NCBI RefSeq assembly: GCF_041381155.1 | Contig: NC_091135.1 | Span: 46,861,086-46,925,085 of the forward strand | Origin: Argopecten irradians | Lineage: Eukaryota > Mollusca > Bivalvia > Pectinida > Pectinidae | Length of the DNA stretch: 64,000 nt | Reading direction: 5' to 3' | Shown here: one piece after another, positions 1 to 64,000 of the stretch | How positions within the stretch are numbered: position 1 is the stretch's first letter | Layout: every line of letters starts with the position of its first letter | Position numbers and translations under genes: made by a program | Notes under the pieces: model-generated | The model's input: only the letters and a program-made list of their open reading frames with translations | Databases searched by the model: none | What the model was told of the DNA's origin: nothing

Positions 1-826
1 GATATTAATGCAGTTCAGTTTTATTGCCAGTAGGTAAGCAAGATACCGGGTAAAACAATTACGATAAAATGCAGACAAACAAATATACATCAACATGATT
101 AATGTTGCATGAATACGATGTATAATTACTTAACTTAATTTAGCATTAAATCTTTGAAAATCTCATAATCCATCCTATATATAATTAACTTCACTTTCTT
201 TACATAAAACAATAAGGACTTTTAGGGTTAAATGATTACCTAGTGTTTTTGCGAGTCCTTATTCGACAACTTTTTTAATTATTCCTTGCGTTTTATTTTC
301 ATATGAACATGCAGAGCTAGGGCCCTCCTCAAAATCCAAGAGGTAACATCGGCAGCTTTGTTTAAAATGGAATGAGTATTCATGTTGTGCAATGGGATGT
401 AATTATTCTTGTAAATCTCAAAGGATATCCCTTTCCAGTATTTATATGCAATAAATAATAAACAACTTTTCAAAACTCCTCTGAAACTTTCCCAACAAAG
501 TTCATTCATTACACTTGAAACAATATATAAACCCATATCAGCTTTCATATGGAACAAGGGAAGTAACTCTGGTAGATCTAACCACGACCATTTGATATAT
601 TGTCTACCAGTATTGGAGAGGAACTCAGGCTTGCCCTCCTAAAATGACTACACTATACTGAATATGGATACTATATCAAATGAAGAACCCATTATCAATG
701 ATTTAAATTTACAACATACAGTCTACTCTTTTTTTGCTGTGTTATTTTGGTGTAAAGTACGTACAGCATATATATGCCAGAGCAGGGTTTGCGTTTAAGT
801 CGTCCTCATATCCTTTTATGCATAGA
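1..826. other. AT-rich flank without a recognised gene
   Basis: No exon with a recognisable protein family was found on either strand. A 92-codon minus-strand open frame (279-557) has no motif I recognise and no clear splice context. The GGGAAGTAACTCT motif near 555, which recurs near 42665, is of a type scattered through molluscan repeats. The stretch is probably intergenic or decayed repeat. Confidence 0.4.
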
Positions 827-1325
827 CAAGAGATCCCAGAGGTATCTTGGCCCCCACCAAAGAATGATATATGTCTGACATTGGAAAGAGGGATCTTTTC
901 TCTGCTTTTCAAATTTTTTCAAACATACTACATGTATACATGCAATTTGAGACAGATCGCTTCAGTACTTTCTGAGAAATAGTGGTAACAAACTTCTATT
1001 ATCAAAATCCAAAATGGCAGCCTGTCGGCCATCTTGGCCACCCATCAGTCCCAAAATGCACAACAAGGGCTCTCGGGGGAAATTTGAAACAGATCCCTTT
1101 GGTACTTTCTATGAAATAGTGGTTACAATCTGCAATTATCAAAATATAAGATGGCATGTTCATGGATCGGTCCAAAAATGCAATATGCAAAATAAACGTC
1201 CTGGAGGAACCTTGACATAAAATTTGAGACAGATCGGTTTAGAACTTCAAGTATCAAAATCCAAGATTGTGACCTGTCGGCCATCTTGTTCACTGATCGG
1301 TCCCAAAATGCAATTTTCAAGACTT
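827..1325 (+). mobile_element. Decayed pearl/HINE-like element, truncated
   Basis: It begins CAAGAGATCCCAGAGG, almost the same head as the fuller element at 52702. This is followed by about three diverged core repeats with the same phrases: 'atcaaaatccaagatgg', 'cggccatcttg', 'gatcggtcccaaaatgca' and 'gaaatttgagacagatc'. The ACGG microsatellite and terminal hairpin of the full copy are missing, so the 3' half is lost. The architecture matches what is known of pearl elements/HINEs (Helentron-associated non-autonomous elements) in bivalves. The family name is an inference. Confidence 0.6.
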
Positions 1326-1339
1326 GGCTATAGCTATAG

Positions 1340-3091
1340 AGGAAATTATGCCAGTAGTCAGTACAACAGAAAACAAATGTTCAACCTTTTCTTTGTTATT
1401 TTTATTGATTTTGATGTTTTAACATTCCAACTAATAAATATTCCCCTACTCTGGGACGGAGAGACAGGATTATCACTACAAATGGTACAATTTAAATAAC
1501 GACTCTCTAATGTCCATATAACCAAAAAATATTTTTTGGTCTTGAGCATATATCAGACTATAAGAAATAATTTGCAAATGATGAGTATATTTAGTCATAT
1601 TGAAAATGTAGCAATTTTTCGGGTACAAAAACATTTAAGTCATGCATGATAGAATTGTAGAATAAATTACCGGTATAAAAGCTAGAAATATGTACTGTAT
1701 GTAACATACTATTTACAATACACAAATATATATATATATATGGCACGTGCCATATAAATATATATATATGTACTGTAAATAGTATGTTGCACACAGTAAT
1801 AATATCCATGGCCAGAAAACACTTAACAGATAATAAAGTAAACATGATTTTGATACTTTGTGTCATCTCAGATCTTCTGATTTGTCTGTTTTAACCATGC
1901 AAAGGATTTTATTATCTAGTGAGCATATCTAGCCATTTTAGTCTTTTAAATTTGTAGTTTTGATAAAAAATTTTTTTTATAGATATGTATACAAGAGTTT
2001 CTGAACTATTTTGATGCAACATATACATGTACCAGATATGTGGACACTGAAATGTCGATTATGGAAGACATGCAATTACACTGGATAAGTTAATATTTAA
2101 CTGGTTTGTCATTCTTAAAAGCATATATAAAATCTTATTTTACAACCAAGTAAAACACCTAATTATAGTATAATGAACATAATATCAATTAAAAGGATTT
2201 CCTGGAGATTGTTACAAGTAACCAGTAAATCATTATAGGTTATAATTATAATAAAAATTGGTATACATAAATTAAATAAATTACTTACTAAATATATATG
2301 AATGTTGTCCTAACAGAGCACTAGAAACACTTTATAGTGTTAGTGTAGTGTACATACATCAGTGTTTTATACACAATTTTGTATTGATTTACATGTACTT
2401 ATTAAATAATAACCAGACAGTTCCCTATATAACTACAATGTATAAATACTCTTTCCATCTGACAGTCACATTTCAGACACAATCATACATACAGGCACAT
2501 GATTTAACATTCTTCTCTTTTAGTTCACAGACATATAACCATTTAAAATTTCAAAAATATGCCAATATCTTGACTAGTATATATTAACCACAAGGCATGA
2601 ACAATATTTCACAACTTATCTCTTCTAGTACCAGGTATGTATATACACATCTATACGACTAGAGTAAGGCATACACTGTAACATGAACAAATATTATGTT
2701 ATATTATATTTTTTGTGTGTGTATTTGTAATCTCATGTAAATGGGGAAATAAAGATTATCTATTTATCTAGGACATTTATTAGGTATATGTTCCTTTAAT
2801 AAAATAAGTCAAATTATCAGTTAATTTGATCCATGAGGTCTTGCTGCCATATAACACATATTGACAGTGATTGTTTTAATGTAAATTTTGGGCCGAATAA
2901 AGGCCCCTTCCCCTAGATTAATTTTACTGTATTTTCCCAATTTGATGTAAATATTTTCCCAAATAAAGAAAACCTCTCTAAAATATACATATTTCAAGAA
3001 AAATAAAATAAGATATAAATTTTTCCCAATTGAAAAGGTAAAGGCCCTCGAAATGATTGAGCAAGAAAATCACTGTTATTACAAACTATAA
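1340..3091. other. Gene-free AT-rich stretch with small repeats
   Basis: No coding exon is recognisable. It contains an imperfect palindrome with an AT core (1692-1798). Around 2690-2772 there is a sequence ending in AATAAAG followed by TATCTATT-type repeats, which resembles the 3' tail of a retroposon. Part of this stretch may be the 3' untranslated region of the minus-strand FITM2 copy, whose stop codon is at 3581-3583. Confidence 0.35.
1692..1798. repeat. Imperfect palindrome with AT-dinucleotide core
   Basis: A left arm at 1692-1720 (TACTGTATGTAACATAC and onward) is matched in reverse by a right arm at 1770-1798. They flank (AT)n runs and a central GGCACGTGCC palindrome. It could form a hairpin of about 100 bases. 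It may be a tiny foldback MITE, but no target-site duplication is evident. Confidence 0.55.
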
Positions 3092-5933
3092 GGAGAGAAT
3101 GGATATTATCATTATGAACAAAGTGAATCCTTCACTGAGAAACTGTTACCATACTTAAAATTGCACATCCCAGCTTAGTTTAGTTGGCAAAAATGATTTA
3201 AATTGCTCAGATCAAGACAACTCTGTCTTTTGGGCTAATATATCAATGTCGGGGATGACAAATAAAATTGTTATGAATTACAAAATTGTATATCATTTAC
3301 AAAATTTCACAAGGTAATATATGAACACAGAAAAAACAAAATAGGGAAACAAGTCACTAAAAGTCAGTATAACATAGTTATATGCATATAGGTACAGTTT
3401 GAAGTCAGAACACTGATGTTTAACTTTCACATTACATCCAATAAGATGTTCTTAAAAGGCCCTCATAAATCCAGACAGGCAGACACAAAACTGTGTCAAA
3501 CAGCTAGATGGAAACTATATGACAACAGACACACTTATGCCATATGGAATAGAATTTCAAAAAGTGGAAGAATTGCATTGTCATTCACACTTTGTGAATC
3601 TTAGGGGACTAACACCAGATTGTAAAATTCCACAATTTGAACGTATAATCATCCTATAGCTGATAAACCAGCATCCAACTGCAATGAAAGCTGCAGATAC
3701 TTTTTGGGTAAGGGTATGAAATCGATACACTGTGCTGATTATGAGCATAAATTCCCACAACACTGTAAGGACAGCAAGAAATATAACGTTTATTTTAATA
3801 TACGGAGTCAGTTCCTTATATGCCTGTTTTGTGGTTCGTATCTCACTTTCCTTTATATTTTTCAGATCTGCAAGATTTTCTTTATCGAGAATAGTCTCAA
3901 GCTTTGACCAATCTTTGAAAAATTTCACTTCTTCAGATATAGTCAGCAGGTTGTGAATCAGAAGGAACACATGTCCAGAAATGTCAAAACCTAGCCATGA
4001 CTGTCCAGCCTTATTACAGGAAACTCTTGAAGGATAAATAGGTTCTGTACATATTCCAACCACAGACTCTACGTAATTTAAAGCTGACGTCACTGCATAC
4101 CACCAAAATGTTGCTAGAGCAAGTCGAAGGAAATGTAATTTGACCTGTGGCCATTTGCCAAGCGAGTACACGAAGCTGGTCATGCCAGTGAATGACGAGA
4201 GAGACGCCAATGTCCATCCCCATCCTAACTTTACAAAGAACTGGTTGAATATGTTGTGGGAATCGGAGAAGTATGATCTCGGTAAGGCCATGACATCAGC
4301 CAAAATAGATCCAGCCATCACTCCTATTAGGTAGAGACCTATTTTCACCGCAGTATCGGCAAGTAGGACCTTTTTACACATTTTCAAAACAATCATCAAG
4401 AAGAATTCACCTATATGTGTCGGTGGAGGTAGTGGCTTCTTGCCCTGGCCTCGCGTTTTTCGCTGATCATTAAATCGTTGGGAGCCAATAGGGCCGGATT
4501 GACGTCTCACTCATAGAGAATGGATATTATCATTATGAACAAAGTGAATCCTTCACTGAGAAACTGTTACCATACTTAAAATTGCACATCCCAGCTTAGT
4601 TTAGTTGGCAAAAATGATTTAAATTGCTCAGATCAAGACAACTCTGTCTTTTGGGCTAATATATCAATGTCGGGGATGACAAATAAAATTGTTATGAATT
4701 ACAAAATTGTATATCATTTACAAAATTTCACAAGGTAATATATGAACACAGAAAAAACAAAATAGGGAAACAAGTCACTAAAAGTCAGTATAACATAGTT
4801 ATATGCATATAGGTACAGTTTGAAGTCAGAACACTGATGTTTAACTTTCACATTACATCCAATAAGATGTTCTTAAAAGGCCCTCATAAATCCAGACAGG
4901 CAGACACAAAACTGTGTCAAACAGCTAGATGGAAACTATATGACAACAGACACACTTATGCCATATGGAATAGAATTTCAAAAAGTGGAAGAATTGCATT
5001 GTCATTCACACTTTGTGAATCTTAGGGGACTAACACCAGATTGTAAAATTCCACAATTTGAACGTATAATCATCCTATAGCTGATAAACCAGCATCCAAC
5101 TGCAATGAAAGCTGCAGATACTTTTTGGGTAAGGGTATGAAATCGATACACTGTGCTGATTATGAGCATAAATTCCCACAACACTGTAAGGACAGCAAGA
5201 AATATAACGTTTATTTTAATATACGGAGTCAGTTCCTTATATGCCTGTTTTGTGGTTCGTATCTCACTTTCCTTTATATTTTTCAGATCTGCAAGATTTT
5301 CTTTATCGAGAATAGTCTCAAGCTTTGACCAATCTTTGAAAAATTTCACTTCTTCAGATATAGTCAGCAGGTTGTGAATCAGAAGGAACACATGTCCAGA
5401 AATGTCAAAACCTAGCCATGACTGTCCAGCCTTATTACAGGAAACTCTTGAAGGATAAATAGGTTCTGTACATATTCCAACCACAGACTCTACGTAATTT
5501 AAAGCTGACGTCACTGCATACCACCAAAATGTTGCTAGAGCAAGTCGAAGGAAATGTAATTTGACCTGTGGCCATTTGCCAAGCGAGTACACGAAGCTGG
5601 TCATGCCAGTGAATGACGAGAGAGACGCCAATGTCCATCCCCATCCTAACTTTACAAAGAACTGGTTGAATATGTTGTGGGAATCGGAGAAGTATGATCT
5701 CGGTAAGGCCATGACATCAGCCAAAATAGATCCAGCCATCACTCCTATTAGGTAGAGACCTATTTTCACCGCAGTATCGGCAAGTAGGACCTTTTTACAC
5801 ATTTTCAAAACAATCATCAAGAAGAATTCACCTATATGTGTCGGTGGAGGTAGTGGCTTCTTGCCCTGGCCTCGCGTTTTTCGCTGATCATTAAATCGTT
5901 GGGAGCCAATAGGGCCGGATTGACGTCTCACTC
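3092..5933. repeat. 1,421 bp tandem duplication, two apparently identical units
   Basis: Unit 1 (about 3092-4512) and unit 2 (about 4513-5933) match at a constant offset of 1,421 bp, with no difference noticed. At the junction, GACGTCTCACTC runs straight into ATAGAGAATGG; at the end of unit 2 the same GACGTCTCACTC continues as CGGCCAT. Only unit 2 therefore keeps the natural 5' end of the gene it carries. Identity this high means either a very recent duplication or an assembly duplicate. Confidence 0.9.
3581..4510 (-). pseudogene. Extra FITM2 copy lacking its start codon
   Basis: This frame is identical in protein to FITM2 at 5002-5940 from Arg5 to the stop codon. Upstream of codon GTG (Val4; complement of 4508-4510) the duplication junction replaces the first three codons and immediately brings an in-frame TGA. 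The original ATG is therefore absent. The first internal methionine is about 38 residues in and would remove the conserved N-terminal cytosolic part. It has no promoter of its own apart from the 3' end of the next unit. It may be a non-functional recent duplicate, an alternative 3' exon source, or an assembly artefact. Confidence 0.6.
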
Positions 5934-5940
5934 CGGCCAT
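5002..5940 (-). CDS. FITM2: Fat storage-inducing transmembrane protein (FITM2-like)
   Basis: Single-exon frame of 312 residues. FIT proteins are ER membrane proteins; FITM2 acts as an acyl-CoA diphosphatase needed for ER integrity and lipid-droplet budding. The family core is present: several hydrophobic segments, WGWTLASL near 100-107, and GFDISGHVFLL at about 177-187 with the first conserved histidine (His183). VYRFHTLTQKV at about 264-274 carries the second conserved histidine (His268), matching human VYFHNLSQKV. I start at MAGVRRQSG (ATG complement of 5938-5940); the frame continues 37 codons upstream, but that part looks like 5' UTR. Human FITM2 is 262 residues; the extra length is mostly the basic, proline-rich N-terminus. 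It lies head-to-head with the ZFAT gene. Confidence 0.92.
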   Translation of the reverse strand: MAGVRRQSGPIGSQRFNDQRKTRGQGKKPLPPPTHIGEFFLMIVLKMCKKVLLADTAVKIGLYLIGVMAGSILADVMALPRSYFSDSHNIFNQFFVKLGWGWTLASLSSFTGMTSFVYSLGKWPQVKLHFLRLALATFWWYAVTSALNYVESVVGICTEPIYPSRVSCNKAGQSWLGFDISGHVFLLIHNLLTISEEVKFFKDWSKLETILDKENLADLKNIKESEIRTTKQAYKELTPYIKINVIFLAVLTVLWEFMLIISTVYRFHTLTQKVSAAFIAVGCWFISYRMIIRSNCGILQSGVSPLRFTKCE

Positions 5941-7254
5941 TTTGTCGAAAGTGTGACGTGCATGACGGTGCATTCTATTACAAACATTTAATATTTGTTC
6001 AACAAATAATACTAAAAATATCATATTTACATAGAAAATAAAAATATCCATTTTTATATCTATACTATTATACAGAGTGTAAAATATTGATATAAGTGGT
6101 AAAATTATGAGAATAATCGGAGAAATACTTTAAATTTATTAACATGTTTTAACATTCGGAATCAAACACGCCATTCCTTCTGTCACGTGATCCGATTATA
6201 TTTGGCAGCCATTTGTCAGCCGCTACAAGAAGAAGAAATAAGTACAGAAGACAATTTATCAGGTTAAAACAGAATTGTTATATCTAATCAGATATTGTAT
6301 GATAGCAAAAATTTATTGACGCTCTAAAACATGAAATTTATACGTTTTTAGAATGCTCCCAAAATAAGTTGCTAGCTTTCTGCACGACAAAATTGATGTT
6401 GAGTCAGTTTTCAAGACAAATGTGTACGGGAGCACTGTTTCGAACTTCGTCAGAACTGTGAGCTTTCAAATCCAAACTTAAGAGCATTTTAAGAGACCCA
6501 ATTTATTGTCTTCGAAACGTAGTTGATTAATGAGAAAATGATTCTCATTCCTTATAGTTTGAAAAAAAAATGTGTATGGGGCCATTCACAGGGTAACTAA
6601 TTACTAAATTTCCATATATGGTGTCATGTGGTTTATATTGTTAACCTCCTTAATACAGATAGATAAGTCATTGGTTAAAAAAAGAGATTAAAACTATTGA
6701 TTACAAAAAAGAGATTAACCAAAAAGATTTTCTAAGATAAATTATTACCATGGAAAGTTATTTTGTTTGTTATTTAAGTTCTTTAATAACTCACAGGATT
6801 ACTACAATTTCAATTAATTTCCTCAAATTAACATGGTACCTTTTCTTTCAAACATAGTACTAATATGGTTAATACACGAGACCTTTAAATAACTTAATAT
6901 TTCTTGGTTATTGGTTAACTCAATCATGATCAACAGCTATATTTATATAGTAATTTTCTTGTAGAAAAGTTACGTACATTGTTCCTTTAAGGAGTGAAAG
7001 AATTAAAGATTGACATACAAAATTATTTAGTAACATTGTCACGAATGTAGGGTATCATTGATTCGTTTATTCAGCTGGGGCGAAATCATTTTTGGGATCC
7101 AATAATAATTTTGTTAAAAATTAAACTATACTCAGTTAGTTGTTTCTGACAAAATCATACTTTGGTGATCACATTTCCAACACTTAATGTATGTATTTGG
7201 AATAATGAAAATAATTTTGAATTTGAAAAGTATTTTGATATTTCATATTGACAG
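5941..7254. promoter_or_regulatory. Divergent intergenic region between FITM2 and ZFAT, with ZFAT 5' UTR
   Basis: FITM2 reads leftward from 5940 and ZFAT rightward from an ATG at 7336. A CACGTG E-box is at about 6184-6189 and a GCAGCCATTT (YY1-like) motif near 6204. TTATCAG followed by GTTAAA near 6260 could be the donor of a ZFAT non-coding first exon. The first coding exon begins after the acceptor ACAG at 7251-7254. Between 6300 and 7250 I see only AT-rich sequence, presumably the first intron. The promoter assignment is inferred from layout. Confidence 0.4.
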
Positions 7255-7335
7255 GTAAAATTAACAGAGATGTTGAGCATTGCTTGATGATCTTGGGTAG
7301 CTCAGGTGTAACCAGCCTTAACAAGACAAGCAGTC

Positions 7336-10300
7336 ATGCCAGCAGCAGACTTGTTTATTTGTGGCTCCTGCCATGCAAACTTCAGTGACATTGACAGCTT
7401 TATGCAGCACAAGAAGGAGCCTTGTGGGCCAAAAAATACAGGCACAGAGGTCTTCACTGGTTCAACAGATGGAGGCACAGAGACAATCATACCCCTCAAC
7501 GTCGGTCAGTATGTCAGATATATACTGTAGTTTGATATGTGAGATTAGAGTTTGACTGGTGCCTACACTCTTCATGCATTATTAGGTTCACATCTAAGTA
7601 TTTGTTCCATTATTTATTCCAAACAGTATATTGTTAATTATATGTATGATAATTAACTACATTCTTAATTAATCAGAATCCTGTTTTAAGTTTTAGCGTG
7701 TAAAAATCATATACCTTTCTAGACCCTAGTTAGTAATATCTGTCTGACATGACAAATACTGATATAGAATATGATTATGATCAGACTTACTCACCAGCTA
7801 TGAGCCTTCCTCCAACTTGTAAATCTTCAAAACTTGGCTATTGATGTAGAACGCCACATAGAAATAATCAAACTATTGTGTTGTAATGAATGTAAGATAA
7901 AAATTACCCACTTCAATAAAGAAAACATACCTGTATGTTGTCCTTTTACAGAGACACTGAACAATGCTGTGATGACCTGTACTGAGCCGACCGATGGTTC
8001 AGAACCTCAGACAGTGATCATTATACAGGGCAACTCCAACGAAACTACTGATCTCTCACAGACCATCACAATGCAGGGCACCTTCTCTACAGCAGAAGAT
8101 GGGCAGACAACATTCATCCCTGATCCGTCTACCTCTACTGCTGCTACGGGAGTACAGTCCAACCCTGTACCTAATCTTACAGAGACACCAACACAGACTC
8201 CAGTATCAGGTAAGACTGACCACATTCACCCCTGACCTGTCTACTGCTGGTGTCCAGTCCAACCCTGTACCTAATCTTACAGAGACACCAACACAGACTC
8301 CAGTATCAGGTAAGACTGACCACATTCACCCCTGACCTGTCTACTGCTGGTGTCCAGTCCAACCCTGTACCTAATCTTACAGAGACACCAACACAGACTC
8401 CAGTATCAGGTAAGACTGACCACATTCACCCCTGACCTGTCTACCGCTGGTGTCCAGTCCAACCCTGTACCTAATCTTACAGAGACACCAACACAGACTC
8501 CAGTATCAGGTAAGACTGACCACATTCACCCCTGACCTGTCTACTACTGGTGTCCAGTCCAACCCTGTACCTAATCTTACAGAGACACCAACACAGACTC
8601 CAGTATCAGGTAAGACTGACCACATTCACCCCTGACCTGTCTACTGCTGGTGTCCAGTCCAACCCTGTACCTAATCTTACAGAGACACCAACACAGACCC
8701 CAGTATCAGGTAAGACTGACCACATTCACCCCTGACCTGTCTACCGCTGGTGTCCAGTCCAACCCTGTACCTAATCTTACAGAGACACCAACACAGACTC
8801 CAGTATCAGGTAAGACTGACCACATTCACCCCTGACCTGTCTACTACTGGTGTCCAGTCCAACCCTGTACCTAATCTTACAGAGACACCAACACAGACCC
8901 CAGTATCAGGTAAGACTGACCACATTCACCCCTGACCTGTCTACCGCTGGTGTCCAGTCCAACCCTGTACCTAATCTTACAGAGACACCAACACAGACTC
9001 CAGTATCAGGTAAGACTGACCACATTCACCCCTGACCTGTCTACCGCTGGTGTCCAGTCCAACCCTGTACCTAATCTTACAGAGTACACTAATCTTACAG
9101 AGACACCAGTATCAGGTAAGACCTGACCACATTCACCCCTGACCTGTCTACTGCTGGTGTCCAGTCCAACCCTGTACCTAATCTTACAGAGACACCAACA
9201 CAGACTCCAGTATCAGGTAAGACTGACCACATTCACCCCTGACCTGTCTACCGCTGGTGTCCAGTCCAACCCTGTACCTAATCTTACAGAGACACCAACA
9301 CAGACCCCAGTATCAGGTAAGACTGACCACATTCACCCCTGACCTGTCTACTGCTGGTGTCCAGTCCAACCCTGTACCTAATCTTACAGAGACACCAACA
9401 CAGACCCCAGTATCAGGTAAGACTGACCACATTCACCCCTGACCTGTCTACCGCTGGTGTCCAGTCCAACCCTGTACCTAATCTTACAGAGACACCAACA
9501 CAGACGCCAGTATCAGGTAAGACTGACCACATTCACCCCTGACCTGTCTACTGCTGGTGTCCAGTCCAACCCTGTACCTAATCTTACAGAGACACCAACA
9601 CAGACCCCAGTACCAGGTAAGACTGACCACATTCACCCCTGACCTGTCTACCGCTGGTGTCCTGTCCAACCCTGTACCTAATCTCACAGAGACACCAACA
9701 CAGACCCCAGTACCAGGTAAGACTGACCACATTCACCCCTGACCTGTCTACTGCTGGTGTCCAGTCCAACCCTGTACCTAGTCTTACAGAGACACCAACA
9801 CAGACTCCAGTATCAGGTAAGACTGACCACATTCACCCCTGACCTGTCTACTGCTGGTGTCCAGTCCAACCCTGTACCTAATCTTACAGAGACACCAACA
9901 CAGACCCCAGTACCAGGTAAGACTGACCACATTCACCCCTGACCTGTCTACTACTGGTGTCCAGTCCAACCCTGTACCTAATCTTACAGAGACACCAACA
10001 CAGACTCCAGTATCAGGTAAGACTGACCACATTCACCCCTGACCTGTCTACCGCTGGTGTCCAGTCCAACCCTGTACCTAGTCTTACAGAGACACCAACA
10101 CAGACCCCAGTATCAGATAAGACTGACCACATTCACCCCTGACCTGTCTACTGCTGGTGTCCAGTCTAACCCTGTACCTAGTCTTACAGCGACACCAACA
10201 CAGACCCCAGTATCAGGTAAGACTGACCACATTCACCCCTGACCTGTCTACCACTGGTGTCCAGTCCAACCCTGTACCTAGTCTTACAGAGACACCAACA

Positions 10301-13300
10301 CAGACCCCAGTACCAGGTAAGACTGACCACATTCACCCCTGACCTATCTGCTGCTGGAGTACAGTTCAACCCTGTACCTAGTCTTACAGAGACACCAACA
10401 CAGACCCCAGTACCAGGTAAGACTGACCACATTCACCCCTGACCTATCTGCTACTGGAGTACAGTTCAACCCTGTACCTAGTCTTACAGAGACACCAACA
10501 CAGACCCCAGTATCAGGTAAGACTGACCACATTCACCCCTGACCTGTCTACTACTTGTGTCCAGTCTAACCCTGTACCTAGTCTTACAGCGACACCAACA
10601 CAGACCCCAGTATCAGGTAAGACTGACCACATTCACCCCTGACCTGTCTACCACTGGTGTCCAGTCCAACCCTGTACCTAGTCTTACAGAGACACCAACA
10701 CAGACCCCAGTACCAGGTAAGACTGACCACATTCACCCCTGACCTATCTGCTGCTGGAGTACAGTTCAACCCTGTACCTAGTCTTACAGAGACACCAACA
10801 CAGACCCCAGTACCAGGTAAGACTGACCACATTCACCCCTGACCTATCTGCTACTGGAGTACAGTTCAACCCTGTACCTAGTCTTACAGAGACACCAACA
10901 CAGACCCCAGTATCAGGTAAGACTGACCACATTCACCCCTGACCTGTCTACTACTTGTGTCCAGTCCAACCCTGTACCTAGTCTTACAGAGACACCAACA
11001 CAGATTCCAGTATCAGGTAAGACTGACCACATTCACCCCTGACCTGTCTACTGCTGGTGTCCAGTCCAACCCTGTACCTAGTCTTACAGAGACACCAACA
11101 CAGACCCCAGTATCAGATTAGACTAACCACATTCACCTTTGGACCGTCTGCTGCTAGAGTCCAGTCTGCATGTATGCAACCTTTTACTGTACATTAGAAC
11201 AGTACATTCAGAAGTAAATAAGAAAACCATTAGGTATAACAAACTGATAATATTATTTTATATAATTCAATTAAACATCTGTGACAAAATACTGCTTGGA
11301 TGGATAAACAAGCTATTATACAAAGAGAAATAACTCATATAAAATTGATGAAAACTAAAACATTAAATAACTCCTAATGAACCAATGATAGTCTTTTAGC
11401 GAGCATATTTTTATCATTGGCAGGAAAGAAAAGAGGACGACCAAGGCTGCAGAAAGGAACTGTTCGTAAACAAGTGGAAGAAAAACCTCCTTTAAAGCCA
11501 TCTAAACCAGAAATCAGTAAGCAAGAACATTTATTCAATTTGTTCTTAATTGGATAATACTATCATCAGAATATTCCATGACTACAGTTACATACCTAAT
11601 ATATTCAATGAATACAACTGGCTGACAGAAGCACTATGGTAAAATAGAGAAATACATACCATAAAATAAAATAATTCTCCAAGACGTGGAATGACATCAA
11701 CATCTACTGTTGGTTACATACTATCAATTAATCATGATGCCTGGTAGTTGTGCATTTTACCAATACCTTCAATACAAGAATCAACTTTTAACCCTGAATT
11801 GATACAAGATTTTGATATTACTTCTACTACTAGTAATGATTAGCTTCGATAATGTGTTTTCTGTGTGTGTCTGTTACAGGTTCTGATGGCCGGTTTGTCT
11901 GTACAAGCTGTAAACGTTCGTTTACCAAAGAGAGGTTCTTTAATACACACAAGTGTATGGGAACGACTGACTACATAGACCTCACCAGGAAACAAGTCAT
12001 TGATCTGGAGTTAGGTAAAATTGGATCTCTTCATATTTACAGATAAGACTTTTTTAAAATCTATGTGTTTTAACACAAGTGTTTGTCAACATTCAATCAA
12101 TATACAGTAAAAACCCCTGTAACTCGAACAGCAGTATGTCAGTAGTTCGAGGAATACAGGGTATTCGACTCATCCGAGGTGGCATATCGAGTCAAATTCG
12201 GGTCTGAAACATGACAAACATACTCCCATAACTAGAGTCGACTGGCAGCCTTTTTTTATCGAACGCTTTGCGACTGTCGACACACGATGCAAAATAACAT
12301 TGTTGGAGCACAGGTGTTCGTTTCAATATAATATAAGTATAATACTGGTCAAGGTCTATAACTCGGCCGTCCATATACACTACCCATTCAGATAAAGTTA
12401 TATTAACCAGACTAAGATATGAATAGAATACTCTCAATCGCAGCCAGAAATTTATCTTTAATTTGGTATAGATACATATATATCATCCGTAAAATGCACT
12501 AGGTATCCAAACATCGAAAACAATAGATTCAACGGTCGGACACTGTGGTTCTCCGATAACACCCAGGCTCTATGGGTAGCTCAAAAACCACTGCAATGTC
12601 AACATTTCAGCTTCATATGAATTAAAGTTTGGTAAAAACAAACTTACCGCTATGTTAGTTTTTAACTATATACCATCCATATGCTCAATACAGCCTTTTG
12701 AATTTCCGAATGAAAAAATGTGTGTCTCTAGCCGTCATGTTGATATGTGTGTAGTACATTTGTTATTCGATCTCGGCGTTGATTGGTCAATTTAATTTCG
12801 AGAGCCAATCAACGCCGACAAAACAAATCTACTGCACCACATACTTACATGGCGGCTAGAGACATAAATTTTTCAATCGGAAATTTCAAAGGGCTACGTT
12901 AGGCAAATGGATGATATTTATCCATGGATTTACTAACCGGTAAAGTTTGTTTTCTACCAAACTTTTTATTCTATAAACGCTGAAGTGTTGACATGCAGTG
13001 GTTTTGAGCTACCCATTAGAGCCCTGGCGTGTTTATCGGTAGGACACCACAGTGTCCGACCAGTTGAAATCTATCTGTTTTCCGATGTTTCTGGATACCT
13101 AGTGACATTTATACGGCATGATATATATTGTATCATATACCAAATTAAAGATAAATTATCTGGCTGTCGATTGAGAGTATTCCTATTATCATATCCTATA
13201 CGGTTTGGTTAATAATCATACTTTTTCTGAAATTGGGTAGTGTTATATGGCCGGCCGAGTTATGGACCTTGACCCAATATTATACTTATACCTATATTAG

Positions 13301-16300
13301 AAACGAACACCTGTGGTTGGAGTATGACAATGACATTTTAATTACCCTATCTTTCAGCATTTTGGATTTCTTTATTTAAGTGTTTTATTGATTGCAATAT
13401 CAAGTTGAAAATATGTATAACATAAATTAAGCGTTTGAAAATGCTTACGAGAAAGTCCTAAATCAAATGTCATTCACAGCGGAGTAAGCGATCGTCATTT
13501 AGGTCAATGTACAATCCATATTGGTCAACAAGGAGTACTCCGAGTACATTTTCAATTATTTAATTATCACAAGTCATTTAAAACGTTTACAAAATACATA
13601 CTCACAATAAAGTTATCAACCAGCATAATTACAGACATAAGAAACAATATCTATAGATGTCTATTTTGTAAATACGAGTAAAGTTACAAAATACAATTTA
13701 CGGGAAAAGATACGGAACACACTGATAAAATGTACTTTGCTTATCATTTCATATCATTTACATCTTTCGATAAATAAAATTGTGTGAGCCTGTTAAATGA
13801 AAACAACAAAGAAATCTAAAAAAATGAACTGATATAATTAGGTGGACATGAGCAATATATTCCGCCTCTTTTGTGATTACACAATGTGTAGTTTCTATTA
13901 ACACAGATTAACAACTTCCGTATTCGAGAGAAACATCAATAATTTAATGCCTTTTCTGAAATATTCAAATAAAGTTAGCATCAAATAACGACTTGTGATC
14001 GTGTAGGTAGGTAATAATGACACAGTTAATCCCTTAATTACCTAAAGGCAACCTGCGTAAACACAAGATTGGGAGCAATTATCCATGTCAGTTGGTGCAG
14101 TCAGGTGTGACACAGGTAAAAATATCTCAAGGGCCGAACACCTGAATACATGGGTAAATACTATGTATTTGATGAAACGGGGACATATTTCTGTTCTAGG
14201 AATAAGGGGTATTCGATGAATAGAAGTTCGAGCTATCCAGGGTTTTGTTAGGGACACGGTCGAGACTGTATGACCAGTTCGGCGAATAGGGGGTAATCGA
14301 GGAATCTGGGGTTATACTGTATATCCTTTAGATATTTTTTGGATTTTGTAAGGTGTATATTAATTATCAATACACTAAAACTGCCATCTAAAATCAAACA
14401 GCAAATCAACAAAATAAATTTCATGGTGACTGCTAATAAAACCAGGGGCTACAAAAGAGTAAGTGTTTTGGTGAAAGTTTATAACATCTTCAGTGTGATG
14501 TAACAATTCAATTAATTACATGTATATACATCCTTGTTAAAATACATGTGTTTTGTAAGAGTTTGGACGACGACTAAGTCATTAAGTATGATTTTATATT
14601 TCAGAGGTAGATGAGATTGAAGAGGACCTAGAGTCAAAAGATGACCACGTGTATCATATAGAGGAAGATCATCCATCTGACATAGAGGAGGAGGAAAATA
14701 TAGAAGATGATGACGATACTGATTTCAAGGTAAAAGAGCCACCTCAGAAAGCTGCTAAAACTGACGAAGACTGGGAGAAAGAAGCAGAGAGTACAGATAG
14801 TGTACAGGTGTTAGCAGATCCTGACGTAGATAATACACGTACAGAAAAACCAGCTGACCATATCACCGACTTACCAATATTCACGTCGGAGGAGGAGAAA
14901 ATTAAGTTTGAACAACAGATGAATGTAGACCTAAGTGGTGTTGACTCCATGTTTAAACAACACGCTATAGCCCAGGACCTGAACGAGAAGGCACCCATGA
15001 CGACGCGGATGGTGACCACGTCGCTGTCTCTCTTCTCCTGCTGTGTATGTGATAAAATCTTTAAAACTCTGTCACACATGAGACTGCATTGTCTGATCCA
15101 TACAGACCTAAAACCTTTCAAGTGTCCCAAGTGTAAATATGCTTCCAACTCAAAAGGTTTGTATGTGTACAGTTTGTTTTCCAATTTTGAAATTAAAATG
15201 AAATCAATTTTCTGTTGAAAAGATACAAGAATAAAAGTTTTGCCAGTAATCAAATGAAAAAGACATCTTTCACACCTGTTGATTAATAACAATACAAAAT
15301 GTTTTATAAATGATCTGTAGGTGTATACTGTGGTAATGTACATTATATTACAAATATCTATGGAGTTGTCTGTACATAAGAAATAATATGCCTTACAAAC
15401 ATGTAATACATGCTCGTACTTATTCTTGTTGTAGGTAACCTATACACTCACATGAGAAAACACACCGGTCAATATTATAAGTGTAGTGAATGTGACTTCA
15501 AGTCTGTCAACAAAAGTCACCTTCTGGAGCATGCGGCCACTCACAACAAGAAGAAGGAAAAGTGTGATATTTGTAAAAAGTCCTATAAAACATTGAAATC
15601 CATGATCAACCATATAAGGAAATATCACGGTACTACTGCAAAGGGACGAGAGTACTTGGCCACCTTCCTACAGAACCCTACTAAGGGCTCGACTGTCATT
15701 CACCAGTGCCACGTCTGTAATCGTAAGTTCAAGAAGAAGGTTGACCGAGACCGACATCTGTTTGTACACGACATTAAAGACATTCCTAATATACAACACT
15801 GTGAGTTGTGTGACTACACGGCCAGTCGCAAGGTTTATCTCGATAAACATTACCAGAAACATCGCGTCATATACCGATGTGTGAAATGCCACGTTAAGTT
15901 CCTTAGTACTGTACGTCTGATTGACCACTTGACCAGTGTCCACCTCAAGGTTGACCTGACAAATAAGTGGGAGGAGTTGTTTGAGCAGTGTATTAACTAC
16001 AGTCTGTATCTACCTGAGCCTGATGAACTTTTAGAAATGAAGGAGTTTATCAACCTTCCCCCAGAACTTTCCAGCTCTGTGATGAAGAATGAAGCCAGGT
16101 TAAGCTCAGAGCTGGATGAGATCTGTGCAGATAAATCTGTAGACGCTGGCAATGTGAATGGAGGTGCTGGTGATGTGACAGAGGGTCTGGTCACTTTACA
16201 GGGACAGGTGACCAACGGTACTGGTCAAGGTGACCACAACCCTGAAGGGGAATCTCTACTGGTCAAATCTAAAGGTAAGGTAGCATATTTACAATTAAAA

Positions 16301-19300
16301 ACATTTTAGTGTTGGGGTAACAATTCATCATATTATCAATAGATTACATTTAACATTCATCTTGTTATACCCTGGCCTTAGACAATCGTTTCTATATAAA
16401 CTCTCGTGACAAAAATGCGAATAAGTGAACTGTTCCGTCGAGCTGTCCAAAGAACTGTTTAAATGTGCTGTTGGACCAGAGTGACGTCACAACTACAATT
16501 TGTGACGTCAATGCATTGAGTCAATGGGGTATAACAAAACAGTTATCGACTAGGTTTTAAGCCAACAGATGATTTGTTGAACCCTCAAACTAACTTCGGC
16601 CTCGGGCAACAGTTTGCCTTTTGGTCCAACAAATCATCTGTTGCCCTCAACCCCAGTCAACAAGTCAACTGTATAATATTAACAATAGATTATTTGATTG
16701 ATTAATGACCAATTAAAAAAAATCAAAACAAATATACAGTATATATTTGAAACAACTTCAAGTCTTTGATAGTTTCAGTTATTATCATTACCCCCAGTAA
16801 TTTTATGTTTCAACTACAAGTTTCATGCAACTTAATTGTAATGCCAAGTTTTGGCTTTTACTAACACATGGTTGAAGTGTCAGTTAACTAATTGCATATT
16901 AATTAAATATCTGTGTTTCATCTCAATGTTTAGACAGTACTGATAAAGAAACCTCTGAGGAAAGCAGTAAACCTGATGATAAACCTGAGGATACTTCTAC
17001 TGAGGCTATGGACACCGAGATCAACTCATTGGATTCCACAGCAAACAAGGATGATACGGCTATGGAGACGGAGACTAATAAGGAGGATACCGTGGGGGAA
17101 GAGGAGAGAGACAGACTGGCCGAGGAGGAGGGGCTGGACGAGGGAGGTGATGAACTGGACGAGAATCAGCTGGAGGAGCTGGGAGATATAGGGGAAGGGA
17201 CAGGAGGTGGTAAGGCAGCAAGTAAAGACCTTATAGAGCGGATGGGATACCGCATGATGACCATGGACATCTTCCATAAAATGAGGGAAACTTTCGGTAC
17301 AGAGGAATGTGAATACTGTGGCAAATTATACTACAACAAAGTGGACTTTGATACACATCTACGAACACACACAGGTAGGGATCCATTTTCATTTTCATAA
17401 CTCATCAGTTTCTTTAAATGTGTAAGTGGAAGCATAAGATCAGGGGAAAGGTTAGGGTAACAACAGTATCTTTGCAATTGATATAGTGGTAAGATACTTG
17501 CCATCATAGTCAAAAGTTGCTAAATCATATCACAGACTCTGTATACTTCATTTAGACATACATTTGTCTAGTACATACCAGTACTTGTATCAATACTACA
17601 CTGAATGAATTTTGGAAATGCGTTTTTTTTTTTTTTACAAAAAAAGTTAATATTGACATAAATGGGGGACATCTTGCCTAAAACCCACTGATATCGGATA
17701 GCGACATACACGACTGTTTATTTTGAAAAACAACCTTACTTTCATTAGTATGTTTCCTATATCAATCTGACCTTTGTGACCTCAGGAGACAAGCCATTCC
17801 CCTGTAACATATGTGGGTACCGTGGCCTGACCAAGGAGAATCTGGCGCGCCACAAGGAGAAGGAACATGAGAAGCTGACGTTTCCATGTAAGGAATGTAA
17901 CAATGAGTATGTGGCTAACAGTCGTTCACAACTGTGGAACCATACCATGAAGCACCGAGGTCTGCACGAGGCCATGGGTATAGAATGTCCTACCTGTAAA
18001 TCTAAGTTTGAGAAGTAAGTGTCCAGTATAGGCAGATAGTCACTCAGGGGAACTGTTGGCCTGGTATGAAGTGCATTTAGTGATCTTACCAAGGCACTGT
18101 TAAACTTATTAGATACATTTAGGAAAGCTATATGATAGATATTCTGGTTCCTTTAGAAAGAAATTATAGTGTTTGGTAATAATCAAGCTGAAATATCTAT
18201 GTAACCGATACAGGCCCTCTGGACCTCTTATTTCAGTTTATTGATTAATGAAATGCAAAGCTTTGAAAATCTACAGATGTATTTGAAATACTATTTACTG
18301 TGAAATATTTAGCAGTGCCCTAGAAATGTTCCAAGAATGTCTTTATATTGATATGAATGTGCTCTTTTATTACACTAAACTTTTGACATTTTCTAGCATG
18401 AAGAAATTGAAGGCTCACTTTGGTACTGATCATCGTGATTTAAATCTCGACGAGCAGCTGAAAGTCACTGGATATAAGGAGATCAAACATCGCACACAGG
18501 GCAAAATGGGTAAGTATGTAAAACTACATAGAACATTAGATCTCCAGATCATGTTATTGTGTAAGAAAGGAATAAAACTTATTGTATGCCTATATTGGGA
18601 CACTTGCTTCCCATACCTGAATATGTATTGACCAATATCCTTTAAGGACAAAGATGTTTAATATGATGATTTTATTATATTTACAATCATGCTACATTAC
18701 TCTTCAAATATATATCGAATGTAAAAAAAACTGATGTCAATTGTCGATAAACTGATGTCAATGCTGGATAAAGTGATGTCACATTCAGTTATCAGTAAGG
18801 ATTTTCTTTTTACATACATTTAGGTCGTAGGTCCTACAAGTGTCCTTACTGTGATAAAGTGTTTATACGAGCCAACTCTGAACTGCAGAAACACATCTGG
18901 ATCCACGAGGGGATCAAACCGTACAAATGTCCTTTATGTCCCTACGCCTGTCGTAGTAAAAACAATCTACAGGCCCACATGCTGCGACACACAGAGGAGA
19001 AGCCCTACTCCTGCTCCGAGTGTGGCAAGGCCTATAAGTCACAGACTGCCTTACGGTGGCATGTTAGATCTCACAAGGATGGAAAACTTTTTAAATGTGA
19101 CAGGTAAACACAAACTATTTCATTCCCCATATACTCTTGAATATTGTTATGCATACAATAAATCAACTTTGTCACATTCATTACACCTGTACATCCTAAC
19201 AGCAAAAAACACAAAAAACATTTTGATTTTGTAAATTTCTGATAACTACATGTACTACAAATGTATTGACTTTTGTACTCTGTAATCACAGCTGACTATG

Positions 19301-22300
19301 GTATTCAATCATTTAAGCTTCTATGTTGAAATACAAATCTACACATTTTATGGTGAAATTCCATATTATTTACCACGGTGTATACATTAACCATTAATGT
19401 TTTGCAGGTGTCCGTACGAGGCTACACAGAGGAGCCACCTGAAACGTCACCTTCAGACCCATGAAGTAGTGAAGCGGTTTATGTGCATGCATTGCGAGTT
19501 TTCTGCTAATACTATAGGTTATATGAAAATCCATTACACACGGCACCACAAAGGCGAGACTTTTGAGTTTCCCAGTACCACTGAGTTGGAGCCGGAGAAG
19601 CAGGTGGTGATGGTGGACTCCCAAGCTTACCGTTGTCTCAGCTGTGACTATCTGTTTGGTAACATGAGTGATCTCAAGCGTCACCTGAAGATCCGACACA
19701 ACCTGCAGGTACAACAGATACAGGGACTAGAGGATGTGCCTGTCAGTGAGGTCCAGGTATGGGGTTTAATTTCTTCAGAGAAATCAGTATCATGTGCTAG
19801 ACTGTAAAAGAATAACTGTAGGAGGAAATTTTAATACCGTTTGGGTGAAAAGTGAATATATTAAAGAAGATTGTCAACTGTTAAGCAGCTATCAAAAATT
19901 CGACATCAAATAATTTTGATAGGAATTAATTTTAAGAGATTATTCTCTGCATCAATCGTTACTTGGACTTCATTTAAATTTTGAACAAAATTATTTGTGA
20001 ACCTATTTTAACAAATGAACATCTTTGTGAAAACAATTTTCATTTCTTTTAAATGATTTTACTTCAATCTGCTGTGTTGAGTAAAGGAAGCCAAGTCTTA
20101 AAGTTTAAGGTTTGAATACCAGTCAGATGAATTGTTAAAACTGTAAATTATTTTGACCTACAGGTACTTCAATGTGCAGATGACGATCTAGGCTCCACCA
20201 TTGTAGAACAGGTGGCAGAAGGGGAGACAACCACAGCTATAGTAGAACCTAGTCAGACAAGTAAGATTCCTATGTATATACTTTACTTTAAAGATGCTAC
20301 ACGGCTGACGAATGGTATTTTTACTGAATCAAAAACCGGAGCAGACGATTAAGTATTTTTTTTCAGTCACAAAAGTTACTCGCTTTACACCATTGATTAC
20401 CACCAAATAAGAATTTGAGCTTCTTATTGTACTTCAGTATATTAGTCATTAAAGTGAATAGTCGGGCAAAGAAAACCAGTCTAAATGCGTTCATTGGCCT
20501 TCCAAAAGTTCTCACATATTAATACGACGGCCAAGTTCTGCTTAGTTTCCCAGTTCTGACCATTAAAGTAAAGAAAAGTTGAAAGCATTGAAAGCTGCGT
20601 GGAAATGTAACCACGGACATAGTGAGCCGGGAGGACGTTTTAGAATTTCCATACTTTAAATTAATTTCTTCGTACGCAGACAGAATTTGACGAGAGATTT
20701 TATTTTTCCATTTCATAAGAAATTATACTTTACATTCCCACCATTTTTACCAACTTTAGCCATCCTTGCCCGACTGTTCAATCTGCTGTTTAGTAAATAA
20801 TTAAATTGCATCCCGAAAAAAATCCATGAATACCAGTCAGATGAATTGTTAAAACTGTAAATTATTTTGACCTACAGGTACTTCAATGTGCAGATGACGA
20901 TCTAGGCTCCACCATTGTAGAACAGGTGGCAGAAGGGGAGACAACCACAGCTATAGTAGAACCTAGTCAGACAAGTAAGATTCCTATGTATATACTTTAC
21001 TTTAAAGATGCTACACGGCTGACGAATGGTATTTTTACTGAATCAAAAACAGGAGCAGACGATTAAGTATTTTTCTTCAGTCACAAAAGTTACTCGCTTT
21101 ACACCATTGATTACCACCAAATAAGAATTTGAGCTTCTTATTGTACTTCAGTATAATAATATTAAAGTGAATAGTCGGGCAAAGAAAACCAGTCTAAATG
21201 CGTTCATTGGCCTTCCAAAAGTTCTCACATATTAATACGACGGCCAAGTTCTGCTTAGTTTCCCAGTTCTGACCATTAAAGTAAAGAAAAGTTGAAAGCA
21301 TTGAAAGCTGCGTGGAAATGTAACCACGGACATAGTGAGCCGGGAGGACGTTTTAGAATTTCCATACTTTAAATTAATTTCTTCGTACGCAGACAGAATT
21401 TGACGAGAGATTTTATTTTTCCATTTCATAAGAAATTCTACTGGATACATTCCCACCATTTTTACCAACTTTAGCCATCCTTGCCCGACTGTTCACTTTA
21501 GAAATAATTAATTGCATCCCGAAAAAAATCCATGGCACTATGCTCTATATGAAATGAAGTACTGATTGCGCATGCACCAAAAGTAAAACAAATTATTAAC
21601 AATGTATTTTTATGTTAATTTGACAAATATATACATAATTAAACATCAGTTATTGCTCAAATTATGAGTATTGTTAATGATGTGGATCATTTTAAACATA
21701 AAAAAAAGAAAATGAAAATTGGTACAAAGCGTAGTTGTTATAAGGAATACAGAACACAATGACACGACTGGGGGAGTTGTAACATCTGTAATGGTTTACA
21801 ATCAAAATGTTATTAATAAAAATGTAACACTTTGTACAATGCTTAAAATCTATTTCAAATTTAAAGATAAATCTTATAATTAACTTAATTCTTATGTATG
21901 TGGACAGTAACTGTATTATTTACGTGTTTGTGTTTGATTTCCGTTCAGATGATAATGGTATTTTATTTTACAGTGGAGACAAACAATTTAGATGAGAAGA
22001 CACAGTCTGCTGTCAGTATATTACAACAGATCATCGACATGTCACAACAGGTAATCAGATCTCAAAAAATGCTAAGATTCAAAACATTATTTGCTACATT
22101 TCTAAAATATGTTTATAAATGAGAAAAATCTCTGATAAAAAATATTGATATTTAAAAGTTTTCTTGTATTGGTTCAGGCCATGGTGGTCAGATGTTTAAG
22201 GTTTCCAATATTTGATCAGAAGGTACATATCTGGGGTCCATTCAGATTTCAAGTATGAAGGTAGATGACATTAATGCCCTATGGACATATATAGGTCTAC

Positions 22301-22656
22301 ACATGATCATGTTTTCCTCAATTACCTTTAATGACAATAACTCAAATAGTCGACTGTTTCCACTTCAGGGCGGGCAGCCATTTACAGTCCAAGGAGAGGA
22401 TGGGGAGATGGTGTCAGTAAATCCTGAGACTATCATTGTCCAGCAGGAAGGCGAAGAGGTACTGCTGACCGACGGCGAGACGGGACTGGAGGGAAACCAG
22501 CAGTATGTCATCCAGTATGTCACTCCAGAGGAAGCAGAGTTTGACCAGCTTGACCACGCCTCACTGGTCGAGGTCCAAACTGTTCCCGAGGAGGTGGAGA
22601 CAATACAAACAAGTATTGTCATGGATGAAGCTAATGTAGCCATGGAAACAGAATAA
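7336..22656 (+). CDS. ZFAT: ZFAT-like C2H2 zinc-finger/AT-hook transcription regulator
   Basis: Fourteen coding exons join in phase: 7336-7504, 7952-8209, 11424-11516, 11880-12014, 14605-15156, 15435-16274, 16934-17374, 17786-18014, 18397-18509, 18824-19103, 19408-19756, 20164-20260 (or its duplicate 20878-20974), 21974-22050, 22369-22656. The product is about 1,306 residues (human ZFAT 1,243). In order: an N-terminal C2H2 finger (LFICGSCHANF), an AT-hook (GKKRGRPRLQ, exon 3), a C2HC finger, an acidic stretch, then many C2H2 fingers. The spacing matches ZFAT, e.g. CHVCNRKFKKKVDRDRHLFVH against human CHICERKFKNELDRDRHMLVH, and EECEYCGKLYYNKVDFDTH against LECEYCGKLFWYQVHFDMH. The C-terminal AVSILQQIID matches human AVNILQQIIE. 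ZFAT is a nuclear DNA-binding regulator. Oddities are the minisatellite in intron 2 and the duplicated exon 12. Splice sites are inferred, but phases agree throughout. Confidence 0.9.
8210..11116 (+). repeat. 100-bp minisatellite with splice donor and acceptor in each unit (~29 copies)
   Basis: Units start at the donor of ZFAT exon 2 (GTAAGA at 8210) and recur every 100 bp (8310, 8410 ... 9010), shift to 107 then 101 bp near 9010-9217, and resume to 11017. Each unit reads GTAAGACTGACC ... CTAATCTTACAG (73 nt), then a 27-nt segment beginning AGACACCAACACAG and ending GTATCAG or GTACCAG, then the next GTAAGA. Two units have lost the donor (ATAAGA at 10117; ATTAGA at 11117). The unit derives from the 3' end of exon 2, which contains one diverged, uninterrupted coding version at about 8100-8209. 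Unspliced, the array has stops in all frames because 100 is not a multiple of three. The many ~61-residue frames across it are not proteins. Confidence 0.95.
12105..14319. mobile_element. Pogo/Tigger-like non-autonomous DNA element in a ZFAT intron
   Basis: The left end CAGTAAAAACCCCTGTAACTCGA and the right end (reverse CAGTATAACCCCAGATTCCTCGA) form imperfect terminal inverted repeats flanked by TA. This is the classic pattern of pogo/Tigger members of the Tc1/mariner group. Further TTCGAG/ATTCGA subterminal motifs occur at both ends. No transposase frame is seen, and the middle is occupied by a large foldback (12304-13321). It lies in the intron between ZFAT exons 12014 and 14605. Confidence 0.65.
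12304..13321. repeat. ~1 kb foldback element nested in the pogo-like element
   Basis: The outer arms match in reverse: GGAGCACAGGTGTTCGTTTC at the left, GAAACGAACACCTGTGGTTGG at the right. The match continues inward for roughly 500 bp: AAGGTCTATAACTCGGCCG against CGGCCGAGTTATGGACCTT, and CAATCAACGCCGA near the axis (~12800). A shorter relative is at 60247-60656, so this is a dispersed family of long-inverted-repeat elements. No protein is encoded. Confidence 0.8.
20449..20783 (+). mobile_element. TTAAAGTGAA-type MITE, copy 1
   Basis: It runs from TTAAAGTGAATAGTCGGGC to TTGCCCGACTGTTCA, inverted termini of about 17 bp. The interior (GTCTAAATGCGTTCATTGGCC, then GTAACCACGGACATAGTGAG) matches copies at 21162 and 36298. 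The last few bases of the right terminus are altered. No coding capacity is apparent; an open frame crossing it recurs in all copies and looks incidental. Confidence 0.75.
20878..20974 (+). other. Second, identical copy of ZFAT exon 12 (97 nt)
   Basis: Acceptor ...GACCTACAG and donor GTAAGA are both intact, as in copy 1 (20164-20260). The exon starts in phase 0 and ends in phase 1, so either copy joins correctly to the exon at 21974. Including both shifts the frame and meets a TGA seven codons into the second copy. The copies are therefore expected to be used alternatively, not together. Confidence 0.75.
21162..21500 (+). mobile_element. TTAAAGTGAA-type MITE, copy 2
   Basis: Duplicate of the copy at 20449 carried by the 714-bp duplication. 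Its right end (CCCGACTGTTCACTTTA) is better preserved than in copy 1, so copy 2 or its source is closer to the original insertion. Confidence 0.75.
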
Positions 22657-22670
22657 TTATTAGTTCTGTC

Positions 22671-22996
22671 AATAAACAATGCTTGGAGCCAAAAGAGGAA
22701 ACAGAAACAAGTTCTGTAGCCCTTGTTATTTAACAAAAGTGGAAGTGTCTATCATTATATAACATCATTTAAAGTGCTGTTGGGTATTTATTGCTGTTTA
22801 CCTGTATAGGGAATATCTACTTCATTATTGCATCAGAGATCTAAACTGTGCTTGGAGCAAAAGCTTTCAGTGAATTACACTAGTCATGGATCTTGGGTGA
22901 AGTATTATACACTTCTTACTGTTTATCATCACAATTTGTAAGGAAGAACTCCGTCATGTGTAAATATTTGTGACAGACACACTTGTTAAAAATAAA
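22671..22996 (+). terminator. ZFAT polyadenylation signals
   Basis: AATAAA occurs 15 bases after the ZFAT stop codon (22671-22676) and again at 22991-22996. The second is followed by a TTTTGTTG-rich stretch. Either could set the 3' end; the first would leave an unusually short 3' UTR. Confidence 0.45.
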
Positions 22997-23022
22997 TCAG
23001 TTTTGTTGATAATCTTATTTTG

Positions 23023-23033
23023 TTTATTTTATT
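23023..23033 (-). terminator. Possible NCDN polyadenylation signals
   Basis: Two overlapping minus-strand AATAAA hexamers (plus-strand TTTATT at 23023-23028 and 23028-23033) lie about 1 kb beyond the NCDN stop codon. They are within 40 bp of the distal ZFAT signal. The intervening 23040-24021 has no coding exon and fits a 3' UTR. If both signals are used, the two convergent transcripts nearly touch or overlap. Confidence 0.35.
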
Positions 23034-24021
23034 TAAGTATTAAATGATTAAAACTGACCTTAATTTTTAACATGAAATAGGGGTTTTGTAAATTTGTACT
23101 GTTGAACCATGTAATTTTTGGGTTAGCAGAACTGTGGTAAAACTTGTGAGGTAATTCAAGTGTTCAAGTGAAAACATTTCAAATTCTAAGATTGCATTTT
23201 TTTTTGTGGGGACAAAAAACGAAGACAAACAAAGTAAAACTTAACATTTTAATGACGTGACATGAAACAAGACTGTGAAATCCTCATCTACCAGGCATGC
23301 CTCTCCTGGTTTAGTGAGTAAAAGTTCTCCTCAGTTAGGGTACAGCAACGTCACCAAATAGAACACACATTGATGTTTCACCATTTCAATTCAGTAAACT
23401 TTGTAGTTCTGTGTGCTTGTATGTTCTGTAAACAACAAATTGATTACAAATCTTGAAGATATTTATAAAAACTCAAAATTAAGGAATAAATTAATCAACT
23501 GAATTGATAACTAACAAAACCAAGTTTAGCTGATTATACAACACTATAGTTTGATAGCTCAATGTCAATTTACCTGACTGCTGATCATAGTGTTTTAGTG
23601 CTCAGGTTGACATCAAGCATCAGCCTTCGACTTTCATTTCGAATACAACTTGTACACTTTCACACCTAGGTCCGCCTTTGGCTCGCAACTCTTGTGTATG
23701 AGTGGGGTAATTTAGAGTAGTGTCAAACTCTGTCATTCGAATGCTTTACTCTGGAGTCCATATGGTGACTTAAGTTTATGGTTTGTCTGGTTCGTTTTTG
23801 AATTAATAACAGACTTGGTGATTTCATATTGCTTTCAGACAAGCCTTGACAAAGCCCCTATAGACCTGTTCTAAATGTTAACCTGAGAGTTGCGAGTTGA
23901 AAGCAGCCTTTGTGTACTTAATATACTGCATATTGATTTTTTTCTGAAGTTTCATAGAGAGACTGTGTACACATAGTATTAGTCATCGAAACAACACACA
24001 TGAAATATACAATATCTCTAC

Positions 24022-27000
24022 TTACATTGAGATGTTCTGGTATCCGGTAGACTTGGCCACCTCCCGTACTTTGGGGCTGGTTTTGACTGCCACAGTGATC
24101 AGGTTTAGTATGCTGTGTTGAACACTGTCTGGGACACTCTTACCTTAAAGCCAACAGTATTAAATCATTGTTAACTGGCTTGTTTGTTATCCCATACAAA
24201 GACCTCGTGTTTTATGGGTACTACCAACATTAAAATTTTAATTTCTAATGGGTACCACCAATATTAAAATTTTAATTTCTAATTTCATTTATGTAATTGG
24301 CAATCCTAACAAAACTAAAATCAACAACATGCAGAGAACAAAATTGACGCTTTTCAAAAAGATTTACTGGAATACTCCCTATGTAGATAAGTTTTTACAA
24401 GGTTTTTAGTAAGCAGTTATTGCTACCTGCAATAATCATAGATATTATTTGATGCTGTGTCTACTAAATGAACGATGAAGAAAGTAAACCGTTACATTGA
24501 GGATTGGATACAGATGTTCTTTGGATACAGAAAGTAATAGGAAAAAGTATATTAACTTCATTAATTTGATAACAAAACTCTTATACATCAGACATTTTGG
24601 TAACTAATTAGTGCAGTGGTCTAGGGTTACATACCAGACATTTTAGTCAGTAGTTTGTTCCAGACAGGTAACATCAGACATTTTGGTAAGTAATTAGTGC
24701 AGTAGTCTAGTGTTACATACCAGACATTTTAGTCAGTAGTTTGTTCCAGACAGGTAACATCAGACATTTTGGTAAGTAATTAGTGCAGTAGTCTAGTGTT
24801 ACATACCAGACATTTTAGTCAGTAGTTTGTTCCAGACAGGTAACATCAGACATTTTGGTAACTAATTAGTGCAGTAGTCTAGTGTTACATACCAGACATT
24901 TTAGTCAGTAGTTTGTTCCAGACAGGTAACATCAGACATTTTGGTAACTAATTAGTGCAGTAGTCTAGTGTTACATACCAGACATTTTAGTCAGTAGTTT
25001 GTTCCAGACAGGTAACATCAGACATTTTGGTAACTAATTAGTGCAGTAGTCTAGTGTTACATACCAGACATTTTAGTCAGTAGTTTGTTCCAGACAGGTA
25101 ACATCAGACATTTTGGTAACTAATTAGTGCAGTAGTCTAGTGTTACATACCAGACATTTTAGTCAGTAGTTTGTTCCAGTGAGGTAGAACTCCTGTAGAC
25201 AGCAGTGTATGGGACAGGACTGGATACAGAGGGATACACTCACAGATGGCTGGAAAGTTAAAAGTCTCGTGTCACACAATCTCAAAAATCATCTAGAATA
25301 TTAAACAATACATTCTCAATTCTCCTAAGGCTGATAGTTGATATTTCAATCTTTCAATTTTCACACAAGCGAAAAAAACAAGCAGGAAGTATAAGCCAGC
25401 ATACCCTCTCTCTCTGTATCTGCTGACATGATTTGAAAGTGAACAAAGTACATTCAAGGCTTTGCGTGAGAAAACACTTGGAACAGTCTCCCATCATATG
25501 TTGTTCACTCTAGGACAGTTAAACAATTTGAATATGCACTTGATTCACATTGGAAAAATCAGCCACAAAAGTATCTATACACTGGAAAATAAATCCGTAA
25601 ATTTCTAAGAGGTGACTATTACAGGATTATAAAAAATCCTGTACATGTTTACATGTATGTTGTCAGAATAAATCTATGTATGTATGATAAGCCAAAAATA
25701 AATGAGTTTCTGGCTCCCCACTAGCCTTGAAGAGTGAGATGCCAGAGTTCAGACACATCCTCCCAGACAGGTGTGTACATATTACTGGATCCACACACTT
25801 ACATTGGAGGGTGAGATTCCAGAGTTCAGACACATCCTCCCAGACAGGTGTGTACATATTACTGAATCCACACACTTACATTGGAGAGTGAGATTCCAGA
25901 GTTCAGACATGTCCTACCAGACTGGTGTGTACATATTACCGATTCCACACACTTACATTGGAGAGTGAGATTCCAGAGTTCAGACATGTCCTACCAGACT
26001 GGTGTGTACATATTACCGATTCCACACACTTACCTACTTACCTTGGAGAGTGAGATTCCAGAGTTCAGACACATCCTCCCAGACAGGTGTGTACATATTA
26101 CTGAATCCACACACTTACCTTAGAGAGTGAGATTCCAGAGTTCAGACACATCCTCCCAGACAGGTGTGTACATACCACTGAATCCACACACTTACCTTGG
26201 AGAGTGAGATTCCAGAGTTCAGACACATCCTCCCAGACAGGTGTGTACATACCACTGAATCCACACACTTACCTTGGAGAGTGAGATTCCAGAGTTCAGA
26301 CACATCCTCCCAGACAGGTGTGTACATACCACTGATTCCACACACTTACCTTGGAGAGTGAGATTCCAGAGTTCAGACACATCCTCCCAGACAGGTGTGT
26401 ACATATTACCGATTCCACACACTTACCTTGGAGAGTGAGATTCCAGAGTTCAGACACATCCTCCCAGACAGGTGTGTACATATTGCTGATTCCACACACT
26501 TACCTTGGAGAGTGAGATTCCAGAGTTCAGACACATCCTCCCATACAGGTGTGTACATATTACCGATTCCACACACTTACCTTGGAGAGTGAGATTCCAG
26601 AGTTCAGACATGTCCTACCAGACTGGTGTGTACATATTACCGATTCCACACACTTACATTGGAGAGTGAGATTCCAGAGTTCAGACACATCCTCCCAGAC
26701 AGGTGTGTACATATCACTGATTCCACACACTTACCTTGGAGAGTGAGATTCCAGAGTTCAGACACATCCTCCCAGACAGGTGTGTACATACCACTGAATC
26801 CACACACTTACCTTGGAGAGTGAGATTCCAGAGTTCAGACACATCCTCCCAGACAGGTGTGTACATATCACTGAATCCACACACTTACCTTGGAGAGTGA
26901 GATTCCAGAGTTCAGACACATCCTCCCAGACAGGTGTGTACATATTGCTGATTCCACACACTTACCTTGGAGAGTGAGATTCCAGAGTTCAGACACATCC

Positions 27001-29647
27001 TCCCAGACAGGTGTGTACATATTACTGATTCCACACACTTACCTTGGAGAGTGAGATGCCAGAGTTCAGACACATCCTCCCATACAGGTGTGTACATATT
27101 ACTGATTCCACACACTTACCTTGGAGAGTGAGATTCCAGAGTTCAGACACATCCTCCCAGACAGGTGTGTACGTATCACTGAATCCACACACTTATCTTG
27201 GAGAGTGAGATTCCAGAGTTCAGACACATCCTCCCATACAGGTGTGTACATACCACTGAATCCACACACTTACCTTGGAGAGTGAGATTCCAGAGTTCAG
27301 ACACATCCTCCCAGACAGGTGTGTACATATCACTGAATCCACACACTTATCTTGGAGAGTGAGATTCCAGAGTTCAGACACATCCTCCCAGACAGGTGTG
27401 TACATACCACTGAATCCACACACTTATCTTGGAGAGTGAGATTCCAGAGTTCAGACACATCCTCCCAGACAGGTGTGTACATACCACTGAATCCACACAC
27501 TTACCTTGGAGAGTGAGATTCCAGAGTTCAGACACATCCTCCCAGACAGGTGTGTACATATCACTGAATCCACACACTTATCTTGGAGAGTGAGATTCCA
27601 GAGTTCAGACACATCCTCCCAGACAGGTGTGTACATACCACTGAATCCACACACTTACCTTGGAGAGTGAGATTCCAGAGTTCAGACACATCCTCCCAGA
27701 CAGGTGTGTACATATCACTGAATCCACACACTTATCTTGGAGAGTGAGATTCCAGAGTTCAGACACATCCTCCCAGACAGGTGTGTACATATCACTGAAT
27801 CCACACACTTATCTTGGAGAGTGAGATTCCAGAGTTCAGACACATCCTCCCAGACAGGTGTGTACATACCACTGAATCCACACACTTACCTTGGAGAGTG
27901 AGATTCCAGAGTTCAGACACACATCCTCCCAGACAGGTGTGTACATATCACTGAATCCACACACTTATCTTGGAGAGTGAGATTCCAGAGTTCAGACACA
28001 TCCTCCCAGACAGGTGTGTACATACCACTGAATCCACACACTTACCTTGGAGAGTGAGATTCCAGAGTTCAGACACATCCTCCCAGACAGGGTGTGTACA
28101 TATTACCGATTCCACACACTTACCTTGGAGAGTGAGATTCCAGAGTTCAGACACATCCTCCCATACAGGTGTGTACATATTACCGATTCCACACACTTAC
28201 CTTGGAGAGTGAGATTCCAGAGTTCAGACACATCCTCCCAGACAGGTGTGTACATATCACTGAATCCACACACTTATCTTGGAGAGTGAGATTCCAGAGT
28301 TCAGACACATCCTCCCATACAGGTGTGTACATACCACTGAATCCACACACTTACCTTGGAGAGTGAGATTCCAGAGTTCAGACACATCCTCCCAGACAGG
28401 TGTGTACATATCACTGAATCCACACACTTATCTTGGAGAGTGAGATTCCAGAGTTCAGACACATCCTCCCAGACAGGTGTGTACATACCACTGAATCCAC
28501 ACACTTACCTTGGAGAGTGAGATTCCAGAGTTCAGACACATCCTCCCAGACAGGTGTGTACATATTGCTGATTCCACACACTTACCTTGGAGAGTGAGAT
28601 TCCAGAGTTCAGACACATCCTCCCAGACAGGTGTGTACATATTACTGATTCCACACACTTACCTTGGAGAGTGAGATGCCAGAGTTCAGACACATCCTCC
28701 CAGACAGGTGTATACATATTGCTGATTTCCACAATTTCCTTCTGCTTGTGAGACTTGCAAGTGAATGGACCCTTCACAAACGACATCACTACTGTGAAAA
28801 ACTTTGATTTCTTGTCGCAAAGCACTACAACAAAAGGTAAAAGCTTTTAATTCTTTTCACCTTCTTTGTTATTCCCTTTTCAGAGAGAATATAACACTAG
28901 AAATCCTCTTCTACAAAGTTAAATTCTCAAACATGAAATATGTCTCTACTTTATTACATATTACCTTATATTAGGTACTATTTCATGAGCAATTCATCAA
29001 GAAAATACTTAATTCTTGAGGCAAATCCATCCAATAGACATAAAACAAAGACACTACTGCATGCAAATGTGTACAGCATAATACCTAAATATCATTTCAA
29101 TTTCTACTATCACTTCTCCTTTGTTTATTATGATTTGACTTGGGGTATTGGAAATGTAAGCGCACAATATATGGTAAGTATTAATTGTGATTACTACTCA
29201 AACATAATACATCAGGAGTCTAATCGGTAGAGATTACAATATACAAGAGAAAGTATACATACCCCTGGAGGTTTTGTACTGTCTTAGTAGCAGGAACATT
29301 CCCAGGGTGACAAGGTTACACCAAGCTATTAGATAGTCCTCTTGGTTATCTAAAAGTGATCAAAATGTCACAAGTATTAATAACAGCTAACCAAACACAA
29401 ATTAAATGTTCTATACAATTATTTGTGAAACATTTGAATTTGTGTTAAAAATTTTCTTTTGAAATTATAAAGTGGTTAACATTACAGGGTATAACTATAC
29501 TTACAGAGAAGTGGGACAGCATCCACGACTTCCTGACACAGAGTGTGCATGTCTTTATCCTCACTGATCAGATCTTTCTCCAGTACCACTAGGTTCATCA
29601 GAGCTCCACACACTACCAGCAAACTTCCCTGAAAGAGAATCAATGGT

Positions 29648-29678
<31 letters not shown>

Positions 29679-32600
29679 CCGGTAATCTATCTAAATTCTA
29701 CCCTACTATCTCTATATATTCATGCATTCAATGTATATAAAGCCTTCACTGTAATAATAAATCCATATGATTTTTATGAAACGGAGCCTTTATTTGGAAA
29801 ATATGGTTCTAAATTGTATAAAAGATTAGGTATGAAATAGAAATCAAACAGGCTTTTTCTTAAGTTTACATTAAATTTCAAATAACAAATCATAAGAAAT
29901 CTACATGACAAACCCACTTATTGTATAATTACTAATATTCAGGGAGTTTTAATATCGCTGAATATGCTGATTCAACTGAATTTGCAAAATAGTTCAAAAA
30001 TAATCCCCAGCGAATAATTAAGCAAAATTGAACAATTAATGGTGAATCATGAACCAAATATGAGGTTGCAGTGACAAGTTCAATTAAGCTTTGACAAGCT
30101 TTTTCTTTAATTATATTGAAATAAAGGTCAAATGATATTTGACTTCTCCGTTGCCATAGCACTACTTACCTTTGCCTCTTTGCAGTCCTTTCCCTCCAAG
30201 ACTGAATTGAGACATAATTTAAAGTAGTCCACCAGCAGTGTCTGTGTGTGGTGGGTAAGCAGTATCTGCCGGGACTCGTCCTCTGCCAGGAAGTGACAGA
30301 ATGCTGGTAACAGGAAGCGTAGTAAGTCAATATTGTTACAATTTAGGCCACTTTGGAAGTTACCTCCATGCACACTACTGTCAGTTAGATCTACCCCACT
30401 GTCTGTCTCACAATCACCACACACCTCTGTACTAAACGACACTGACTTTGGTTTGGGGGAAGACTTTTCTGTCATATTGTTGTTCATTTCCTTCTGTTTT
30501 TTATCATTTGGCACTTTATCTCCTGAATTTGTCTCTGTCTTTCCAAGGCTTGACACATGTCCTCTCTCACTTGATTTTGAACTCTTGTCACATTTAATAT
30601 TACACTGTCCCATAGAAGTTGAAATAGAATCCTCAGCAGGTGCACTGCTTTGATTGACCTCTGACCCTGTGCTGATCAATGAGGATGAACTGTCCTGAGC
30701 AGACACTGGACCAACAGTGTGTTTTGGTTCTGAACGTTTCTGTGACTTGTTAACAGAATCCTGGTGTTGTTCAGAAGCTTCTGATGATGTTTTGTGAGTA
30801 CTGACTTTTGCCCTATTTCTGGATCGCATTTGTTGTTTACTACAAGATAAAAAAAATAACTGTTTTCCTTTAATATCATTTGAAATACAATCAGATTATT
30901 ACATGCTCATTGACACAACATGTCTTTGTGCCAATTTAGGTAAAACCCAGGTTTCTTTTCTGACAATTTTTTGGGTGTGTATTTATGCCTGTTATTTCTT
31001 ACAAAATATCAGAGATAATTTATCATTCAATGAAAAATCAGTTTTGAACAGGATTATATTTTTTATCTAATTTGTACTTCCTTCAGTTACTTTAAAAATT
31101 GTCACAATAGATGTAAACGCCCTTACGACACTTTGAGGAGGAAAGGCAGCAGGGCGTATGTGTATTCCTTGAGGGCTGAGGTCTCCTCCGACATCCAGAC
31201 ACCAAGGATTCGTACTGTGGCAATCACTACCGGCTCAGAGCATTTCTACAAGTTCAGGATCATATTACATATACATGCATCACAGTGAACAACATATTAT
31301 CACTATCAATGATCATAGTTAGATAGACTGTAATAAACATCACATCCTTATAGTTAACAATAGATATTTAACAACTTATATTATACATGTATGCATAGCA
31401 AAATGTCCGATAACCACACACTTATGGTATTTCAGAATTATTCAATAAAAGTTTACCCATGAAATACTGTTGAATGTCTGTAAACAAATTATACACAACC
31501 TTTAAGTCTTTAAATTATATCAAATTCTTTTAAGCAAATTCCTGTTTTTGTGAAACACAAATTCTTGTTTTGGAACATGCAAAGGAAAAGAATTTATTAA
31601 GAAATGCAAAAGAATCCAAATTTGGAAACATAATTGTTTATTTCATTTATTGACATTGTAATAAAAATTTAAAAGAATATTTTCGGAGAAGCTAGATTTT
31701 ATCCCTTGATGTATTTTGTTAACATCAAATGTTGTAACATACTGATAGTGCAAACATGCTTATTTTCATCGCAACTAATTTCAAGCATCTAATATGTCCC
31801 AGAAATTCAAAGTGATTTAATATTGCAAGTTCTGATTTTTAAGAATCACTTTTTTTTTAATTTGCATTCATTTATCTACGAAAATTTTCATGATTTAACT
31901 CTGAAATCAAATCACACACACAGAAGTAAGCTGGGCTACAGTAAAATAAGGGTTGGATACCGTTAAGAACAAGCAACTTTGTGGAATTTATATCCCCACT
32001 TTTGTTAATCAAAGGCCCATAAGTCTGCCAAGTAGGGTCCCATGAAAATGCCAATTAAAATTGGCCAAGGGGCCAAGACATTTAATTATGTTACCAAGTT
32101 TCAAGAAAATTCGCGAGTTATTGAACAAAAACAGACAAAAATGAAGTTTTTCGTTTATCAAAGGGCCATAACTCAGGAAAATAGGGTCCAATCAGAGTCC
32201 TGATTGAATTTGGCCAAGGCCCAGTGACATTTAACCATCATATCAACTTTTGAGAAAATCCGGTAATATTTGCAAAAGCATCAAACGGAAACATTCGAAA
32301 AGGCTGTATTTCGCTAATCAAAGGGCCATAACTATACCAAATAGGGTCGAATGATAGTGCCGAGCTAAAATCACTAAGATTCGTGGCAGTTATTGCATGG
32401 AAACCAAGCATTTTAGACAGAGACAGAAGGATGGACAGATCGACCCAAATTAATACCCCCAATTTCTATGAAAGCGGGGATAACAATATGGTACAAAACC
32501 ATTCTGTATCAATGACACAATACCAGTATTTGAAATACACTGGTTGTTTATCAAACTACATAAATTTCATTTTTCTTTAATGTTGTAATTTATATAAGAA

Positions 32601-35600
32601 AATACCCAAGTTGATATTTAACAATATATTTTTCATTATTAAACAGAACTGCAAGACGTTTGAAGATCACTGTAAGTGTAAACTCTTACACACACTGCCT
32701 GTCTCCTTCATTAAGTCACTTTTCACATGTGGATTTCCTTAGGAAATCATGTGTTTAAATTTTTTTCAAGGAGCGATAAAGAAATTGGTACTTTTTAAAA
32801 CGGGTATGTACTGATATCTTTTCAAAGGAGTAACATTACTATATTGGTATCAAGTAACGGTATCCAACCCTAAGTAAAACAAAGATCAAATTGAGAACAT
32901 ACTTATATCAAAGACAACTCAAACTTCACTTTTCAAAAACTGAAAATTTCAATGAAAACATTTTTATCATAATCAGATTTAAGGCACTTATATCCACTCA
33001 AACCTTAGCTGGAACTGTCAACATACTTGTAAATTGTCCTCCTCAGATACTTCCCTGAGAAACCCAAGGATAGCGTTGACGGAGCCAACCATGGCGTGGT
33101 GAAGTTGTGAGACCTGCTTCTCATCCAGCTTGAGGGATGGTGACGTGGTCATGTAGTAAATAATGTTCTCCATCAGTAGGTAACAACTACACAGCACATC
33201 AGCTCTCTCTACAACCTGTCAGAAAAAAAGAGTATTCGAACAATAAATTGATCAACAAGTACTATGAACCCGGAATTATTGATGCATAATATCAAAATGT
33301 CAATGCCCTCACACGTTTAGGTTGAGTTTTCCATCTGTTTAGACATATGATAGCTGAAAATTTTGTGATGAGTCTCGATTAAATTAAATCTTATATTACA
33401 AATATAACTGAGATAATGATTGGTGGCAAAGAAGTTGCTATGTCTGACATCGGCAACCTTTCTCTCATCCTCTAAAATACCTACAAAACAAACTTTATGG
33501 TACACACCTGCTCGAAAGGGAAATTTTCCAGAATCATCCTGATTTCTATACAGCTGAGGTGTGTGATGACCAGGAGGAGTTGACAGTCGAGTGTTAGCGG
33601 TGGGAGGACTGTACTCACTCCTAGACGGTCGATCAACACAGCAGCCAGACACAGGGTGGGATTCCTCTGCTCCTCACCTAGATCACAAACAGATGTGTAC
33701 TGATGGTAATGTTCTGTCAGAGTTAATCATTTCAAACATAACTAATTGTATGAGTTATTAGCCATCATCCCATATCAAGGCAATTATAGAATTGTCATGG
33801 CAGTGGTAATGGAGGCACTTCTATTAAATTTTAAATCTATACCGACATATCATAACCCATTTGATTCAACACACCCATGTGAAATACTATTAACCACTTT
33901 GTTTTCACTTAATTTTTGGATAATTCCATGCGATAGTTTATTCTCAAACTCAAATATTTTGCAAACAATTATAATTAATTTTTCTTTGTTTTCATACCAA
34001 ATCTGGCTTTCTGATTGGTCAATATTTTTTTTGCATACCACTATGAAAAAAAAATCCGAGAATGGCGCGAAACCCCGACGTTTTCGTGACGTCACAATAG
34101 AGACATTGACGTTGCGTATTGATTCGGAAAAAAGAATCCCTTGAAAAACCACTATAATGTTACATTTAAACATACTTCATTTTATCAAATAGAGTATAAA
34201 ATTAATTATAAGTATTGATGTCACTATTTTTTAATTTTATCGGGTTATGAAAAAAAAATTGTTTGCAAACTTTTGTGAGAATCCGCTACGCGGATTCACA
34301 CAGTTTGCAAACAATTTTTTTTTTCATACCCGATAAAATTAAAAAATAGTGACATCAATGCTTAAGTAATGTATAAATGCCATTAAATAGTATATGTGCA
34401 TGCAAATTGGTCAGAAAGAATCTTTGATTGTGAATTTATGAATTCCCAAATATATTGAAAATAATGAAGAGGTAAAATTCAGAACATAATTGGAATAGGA
34501 ACACCATTTACAATATCAATACCCCACAATTATTAATAATAAGACTGCAATATAAGTAAGTAATTGAGTTTACCTAGCCTACTGGTAAATATTTCCCTCA
34601 TTGTTTTCACCAAGACAGGCTGCCAAGTACTCTTCTTACATTCTTCAACCTACAACAAATAAAAGTTAATAATCTTTATCATGAGTATATTTTAGTTGTT
34701 TCTTATGTACTTATGACAAACAATGACAATCATAAGTATGTATGCAAAGTTTGATGTCATTCACATTCACTTATGTAATTTGGTAGCTGGATTTAGATAC
34801 AATATGATAGGAAAATTGACTTTGGAAATACTTGTCTCTCTATTTCATCAATTTGAGAAGTAGAACAAATGTGATTCCTACTTTGCCCTAAAAGGGTGAA
34901 AATGATATTCTTTTCTTGACAGTAATAAAATCCTATTCAAGTGAAATTTTTGATAATAAAAAGATTGATTTTATGCTTATACCAGTATGTTTTAAGCTTA
35001 CCATTTCATCTGGAATACTTTGAAGCATTTGCTGTAGGAAGCCACACAATTCAAATTTATTGTCATCCTATAAAAATGGAATGATACTTATTAATTGCAC
35101 AGCAAAATAATTTCTTAAGAAACATGCAACTTCACATTTTCTTCATTCTTTTCCAAAGCATTAATTTCAATATGCATAATTCATTTGATTTGATAAACAT
35201 TTATTGCAAAACAAAGTGCATCATTTACTGTTACAACTCTTATTTCAGTGTACTACAGTAAAAGAATTTTCGTATGACAGGACAGCAGTCTATGAGTAGC
35301 CAAACCAATTCATACATTACAGTGCTTTTTCTAGGGGCTCTTAGGGGCTGATAATGGGCCATATTCCCAATGGAAATTCATATTTATGCCAAATTCACAA
35401 AAATTATAGATCACTCCTGGAAATACCCTTCCCAATTTGCCAATTTTCCCCCCAAAGTAAAGTAAAAAGGCCCCTTTCCAGTTAAGTGAAAAAAGCCAAG
35501 TGTTGTATTTTGTATGATCAGACCATCTATCTTTTTTTTAACATAATTTTATATTCCTTCATACTTTACAAAGTAACCCTCAAATTACCTGAAATTTGTT

Positions 35601-38600
35601 GAATGCTCGTACGATATGCACCATCATGCTGTGAAGAAGTTTTGTCTGCAAGTGTGTCAGCCATATTTTGGGTCCAGCCACAGACAACATGCACCTCAAC
35701 ACATTTTCTGCTCTATCTGCCCCTGTATGTACACAAAACATAGCCATACTTATACCGTATTCAACCCAATAAACGCCCATGACCCCTATTAGGGCCCCTC
35801 CCCTTTTTGATGCCTCATTTCAATTGCCTAGGCATAAGGCCAAAACTATCACAACTATCAAAACTGTATAGGCTCTCATTTTTTCAATTTTTCACAGGGC
35901 CTGGGCACCTATTGGGTCAAATATGGTATTTCATATCAAAATTTGCTTACAAGCCTAAAGCATGCACAAAAGATGAAAAAAATATTTATCAAGTCTAATT
36001 AATGGCTATATATATATGGTGGCCATTAATTAGCAGAGCAGAATATGAACACAAACCAGTCTGACACTCTACCACAAGCCTTCCACTGTTCTGGTTGTAT
36101 GTTGTAAGTTTGAGGTTTGATATGATTGGTTTAGGTAGTTCCATACTTTTGAAAACTGCGCCAATTATTTCATATGACTCTAAACCGGAAACTGCAGAGG
36201 TTGTTTTGAATTCCAGAATAGTTTCCCACACGCTACGACATTCCACTTGGATATTTTTTCAAAAGGTGAAAATTGTCTACATATAATCTTGAATGTTTAA
36301 AGTGAAAAGTCGGGGAAAGAAAACCAGTCTAAATGCGTTCATTGGCCTTCCAAAAGTTCTCACTTATTAATACGACGGTCAAGTTATGCTTAGTTTCCCA
36401 GTTCTGACCATTAAAGTAAAGAAAAGTTGAAAGCATTGAAAACGAGGCTGCGTGGAAATGTAACCACGGACATAGTGAGCCGGGAGGACGTTTTAGAATT
36501 CCCATACTTTAAATTAATTTCTTCGTACGCAGACAGATTTTGGCGAGAGATTTTATTTTTCTATCTCATAAGAAATTATACTGGATACATTCACACCATT
36601 TTTACCGACTTTAGCCATCCTTGCCCGACTGTTCACTTTAAAATCATTACCTTGTATCATTTGATACAAATTAGTTATGTAATTTACTAGCCAACCAATA
36701 TCTTTTGTTCACGAAATAGGAACATACATCTAATAGGTCTACATACAAAGTTTCATGAAGCTTGGTGCATTTACTCACATTACCGTGTTCATAAGGTTTA
36801 ATAAATATTATTGCAAAGGGCAATAACTCTGTAAATAATTAAGTAACAGCTGAATAAAGTTGATTTTCAAACTCGTCCAAGATCTTTTTAATGTTTATCT
36901 ACATACAAAGTTTCATTAAGCTCGGTGCATATTTACTCAAGTTATCATGTTCACAATGTCGGGTAATAATTATTAGTGCAAAGGGCAATAACTCTGTATG
37001 GTCAGGTGACCTAAAAAATGACATGGGTTTTCCCAAAATTAAGGAGCTACCTTAATTGATTTAGAGATGGAAGGCTCATGGTAATATGTTGCAAGTCTGA
37101 GGCTTAAGTTGAGTATTTGATTAGTCAGTGGGTTTTCTCTTGGAAATATAACTTTTCTCAACATACATCTGATAGGATAATTGAAATGAAATGAAAAGCA
37201 CTGTTATAACCAAGAATTTGTTGTAAGTATATTTGTTACAAACATGTTTCATCGTATTCTTGTATTTAAAAATGTCCTCACCAGACAGGTTATCCAGAAT
37301 GACCCTACACAGTGTAACCGGCGTCCAGTTGGCCAGAAGCTGATCACATCCTTCTGATGTCAAGGCAAGGTTCCGTAGTATGTCATAACAATCAGCTACT
37401 ATAGCAGTCTCCAACTCTTCTTCACTGTAGGTATACAAACATATATAATCCGGTTTACAAGAGAAATGTGCTTAATGTAAAATCTGAATTAATATCATCT
37501 GCTTCTGTAAAACTGAAAGAATCCACAGGTAAGTATTCTACAGATTTTTAAATAAATTACTTGACCAGAGAAGTGACAATTATTATTGGCAGAATTTTAC
37601 AACATTGTGATTTCAAACTGAGTACTTTGTTAATGATATCAAAGAGAGTTTGTAAGAAATTATAACTATAAGATGAAGGAAATAAAAAGGGCCAAGAAGG
37701 GACTCAAACAATATTGTTTTAGACAGCCAAAAAGAGAGAGACCCAAAGTCAGAGAGTGACAAATGGCTGACACAGAAATGAAAGTTGAAATACTATTCAA
37801 AAGCTTGTCAAGAGCTGACAAGTGAAGAAACTTGTTAATGCTTTTTAAGACATCATAGGCAGTAAATAAGTACCAGAAAATAATAGTCTAGTGTTCCAAG
37901 TTTTGTGCATACCTTGTGTTCCTTAATATTATCCCATTCAAAATTTCAATGTTTCTCTTCAGTCCCAAGGCAGCAACCTGAAATCAATTTGCAAAGGAAA
38001 ATATGTTATCTGGATAATGGATTATAAGAAGTAAAGTAAATTTTTTTTATGTATTTCTTCATTTCTTTTTTGTAGTAAACTTGAATAATTGTCAGTGACA
38101 CTACACAACTTATGATATAATCTCACACAGCTTAGAGTTGTTAGAATGTCAAGAGAAAAATGAGATGTACACAATTGAAGAAACTCAGTTGACACAAAGT
38201 GGCAAGAACTGTGGACAACATATATAACAAAACAATAAACAGAGCTATATATAACAGTTGTATAAATATATAATTATAACAGAAAAAATACTCCCTGTAA
38301 GCTACTTACTTGGTGAGGATCTGTACACAGACCCGACAAAATACTGAGGGCTATAGACTGATATAGGCCAACAGTACAACCTTCTGGGGCTGTCTCTGTC
38401 AAACAAAACCAACAAAGTTGTCAACTTTGGTAGCCATTCCTTGGCTAAATAAGTTGTAATGTTGTACAAATTATTTAATCACAACAGATATATTATTTTC
38501 ATGACTTCCTGTTGGGTATTCTTTTCAAAAAGATGTACGTGGTTTGTCATAATAGTAGATGTACTCTTGAGACCCGATTGATTATTTTCATGGGTCCCTG

Positions 38601-40885
38601 TTTTTCTTTCATAATATGAATATGAAATAAATTCAAATTCATTATTTTCATCATTTCCTTTAAAGAATTATCATTGTTCCTCCTAACTTTTTAACTTATT
38701 TCAATTTGGATTTTGGATCTTACTAGACTTCAGAAGCCTAATGATGAACTTCAAACCAATTGTTGACAATAACTCATCCCTTTCCTGGCTTGACAGAGGC
38801 TTTGCTTTGGTTAGCTTTGCAACCTGAAATAAAAATAACTACAAATGTAAACACTTTAATATGAAATATTCACAATTAACAATTTTTTTGTTGTGAGTGA
38901 ATTTCAATAACTGTTTAGATGAATTATGATGGTAAATGTATCAAATTTATAATTTATTAAATTTTGAAGTTAAAGTAACCAATTGCAAACAAATTTATAT
39001 ATATACAGTCAAAACTCGTTATCTCGAAATTCAACGGACCAACGAAAATAATTCAACTCATCCGGAATTCGACTAAAACCTAATGTGATTAAGTTTGATC
39101 AGAACATGATTTTCAATGGTCATTATTTTATGACTATTACAGCCGGGTACATGCCTATTACCGTGATCAGCATATTATCGTAATTTTCCAACTAATAAGG
39201 TTTCTATTAAATCATTTTAGTGATATGATTTCAGATGTTTTTGGATTTTTTAAAATAGATAAAAGTTTGAATTACGATCATAGGCATGCATCCTGATTTC
39301 CCGTAGGTGTTATACTGACTTCAATGGTTCATACATCAAACTTATACGGAATATAGTAGCTGAACAAATAAAAACAAGTATCTTTCTTATTTTAGAATTT
39401 AATGGTATTTCAAAATAATAACATAGCAAAATAAACAATAATTTTCACCTACCGTAAGCAGATTACACTCTCCGTTTCCGGCTCTTGCACATACTTGTTA
39501 ATATAATTTACGTTAAATGAAACGAAAGTAGATTTCTACACCAACGAAGAAATACATTGTATGACTAAGATACTAGTACGTATGCAACAACTAGTTAAAC
39601 ATTTAACAATATGGGTTTTGAAATTATTTTGTACAATCAACATTCCATACAAGCCTTAAAAAACTCGAACTTATTCGTATCTAATGATTCCTAAACAAAC
39701 ATGCTTCTGGTCATGATCAGCCACGCTGATCGAGCCATGCTGAGTGTGATTGTGTAAATACGTGTCGTGTTTATGTACACTACAGATAAGTCACAATTGT
39801 AAAGTGACACTAATTAGGAACCCAGACTTGAGAGGATTATTAAACAATTCATAATTAGAAGTCATTGTTGTAGTATGTTCCCATAGGCCTGCATATACCG
39901 ATCGCGATATGTGCAGGTAAACCAATCGTGTTACGACAAACCACAGGTGAATTTCAATTGCTTGTGTCTATGTTTCATTTACGTAATTATTTTTTTAAAT
40001 TTAAAATATTGACTGAAATCGATTTCGAGATAGCGACTATTTTTTTCGCCGAACATCCGTTCTACGGACCAGGAATTGACTTTGACTCAACTGGAGTTTC
40101 GAGTTATCGAAATTTGAGTCATCCGATTTTAAAATACATACACAAAGAAGGGAAAAAAACGGGACTTCAAAATTAATTCGACTCAAGCGGAATTTCGACT
40201 CAAGCGATTTTGAGATAACGAGATTCGACTGTATACAGTAAGTACTGTACTGTTAACATACTAATTTTAGCAGTTATAATATTTTAGTGTTTTCGTGACA
40301 GGCATATTCAGAGTTAACAGCATACGTAATACATTAATTTGTAGCAAAGTGGACTGGGTCGATCATCAATGACCAGGTAGCTCAGTCGGTAGCGCACTCA
40401 GCTATTGTTCGGAGGGTCTGGGTTTGAATCCCGGTCTGGACGCTACATTTTCTTCTATCCTGTTACAGAATTGGCACCTAACTAAACAACCCACAGTGGT
40501 GGTGTTTGGAAGGGTTTCATAATTCTTCGAGGGTGAAGACTTCGAGAAAGGACAGAGGAGTGATGCGGGATTGGACTGGGTCAATTATCTGTGACCAGCT
40601 AGCTCAGTCATTAGAGGGTCCCGGCCCGGGTTCTAATCCTAATCTGGCCGCTACATTTTCTCCTCTACTGTTACAAATTGATTAAAATACTAGTCTATTA
40701 AGTGCCATTGGTAAGTAATTTCCCATTAAATACGACTTATAAAGACTTATAAAAACAGTTTGTTTTGAAATTTCTGAAGCACAATAAATTAACATTCATA
40801 CCAGCAATAAGGCGGCAAATTTTTCATTGTCAGATTTGGCACATTTTAACACCTTCAAACAGGATTCAATGCTAGCTTCTTCCAT
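24022..40885 (-). CDS. NCDN: Neurochondrin (NCDN) orthologue
   Basis: Seventeen coding exons read leftward: 40802-40885, 38724-38823, 38310-38395, 37913-37977, 37282-37424, 35589-35722, 35002-35067, 34574-34649, 33508-33677, 33027-33215, 31127-31245, 30170-30839, 29505-29628, 29263-29349, 28663-28824, 25151-25249, 24022-24143. All phases agree, giving about 831 residues (human 729). Neurochondrin is a leucine-rich, HEAT/armadillo-like cytosolic protein of neurites. Signature matches to human: NEKFAALLL (human SEQFAALLL), DNKFELCGFL (ASKFELCQLL), QRNPTLCLAA (QRNPALKLAA), ATVRILGVWMSEETSALKE (ASVRILGAWLAEETSSLRK), DLLRFLLPAFCHFLAEDESR ([20 protein letters not shown]). Exon 12 carries a Ser/Lys-rich insert of about 130 residues before the LLRFLLP motif. 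Exons 15 and 16 each end in a minisatellite that extends into the following intron. Confidence 0.92.
24589..25174 (-). repeat. 86-bp minisatellite spanning NCDN exon 16 3' end and donor (~7 copies)
   Basis: Units begin at 24589, 24675, 24761, 24847, 24933, 25019 and 25105 (period 86). On the coding strand each contains the end of exon 16 (GGAACAAACTACTGACTAAAATGTCTG) followed by the donor GTATGTAACACTAG. The unit nearest the exon (25105-25174) supplies the real exon end; the rest lie in intron 16. Copies differ at only a few bases (e.g. GGTAAGT against GGTAACT). Confidence 0.93.
25724..28716 (-). repeat. 77-bp minisatellite spanning NCDN exon 15 3' end and donor (~39 copies)
   Basis: On the coding strand each unit carries the last ~54-59 bases of exon 15 (ATGTACACACCTGTCTGGG ... 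CTCACTCTCCAAG) and then GTAAGTGTGTGGAATCAG before the next copy. The authentic exon end is the rightmost unit (donor after 28663); all others fill intron 15. Some units have GATAAG in place of GGTAAG and so have lost the donor. A few are irregular (extra bases near 26031, 27910, 28091). 77 is not a multiple of three, and one of the three frames stops in each cycle, so the ~67-residue frames are not protein. Confidence 0.95.
29653..29680. repeat. (AT)n microsatellite
   Basis: A run of TA/AT dinucleotides of about 24 bases in NCDN intron 12, just upstream (on the coding strand) of exon 13. Confidence 0.85.
31950..32870. mobile_element. Harbinger-like TIR element with a nested repeat
   Basis: A perfect 16-bp inverted repeat, GGGTTGGATACCGTTA at 31950-31965 and its complement at 32855-32870, is flanked by TAA on both sides (31947-31949, 32871-32873). 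A 3-bp TWA-type duplication is the hallmark of PIF/Harbinger elements. No transposase is present. Inside (about 31990-32480) are two to three diverged repeats containing 'atcaaagggccataact' and 'aaatagggtc', then a GGATGGACAGATCGACC stretch and AAAGCGGGGATAA. These look like a second, pearl-like element inserted here. The host is NCDN intron 10. Confidence 0.75.
33951..34370 (+). mobile_element. Foldback element with ~75-bp hairpin arms, copy 1
   Basis: Arms around an axis at ~34289 are near-perfect complements: ATTGATGTCACTATTTTTT, then GATAAAATTAAAAAATAGTG, with GTTTGCAAAC and GGATTC near the tip. The left flank (TCTTTGTTTTCATACCAAA ... CAAATAGAGTATAAAATTAAT) is shared with the reversed copy at 45858-46246, so the mobile unit is about 400 bp. 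It lies in NCDN intron 8. No terminal duplication was identified. Confidence 0.75.
36298..36642 (+). mobile_element. TTAAAGTGAA-type MITE, copy 3
   Basis: TTTAAAGTGAAAAGTCGGGG at the left and TTGCCCGACTGTTCACTTTAA at the right are inverted termini next to TTAA. The interior matches the two ZFAT-intron copies with a few substitutions and small indels. It lies in NCDN intron 5. Confidence 0.8.
36720..37010 (+). repeat. Two tandem ~175-bp core repeats of a molluscan-type element
   Basis: 'acatacaaagtttcat' ... 'ggtgca' ... 'tactca' ... 'gtgttca' and 'gcaaagggcaataactctg' occur twice (about 36738-36830 and 36900-36998). The phrase TACTCAAGTTATC also appears near 55557 next to a degenerate ACGGACG tract, suggesting another remnant of the same pearl-like family in CIBAR1 intron 1. 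Confidence 0.55.
39006..40231. mobile_element. Pogo/Tigger-like non-autonomous element
   Basis: Terminal inverted repeats CAGTCAAAACTCGTTATCTC (left) and its near-complement ending GAGATAACGAGATTCGACTG (right) are flanked by TA duplications (39004-39005, 40232-40233). This is diagnostic of pogo/Tigger-type elements. The 1.2 kb body has no transposase catalytic region; an 82-codon frame at 39928 is not a known protein. It sits in NCDN intron 1. Confidence 0.8.
40351..40680 (+). mobile_element. tRNA-derived SINE, two partial copies
   Basis: TAGCTCAGTCGGTAGCGCA (A box) and GGTTTGAATCCCGG (B box) at about 40377-40436 form a pol III promoter typical of tRNA-derived SINEs. A second, degraded copy starts near 40571 with the same head (GGACTGGGTC) and shows TAGCTCAGTCATTAGAGG and GGGTTCTAATCC. 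Both end in CGCTACATTTTCT-type tails. They are not functional tRNA genes: a full cloverleaf cannot be drawn. Confidence 0.7.
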
Positions 40886-41638
40886 GGTTTCAGCTCTTTA
40901 ATAGTTATCTGTAAAATGGAAGTAACAAGTTATCATTTATTCCTTTATAAGAGAAAGATCTGATTAAATCCTTACTGAGTAAGTATATCATAATATAAAC
41001 TACTCATTAATTGGTCATCAGTAATTACAGTAATGCTTGAATGTCAAATTCAGGTTTCATTCTTGATGAAAACTATTTCATTTTATTAGCTGTTTATTTA
41101 CTTTCGAAATGTTTCGTTGATATCACCAGTCGGATGTCTTGATCGAACAATAAAAGCTTGTTTCTCCTTTTTGTTGTCTTTCACTTCAACACTACAAAAG
41201 TACAAGTAAAGGTGGAGATGGAAATAAAGAAATTCTATCATTCGGCGTGACACAAATTTTAGTTTACAATAACTCTGGGTAATGTTAATTCATACTCACA
41301 CCAGTATGGATTAAAGCGCTCTCTGAATCTCCGTCTTCTGTTGTTTCCACATGTGTGTCGTCTGTCTGCCGTTGTGAAAACGAACAGTGAAGAGTTCCAA
41401 GGGAGGGCTCCGTAATTCATTTTGACCAAAAATATGCACATCGTCATTTTACAATAGCCATATAGAAAAATGTTTGTATTGACATTAAAATGAATGCTTT
41501 GTTTGTAAACCATGTCAACATTTTTTCTTTTTTTAGTTCTTGACACTGGAGTTCATTTATTTTGTGGCACATACTTAAATACGAGTTCCGAATTAGAAAG
41601 CACCTCCTTGCTTCCGGTTTCATTTTCAAAGCGAAAGC
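40886..41638. promoter_or_regulatory. Divergent NCDN/EXOSC4 intergenic region
   Basis: The NCDN ATG (40885, minus) and EXOSC4 ATG (41639, plus) face away from each other across 753 bp. An acceptor (TTTTACAG, minus strand) 23 bp before the NCDN ATG implies a non-coding upstream exon. Directly before the EXOSC4 ATG, TTCCGG at 41612-41617 is an ETS-type core, and CATGGCCG overlaps the start. This arrangement fits a bidirectional, TATA-less housekeeping promoter. A possible small gene within the interval is listed separately. Confidence 0.4.
41098..41447 (-). CDS. Possible small two-exon gene, unidentified
   Basis: A first exon could run from an ATG at 41447, 41441 or 41420 down to about 41301; the reading MNYGALPWNSSLF ... 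RRRRFRERFNPY is open. A second exon 41098-41191 follows a TTTTGTAG acceptor and reads VEVKDNKKEKQAFIVRSRH then PTGDINETFRK and TAA, with AATAAA signals directly after. The strongest donor (GTGAGT) would not keep this frame; a weaker GTGTGA at 41301 would. I recognise no family. It could equally be a non-coding 5' exon of NCDN or antisense sequence at the EXOSC4 promoter. Confidence 0.25.
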
Positions 41639-44600
41639 ATGGCCGGTTTGGAGTTACTATCCGACCAAGGATTCCGCATTGACGGACGAAGGCCACACGA
41701 ATTAAGAAAGATCCAGTGTCGTCTTGGAGTTTTTAATCAAGCTGATGGCTCAGCATATATAGAACAGGGCAATACAAAAGTTTTAGCGGCTGTATATGGT
41801 CCTCATGAGGTAACGTTGTAACGTCATGTAACCCAGATTGGCACACATTTTTCTTATTTTTAAGCATCTATTTTTCTGATTGCAATATAATTCCAATTTT
41901 TGTATCAATCTTACAAATAGAGCCTATCATCTGTCTGTTGGTCTATGTTTGGAATTCTTTCTGCACGTGTTTCCATAAATAGCATCCTTGGATACAGGTC
42001 TGGAACGCACCATCCTCGATACTCCAGGGGTTCCGATCACTTACGATCTCTACACCCCTGGACTATCTCATAGTGAAATTGAAGGCAGCTCAGCTGAAAA
42101 TATTTGACCAATCACAGACCAGCAAATATTTCCTTTGAAGACTACAGAGAGAGCGACGCCCAACTTCAAAGCCACATAGTCAACCACAGTGTACCGTTAT
42201 ACGGCTCTTTTGATGTACATCAAAGGACTAAATTACCTGTTCTGTTCTGTTGCCTCCAGTTTTACGATGAAATAGTCCAGGGGTGTAGAGATCGTAAGTG
42301 ATCGGAACCCCTGGAGTATCGACGATGGGAACGCACCTGCTATCAACCAGGTGCGGGTACCCAGATTGGCACACCCAGGTAAAAACAGTGAGCATAGAAA
42401 AATATCGGGATATTTCAAATATGATTTGACTTATATTGAAACTACAATACAAAAATCAACAATTAATGCCATTGAACACTTTTCTCCATATATATTATTT
42501 GGATGATTTACGTGAAAATCAATGTAGTCATTACTCAGGTAAAATTTCATCTTTATGGTTATCACTTACCTTTCTTACATAATTTTTACGACAATATTTA
42601 AGCATATTTTGCCCTTTTAAGCTTTGTGTGTGTTTTACTGTTAAATAAACATATAAATGGCATAAGGGAAGTAACTCTTGGATGTATAAGTGCTATTCGA
42701 GCGCACCTTTGTTTCATTTCGCATGCGCACATTATCGCAGATGAAAAATCTCCATACTAGAAAATCAATATTTACTGAGGATAAAACAGCTCTGAACTAT
42801 GAAACTACCAAGTAACTGACAACTAAATTGATTAAATTTGTGTTCTAGACATAGTTTATACCATTTCCACACTTTTTAGAACAGACTATTGAGCGAAAAG
42901 TGGAAAACTAGAGTCATCGCACGGGGCAATATTTGCCGTAATACTTGATTTTAGGTATTTTCTCAAGTTTATAGCTGAACAAAATCCCTCATAGCTATGG
43001 TCATGTGGAAATATCACCATTAAAGTATTTCATGATGATCAGGGAATAATTATAGCAACAGCTGAAAGAAAATTTCCAAAGTGAATTAAAACGGAAGCAA
43101 TATTATCAAAAAGTGTGCCATTTTGGGTAGCGTGCCAATTTGGGTAACATGACGTTATGTCAATATCTAACTTACATATTCAACATCTAACTAACATTTA
43201 TCCGCAAATTTCTAATATTAACACTGACGATAATATGAATTTCAGGCAAAGCCTCAGAAGAGCACAGCTACATGTAAAAATTGTAAATGTTGTAAGGATT
43301 ATAGCCTCAGTCTGATATTAAAACTATTATTAAACCTGAAGTCCGATTATTTCTTTTTTAAATACAATTCTTCAACACTGTTGGTAGATGTTTTGTGTCT
43401 AGCAATATATACACGTCAGAAATAGTTTCTATCTTGTTTCTCTCAAACGTGTAAAACTTGGCAGCATGCGATGCCATGAAAAAAAAACGCGCAGGAATAT
43501 GTAACGTCATCTTTGGCAACAAGATTCATGACAACACTGCTGACAGTGCCCTATGCTTGAGTCTAGCAATAAATACACGTCAGAATAGTTTCTATCTTGT
43601 TCTCTCAAAAGTGTAAAACTTGGCAGCATGCGATGCCATGAATAAAAAACGCGCAGGAATATGTAACGTCATCTTTGGCAACAAGATTCATGACAACACT
43701 GCTGACAGTGCCCTATGCTTGAGAACACACAGAGTATAACTTTTTGACCAGTGCATATATTGCCTCATTCTTGTCTTTTATACGTTTCACCTATATAATG
43801 AAAATTACATTCTTGTGCTGATAACGAAAATTAAAACATGGCAGCGTACTATATATTTTCTATGTCTATTGCGAGATCATCAGAAAATTTGGACTAACTT
43901 AGATCTATGCAGTGTCTTACTCAGCTAGTGTACTTTTATTGCCAAATGTACTACTTCTGACACGTTAAACTGTTACTTTCAATGTTACTGATTGTTAGGT
44001 GATTTTTAATCTGGATTCAGTTTACTGTGCAACGGATCTGGGTTAGTTTTCTGCCACCAATTTTTATTACATTTTGTGCCTGCCTGAGACTAAACCTCAG
44101 TTGTTACAATCATTGGTGGTACACTTAGCAGGGGATACCAGAACCTGGGTTGTATGGTGAGCCTGCGGGATAAAAACAACAGTAAATAAAAAAGGGAGGG
44201 AAGAGTGTTATGGTTCTGGATCAGTTTGATTGTCAGTGACCAGGTAGCTCAATACTTGTAGAGCACTTCAGCTAGTGTTCGAAGTGTACGGGACTGTATC
44301 CGGTTTGAATCCCAGTCTGGCGGTGCATTTGTCCACTCCTAGTCTCCTACTATAAATGGTGTAAAAGATCTTTCTTTTAATATACATTATGTAGCAAAAC
44401 TAGACTTGGCCGAAATCAGGGGGTTATTGATTAAAAGGTAACTCTGTTTTTAATGCTGCCGACCCTTCTTTAACAGTGTGTGATAATGGTTAGATATGGT
44501 TTGTTAATATAAAATTGAAATTCTCTATTCATGAATCCGCTGTTTCCTTTGCAGATACGAGGAAGCAAGAGTAAAGCTCTACATGATAAAGTACTTGTCA

Positions 44601-45503
44601 ACTGCCAGTTTAGCATGGCTACCTTCAGTACAGGAGAGCGCAAGCGAAGACCCCGTGGGGACAGGAAGTCACAGGAAATGACTATGCATCTTCAACAAAC
44701 TTTTGATGCTGCAATCCAAACCACCCTTTATCCCAGATCCCAGATTGATATTTTTGTTGAGGTAAAATGTTGATTGTGTCACTCTCTTCAAAGATACTGT
44801 TTAAAAAATGTGTCTTCTTAAGTTCTTATAATATAATTTGAGGCATGAGTAAGTAATTTTCTGCATCATGTGAATTCATCAATTATTGTGTATAAATTTT
44901 AATTTCTCAAAAAAAAGAAAAAAATATATATAAACCAACTTAAAATACATTGTAGCGAATAATATTCAACTACAACAAGTACAATAGAATGTTTACATAT
45001 AAACCATGAAATGAAATTGCCATGAGAAAATCGCTTGGAATGGCAAAAAAAGCGGTATTAAAAAAATAAGTTGCTATACAAGTTTACGGTATATTGCACT
45101 TTATATTCCATAATCCATATTATCTTGATTGTTGTAGGTGTTACAATCTGACGGTGGGAATTACTGTGCCAGTGTAAATGCCTCCACATTAGCCCTTATA
45201 GATGCTGGCATCGCTCTGAGAGACTATGTATGTGCATGTTCCTCAAGTTTTATAAATGACACTCCGATTACAGACATAAACTATCTTGAGGAATCTTCAG
45301 GAAGTCCAGAAATCATTGCTGCTACACTTCCCAAATCTGAACAGATTGTGTTTTTGTTAATGAATGGAAGACTGCATGAGGACAATTTGAGTCGAGTGAC
45401 AGATATGGCCGTAAAAGGTTGTAAAGACATCCACGATATACTGGATCAAGTAGTCAGAGACCATGTCAGTGAAGTGTCTACTGTTCATGGCTGGGAAAAC
45501 TGA
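41639..45503 (+). CDS. EXOSC4: Exosome complex subunit RRP41 (EXOSC4)
   Basis: Three coding exons (41639-41809, 44555-44761, 45138-45503), all phase 0, encode 247 residues (human 245). RRP41 is an RNase PH-fold subunit of the nine-subunit exosome ring, acting in nuclear and cytoplasmic RNA processing and decay. The start MAGLELLSDQGFRIDGRR is almost identical to human. Further matches are QADGSAYIEQGNTK, VLAAVYGPHE, FSTGERKRRPRGDRKS, PRSQIDIFVEVLQSDGGNY and LRDYVCACSSSF. The start is supported by similarity and the ATGG context. Intron 1 (2.7 kb) is largely transposon-derived, one element beginning about ten bases beyond the exon 1 donor. Confidence 0.96.
41820..43157. mobile_element. TIR element in EXOSC4 intron 1
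   Basis: AACGTCATGTAACCCAGATT at the left (from ~41820) and its reverse GGGTAACATGACGTTA at the right (to ~43157) form an imperfect inverted repeat of about 27 bp. It continues inward with TTGGCACAC / GCGTGCCAA. Flanking TA bases fit a Tc1/mariner-type insertion, but the exact ends are uncertain. A further ACCCAGATTGGCACACC occurs inside at ~42359, next to the nested foldback. No transposase was seen. Confidence 0.6.
42003..42332. repeat. Foldback with ~62-bp arms nested in the EXOSC4 intron element
   Basis: Left arm 42003-42067 (GATACTCCAGGGGTTCCGAT ... CTACACCCCTGGACTAT) is matched in reverse by the right arm at about 42271-42332 (ATAGTCCAGGGGTGTAG ... ATCGGAACCCCTGGAGTATC). The ~200-bp loop has no gene. 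It is a small foldback/MITE. Confidence 0.85.
43397..43724. repeat. 164-bp segment duplicated in tandem
   Basis: GTCTAGCAATA at 43397 and GTCTAGCAATAAATACACG at 43561 begin two near-identical 164-bp units. They share CTTGGCAGCATGCGATGCC, AACGCGCAGGAATATG and GCTGACAGTGCCCTATGC. A few indels separate them. It is in EXOSC4 intron 1. Confidence 0.85.
44213..44345 (+). mobile_element. tRNA-derived SINE fragment
   Basis: 'gaccaggtagctcaatact', 'gtagagcact' and the B-box GGTTTGAATCCCAGTCTGG match the SINE at 40351, with an internal insertion and mutations. Located just upstream of EXOSC4 exon 2. Confidence 0.6.
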
Positions 45504-45857
45504 GAATTGTGCTGTAGATGTGGATCTAGTGTTTGAATCTACACTGCCACTTTGATAGTTTCATCTTATGTGGCCTACATGGATTTTTTGAGAGGATAGA
45601 GATATGGAGTCATTGAAATTATCAGTTTAAAATAATTATTAAAATTCTTCAAATTCTTCAAATGGTTGATAATGTTCTGTCTCATATTTTTCTTTGCAGC
45701 TTCAATACTTAATTCTGCATTATCATAACTAAAGAACTTTCCATGGCGATTTAATTTCTTGACCTAGACTTCTATGGTTCTACTTTACATGAATTTGAAC
45801 ACTTTCTCATAAATTTGTTTTCACAATTTCCTATAGCTCATGAAATGTAATTTCATT

Positions 45858-46246
45858 TAAGCATTGATGTCACTATTTTTTAATTTTATCGGGGTATGAA
45901 AAAAAAATTGTTTGCAAACTGTGTGAATCCGCGTAGCGGATTCTCACAAAAGTTTGCAAACAATTTTTCTTTTCATAACCCGATAAAATTAAAAAATAGT
46001 GACATCAATACTTATAATTAATTTTATACTCTATTTGATAAAATGCAGTATGTTTAAATGTAACATTACAGTGGTTTTTCAAGGGACTCTTTTTTCCGAA
46101 TCAATACGCAACGTCAATGTCTCTATTGTGACGTCACGATAACGTCGGGGTTTCGCGCCATTCTCGGATTTTTTTTTTCATAGTGGTATGCAAAAAAAAT
46201 ATTGGCCAATCAGAAAGCCAGATTTGGTATGAAAACAAAGAAAAAT
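45858..46246 (-). mobile_element. Foldback element with long hairpin arms, copy 2
   Basis: Reverse-oriented copy of the element at 33951-34370. The hairpin ATTGATGTCACTATTTTTT ... GTTTGCAAAC ... ATAGTGACATCAAT is at 45863-46010. It is followed by the shared flank with TGACGTCACGATAACG and TTCTCGGATTTTTTTTTCAT. The two copies differ by small indels and substitutions. Confidence 0.75.
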
Positions 46247-46292
46247 TAATTATATGAAAATACTAAAATACTAAGTAAAATACTAAATTTTA

Positions 46293-46655
46293 TTAAAGAT
46301 GCTCCACCGCCGACAGAGCATAAATGATATTTGTCATTTGAACAATAATTGCTGTTTAATCGTGTATATATATGCCTAATTAACACAAAAATAACATAAA
46401 ATAATTTATTTCGCCTTTGGTGCATGCGCAATCATCACTTCATTCCATATAAGATATAGTACCACGGAATTTTTTCGGGATGCAATTAATTATTTTTCAT
46501 ATTTTTAACTTGAAGTAAAATTAGAAGCTCAAACTTTTCAATGGTGGTAATGGTGTAAAGTAGGTAACTTTTGTAACTATAGAAAATACTAAATCGTCTG
46601 CTCCTGTTTTTGATAGTGAAAAATTACCATTTGTTAGTGGTGGAGCATCTTTAAG
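46293..46655 (+). mobile_element. TTAAAGATGC-type MITE
   Basis: TTAAAGATGCTCCACC at the left and GGTGGAGCATCTTTAA at the right are perfect 16-bp inverted termini including TTAA. The 363-bp body contains GGTGCATGCGCAATCA and AATCGTCTGCTCCTG, shared in reverse with the ZFAT-intron composite at 20290-21620. No coding capacity. Confidence 0.8.
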
Positions 46656-49600
46656 CTTTGTTTTTAGCTAAATGACACATGGTGTTTTAAGGTCTTGTCG
46701 TGCTATACCTCTAAAATGTTGGACTATAATCTAAAAATGCAAATCTATGATATTTGTTACATATTGAAACAAAATACCATGTCATTTACAAAAAATTTGT
46801 TTAAAGTTATATGTGCCGTAATTTCCATACTCACGAATCATGAAGAGTCTTTAATATGTTATTCACCACCAAAAGTTACAAACTCTTGATATAAACTTTG
46901 TAGAATAAATTGTATAAGGACAATTTGAGTGATGCATTTATTAGAACACCTTGATTCTCAAAATATTTCTGTTCTGCTGTGAGAGTGCTGATCATTAAGT
47001 TGTGAGTCTGACATTTTGAGATTTGGCATTTTGATGATCTGGTGATGGTAGGTTAGAAATGTCCAAATGACACCAGTCTTAGTGTAGGTAGCCTAACAAA
47101 ATAGGGAATAGTAGGGTCGAACTCTTTCAATACCAGACTCACAACTTTGCCTTTGGCCATCCACACAAGTTACTGTACAATCAATTTGAAGATAAACAAC
47201 ATAAAACTTTGATTAAAGGTCAATAATGTATTCATGTTTTTAAAAATATTAAATCATGCATGTAACATATAGTAATGAATATAACTCGTAATTAACAGTG
47301 AATCATTCAGTCGTATCGTGAATCATACAGAAATAAACTAGCTAGCATCCAAGTACACACATGAGGCAACAGTAAATATACACTGTAAACAGATACAACA
47401 CGGGGTAGAACTACTAATAGAATAATTAATTTTGAATACATCCCAAATATACTTGTTTGAAAATATATCAGTCTTTATCAAATAACAGATTCAGTAATAA
47501 GAAAAAAAAATAATTCTGAAGTCTGTTGGTCTAAAAATGTTCCCTCTTCAAAACATTTTCTTCTCAATATCTGGAAGTTCCCAAGGACATCTTGTAATTG
47601 CTATGGAAACAACAATTTTATCTTACATAGGGGGCTTACACACCCTATACAAAAACATTTGTGCATAGTAAAATCATCATAAAATTTAATGCACATCAAT
47701 GAGCCATGTTTAAACAGATTCTAGTAAAGGAATGAAACTTCACCTATTTCAATATTACAAAACATATGGCAGACACTTTGAAAAGATGTGCCACTTTCCC
47801 TTCCCATTTTATGCCTAGTCTTTATCAAACATTCTCCATATTTATCATTGCTAAAAATATTTCAAAACTGCATCTTATAGAGCCAGACATAAAATGATAC
47901 AACACCTTGACAGTAATACAAATACTTGTAATATAATTTTGTGCCATGTAGTGCCTGTGTTCAAAAAGGTAACTTTACAGTAACAAGAAGTCAATGATGA
48001 TGCCTTTCTATTCCCTGGGAGTGAACAAACTACTAAATTTTCCAGCTGTTTGTAAAGTTGAAGGAGGTTTCCTATGCAGAGTCTTGCACAAGCAGCAATG
48101 AGCAACACCTTAATGGCAAGTTTCAGCAATAATTATCATTGATTTCTGTGCAGTAAACTACTGCCATGGACTCGGTTGCCCTGGTCAAATAAATACTGTA
48201 TAGTTATTTAAATTTTGCAACCAGAAAATTTCCCGATTTCTTCTTTGATACATATTTGGGGGTAGAAATATTCGTGCATTGTCAATTTCTTATATTTAAA
48301 TAAGCCATACACAGAATCTGTCTTGTTAAAGCTGAAATGCAAGTTAAAAAATATACATCTGTCAGCTTTAAGGTTTCCATTTTATTCACGCCAGTAATTC
48401 CAGATATAAAAGTCTGTCGAAAATACCATTACTGCACATATAGCTTTAACCTCTCACGAAAAAAAGCAAGTACTCCAACATACAAAAATTTGATATAAAT
48501 TGTAATTATCATTAATTGATAATGAAGTCAAATGCGCAATGAACAAACTCATTGCCTCCATATGAATATAAATTAAACACATGTTTTTTTTACAAATGAA
48601 ACAAAAGTATGAAGAGACAAAGGACAGTTATAATTAGTAGAAAAACTTGTTTGACTATCACATCCAGTGTGTAGTATGAAAATCTAGTACCTATATACAC
48701 AGTTATCCATCACCCTTTTTAATCCCTACAGCACCGTACAGGAATGACTAACAAGACCGATGTATCTTAATTGACAGGAATACATGCTCATGACATTTAA
48801 TTTCACACCTATATCTATAAATATTCACCTTCAATAAATAACATATTACATTAATAACATGAGAGTTCACTGGTCACCCAATTTTTTATCGGACACTTAA
48901 TCAACACAGCGTAATGTTTCAAAAGTGTTTAGTCATGCTATACCTCTAACATTGTAGGAGTATAAACATATCAATATTTTATTAGAGTAATATATAAACC
49001 ACAGATGTTGTCATATTATATCATATATTTGTATGAACAGGTAATAACATTGATACAAAACACTTTTAAATTAATATCTGGCACAAAAATCAAATTTAAG
49101 GTACATAAGTTAAAAGCCTCATATTGAGGTAATGCTGGTAACAGCATCTCTACGCCATCAATTTATTTCAAGTTTAATAAACCAAAATTTTTAGGTTTGA
49201 CAGAAGAATTTTGATTTCTGTAATATATCATTTTTGTAGAGATTAATTATGATCAAGCTATCCTATGGCCAGTACCAAACAATTGTCCATGTGAACCTTG
49301 AACTAGCCATCTAGATGTTGAGGGCAGGAGGTAGAATGAAGGACATAAGAACCAATAGGCCATACATAGTGGCCCCTAAAGACAGTCTAATAGGAGATAA
49401 GACAGCGTGATTGGTTTTTGTAAGGGTAAAGGGGTCAGTATCGCGCTAATATAATTGACTATACATACATTTACAAGCTTCCATTATTATCAGAAAAAAA
49501 CTTTCATAGAATATAACTTTCAATGTTAATTAGATATGGCACTACAAGGAACTAGTCTTCAGAAAACTGTGTACAAGTGAAATTCTGAAGTCAAGTTTGA

Positions 49601-49934
49601 CTATAAGTGAAGTGAAGGAGACAAAGAAAACTTTATATCAGATCACACCATTTCTAAATTATACAATATCTTATCATATATTCAAATACATAAACTCCCA
49701 AAATGCCCCCATGCTATTTCAATGAGATTGTTTCTGAAGAAATAAAACAAGCTTGCAATTTTTTACTGGCTTTCATCATGTTGGCTTCTTTATGAATAAG
49801 TATAAAACTTAACTCCACAGAGTCAGGTATACACAGTGTTTCTAGTAACAGGCCGGGTTTACTCCCCTGTAGCCATGGACGGATGGTGCATATCACAGAT
49901 CTGTAGACTATAGTCATTATAATATCCTGTGGTC

Positions 49935-52900
49935 CTACCGCGGTAAAACACGGCGTGGCTGTGGCTGCTGTTTTTGTTGAGATCTTGCTGTCGATAATTC
50001 TGATTCTGTAACATCGTCTTCATCATCTGTTTCCTCCTCTTCATCGTCGTCATCTTCATCGTCGTCGTCATCATCATCATCATCATCAAGATCCATTACC
50101 TATTTGTAACAGACAACATCATTATTTAAAGGTCGAAATATTTATTATGAAGAAGGTCTATGTAAGTTATTTCACAAAAACAATAATTATCTCTAAATCA
50201 CTGCAACATAACAAGTCTGAATAAATCATCTATTACATGGGCAATTAGCCTTGTCCTGTGTTAATAAATTACTTAAGGTTATTTGGCTTATCCTAGTAAG
50301 CCATTGTCTTTTTAAACTCCATGATAATCAAATATACAATGGAAGGATTTACAATTTTAGCACTGCAGTACAAGCTTTTATAAAGTCTCTTGTGCTGTCT
50401 ACCACATAAAAATTTACAACCAAGTCAAATAGAACAAACAGAGTGCTCAGGAATCTTACTGCTTTAGTTACCAGCCTAATGTTATTCGCATTATGTCTCC
50501 TCCATGATTAAATAATATGTTACACTTGTTTAAAACATACTTCTGTCACTATTATTATTCCACCATGCTTCAGAATAGATATATACAGGTATAATTGTGA
50601 CAGTTTTTTTATAAACTAGTCCTGTGTTAATGTTAGAACTATAATGATGGAAATGATCCTTTATGAATGTGATTATCAATATCCTACTTACTGGTATTCG
50701 TGTTCTTGACTGTGTTCCTGTGGGTGGTTTGGTGGGAGTGGATTGAGTACTTGTAGGGGCTGATTGTTGTCTGTTCATTTTGACAGGCGTTGTCTGCTTA
50801 GAGTTAGTGTTGGAGTTGAGAGAGGAATAGGACGAAGATCTGACCATATTCATCCTGGCTGCAGAATTTGGAGGGGTGAGCTTTGAACGGAATTCCTGTA
50901 ATCAAAATAAATTATTATACAATAAAATACAGGAAGTCAATTTTCAGGCTTTGATTTATAAAAAAATATATATTTAGTCATTTGATATACATGTCATTAT
51001 TTCCAATTTTCATATATATATACTAATCTTTAAAGGCCCACTACCTTTCCGAAACGGCCTTTAATTTTTAAAATGGGAATGTAAAACAAGATCGATAATA
51101 TTGTAAAGTCTTAAAAATTATTAACTTACCGTTCATACTACATTTATCATCACCTTCTGAACAATTTGATTAAAATAAATAAAATGTTTATTTTCATAAC
51201 GCGGGTCGTATTATGTTTCCCGCCGTCGTCCTAAATACCGCACGGTAGTTGATTATCATTGCGCCAGACGGCAAAACAGCGAATTGACTCTCCACTGTTT
51301 TCATATATTACGCAAGAAATCTTGCATATGTTTGGTGTCATAACCTTATTTTAGGTCATCGGTATGCATTTTCTGATGTTATTAATGTTTTTTAATAAAA
51401 ACCTTAATATTTTGCTCCAGAAAGGTAATGGGCCTTTAAGACATATACATGTCATTATTTCAACTTTTCATACTAATCTTTAAGTAAAATGTTTTGGTAT
51501 TACCCAGATTTTCTGCTATTGCTCTCTATCATAATTAATACTTCTAGTATTTTATATGGAAAAAAATTCAGTAAGTGTAGCAAGGTCCCTATATCATTCA
51601 CCTTAATTTGGTGAATTTGGGGCTGATTAAAGGACCCTTCCCCTAGAGTAATGTATTTTTCCAATTTTCATGTGAACGCATATTTCAAGTTTTCCCCTGA
51701 AATTATTGATTATGAAAATCACTGTACATAAAAGCTCCTGGTAAAGAAAAAAAACTCACTTCCATGTCCTCCTCGACATCAACAGATGATATATTCTGGT
51801 AGCACTGAGTGTACATCTCCAGGGCTTTAGCATGGAACATCATCTCAATGTTCACAAAGTCACTTAACATTTTCTGGAATATTATGGAATTTCTGGTATT
51901 AAAACACATATTCAAATAGTTCAAAATATGATCTAGAAACTTTTAATGTAAATAATTCATACATCTAAGGTAGTATTTTTAATATGAATTTCAGCTTAAG
52001 TGAAAATCAAATAAAGAATGAAAATAATTATTGATAAAACAAACTTTTCAGACATTTTTAAAACTGTATACTGTATGGTAACTGTGTTAACATGGTAATA
52101 TAATACAAACTGTATAGAGTAAAATACAATGGCAGGTTCCTTATGAATGAAAATTTTAACGAAAAAAATATATAACTCGGACATCGCCAAAAGGCCTTTA
52201 TGCCTTCACAGGCGTCTTCAGGCTTAAAGATGCCTGTAACGGCAGAAAGGCCTTGCGGCGAAATCTGAATTTTATTATTTTTTCATACAAATTTTATATA
52301 TAAACACACATGTTTTATGATAGCAATTTTATCCATCTCTCTGTCATTATGATACAGATTTGACCCACACCTTTATATCTTTAAGTTTTTCCAATTCAAA
52401 CTTGTCAACTTGTTGATGAAGGTTCTTTGATGTTCGAGATGCCTCAACACTGGCTTTCTGTAGCTCGGTCTCCGCCTGTGAGATCTGCGATCGGTCTCCT
52501 GGGTTCTTTTGTCTGAGCATGTCCAGCTTTTTCTTCTGTTTTGATTCTCTTTCCTGGGCTGTAAATGCTGATTTCAGGTCATTTTTCGCTTGTTTGCACT
52601 TAATTCCATAGTTACTCAAGGGCTGTACAACTTTGGCATCAAGTCTTGTTACCTGAAAAAAATTGTTAAAATAATTCAGTGTGTTTGTATGCTTTACACA
52701 ACAAGAGATCCCAGAGGGATCTTGGCGCCCACCAAAGATTGATCTATGTCTGACAAATGAAAGAGGGATCTTTTCTCTGCTTTTCAAACTTACACTTCTT
52801 TTTTCTGCTTTTCAAACTTTAAACTATCAAAATCCAAGATGGTGGTCACAAAATGCAATAGGCACAACTAGGGTCCTAGGGGAACCTACATATGAAATTT

Positions 52901-55900
52901 GAGAACAATCCCTTCAATACTTTCTGAGAAATAGCGGTAACAAACTTTAACTATCAAAATCCAAGATGACTGCTGGTCGGCCATCTTGTTGACCGATCAG
53001 TCCCAAAATGTAATATGCAGAACTAGGGTCATAAAGGAACCTACATATGAAATTTGAGAACAATCCCTTCAATACTTTCTGAGAAATAGCGGTAACAAAC
53101 TTTATCTATCAAAATCCAAGATGGCCACTGGTCAACCATCTTGTTGACCGATCAGTCCAAAAATGCAATATGCACAACTGGGGTCCTAGGGGAACCTACA
53201 TATGAAATTTGAGAAAGATCCCTTCAGTACTTTCTGAGAAATAGCGGTAACAAACTTTAACTATCAAATTCCAAGATGGCTACCTGGCGGCCATCTTGTT
53301 GACCGATCAGTCCCAAAATGCAATATGCACAACTGGGGTCCTAGGGGAACCTACATATGAAATTTGAGAAAGATCCCTTCAGTGCTTTCTGAGAAATAGC
53401 AGTAACAAACTTTAACTATCAAAATCCAAGATGGCTACCTGGCGGCCATCTTGTTGACCGATCAGTCCCAAAATGCAATATGCACTACTAGGGTCCTAGG
53501 GGAACCTACATATGAAATTTGAGAACAATCCCTTCAGTACTTTCTGAGAAATAGCGGTAACAAACTTTAACTATCAAAATCCAAGATGGCGGCTGGTCGG
53601 CCATCTTGTTGACCGATCAGTCCCAAAATGCAATATGCACAACTAGGGTCCTAGGGGAACCTACATATGAAATTTGAGAAAGATCCCTTCAGTACTTTCT
53701 GAGAAATAGCGGTAACAAACTTTAACTATCAAAATCCAAGATGGCTGCCTGGCGGCCATCTTGTTGACCGATCAGTCCCAAAATACAATATGCACAACTA
53801 GGGTCCTAGGGGAACCTACATATGAAATTTGAGAAAGATCCCTTCAGTGCTTTCTGAGAAATAGCGGTAACAAACTTTAACTATCAAAATCCAAGATGGC
53901 TACCTGGCGGCCATCTTGTTGACCGATCAGTCCGAAAATGCAATATGCACTACTAGGGTCCTAGGGGAACCTACATATGAAATTTGAGAACATTCCCTTT
54001 AGTACTTTTTGAGAATTAGCCGTAACAAACTTTAACTATCAAAATCCAAGATGGCTGCCTGTCGGCCATCTTGTTGACCGATTAGTCCCAAAATACAATA
54101 TGCACAACTAGGGTCCTAGGGGAACTTACATATGAAATTTGAGAAAGATCCCTTCAGTACTTTTAGAGAAATAGCGGTAACAAGAATTGTTAACGGACGG
54201 ACGGACGGACGGACGGAAGGACGGACGGAAGGACGGACGGACGGACGGACGGACGGACGGACGGACGGACGGACGGACGGAAGGACGGACGGACGACGGA
54301 CCACGGACGAAAGGCGATTTGAATAGCCCACCATCTGATGATGGTGGGCTAAAAAGTAAAACTTGACGGTGATAAACCAAAGCAATATAACATGTATTCA
54401 AATAAGACTACAGATCTAGAACGGTTTGTTTTTACTTATAACCTACTCAAATTGTACTGCAGATTTTCGATGCACTAGAAGATGATATATATGATAATAA
54501 TCTTGTTTGGGATATTCTATTGTTGAATTCTTTGTTTGAATTTTTCTAAACTTAAGTTCAAAAGAATGACTGAAGAATATAAAAACATTGTCACATTCAA
54601 TTACCTCTGCTTGTCTATAATCTTGTATAGCTGAAAGGTTTGATGCAAATTCTGTAAGACATCTTAGCATGGATGGGTTGTGAGAGTCGGCCTCAGAGTA
54701 GGTGGTTATGTCTTTAGCCAACTGGTCTCCTGAAAAGCAAATGATAAAAAATGTTCATACCATTATACCCCAGCTGGTAGATTATCTCTTATGTAGAACA
54801 TATGTTATGTTACTACTTAGATTGCTTTATACATGTTACACAATATATCTTCATGTTGTGGGGTTATTAGGCTGTTTACAACTACCTAATGTCTTTTTAA
54901 CACTATGGGAAATGTTCCAATGAGCCTAAGTTTCATGCTACCAGACCATTTTAACGTGGCATTTTATGCTTTTCTCATTTAATTTATCTGACCTACTCCA
55001 TCTGAAATGGGAACAGGTGACGCGATAGACTAGCCATAGGTTATATCAACTCCCCCTATTATATGCCAAGGGCATGAAAATGGAAAAAAAGGAAAATGTA
55101 AAGTATTTATGAATAATTACACAGCTACAAGTGTGTTGGCTATGATTCAGTCTAACTGATAGCCTAGTGCTAACTAGACCAGACAGAGATTCATGTTAGA
55201 ACATAGAGTATCTCTGTCACAACTTACCTTTGTCTCTTAGTCGTGCTGTTTTCCTCGTTATAGAAGACATTGTATCACATAGCTGTCCAAAATGTTTTTC
55301 CACAAGGGATACACGATCTTGTATGAACTTTGACTGAGTTTCACTGAAAACAAAACATGATAAACACACACATCAATAATCTGAATTCTTATATAACAGG
55401 TAATTTTTACTTCATTTATAACACACAATTATTTTATAATTGGAATTAGTAGCATTTTAAGAAGAGATATTTTCCCTCAGTTACATATAAAGATTTCTGT
55501 TGTTGTTTGATTTAATGGTAACAGCTTTTATATTTACATTATTATTACTTTTTATTTACTCAAGTTATCGCATTCACAAGGAAATGTTAACGGATGTCGC
55601 AAGACAGACGGCACACGACGGACGACAACAGACAAAAGACTATATATATACCTGTTTTAAAAAGTACCAATATTATACTCTTATCTGTATTTTGAAAAAA
55701 AGAACAAATGATTTTCTAAGAAAATCCACATGTAAAAAGTGATTAAATAAAGGAGACAAGTAGCTGACCGTATATGTAAGAATATGATCTTCAGAAGTCT
55801 TGCAGTACATATATGTTCTGTTTAATAATGAAATAAACATTGTTTGCACAACAACCTGAGTCTTTTGCTAAATAATTACAATGATATTTAAAAGCAAATT

Positions 55901-57861
55901 AAATCTATATGTAATATGTTAGATAACCAGTGTATTTCTTCAAAAGTATCAGTATTGTCAAAATACCACTACCAGTAACAATAACTGTATCATATTGTTT
56001 TGTTCTTAATGGTTTCCAACCCTACAGTACTTCATGATGAAGTTTAAGTCATGCACTGTTAAAATATGAATATTTAGTACATCACATGATAATTATTAGG
56101 AATGCGATTGGATTATAGCCATGGTCCCTGTCCTTCTTGACTATGGGAAACTATACCTGACTACGGGAACTATACCACGGCCGATTCCACCATTTTTCAA
56201 ACGGCGCCCATGGCAGCTAGATTGGGAATTTCGTGTTTTTAGGAGAAATTTTTCGACCTCACCACATTTTTTCTTTTAAATGAAAATCTAATTAAGTAAT
56301 TCTATATAATGATATTTATCAATATAATGTTTTGTGTGTCAAGCTACAAAAAAAATTTTAACCTCTCCTCACTTTTTGTACGGGAATCTGACGAAAATGG
56401 GCAAATTTTTATAGGGTTCATTTTCACTAGTCACAGTTTCCTAATCACTCAGATGTTTGAATTATTCGTGCATTGTCAGGGATCAATCTAGCTCTGATTT
56501 ATTACCGTTTATGGGTAAATTCCCCTCAAGGAATGAATTCCCCTCTGGCCTAAAATTCCCCCTGAAGATTTGAAAAATTCCCATTTGAAGCTAAAAATGA
56601 CCGGTTTTGTAACACTATTTCCCCTGTGACTTATTTTTTAGACTTTTGTCGGCAAATTTCTTCATATTTATCATACAGCTACTGCATATTTTATGATAAA
56701 CTAAAAATTTTCATTATTGAGCTTAAAATATTGCTTTACTAAATCTAAAAATAAAATAAGTTGTTTTACAGTACTTTTTCGTCAAAATGAATATAATTTT
56801 GGACCAAAATAAGAAGATTCAAATTCCCCTATATTTCGCCAAACTTTTCCCCTATTTTGAAAAAGGGTAGGTTCCCCCAAAACCTAGATTGATCCCCGAT
56901 TGTCTTTTCAAACGCGCAAGCATCTTACATACCTTTACAACAACATAAATATCAAGTTTTCCCACCACTGCGTGCAGACAGAGTGGTACATAGAGATAAA
57001 GAAATAGAGGGATGCATGATTTTCAGATTTTGTTTCAAGAAGCTTAATGACTGGGTTACTTTAAATGTAATTGAATTGATATGTTTGTCCCATTTTAAAT
57101 TGGATTGGACTATGATAGGTAAGTATTTTGCGGAATGTGTGATTTCAAGGGTGTGACTGTGGATATGATAAATTGATAATAGGAGCTGAATTTGTTTTTG
57201 ATCAATAGAAAAGGAAAACTAAAAGCAATATTGTTCTGAAAAAATAAAAATCTATTTATATATCTTCTTCTTTGGTTTATCACCATCCATCAATAGTGAC
57301 GATTTTAGGTGAGTGATCGGCTCAGTGGCGTGGGGGAAGGGGTTATTTACAGTGCATTTTTTTTTTTTATCAATGCAGTACATCTTGTTTTATATCATTC
57401 ATAATGTAAAGTATTTACAAAATCAATCTCCAATAATCAATTATTAATATTAACATTGCTGTAAATAGCAAACTAAAATAAAACACTTTACATGACGTTG
57501 GTTCATCAATCAGTCAGTAACGTTAGCATTATTGTGACTGAAAGAATAAAAGCTATGGAAGGGGGTACACGTTTGACGTTATGTAATCATTAATAAAAAA
57601 CCTATTGATAAACAGAAATTTTCAGTAGATAAAATGCACCAATGACTCAAAAAAACTTAAATGACCAAAATCTGTATGGTGATTGAAAAAGTGTGTAGCC
57701 GCGTAAACTGTCAAAGCGGACAAGTCAAGTCACGAATGCATCATGGATCAGTGAGATGAATATGAAAATCTCAACCAGTCTCATTACACCTTTGACTTAA
57801 TTCAAACAAAATACTCAATTTATATTTACCTAGCCCTCATCTCGGCACCGGTACGACTCAT
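49935..57861 (-). CDS. CIBAR1: CIBAR1/FAM92-type BAR domain protein
   Basis: Seven coding exons read leftward: 57830-57861, 55228-55343, 54605-54729, 52371-52652, 51760-51873, 50692-50895, 49935-50099. Phases agree and total 345 residues (human CIBAR1 289). The family forms a BAR-like dimer that binds curved membranes and works with Chibby at ciliary basal bodies. Key matches: VEKHFGQLC, RKTARLRDK, QDYRQAEV, LDAKVVQPLSNYG, QKNPGDRSQISQAETELQKA, EASRTSKNL, KLKDIK, NIEMMFHAKALEMYT and YQNISSVDVEEDMEV. The C-terminus after the BAR domain is a Ser/Thr/Pro/Asn-rich exon 6, then an Asp/Glu-rich exon 7 with about ten consecutive aspartates, like the acidic tail of human CIBAR1. The start MSRTGAEMRA is chosen by similarity, though the frame is open further upstream. 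Introns carry a MITE, a pearl-like element and a possible hAT-like element. Confidence 0.92.
51030..51439 (+). mobile_element. TTAAAGGCCC-type MITE, copy 1
   Basis: TTAAAGGCCCACTACCTTTC at the left and AGAAAGGTAATGGGCCTTTAA at the right form inverted termini of ~20 bp with TTAA at both ends. The interior has GGTCGTATTATGTTTCCCGC and GCGCCAGACGGCAAAACAGC. A reversed copy is at 60810-61216. In CIBAR1 intron 5. Confidence 0.85.
52702..54354 (+). mobile_element. Pearl/HINE-like element with ~155-bp core repeats, ACGG microsatellite and terminal hairpin
   Basis: The head is CAAGAGATCCCAGAGGGATC. Then come about nine tandem ~155-bp units (e.g. 53567, 53721, 53876) with 'aactatcaaaatccaagatgg', 'cggccatcttgttgaccgat', 'gggtcctaggggaacctac' and 'ctttctgagaaatagcggt'. 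An (ACGG)n tract lies at 54194-54300. The end is a hairpin, AGCCCACCATC/GATGGTGGGCT, at 54325-54350. This head/core-repeat/microsatellite/hairpin plan is that of bivalve pearl elements, interpreted as Helentron-associated. No protein is encoded. In CIBAR1 intron 3. Confidence 0.8.
56479..56898. mobile_element. Possible hAT-like MITE
   Basis: AGGGATCAATCTAG at the left and CTAGATTGATCCC at the right are inverted termini. Flanks GCATTGTC and CGATTGTC could be a diverged 8-bp duplication. The interior is rich in TTCCCCT/AATTCCCC runs. In CIBAR1 intron 1. Superfamily is tentative. Confidence 0.45.
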
Positions 57862-58380
57862 TATAATTAAAACTTGTAATAATAGCTGTTTCCACACATA
57901 ACCACTTCGAATTCCTAGCTGAGAATATCTACCTTCTAATTTGAAGAGTTCCGATAACGCCCTGACATCCGGTTCTTGATGGAAGTAGTAAGTAGGCGTA
58001 ATCATCATTGTTTGTTATTTTTAAAGAATCACAGAACAGACCTTTTAATTATTTCCATTAAATTGACATATTGACAACAACCATCGAAAGATGATGTCAC
58101 TGTTTTCTGCAGTACAAATGTATCTAACGTTATAGTTTTACTTTCACTTTGATGGACATGCGCAATCTTGTGTTCGGGACAGAGACACACGCACCGGTTT
58201 AGATGAAGATGTTTGTAAACAACGGCTAGATAAGATTGAAAACAAGTCTTCGCAAGAAATGTCACGATGTTGTCCAATCATCTTTATAACTTTCACAAAG
58301 AATGTCAACACTTGTGACAATTAAGTAAATACAGGTAAATAAAAGATTAATGGAAACAGCTGCAACCCTAAACTTTCATG

Positions 58381-58935
58381 ATGCTTTTAACAAATATTGC
58401 TCCTGACTACATATGTAACCTTATTAAAAAACAAGAAAACACTTATAATTTCTGATCTGAAAACAAAGCAAACCTACCCAGAGTTAACACCACCAGGTAT
58501 GGTAAGAAATCATTCAGGTACGTCCCGCATATGGAACAGCCTCCCAAATGACCTGCGTAAGGTTGAAAACTATGCAGAGTTTTGGAGGCTGCTCCGTAAG
58601 TGGGACGGCCTGGACTGTAAGTGTAAACTTTGTTCTTAATGTCTCCCTGCATCCTGTGGTGTAACACATGTCTTTATGTCTTTATTTTATTTTTATTTTG
58701 GTTTGCTTTGTTGCTTGTGTTGCCACCCCTTTTAATATAAATTTGTGAACAATTCTGTGATAGCTTATGTAGTGCCTGTACTTATAATTACTGACGACTG
58801 TGATGCTTTAGTTTAATTTCTGTTATATATACAATATACTTTGTTTTGTCGAAATACAAGCTCGACCGAGCTTATGTTACCATGTTTTATATATTAGACA
58901 CTAAATAAAGTTTCTTGTATCTTGTATCTTGTTTA
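58381..58935 (+). mobile_element. 3' fragment of a CR1/L2-like LINE
   Basis: Two frames together resemble the C-terminal end of a non-LTR reverse transcriptase. NLPRVNTTRYGKKSFRYV lies in one frame and RIWNSLPNDLRKVENY followed by EFWRLLRKWDG and CKCKLCS in another, so at least one frameshift separates them. The frame ends at 58639, followed by ~290 bp of 3' UTR and a (TTGTATC)n tail at ~58913-58935, typical of CR1/L2-like LINEs. The 5' part is missing (usual 5' truncation). Not functional. Confidence 0.75.
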
Positions 58936-58978
58936 GGTTAGTGTGCAGACACAGGCGTTTTGCAATATAGACATTTTT

Positions 58979-60239
58979 AGCTCACCTGGCCCGAAGGGCC
59001 GGTGAGCTTATGTCATGGCGCGGCGTCCGTCGTCCGTCCGTCGTCCGTCCGTCAACATTTCCTTTAAATCGCTACTAGTCATAGAGTTCTGCATGGATTG
59101 TAACCAAATTTGGCCACAAACATCCTTGGGGGAAGGGGAACAGAACTTGTATAAAGTTTGGCTCTGACCCCCCCGGGGGCAGGAGGAGCGGGGCCCAATA
59201 GGGGAAATAGAGGTAAATCCTATAAATCGCTACTTGTCCTAGAGTTCTGCATGGATTGTAACCAAATTTGGCCACAAACATCCTTGGGGGAAGGGGAACA
59301 GAACTTGTATAAAGTTTGGCTCTGACCCCCCGGGGGCAGGAGGGGCGGGGCCCAATAGGGGAAATAGAGGTAAATCCTATAAATCGCTACTTGTCCTAGA
59401 GTTCTGCATGGATTGTAACCAAATTTGGCCACAAACATCCTTGGGGGAAGGGGAACAGAACTTGTATAAAGTTTGGCTCTGACCCCCTGGGGGCAGGAGG
59501 GGCGGGGGCCCAATAGGGGAAATAGAGGTAAATCCTATAAATCGCTACTTGTCCTAGAGTTCTGCATGGATTGTAACCAAATTTGGCCACAAACATCCTT
59601 GGGGGAAGGGGAACAGAACTTGTATGAAGTTAGGCTCTGACCCCCCGGGGGCAGGAGGGGCGGGGCCCAATAGGGGAAATAGAGGTAAATCCTATAAATC
59701 GCTACTTGTCCTAGAGTTCTGCATGGATTGTAACCAAATTTGGCCACAAACATCCTTGGGGGAAGGGGAACAGAACTTGTATAAAGTTTGGCTCTGACCC
59801 CCTGGGGGCAGGAGGGGCGGGGCCCAATAGGGGAAATAGAGGTAAATCCTATAAATCGCTACTTGTCCTAGAGTTCTGCATGGATTGTGACCAAATTTGG
59901 CCACAAACATACTTGGGGGAAGGGAAAGAGAACTTCTATAAATGTTGGCTCTGACCCCCCGGGGGCAGGAGGGGCGGGGCCCAATAGGGGTAATAGAGGT
60001 AAATCCTTTAAATCGCTACTAGTCGTAAAGTTCCGCATGGATTGTGACTAAATTTGGCCACAAACATCCATGGGGGAAGGGGAACAGAACTTCTATAAAT
60101 GTTGGCTCTGACCCCCCGGGGGCAAGATGGGTAGGGCCCAGTAGGTGAATTAGAGGAAAAGAAACAATGAACCTGTATTTAGAACATTACTTGGCATTAC
60201 AAACCAGGTGAGCGATACAGGCCCTCTGGGCCTCTTGTT
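58979..60239 (-). mobile_element. Pearl/HINE-like element with ~157-bp core repeats (reverse)
   Basis: In reverse order relative to the 52702 element: a hairpin (AGCTCACCTGGCCC/GGGCCGGTGAGCT) at 58979-59008, a CGTCCGTC microsatellite (59022-59053), about seven ~157-bp units, then the head (reverse AACAAGAGGCCCAGAGGGCC) ending near 60239. Unit phrases are GCATGGATTGTAACCAAATT, ATCCTTGGGGGAAGGGGAAC and GGGGCCCAATAGGGG. The head is recognisably related to that at 52702, but the core repeats are not, so the two are separate subfamilies. Minus-strand open frames here are artefacts of the period. Confidence 0.8.
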
Positions 60240-60246
60240 CTCTCTA

Positions 60247-60656
60247 TATGTAGTACTGGATCAAGGTCTATAACTCGGCCGGCCATTTTACACTACCCAA
60301 TTTCAGAAAAAGTATGATTATTAACAAACCTTATAAGATGTGACAATGGGAATACTCTCAATCGACAGCAAGATATTGAGATAATTGTGGTTTAGAGCCC
60401 TGACGTGTTTATCAGTGGACACCACAGTGTCCGACCAGATGGAATCTGGCTGTTTTCCGATGTTTCTTGATACCTAGTGTCATATATATATATATATTGT
60501 ATCATATACCAAATTAAAGATAAATTATCTGGCTGTCGATTGAGAGAATTCCCATAGTCACATCTTATACGGTTTGTTAATAATCATGCTTTTTCTGAAA
60601 TTATGTAGTGCTATATATATGGCCAGCCGAGTTATAGACCTTGACCCAGTATTACA
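60247..60656. mobile_element. Short relative of the 12304-13321 foldback element
   Basis: AAGGTCTATAACTCGGCCGG at the left and GGCCAGCCGAGTTATAGACC at the right are inverted termini. The right half (GACACCACAGTGTCCGACCA, TCATATACCAAATTAAAGAT, TATCTGGCTGTCGATTGAG) matches the right arm of the ZFAT-intron foldback. The left arm is mostly deleted. Confidence 0.7.
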
Positions 60657-60809
60657 TATAGACAGAAGAAAGCAAAGGCACATAATGTATTACAGGAGTA
60701 CTTAAAGATTTAAAAAAGAAATATACATTTTTTCATAGATATGAAAAAAAACCCATTAAATACTTCTACAATTGTCAAATAATGATAATTAATTAATTAT
60801 TCTTTTACA

Positions 60810-61216
60810 TTAAAGGCCCACTACCTTTCCGGAGCAAAATATAAAGATTTCTTAAAAACATTAATTACCTCAGAAAATATATACCGATGGCCTAAGATGA
60901 GGTTACAACACCAAACATATGCAAGATTTCCTGCGTAATATATGATAACAATGGAGAGTCATTTCGCTGTTTTACCGTCTGCCGCAGTGATAGTCAACTA
61001 CTGCGCGGTATTTAGGACGACGGGGGAAAACATAAGACGACCCGCGTTATGAAAATTAACATTTTATTTATTTTAATTAAATTGTTTAGGAGGTGATAAT
61101 AAGTGTAGTATTAACGTTAAGTTAATAACTTTTGCCACTCGACAAAATTATTAATATCGTTTTACATTCCCATTTCAAAAATCAAAAACCGGTTCGGAAA
61201 GGTAGTGGGCCTTTAA
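60810..61216 (-). mobile_element. TTAAAGGCCC-type MITE, copy 2
   Basis: TTAAAGGCCCACTACCTTTC at the left and GAAAGGTAGTGGGCCTTTAA at the right, with TTAA at both ends. The interior is the reverse of copy 1 at 51030, including GCAAAATATAAAGATT and ACGACCCGCGTTATGAAAAT. Confidence 0.85.
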
Positions 61217-61301
61217 AGACCTGCACATAAACATTGTACATTATGAACATGTAATATATAATATTTTGTTATATATACTGATAGTATACATAGTACATAG
61301 T

Positions 61302-61590
61302 GGTCTTTAGCTCAGCTGGTAGAGCAGCAGACCAAGAAGTCAGGTCGCAAGTTGCTGGCTGGCAGCACACTACTCTGGTCCCATTTCTTTTGTGCCATAG
61401 ACCATTTTATGTTCAAGCTGTAGGATATTCAGAGGCGTCTGGAAATAGAACCTAAATTGATTTAAGAGTGTAGGGCTAGGAGTAATTTCCCTTTAGTTCA
61501 GTAGTTAGAGCAGCGTACCAGAATGTATTGGGTCATATGTTAGAGCTGGATTGCACTACTTTAATCCTGTTTCAGACTGATTATTTTTGT
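61302..61590 (+). mobile_element. Degenerate tRNA-like SINE sequence (two heads)
   Basis: TTTAGCTCAGCTGGTAGAGC at ~61307 and CTTTAGTTCAGTAGTTAGAGC at ~61491 are A-box-like. Each is followed about 40-60 bases on by related phrases (GGCAGCACACTACTCTGGTCC, GGATTGCACTACTTTAATCC). A good B box is missing, so this is an old SINE fragment at most. Confidence 0.4.
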
Positions 61591-61816
61591 TTTTCAGTCA
61601 TGGAAGAAATTTAAATGCTTTTACAATTTAAAGGAAAAAACTTTTTGAACCAGAAATTGTGTTAGAATTGTTTTTTTTTATGTTGATATATCTAACATTA
61701 CATCAGCTCTTTAACACAATGAAGTTTAGGTATTTGTGTTTCTTTTATTTCAGATCTGACTTTGTGGCATGAAGTGAATTGGATTTAGATTTGTAGTGAT
61801 CTGAAAATTGAAGACG

Positions 61817-64000
61817 ATGAATCTGCATTACATCACCCACGCTGTCATGCTGTCACTACTAGCAGTGGTCGTGAAGAAATATTTCAATCTGAGGTTACAT
61901 GTTGAGGACCTACAAATGGAGTGCTACCCCCATCCCATCCTCTCCCAACCCCCACAAAACCTGCCCCATCACCCCCATAAAGGGGGCAGAATGGGGGATA
62001 TTGATAAGGATATCAACTACATTGCAACAAGTCAGTCCAGCTACAAGGAATCTGTAAGTAACCAGGATATTGATAATTTAGGGGCAACAAAGTATGAAGG
62101 CAAAGGAGCATTTTCACAACAAAATAAAGTTTCTGGAACAGACTTTAGCAGCAAGTCGGGCAAGTATTTTGAAACTGACTTTATTCAGAGTAGTCAGGCA
62201 AGTTATAGTAATGAAGCAGGAAATGAAGCAGAAAGTGGAAGGTATTTTGAGGAATATGAACAAACTAAAGCTACACATGCAGACTACTCAAGTGCCATTC
62301 TAACTTCAAGTAGTAAATCAGTACATTTACAAGGTAAAGTTGGTGCAAGTAAGCTTACCTCGGAGGCAGACATTGATGGAGGTACACATGTTACGGTAAC
62401 CAGCAATGCACCATCAGAAACTAAGAAATCACAAGAGGGCAATTTACCATCGATTGAAACCTCAGTTTGGTGCCATGGTTATCCTGAAATGAACAAGATT
62501 TGTCGTTTCAGGAACCTGTGTTACAGTCCTGTAAATGAAGCTTTCTTGTTTTACCATGGTGACAAAAGTGTTTTAGATAGATCACAGCTTAGCAATAATA
62601 GCAGGTCATGGTTACGTCTCTCAACTGTACTTAACTATACTGACCATACAGCTAATCTGATGGATATAAAGTCTTCAGCATTTAACCATTCTAAAGTCAG
62701 GTGGATCAAAGGTCAAAGTTTAATCTTCAGCAGATTTAAACCTGACAACATCATGCATGTGTTCCATGATGACATTTTCCCTCTACATTTCACCTTGAAC
62801 TTCATCACTGGACAAAATTCCCTGGATAAGTATGATGTCCAGTTAGTGTTTGTGGAAGGATGGGATCGTGGAAATTTCGCTGATCTGTATTCAGTTTTCA
62901 CCTCTAAATCTCCTATGTATATGGCAGATCAAAATCAAGAACAGATCTTATGTTTTGAGGATAGTCATGTTGGGTTGTCAATGGCAACTGTATGGTACCA
63001 GTATGGTTACACTGAGCCTCAAGCACCAGTGAAAGATACAACAGCATCAGGACTTCTCTTACACAACACAGTTAATTACATTGTAAGTCAATTCAATATA
63101 CAGAAACCTCCTACCATGATGCTGACATCAGCAGATTATTGTGTTCTTTTCTCAAGGAAAGACAACCGTAGAATCATCAATCAAATGGAATTGATGCTAA
63201 CAATTTCTGCTGAAATAAATATGAAAGTGTTTATGCTCAGTTTGGAAACCCATAGTTTTAAAGACATCATGCAATATGTGCAATTTTCCCGTGGCCTCAT
63301 TGGAATGCATGGATCGTTGATGTCCCTAGCAGCCTTTTTAAGACCTGGGTCATTTGTTATTGAATTATTTCCATATGCAGTCAATCCAAGGAAGTACTCC
63401 CCTTTTAGGACCGTAGCAGAGCTCCCAGGGATGAATCTAGTCTACATAGCATGGCAGAACTTGGACAAAACCAAGTCTGTTGGGCATCCCAACTGGCCAG
63501 AAGACCTTGGTGGTATTGGACACCTACCGTCACAAAGACAGACCGCTATAATGGGTGAGACAGAGGTGCCAGACCATTTTTGTTGTAACGATCCCTCTTG
63601 GTTGTACCACATATACCAGGACACAGAGGTAGACATTCCCGCTATCACCAGACTCATTACAGAGGCTATAGGCAAACCACTTGCAAGTAGCCACTTAGGT
63701 ATGTTCCCAGCCAAGGTCCCAAACATCCGATGTGACAAGTCAGACACTGATGTCAAGAACAACAATGTAAAAAAGCTCGGAAATGTAGGAAAGGAATCTG
63801 TGGTGTTTAGAATAGAGTGGGATTATCCCAAGAACTTAGACAGTTTAGATTATAAAAGTTTACACTATGAGGTGAGAGTGGTACAAGATGGTGTGGACGA
63901 TATACTGTATGTTGTTACTAGTACTTCTCTGTTAGTGTCAGTGTTAGGGGCAGGGCCCCCGGTGCAGGTCTGGGTAAAGGCTGTTATAGACAGAACTACT
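61817..64000 (+). CDS. POMGNT2: Protein O-mannose beta-1,4-N-acetylglucosaminyltransferase 2 (POMGNT2), 3' end outside window
   Basis: One uninterrupted frame of 728 codons runs off the window. The enzyme is an ER type II membrane protein of family GT61. It adds GlcNAc to O-mannose on alpha-dystroglycan, an early step of matriglycan synthesis. A signal anchor lies near residues 9-22 (AVMLSLLAVVVKKYF). The catalytic domain starts near residue 216 (WCHGYPEMNKICRF; human ICRF). It contains FKPDNIMHVFHDD at about 307-319 (human FNPDNLMHVFHDD), TVWYQYGY, IGMHGS, VIELFPYAVNP and IYQDTEVDIPAITRLI. The final part is the C-terminal fibronectin-III domain; judged against human (580 residues) about 15-20 residues are missing. 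The stem between anchor and catalytic domain is ~190 residues, against about 45 in human. An acceptor (TTTCAG) at 61748-61753 shows a spliced 5' UTR; a single coding exon is also the vertebrate arrangement. Confidence 0.95.
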   Translation, partial: MNLHYITHAVMLSLLAVVVKKYFNLRLHVEDLQMECYPHPILSQPPQNLPHHPHKGGRMGDIDKDINYIATSQSSYKESVSNQDIDNLGATKYEGKGAFSQQNKVSGTDFSSKSGKYFETDFIQSSQASYSNEAGNEAESGRYFEEYEQTKATHADYSSAILTSSSKSVHLQGKVGASKLTSEADIDGGTHVTVTSNAPSETKKSQEGNLPSIETSVWCHGYPEMNKICRFRNLCYSPVNEAFLFYHGDKSVLDRSQLSNNSRSWLRLSTVLNYTDHTANLMDIKSSAFNHSKVRWIKGQSLIFSRFKPDNIMHVFHDDIFPLHFTLNFITGQNSLDKYDVQLVFVEGWDRGNFADLYSVFTSKSPMYMADQNQEQILCFEDSHVGLSMATVWYQYGYTEPQAPVKDTTASGLLLHNTVNYIVSQFNIQKPPTMMLTSADYCVLFSRKDNRRIINQMELMLTISAEINMKVFMLSLETHSFKDIMQYVQFSRGLIGMHGSLMSLAAFLRPGSFVIELFPYAVNPRKYSPFRTVAELPGMNLVYIAWQNLDKTKSVGHPNWPEDLGGIGHLPSQRQTAIMGETEVPDHFCCNDPSWLYHIYQDTEVDIPAITRLITEAIGKPLASSHLGMFPAKVPNIRCDKSDTDVKNNNVKKLGNVGKESVVFRIEWDYPKNLDSLDYKSLHYEVRVVQDGVDDILYVVTSTSLLVSVLGAGPPVQVWVKAVIDRTT

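Follow-up and report, generated by a model that had tools for sequence, protein, structure and literature searches.

Minisatellites that extend across an exon-intron boundary and carry copies of its splice site have been described in lancelets as "mirage" minisatellites, in the globin genes BflGb6 and BflGb9 and in Adh3, troponin C and PGBD5 (PMC3087553, PMC3902484). Regular splicing is reported to be undisturbed by them; their splice signals are regarded as possible cryptic sites and possible founders of new exons, and the BflGb6 units, which are 81 to 100% identical, undergo concerted evolution inside the cluster, with the edges exempt (PMC3087553). The same paper cites earlier work on introns derived from tandem arrays. 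Other reports describe internal tandem repeats at the exon-intron boundaries of human duplicated genes, where minisatellite expansion can create alternative splicing and novel introns (PMC2812944), and address the related topics of Caenorhabditis elegans minisatellites near alternative splicing (PMC4039745), Drosophila introns arising from tandem duplication (PMC2891723) and an earthworm intronic minisatellite (PMC12783039). No published report of bivalve minisatellites at splice sites was found in a literature search. The array described here lies in a window of 64,000 nucleotides from Argopecten irradians (contig NC_091135.1, positions 46,861,086 to 46,925,085, forward strand), in the intron separating the second and third coding exons of a ZFAT-like gene.

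7336 to 7504, + strand: coding exon 1 of the ZFAT-like gene, from its ATG, with donor TCG/GTCAGT (hand-called from frame and GT-AG sites)
7952 to 8209, + strand: coding exon 2, 258 nt, phase 1 to phase 1, the last ~107 nt being the source of the repeat unit (frame, splice sites, alignment with the unit)
11424 to 11516, + strand: coding exon 3, starting in phase 1 and carrying GKKRGRPR (hand-called from frame and splice sites)

The exons at 7952-8209 and 11424-11516 join in phase 1 in the hand-called gene model, and both this phase and the flanking splice sites at 8209 and 11424 had been named correctly in an earlier, sequence-only reading, as had the ZFAT-like host. GKKRGRPR is a motif that we take to be AT-hook-like, and the C-terminal exons presumably resemble those of human ZFAT. 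ZFAT chains 2rsi, 2elv and 2rsj were among the matches listed for the C2H2 fingers of the gene (60 of 78 and 60 of 66), the 2elv match falling on an atypical finger (E = 9.3e-8); among the same matches listed, PRDM9 and other proteins outscored the ZFAT chains overall. An untranslated exon upstream of coding exon 1 is possible. The frame of the model was broken between exons 10 and 11, indicating that an exon or boundary is missing there; exons 1 to 3 are unaffected.

Tandem Repeats Finder detected a single array at 8155-11166 (period 100, 30.0 copies, 95% matches, score 5315). Cutting after each CAG set the unit borders and yielded 29 units, 27 of them exactly 100 bp, in agreement with the array of about 29 units of 100 bp reported earlier.

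8210 to 11116, + strand: array of 29 tandem units (27 of 100 bp, one of 106 bp at 9010-9115 and one of 101 bp at 9116-9216; Tandem Repeats Finder, unit cutting)
11117 to 11166, + strand: last partial unit, degenerate, donor lost (ATTAGA; Tandem Repeats Finder, unit cutting)
10217 to 10516, + strand: three-unit block identical to 10617-10916, a higher-order duplication with a 400-bp step (unit comparison)

Among the 27 units of 100 bp, 17 of the 100 positions were variable, in patterned blocks, and unit comparison also detected identical pairs. Antisense ORFs of 82 amino acids within the array were read as by-products of the repeat. An exact 23-mer of the unit had 0 matches in either the viral or the prokaryote contigs. 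Four other minisatellites of the window (77, 86, 155 and 157 bp) were considered as exon-boundary repeats and rejected; two units of each, compared with the window, had no match outside their own array, except that the 155-bp repeat matched 940-1327. The window also contains, elsewhere, an exact 1419-bp duplicate.

Alignment indicated that the whole unit, and not 27 nt alone, is homologous to exon 2 from about 8103 to 8209 together with the donor, the unit thus spanning the host exon-intron boundary as in a mirage minisatellite. This homology was absent from the sequence-only reading, in which the end of a potential 73-nt intron had been seen in each unit; the supposed acceptor has a counterpart in the exon itself.

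8171 to 8182, + strand: CTAATCTTACAG within exon 2, coding PNLTE, the exonic counterpart of the units' "acceptor" (sequence, alignment)

The homology of the whole unit and the presence of the "acceptor" as coding sequence in exon 2 indicate a duplicated exon-intron boundary. Genuine intron sequence with an evolved acceptor was ruled out as the source, since nearly the whole unit is exon derived in the alignment. The last 55 nt of exon 2 matched 8 of 28 comparable units without any difference, seven of these eight sitting among the first ten, and exon sequence farther upstream aligned to the unit with gaps totalling 12 nt, a multiple of three. Read in the exon frame, the first unit gives VRLTTFTPDLSTAGVQSNPVPNLTETPTQTPVS and its exon 2 counterpart TTFIPDPSTSTAATGVQSNPVPNLTETPTQTPVS. 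Divergence from the exon tail grew along the array (Spearman 0.78, 28 units, in a test that ignores the relatedness of neighbouring units). With the identical pairs and block and the degenerate end, this gradient gives the array the homogenised units and divergent cluster edge of a mirage minisatellite. With regard to a possible link between the acceptor of exon 2 itself and the internal CTTACAG (TTACAGAGACAC), the two had 12 of 12 bases in common, compared with 3 to 8 of 12 for the ten other acceptors, but over a wider stretch only 17 of 32.

8207 to 8215, + strand: authentic exon 2 donor CAG/GTAAGA, the same sequence as 27 unit donors (unit comparison, window search)

CAG/GTAAGA was present at 28 of 30 sites, including the donor of exon 2 at 8209, and no further copy of this 9-mer exists on either strand of the window. 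Two unit ends, at 10116 (ATAAGA) and 11116 (ATTAGA), were broken, and hence the strong donor claimed for every unit stands at the ends of 27 of 29. Duplication of the donor site within the units is a further property of mirages, and AGGT at the unit borders, at the same 28 of 30 sites, is that of UBC-type dual-specific arrays.

The units also contain a branch-like site and acceptor-like AGs, the positions of which are given for unit 1.

8230 to 8236, + strand: branch-like CCCTGAC, unit positions 21-27 (invariant across the 27 units of 100 bp)
8256 to 8257, + strand: AG at unit position 47-48 (GTGTCCAG), which would yield a 52-nt exon with a stop codon (splice scores, unit comparison, translation)
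8281 to 8282, + strand: AG at unit position 72-73 (CTAATCTTACAG), the acceptor of the sequence-only reading, which yields the 27-nt segment (splice scores, unit comparison)
8283 to 8309, + strand: 27-nt "microexon" (ETPTQTPVS), the same as the last 27 nt of exon 2 (sequence comparison)

CCCTGAC resembles the branch consensus, and by hand count its A lies 47 nt before the end of the AG at 72-73, as had been reported. The terminal AG was present in all 27 units of 100 bp, within CTAATCTTACAG in 14, CTAGTCTTACAG in 12 and CTAATCTCACAG in 1; CTAATCTTACAG also occurred in both odd-length units (106 and 101 bp). The following segment, said to be 27 nt in every unit, had this length in each of the 27 units of 100 bp and likewise in that of 101 bp; the 106-bp unit, which has a net insertion of 6 nt that keeps the multiple of three, gave 33 or 15 nt depending on the acceptor, both multiples of three. 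As claimed, it runs from phase 1 to phase 1 without a stop, and the four reported peptides were all seen among the 27 units (ETPTQTPVS in 17, ETPTQTPVP in 7, ATPTQTPVS in 2 and ETPTQIPVS in 1). The segments of the 27 donor-bearing units, when joined, added 717 nt without a frameshift or stop, or 239 residues where about 260 had been estimated.

The AG at unit position 47-48, also overlooked earlier, was absent from a single one of the 27 units of 100 bp (GTGTCCTG). It is the first AG past CCCTGAC, 22 nt from the branch-like A by hand count and 25 nt upstream of the AG at 72-73, and splicing tends to use the first AG that follows a branch point. Its score was 4.28, compared with 2.54 for the CTTACAG at 72-73; such splice scores are weak, being built on the 11 acceptors and 10 donors of a single hand-called gene. 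The 52-nt exon that it defines translates to VQPCT followed by a stop. Exon 2 was also extended to five unit ends (8309, 8409, 8509, 8609 and 11116, of which 11116 lacks a functional donor), and each extension stopped after GKTDHIHP.

These properties place the array closest to the lancelet mirages (PMC3087553, PMC3902484), with which it shares tandem repeats across an exon-intron boundary and splice-site copies in the units. Read here from one haplotype, it differs in its host gene, in the in-frame AG that its unit also contains, and in having 29 units at a donor boundary where the two BflGb6 haplotypes have 6 and 3. Human UBC and VCX3A likewise have AG/GT at unit borders, so that splicing between units removes whole units, but UBC units measure 228 nt and are coding and in frame (PMC10809524), whereas the array unit is intronic and its length is not divisible by three (100 bp in 27 of 29 units; 106 and 101 bp in the others), and its retention gives a stop. 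The array resembles potato RdRp and ATP2A1 in that duplication of a boundary or of AGGT supplies signals for potential new introns (PMC4974935), human duplicated genes in having internal tandem repeats at exon-intron boundaries (PMC2812944), and Schistosoma micro-exon genes in presenting a series of short exons, candidate ones in this case (PMC10526429). The array copies, known from DNA alone, lie inside an existing intron at a 73-nt spacing; by contrast, the new potato intron is backed by RNA-seq reads, the human repeats average four 30-bp units with RNA support, and the short Schistosoma exons are separated by introns of up to 5 kbp and encode secreted proteins.

From the alignment and the unit comparison, the array is probably a minisatellite that arose by tandem duplication of an exon-intron boundary and that would be spliced out whole, the first donor at 8209 joining 11424. 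As the alignment shows, a segment of ~100 bp, consisting of the end of exon 2, the donor and the first intron bases, was duplicated and expanded into the intron, giving 29 units and one degenerate one at present. The gradient suggests that the similarity of the units is maintained by unequal exchange and conversion, which would also take in the final 55 nt of the coding exon; recent growth of the array from the exon side would look similar. The spliceosome would use the first donor and discard the array, and the later donors would be mostly silent as the first alone abuts the real exon. The in-frame 27-nt segment would then be a side effect of the duplication, the phase-1 tail of the exon containing a CTTACAG by chance. 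Skipping of the whole array had already been considered the simplest outcome in the sequence-only reading, and on the sequence we agree.

Removal of the intron could occur in one step or stepwise between AG/GT sites, with an identical mRNA either way. In the stepwise version, which we consider unlikely, the AG/GT at each unit end would serve as an acceptor and then as a donor, removing the intron in multiples of 100 nt. CAG/GTAAGA at 28 of 30 sites would suit such recursive use, and in human data dual-specific use is reported to be enriched among the AGGT sites of tandem repeats (PMC10809524). The unit-end AG, however, is preceded by only 7 pyrimidines in 16 positions and ranked only at the 73rd percentile when all window AGs were scored, a weakness to which known dual-specific sites also tend, according to the same report.

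A similarly small chance is given to noticeable use of the later donors or the 52-nt exons, such that early-stop transcripts would form and array length would lower the amount of full-length protein. The 27 unit donors are the same as the real one, and because a stop is located in the first unit, any later donor used alone would place the stop after GKTDHIHP in the message, as in the five translated extensions; the 52-nt exon also gives a stop. Published mirages are instead reported not to interfere with splicing (PMC3087553, PMC3902484).

That the units are spliced as 73-nt introns and 27-nt microexons, placing a variable number of ETPTQTPVS repeats before the AT-hook, is doubtful in the extreme. 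The phase and openness of the segments and the multiple of three kept by the odd unit with either acceptor accord with such splicing. CTTACAG scored at the 80th percentile of window AGs and within the range of the real acceptors of the gene (-3.05 to 11.0, each left out in turn), and its score alone therefore does not exclude its use. AGGT splice-site arrays with variable repeat number are known from human UBC (PMC10809524), and the recruitment of a mirage unit as an exon has been modelled for lancelet globin (PMC3087553). Against it are the higher-scoring, stop-generating AG at 47-48, the additional AG that precedes the terminal one by 8 nt in 12 of the 27 units of 100 bp (CTAGTCTTACAG), and an intron of 73 nt in a gene whose shortest called intron is 278 nt. 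An in-frame AG at least as strong was detected in 3 of 11 exon tails of the host gene; one of the three, exon 11, has an inflated score, its AG lying 5 nt from the acceptor of that exon, and exon 2 was scored as a miss because it ties the threshold after rounding, so that the three fall among the ten other tails. Among shuffled units only 228 of 2000 contained an in-frame AG as strong, 141 of these being stop free; the rarity of such an AG thus depends on whether exon tails or shuffled units are chosen as the null.

Nor did unit variability give any signal of selection for the microexon peptides. Across the 27 units of 100 bp, constraint on the 27-nt segment did not exceed that on the rest of the unit (variable sites, 4 of 27 and 13 of 73; Fisher p = 1.0), and variable sites by codon position numbered 5, 5 and 7. 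Protection of splice signals was likewise rejected, as none of six classes exhibited a significant deficit of variable sites (donor, 1/9; terminal AG, 0/2; acceptor stretch, 2/12; branch-like site, 0/7; upstream AG stretch, 4/11; 27-nt segment, 4/27). A 28-nt invariant run at unit positions 2-29, over the donor and the branch-like site, had a P of 0.034 under random placement, having been picked after looking; some use in splicing could also give such a run and the 6-nt net insertion. A splice-assembled peptide repeat, as proposed earlier, is thus not upheld, as segment and acceptor are duplicated coding sequence without extra constraint and the first AG scores higher and gives a stop. It is more improbable still that in some tissues or alleles the array acts as a ladder, in which the microexons would add up to 239 residues of ETPTQTPVS before the AT-hook, the exon tail would co-evolve, and array length would set both peptide length and, via stop-bearing by-products, protein amount. 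An assembly artefact or chance repeat is highly improbable, for while the 1419-bp duplicate could be an assembly duplicate, 17 of the 100 positions vary among the 27 units of 100 bp, in a block-like pattern, the array scores 5315 and ~100 nt are homologous to the adjacent exon.

If duplication of the boundary with removal of the whole array is the true reading, the array would be a large example of a class that is published but little known. It would also constitute a natural experiment on 5' splice-site choice, in which 27 identical later donors, each preceded by the same or nearly the same exonic sequence and mostly placed at 100-bp steps, would lead to an early stop if used singly; the array could thus serve as a naturally occurring test of the way in which one of many identical splice sites is selected in the cell. 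Since 8 of 28 comparable minisatellite units match the last 18 codons of exon 2 without a difference, the intron could, by way of unequal exchange, alter the sequence of the protein.

The array occupies 8210-11116 and is made up of 29 units in head-to-tail order: 27 measure exactly 100 bp, and the other two 106 and 101 bp. A degenerate partial unit follows. The array lies within a 3,214-bp intron between coding exons 2 and 3 of a C2H2 zinc-finger gene, termed intron 2 when only coding exons are counted. Each of introns 1 to 6 is in phase 1 in the hand-called gene model, in which the flanking exons are as follows.

7952-8209, coding exon 2 of the ZFAT-like gene, hand-called
11424-11516, coding exon 3 of the ZFAT-like gene, hand-called, encoding the AT-hook-like GKKRGRPR

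Pfam detected C2H2 fingers in the frames holding exons 5 and 9. For two exons, solved ZFAT fingers were among the matches listed, one of them falling on an atypical finger, although other proteins scored higher; as far as these results go, the host gene would therefore be named "ZFAT-like" and nothing more specific.

Alignment placed nearly the whole unit on exon 2, between about 8103 and 8209. The unit has one additional base at its beginning, and the gaps, which number one to three according to aligner and unit, total 12 nt and are thus divisible by three. Of the 28 comparable units (the 106-bp unit being excluded), 8 matched the final 55 nt of exon 2 exactly, and seven of these eight were within the first ten units. 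Differences from the exon tail increased along the array (Spearman 0.78, with neighbouring units not independent), while the first unit, in the frame of exon 2, still translates VRLTTFTPDLSTAGVQSNPVPNLTETPTQTPVS. The whole-unit match, identical tail, gradient and retained frame indicated that the array represents tandem copies of the end of exon 2 together with its donor. At the point where exon 2 reads GGGCAGACAACATTC, the unit reads GTAAGACTGACCACATTC, and the AGAC common to both may have seeded the first duplication.

The sequence-only reading had divided each unit into a 73-nt intron, with a strong donor and an acceptor-like motif, and a 27-nt in-frame microexon. Most of this "intron" part is coding sequence copied from the exon, and exon 2 itself contains the "acceptor" CTAATCTTACAG (8171-8182), where it codes for PNLTE. 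The exon's own acceptor (7946-7957) and the internal "acceptor" (8177-8188) had 12 of 12 bases in common (TTACAGAGACAC), with only 3 to 8 of 12 shared by the ten other acceptors of this gene; similarity over a wider stretch was weak (17/32).

CAG/GTAAGA was found at 28 of 30 donor sites, including the authentic donor at 8209, but not in every unit as had been claimed, being broken at the unit ends 10116 and 11116. The acceptor-like motif in the 27 units of 100 bp was CTAATCTTACAG (n = 14), CTAGTCTTACAG (n = 12) or CTAATCTCACAG (n = 1). The 27-nt segments were in phase and open: joining those of the 27 donor-bearing units gave 717 nt in frame with no stop, upholding the frame arithmetic but lowering the upper limit from about 260 residues to about 239.

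It is nevertheless very improbable that the units are spliced in this manner, inserting a variable number of ETPTQTPVS repeats. Small weight matrices were derived from 11 acceptors and 10 donors of this gene, the donor of exon 2 being excluded. The unit CTTACAG, whose AG is at unit position 72-73, scored 2.54 (80th percentile of 3,803 AGs in the window), inside the range of the real acceptors left out in turn (-3.05 to 11.0) yet below the AG at unit position 47-48 (4.28, 90th percentile of AGs in the window); hence, the scores are compatible with use of CTTACAG without favouring it. The AG at 47-48 is the first past the branch-like CCCTGAC, 22 nt from its A. The first AG after a branch point is usually preferred, and by this rule the upstream AG would be preferred over CTTACAG, producing a 52-nt exon with a stop after VQPCT.

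Of 11 exon tails of the gene, 3 had an in-frame AG scoring at least as high as that of the unit (one inflated by a nearby real acceptor); among 2,000 dinucleotide shuffles of the unit, 228 did, and 141 of these were stop-free. The two nulls disagree, such that an in-frame AG of this strength is unremarkable for coding tails and uncommon in random units. The "intron" had 13 variable positions out of 73 and the "microexon" 4 out of 27 (Fisher p = 1.0); by codon position the counts were 5, 5 and 7. No significant protection was detected among six classes of splice signal. The longest invariant run, picked after looking, was unit positions 2-29 (P = 0.034). In favour of microexons, the sole length change within one (unit 9010-9115) was a net 6 nt, which keeps the segment length divisible by three whichever acceptor is used, and that in the "intron" part of 9116-9216 was 1 nt, although one case each proves little. 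Microexon splicing, although very improbable, has phase, an open frame and a published precedent as a hypothesis on its side.

Retention of 1, 2, 3, 4 or all 29 units (five extensions translated) led to the same stop after GKTDHIHP; as the first unit contains this stop, every later donor would inevitably run into it if used alone. To be functional, a message would therefore need the first donor, precise 27-nt segments or removal in steps between AG/GT sites, the last of which would leave no trace in the message. One junction, 8209 to 11424, would be the simplest and most likely outcome, in agreement with published mirages, the name given to minisatellite repeats over exon-intron boundaries in lancelet genes.

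Mirages in lancelet globin and Adh3 are said to be harmless to regular splicing, their splice signals could serve as cryptic sites, and a route from mirage unit to exon is modelled, which is the precedent for microexons (PMC3087553). Troponin C repeats are likewise said to be harmless, with PGBD5 as a suggestion only (PMC3902484). A new intron can arise by tandem duplication across a boundary, as in potato (PMC4974935), and novel introns can form from boundary repeats in human duplicated genes (PMC2812944). AGGT sites in the human UBC array can act as both donor and acceptor, resulting in variable repeat number (PMC10809524); the UBC unit is, however, coding and a multiple of three, whereas the present unit is 100 bp and intronic. 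Schistosome micro-exon genes are a further known system for comparison.

Other features of the window were as follows.

3094-4512 and 4515-5933, minus strand, FIT (fat storage-inducing transmembrane) coding frame (Pfam on the second copy only) in an exact 1,419-bp tandem duplication (0 mismatches, step 1,421)
24585-25186, minisatellite, 86 bp x 7.0, downstream of the ZFAT-like gene
25725-28719, minisatellite, 77 bp x 38.8, downstream of the ZFAT-like gene
30131-30895, minus strand, neurochondrin family coding frame
52350-52811, minus strand, FAM92 family coding frame
52845-54183, tandem repeat, 155 bp
59060-60160, tandem repeat, 157 bp, 7.0 copies, 95% matches

The 1,419-bp repeat either arose by duplication very recently or reflects duplication in the assembly. 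The longest match between the 77-bp and 86-bp units was 10 bases, and the units compared had no other match in the window at E 0.001. The 155-bp unit, a dispersed repeat that is also arranged in tandem, recurs at 940-1327 (70-82% identical); no other match to the 157-bp repeat was found within the window.

The array is real and rather striking, and is accounted for as a large minisatellite formed by boundary duplication, a kind already known. Its interest lies in 28 identical donors placed in natural competition and in the coupling of an exon's coding tail with an intronic minisatellite.
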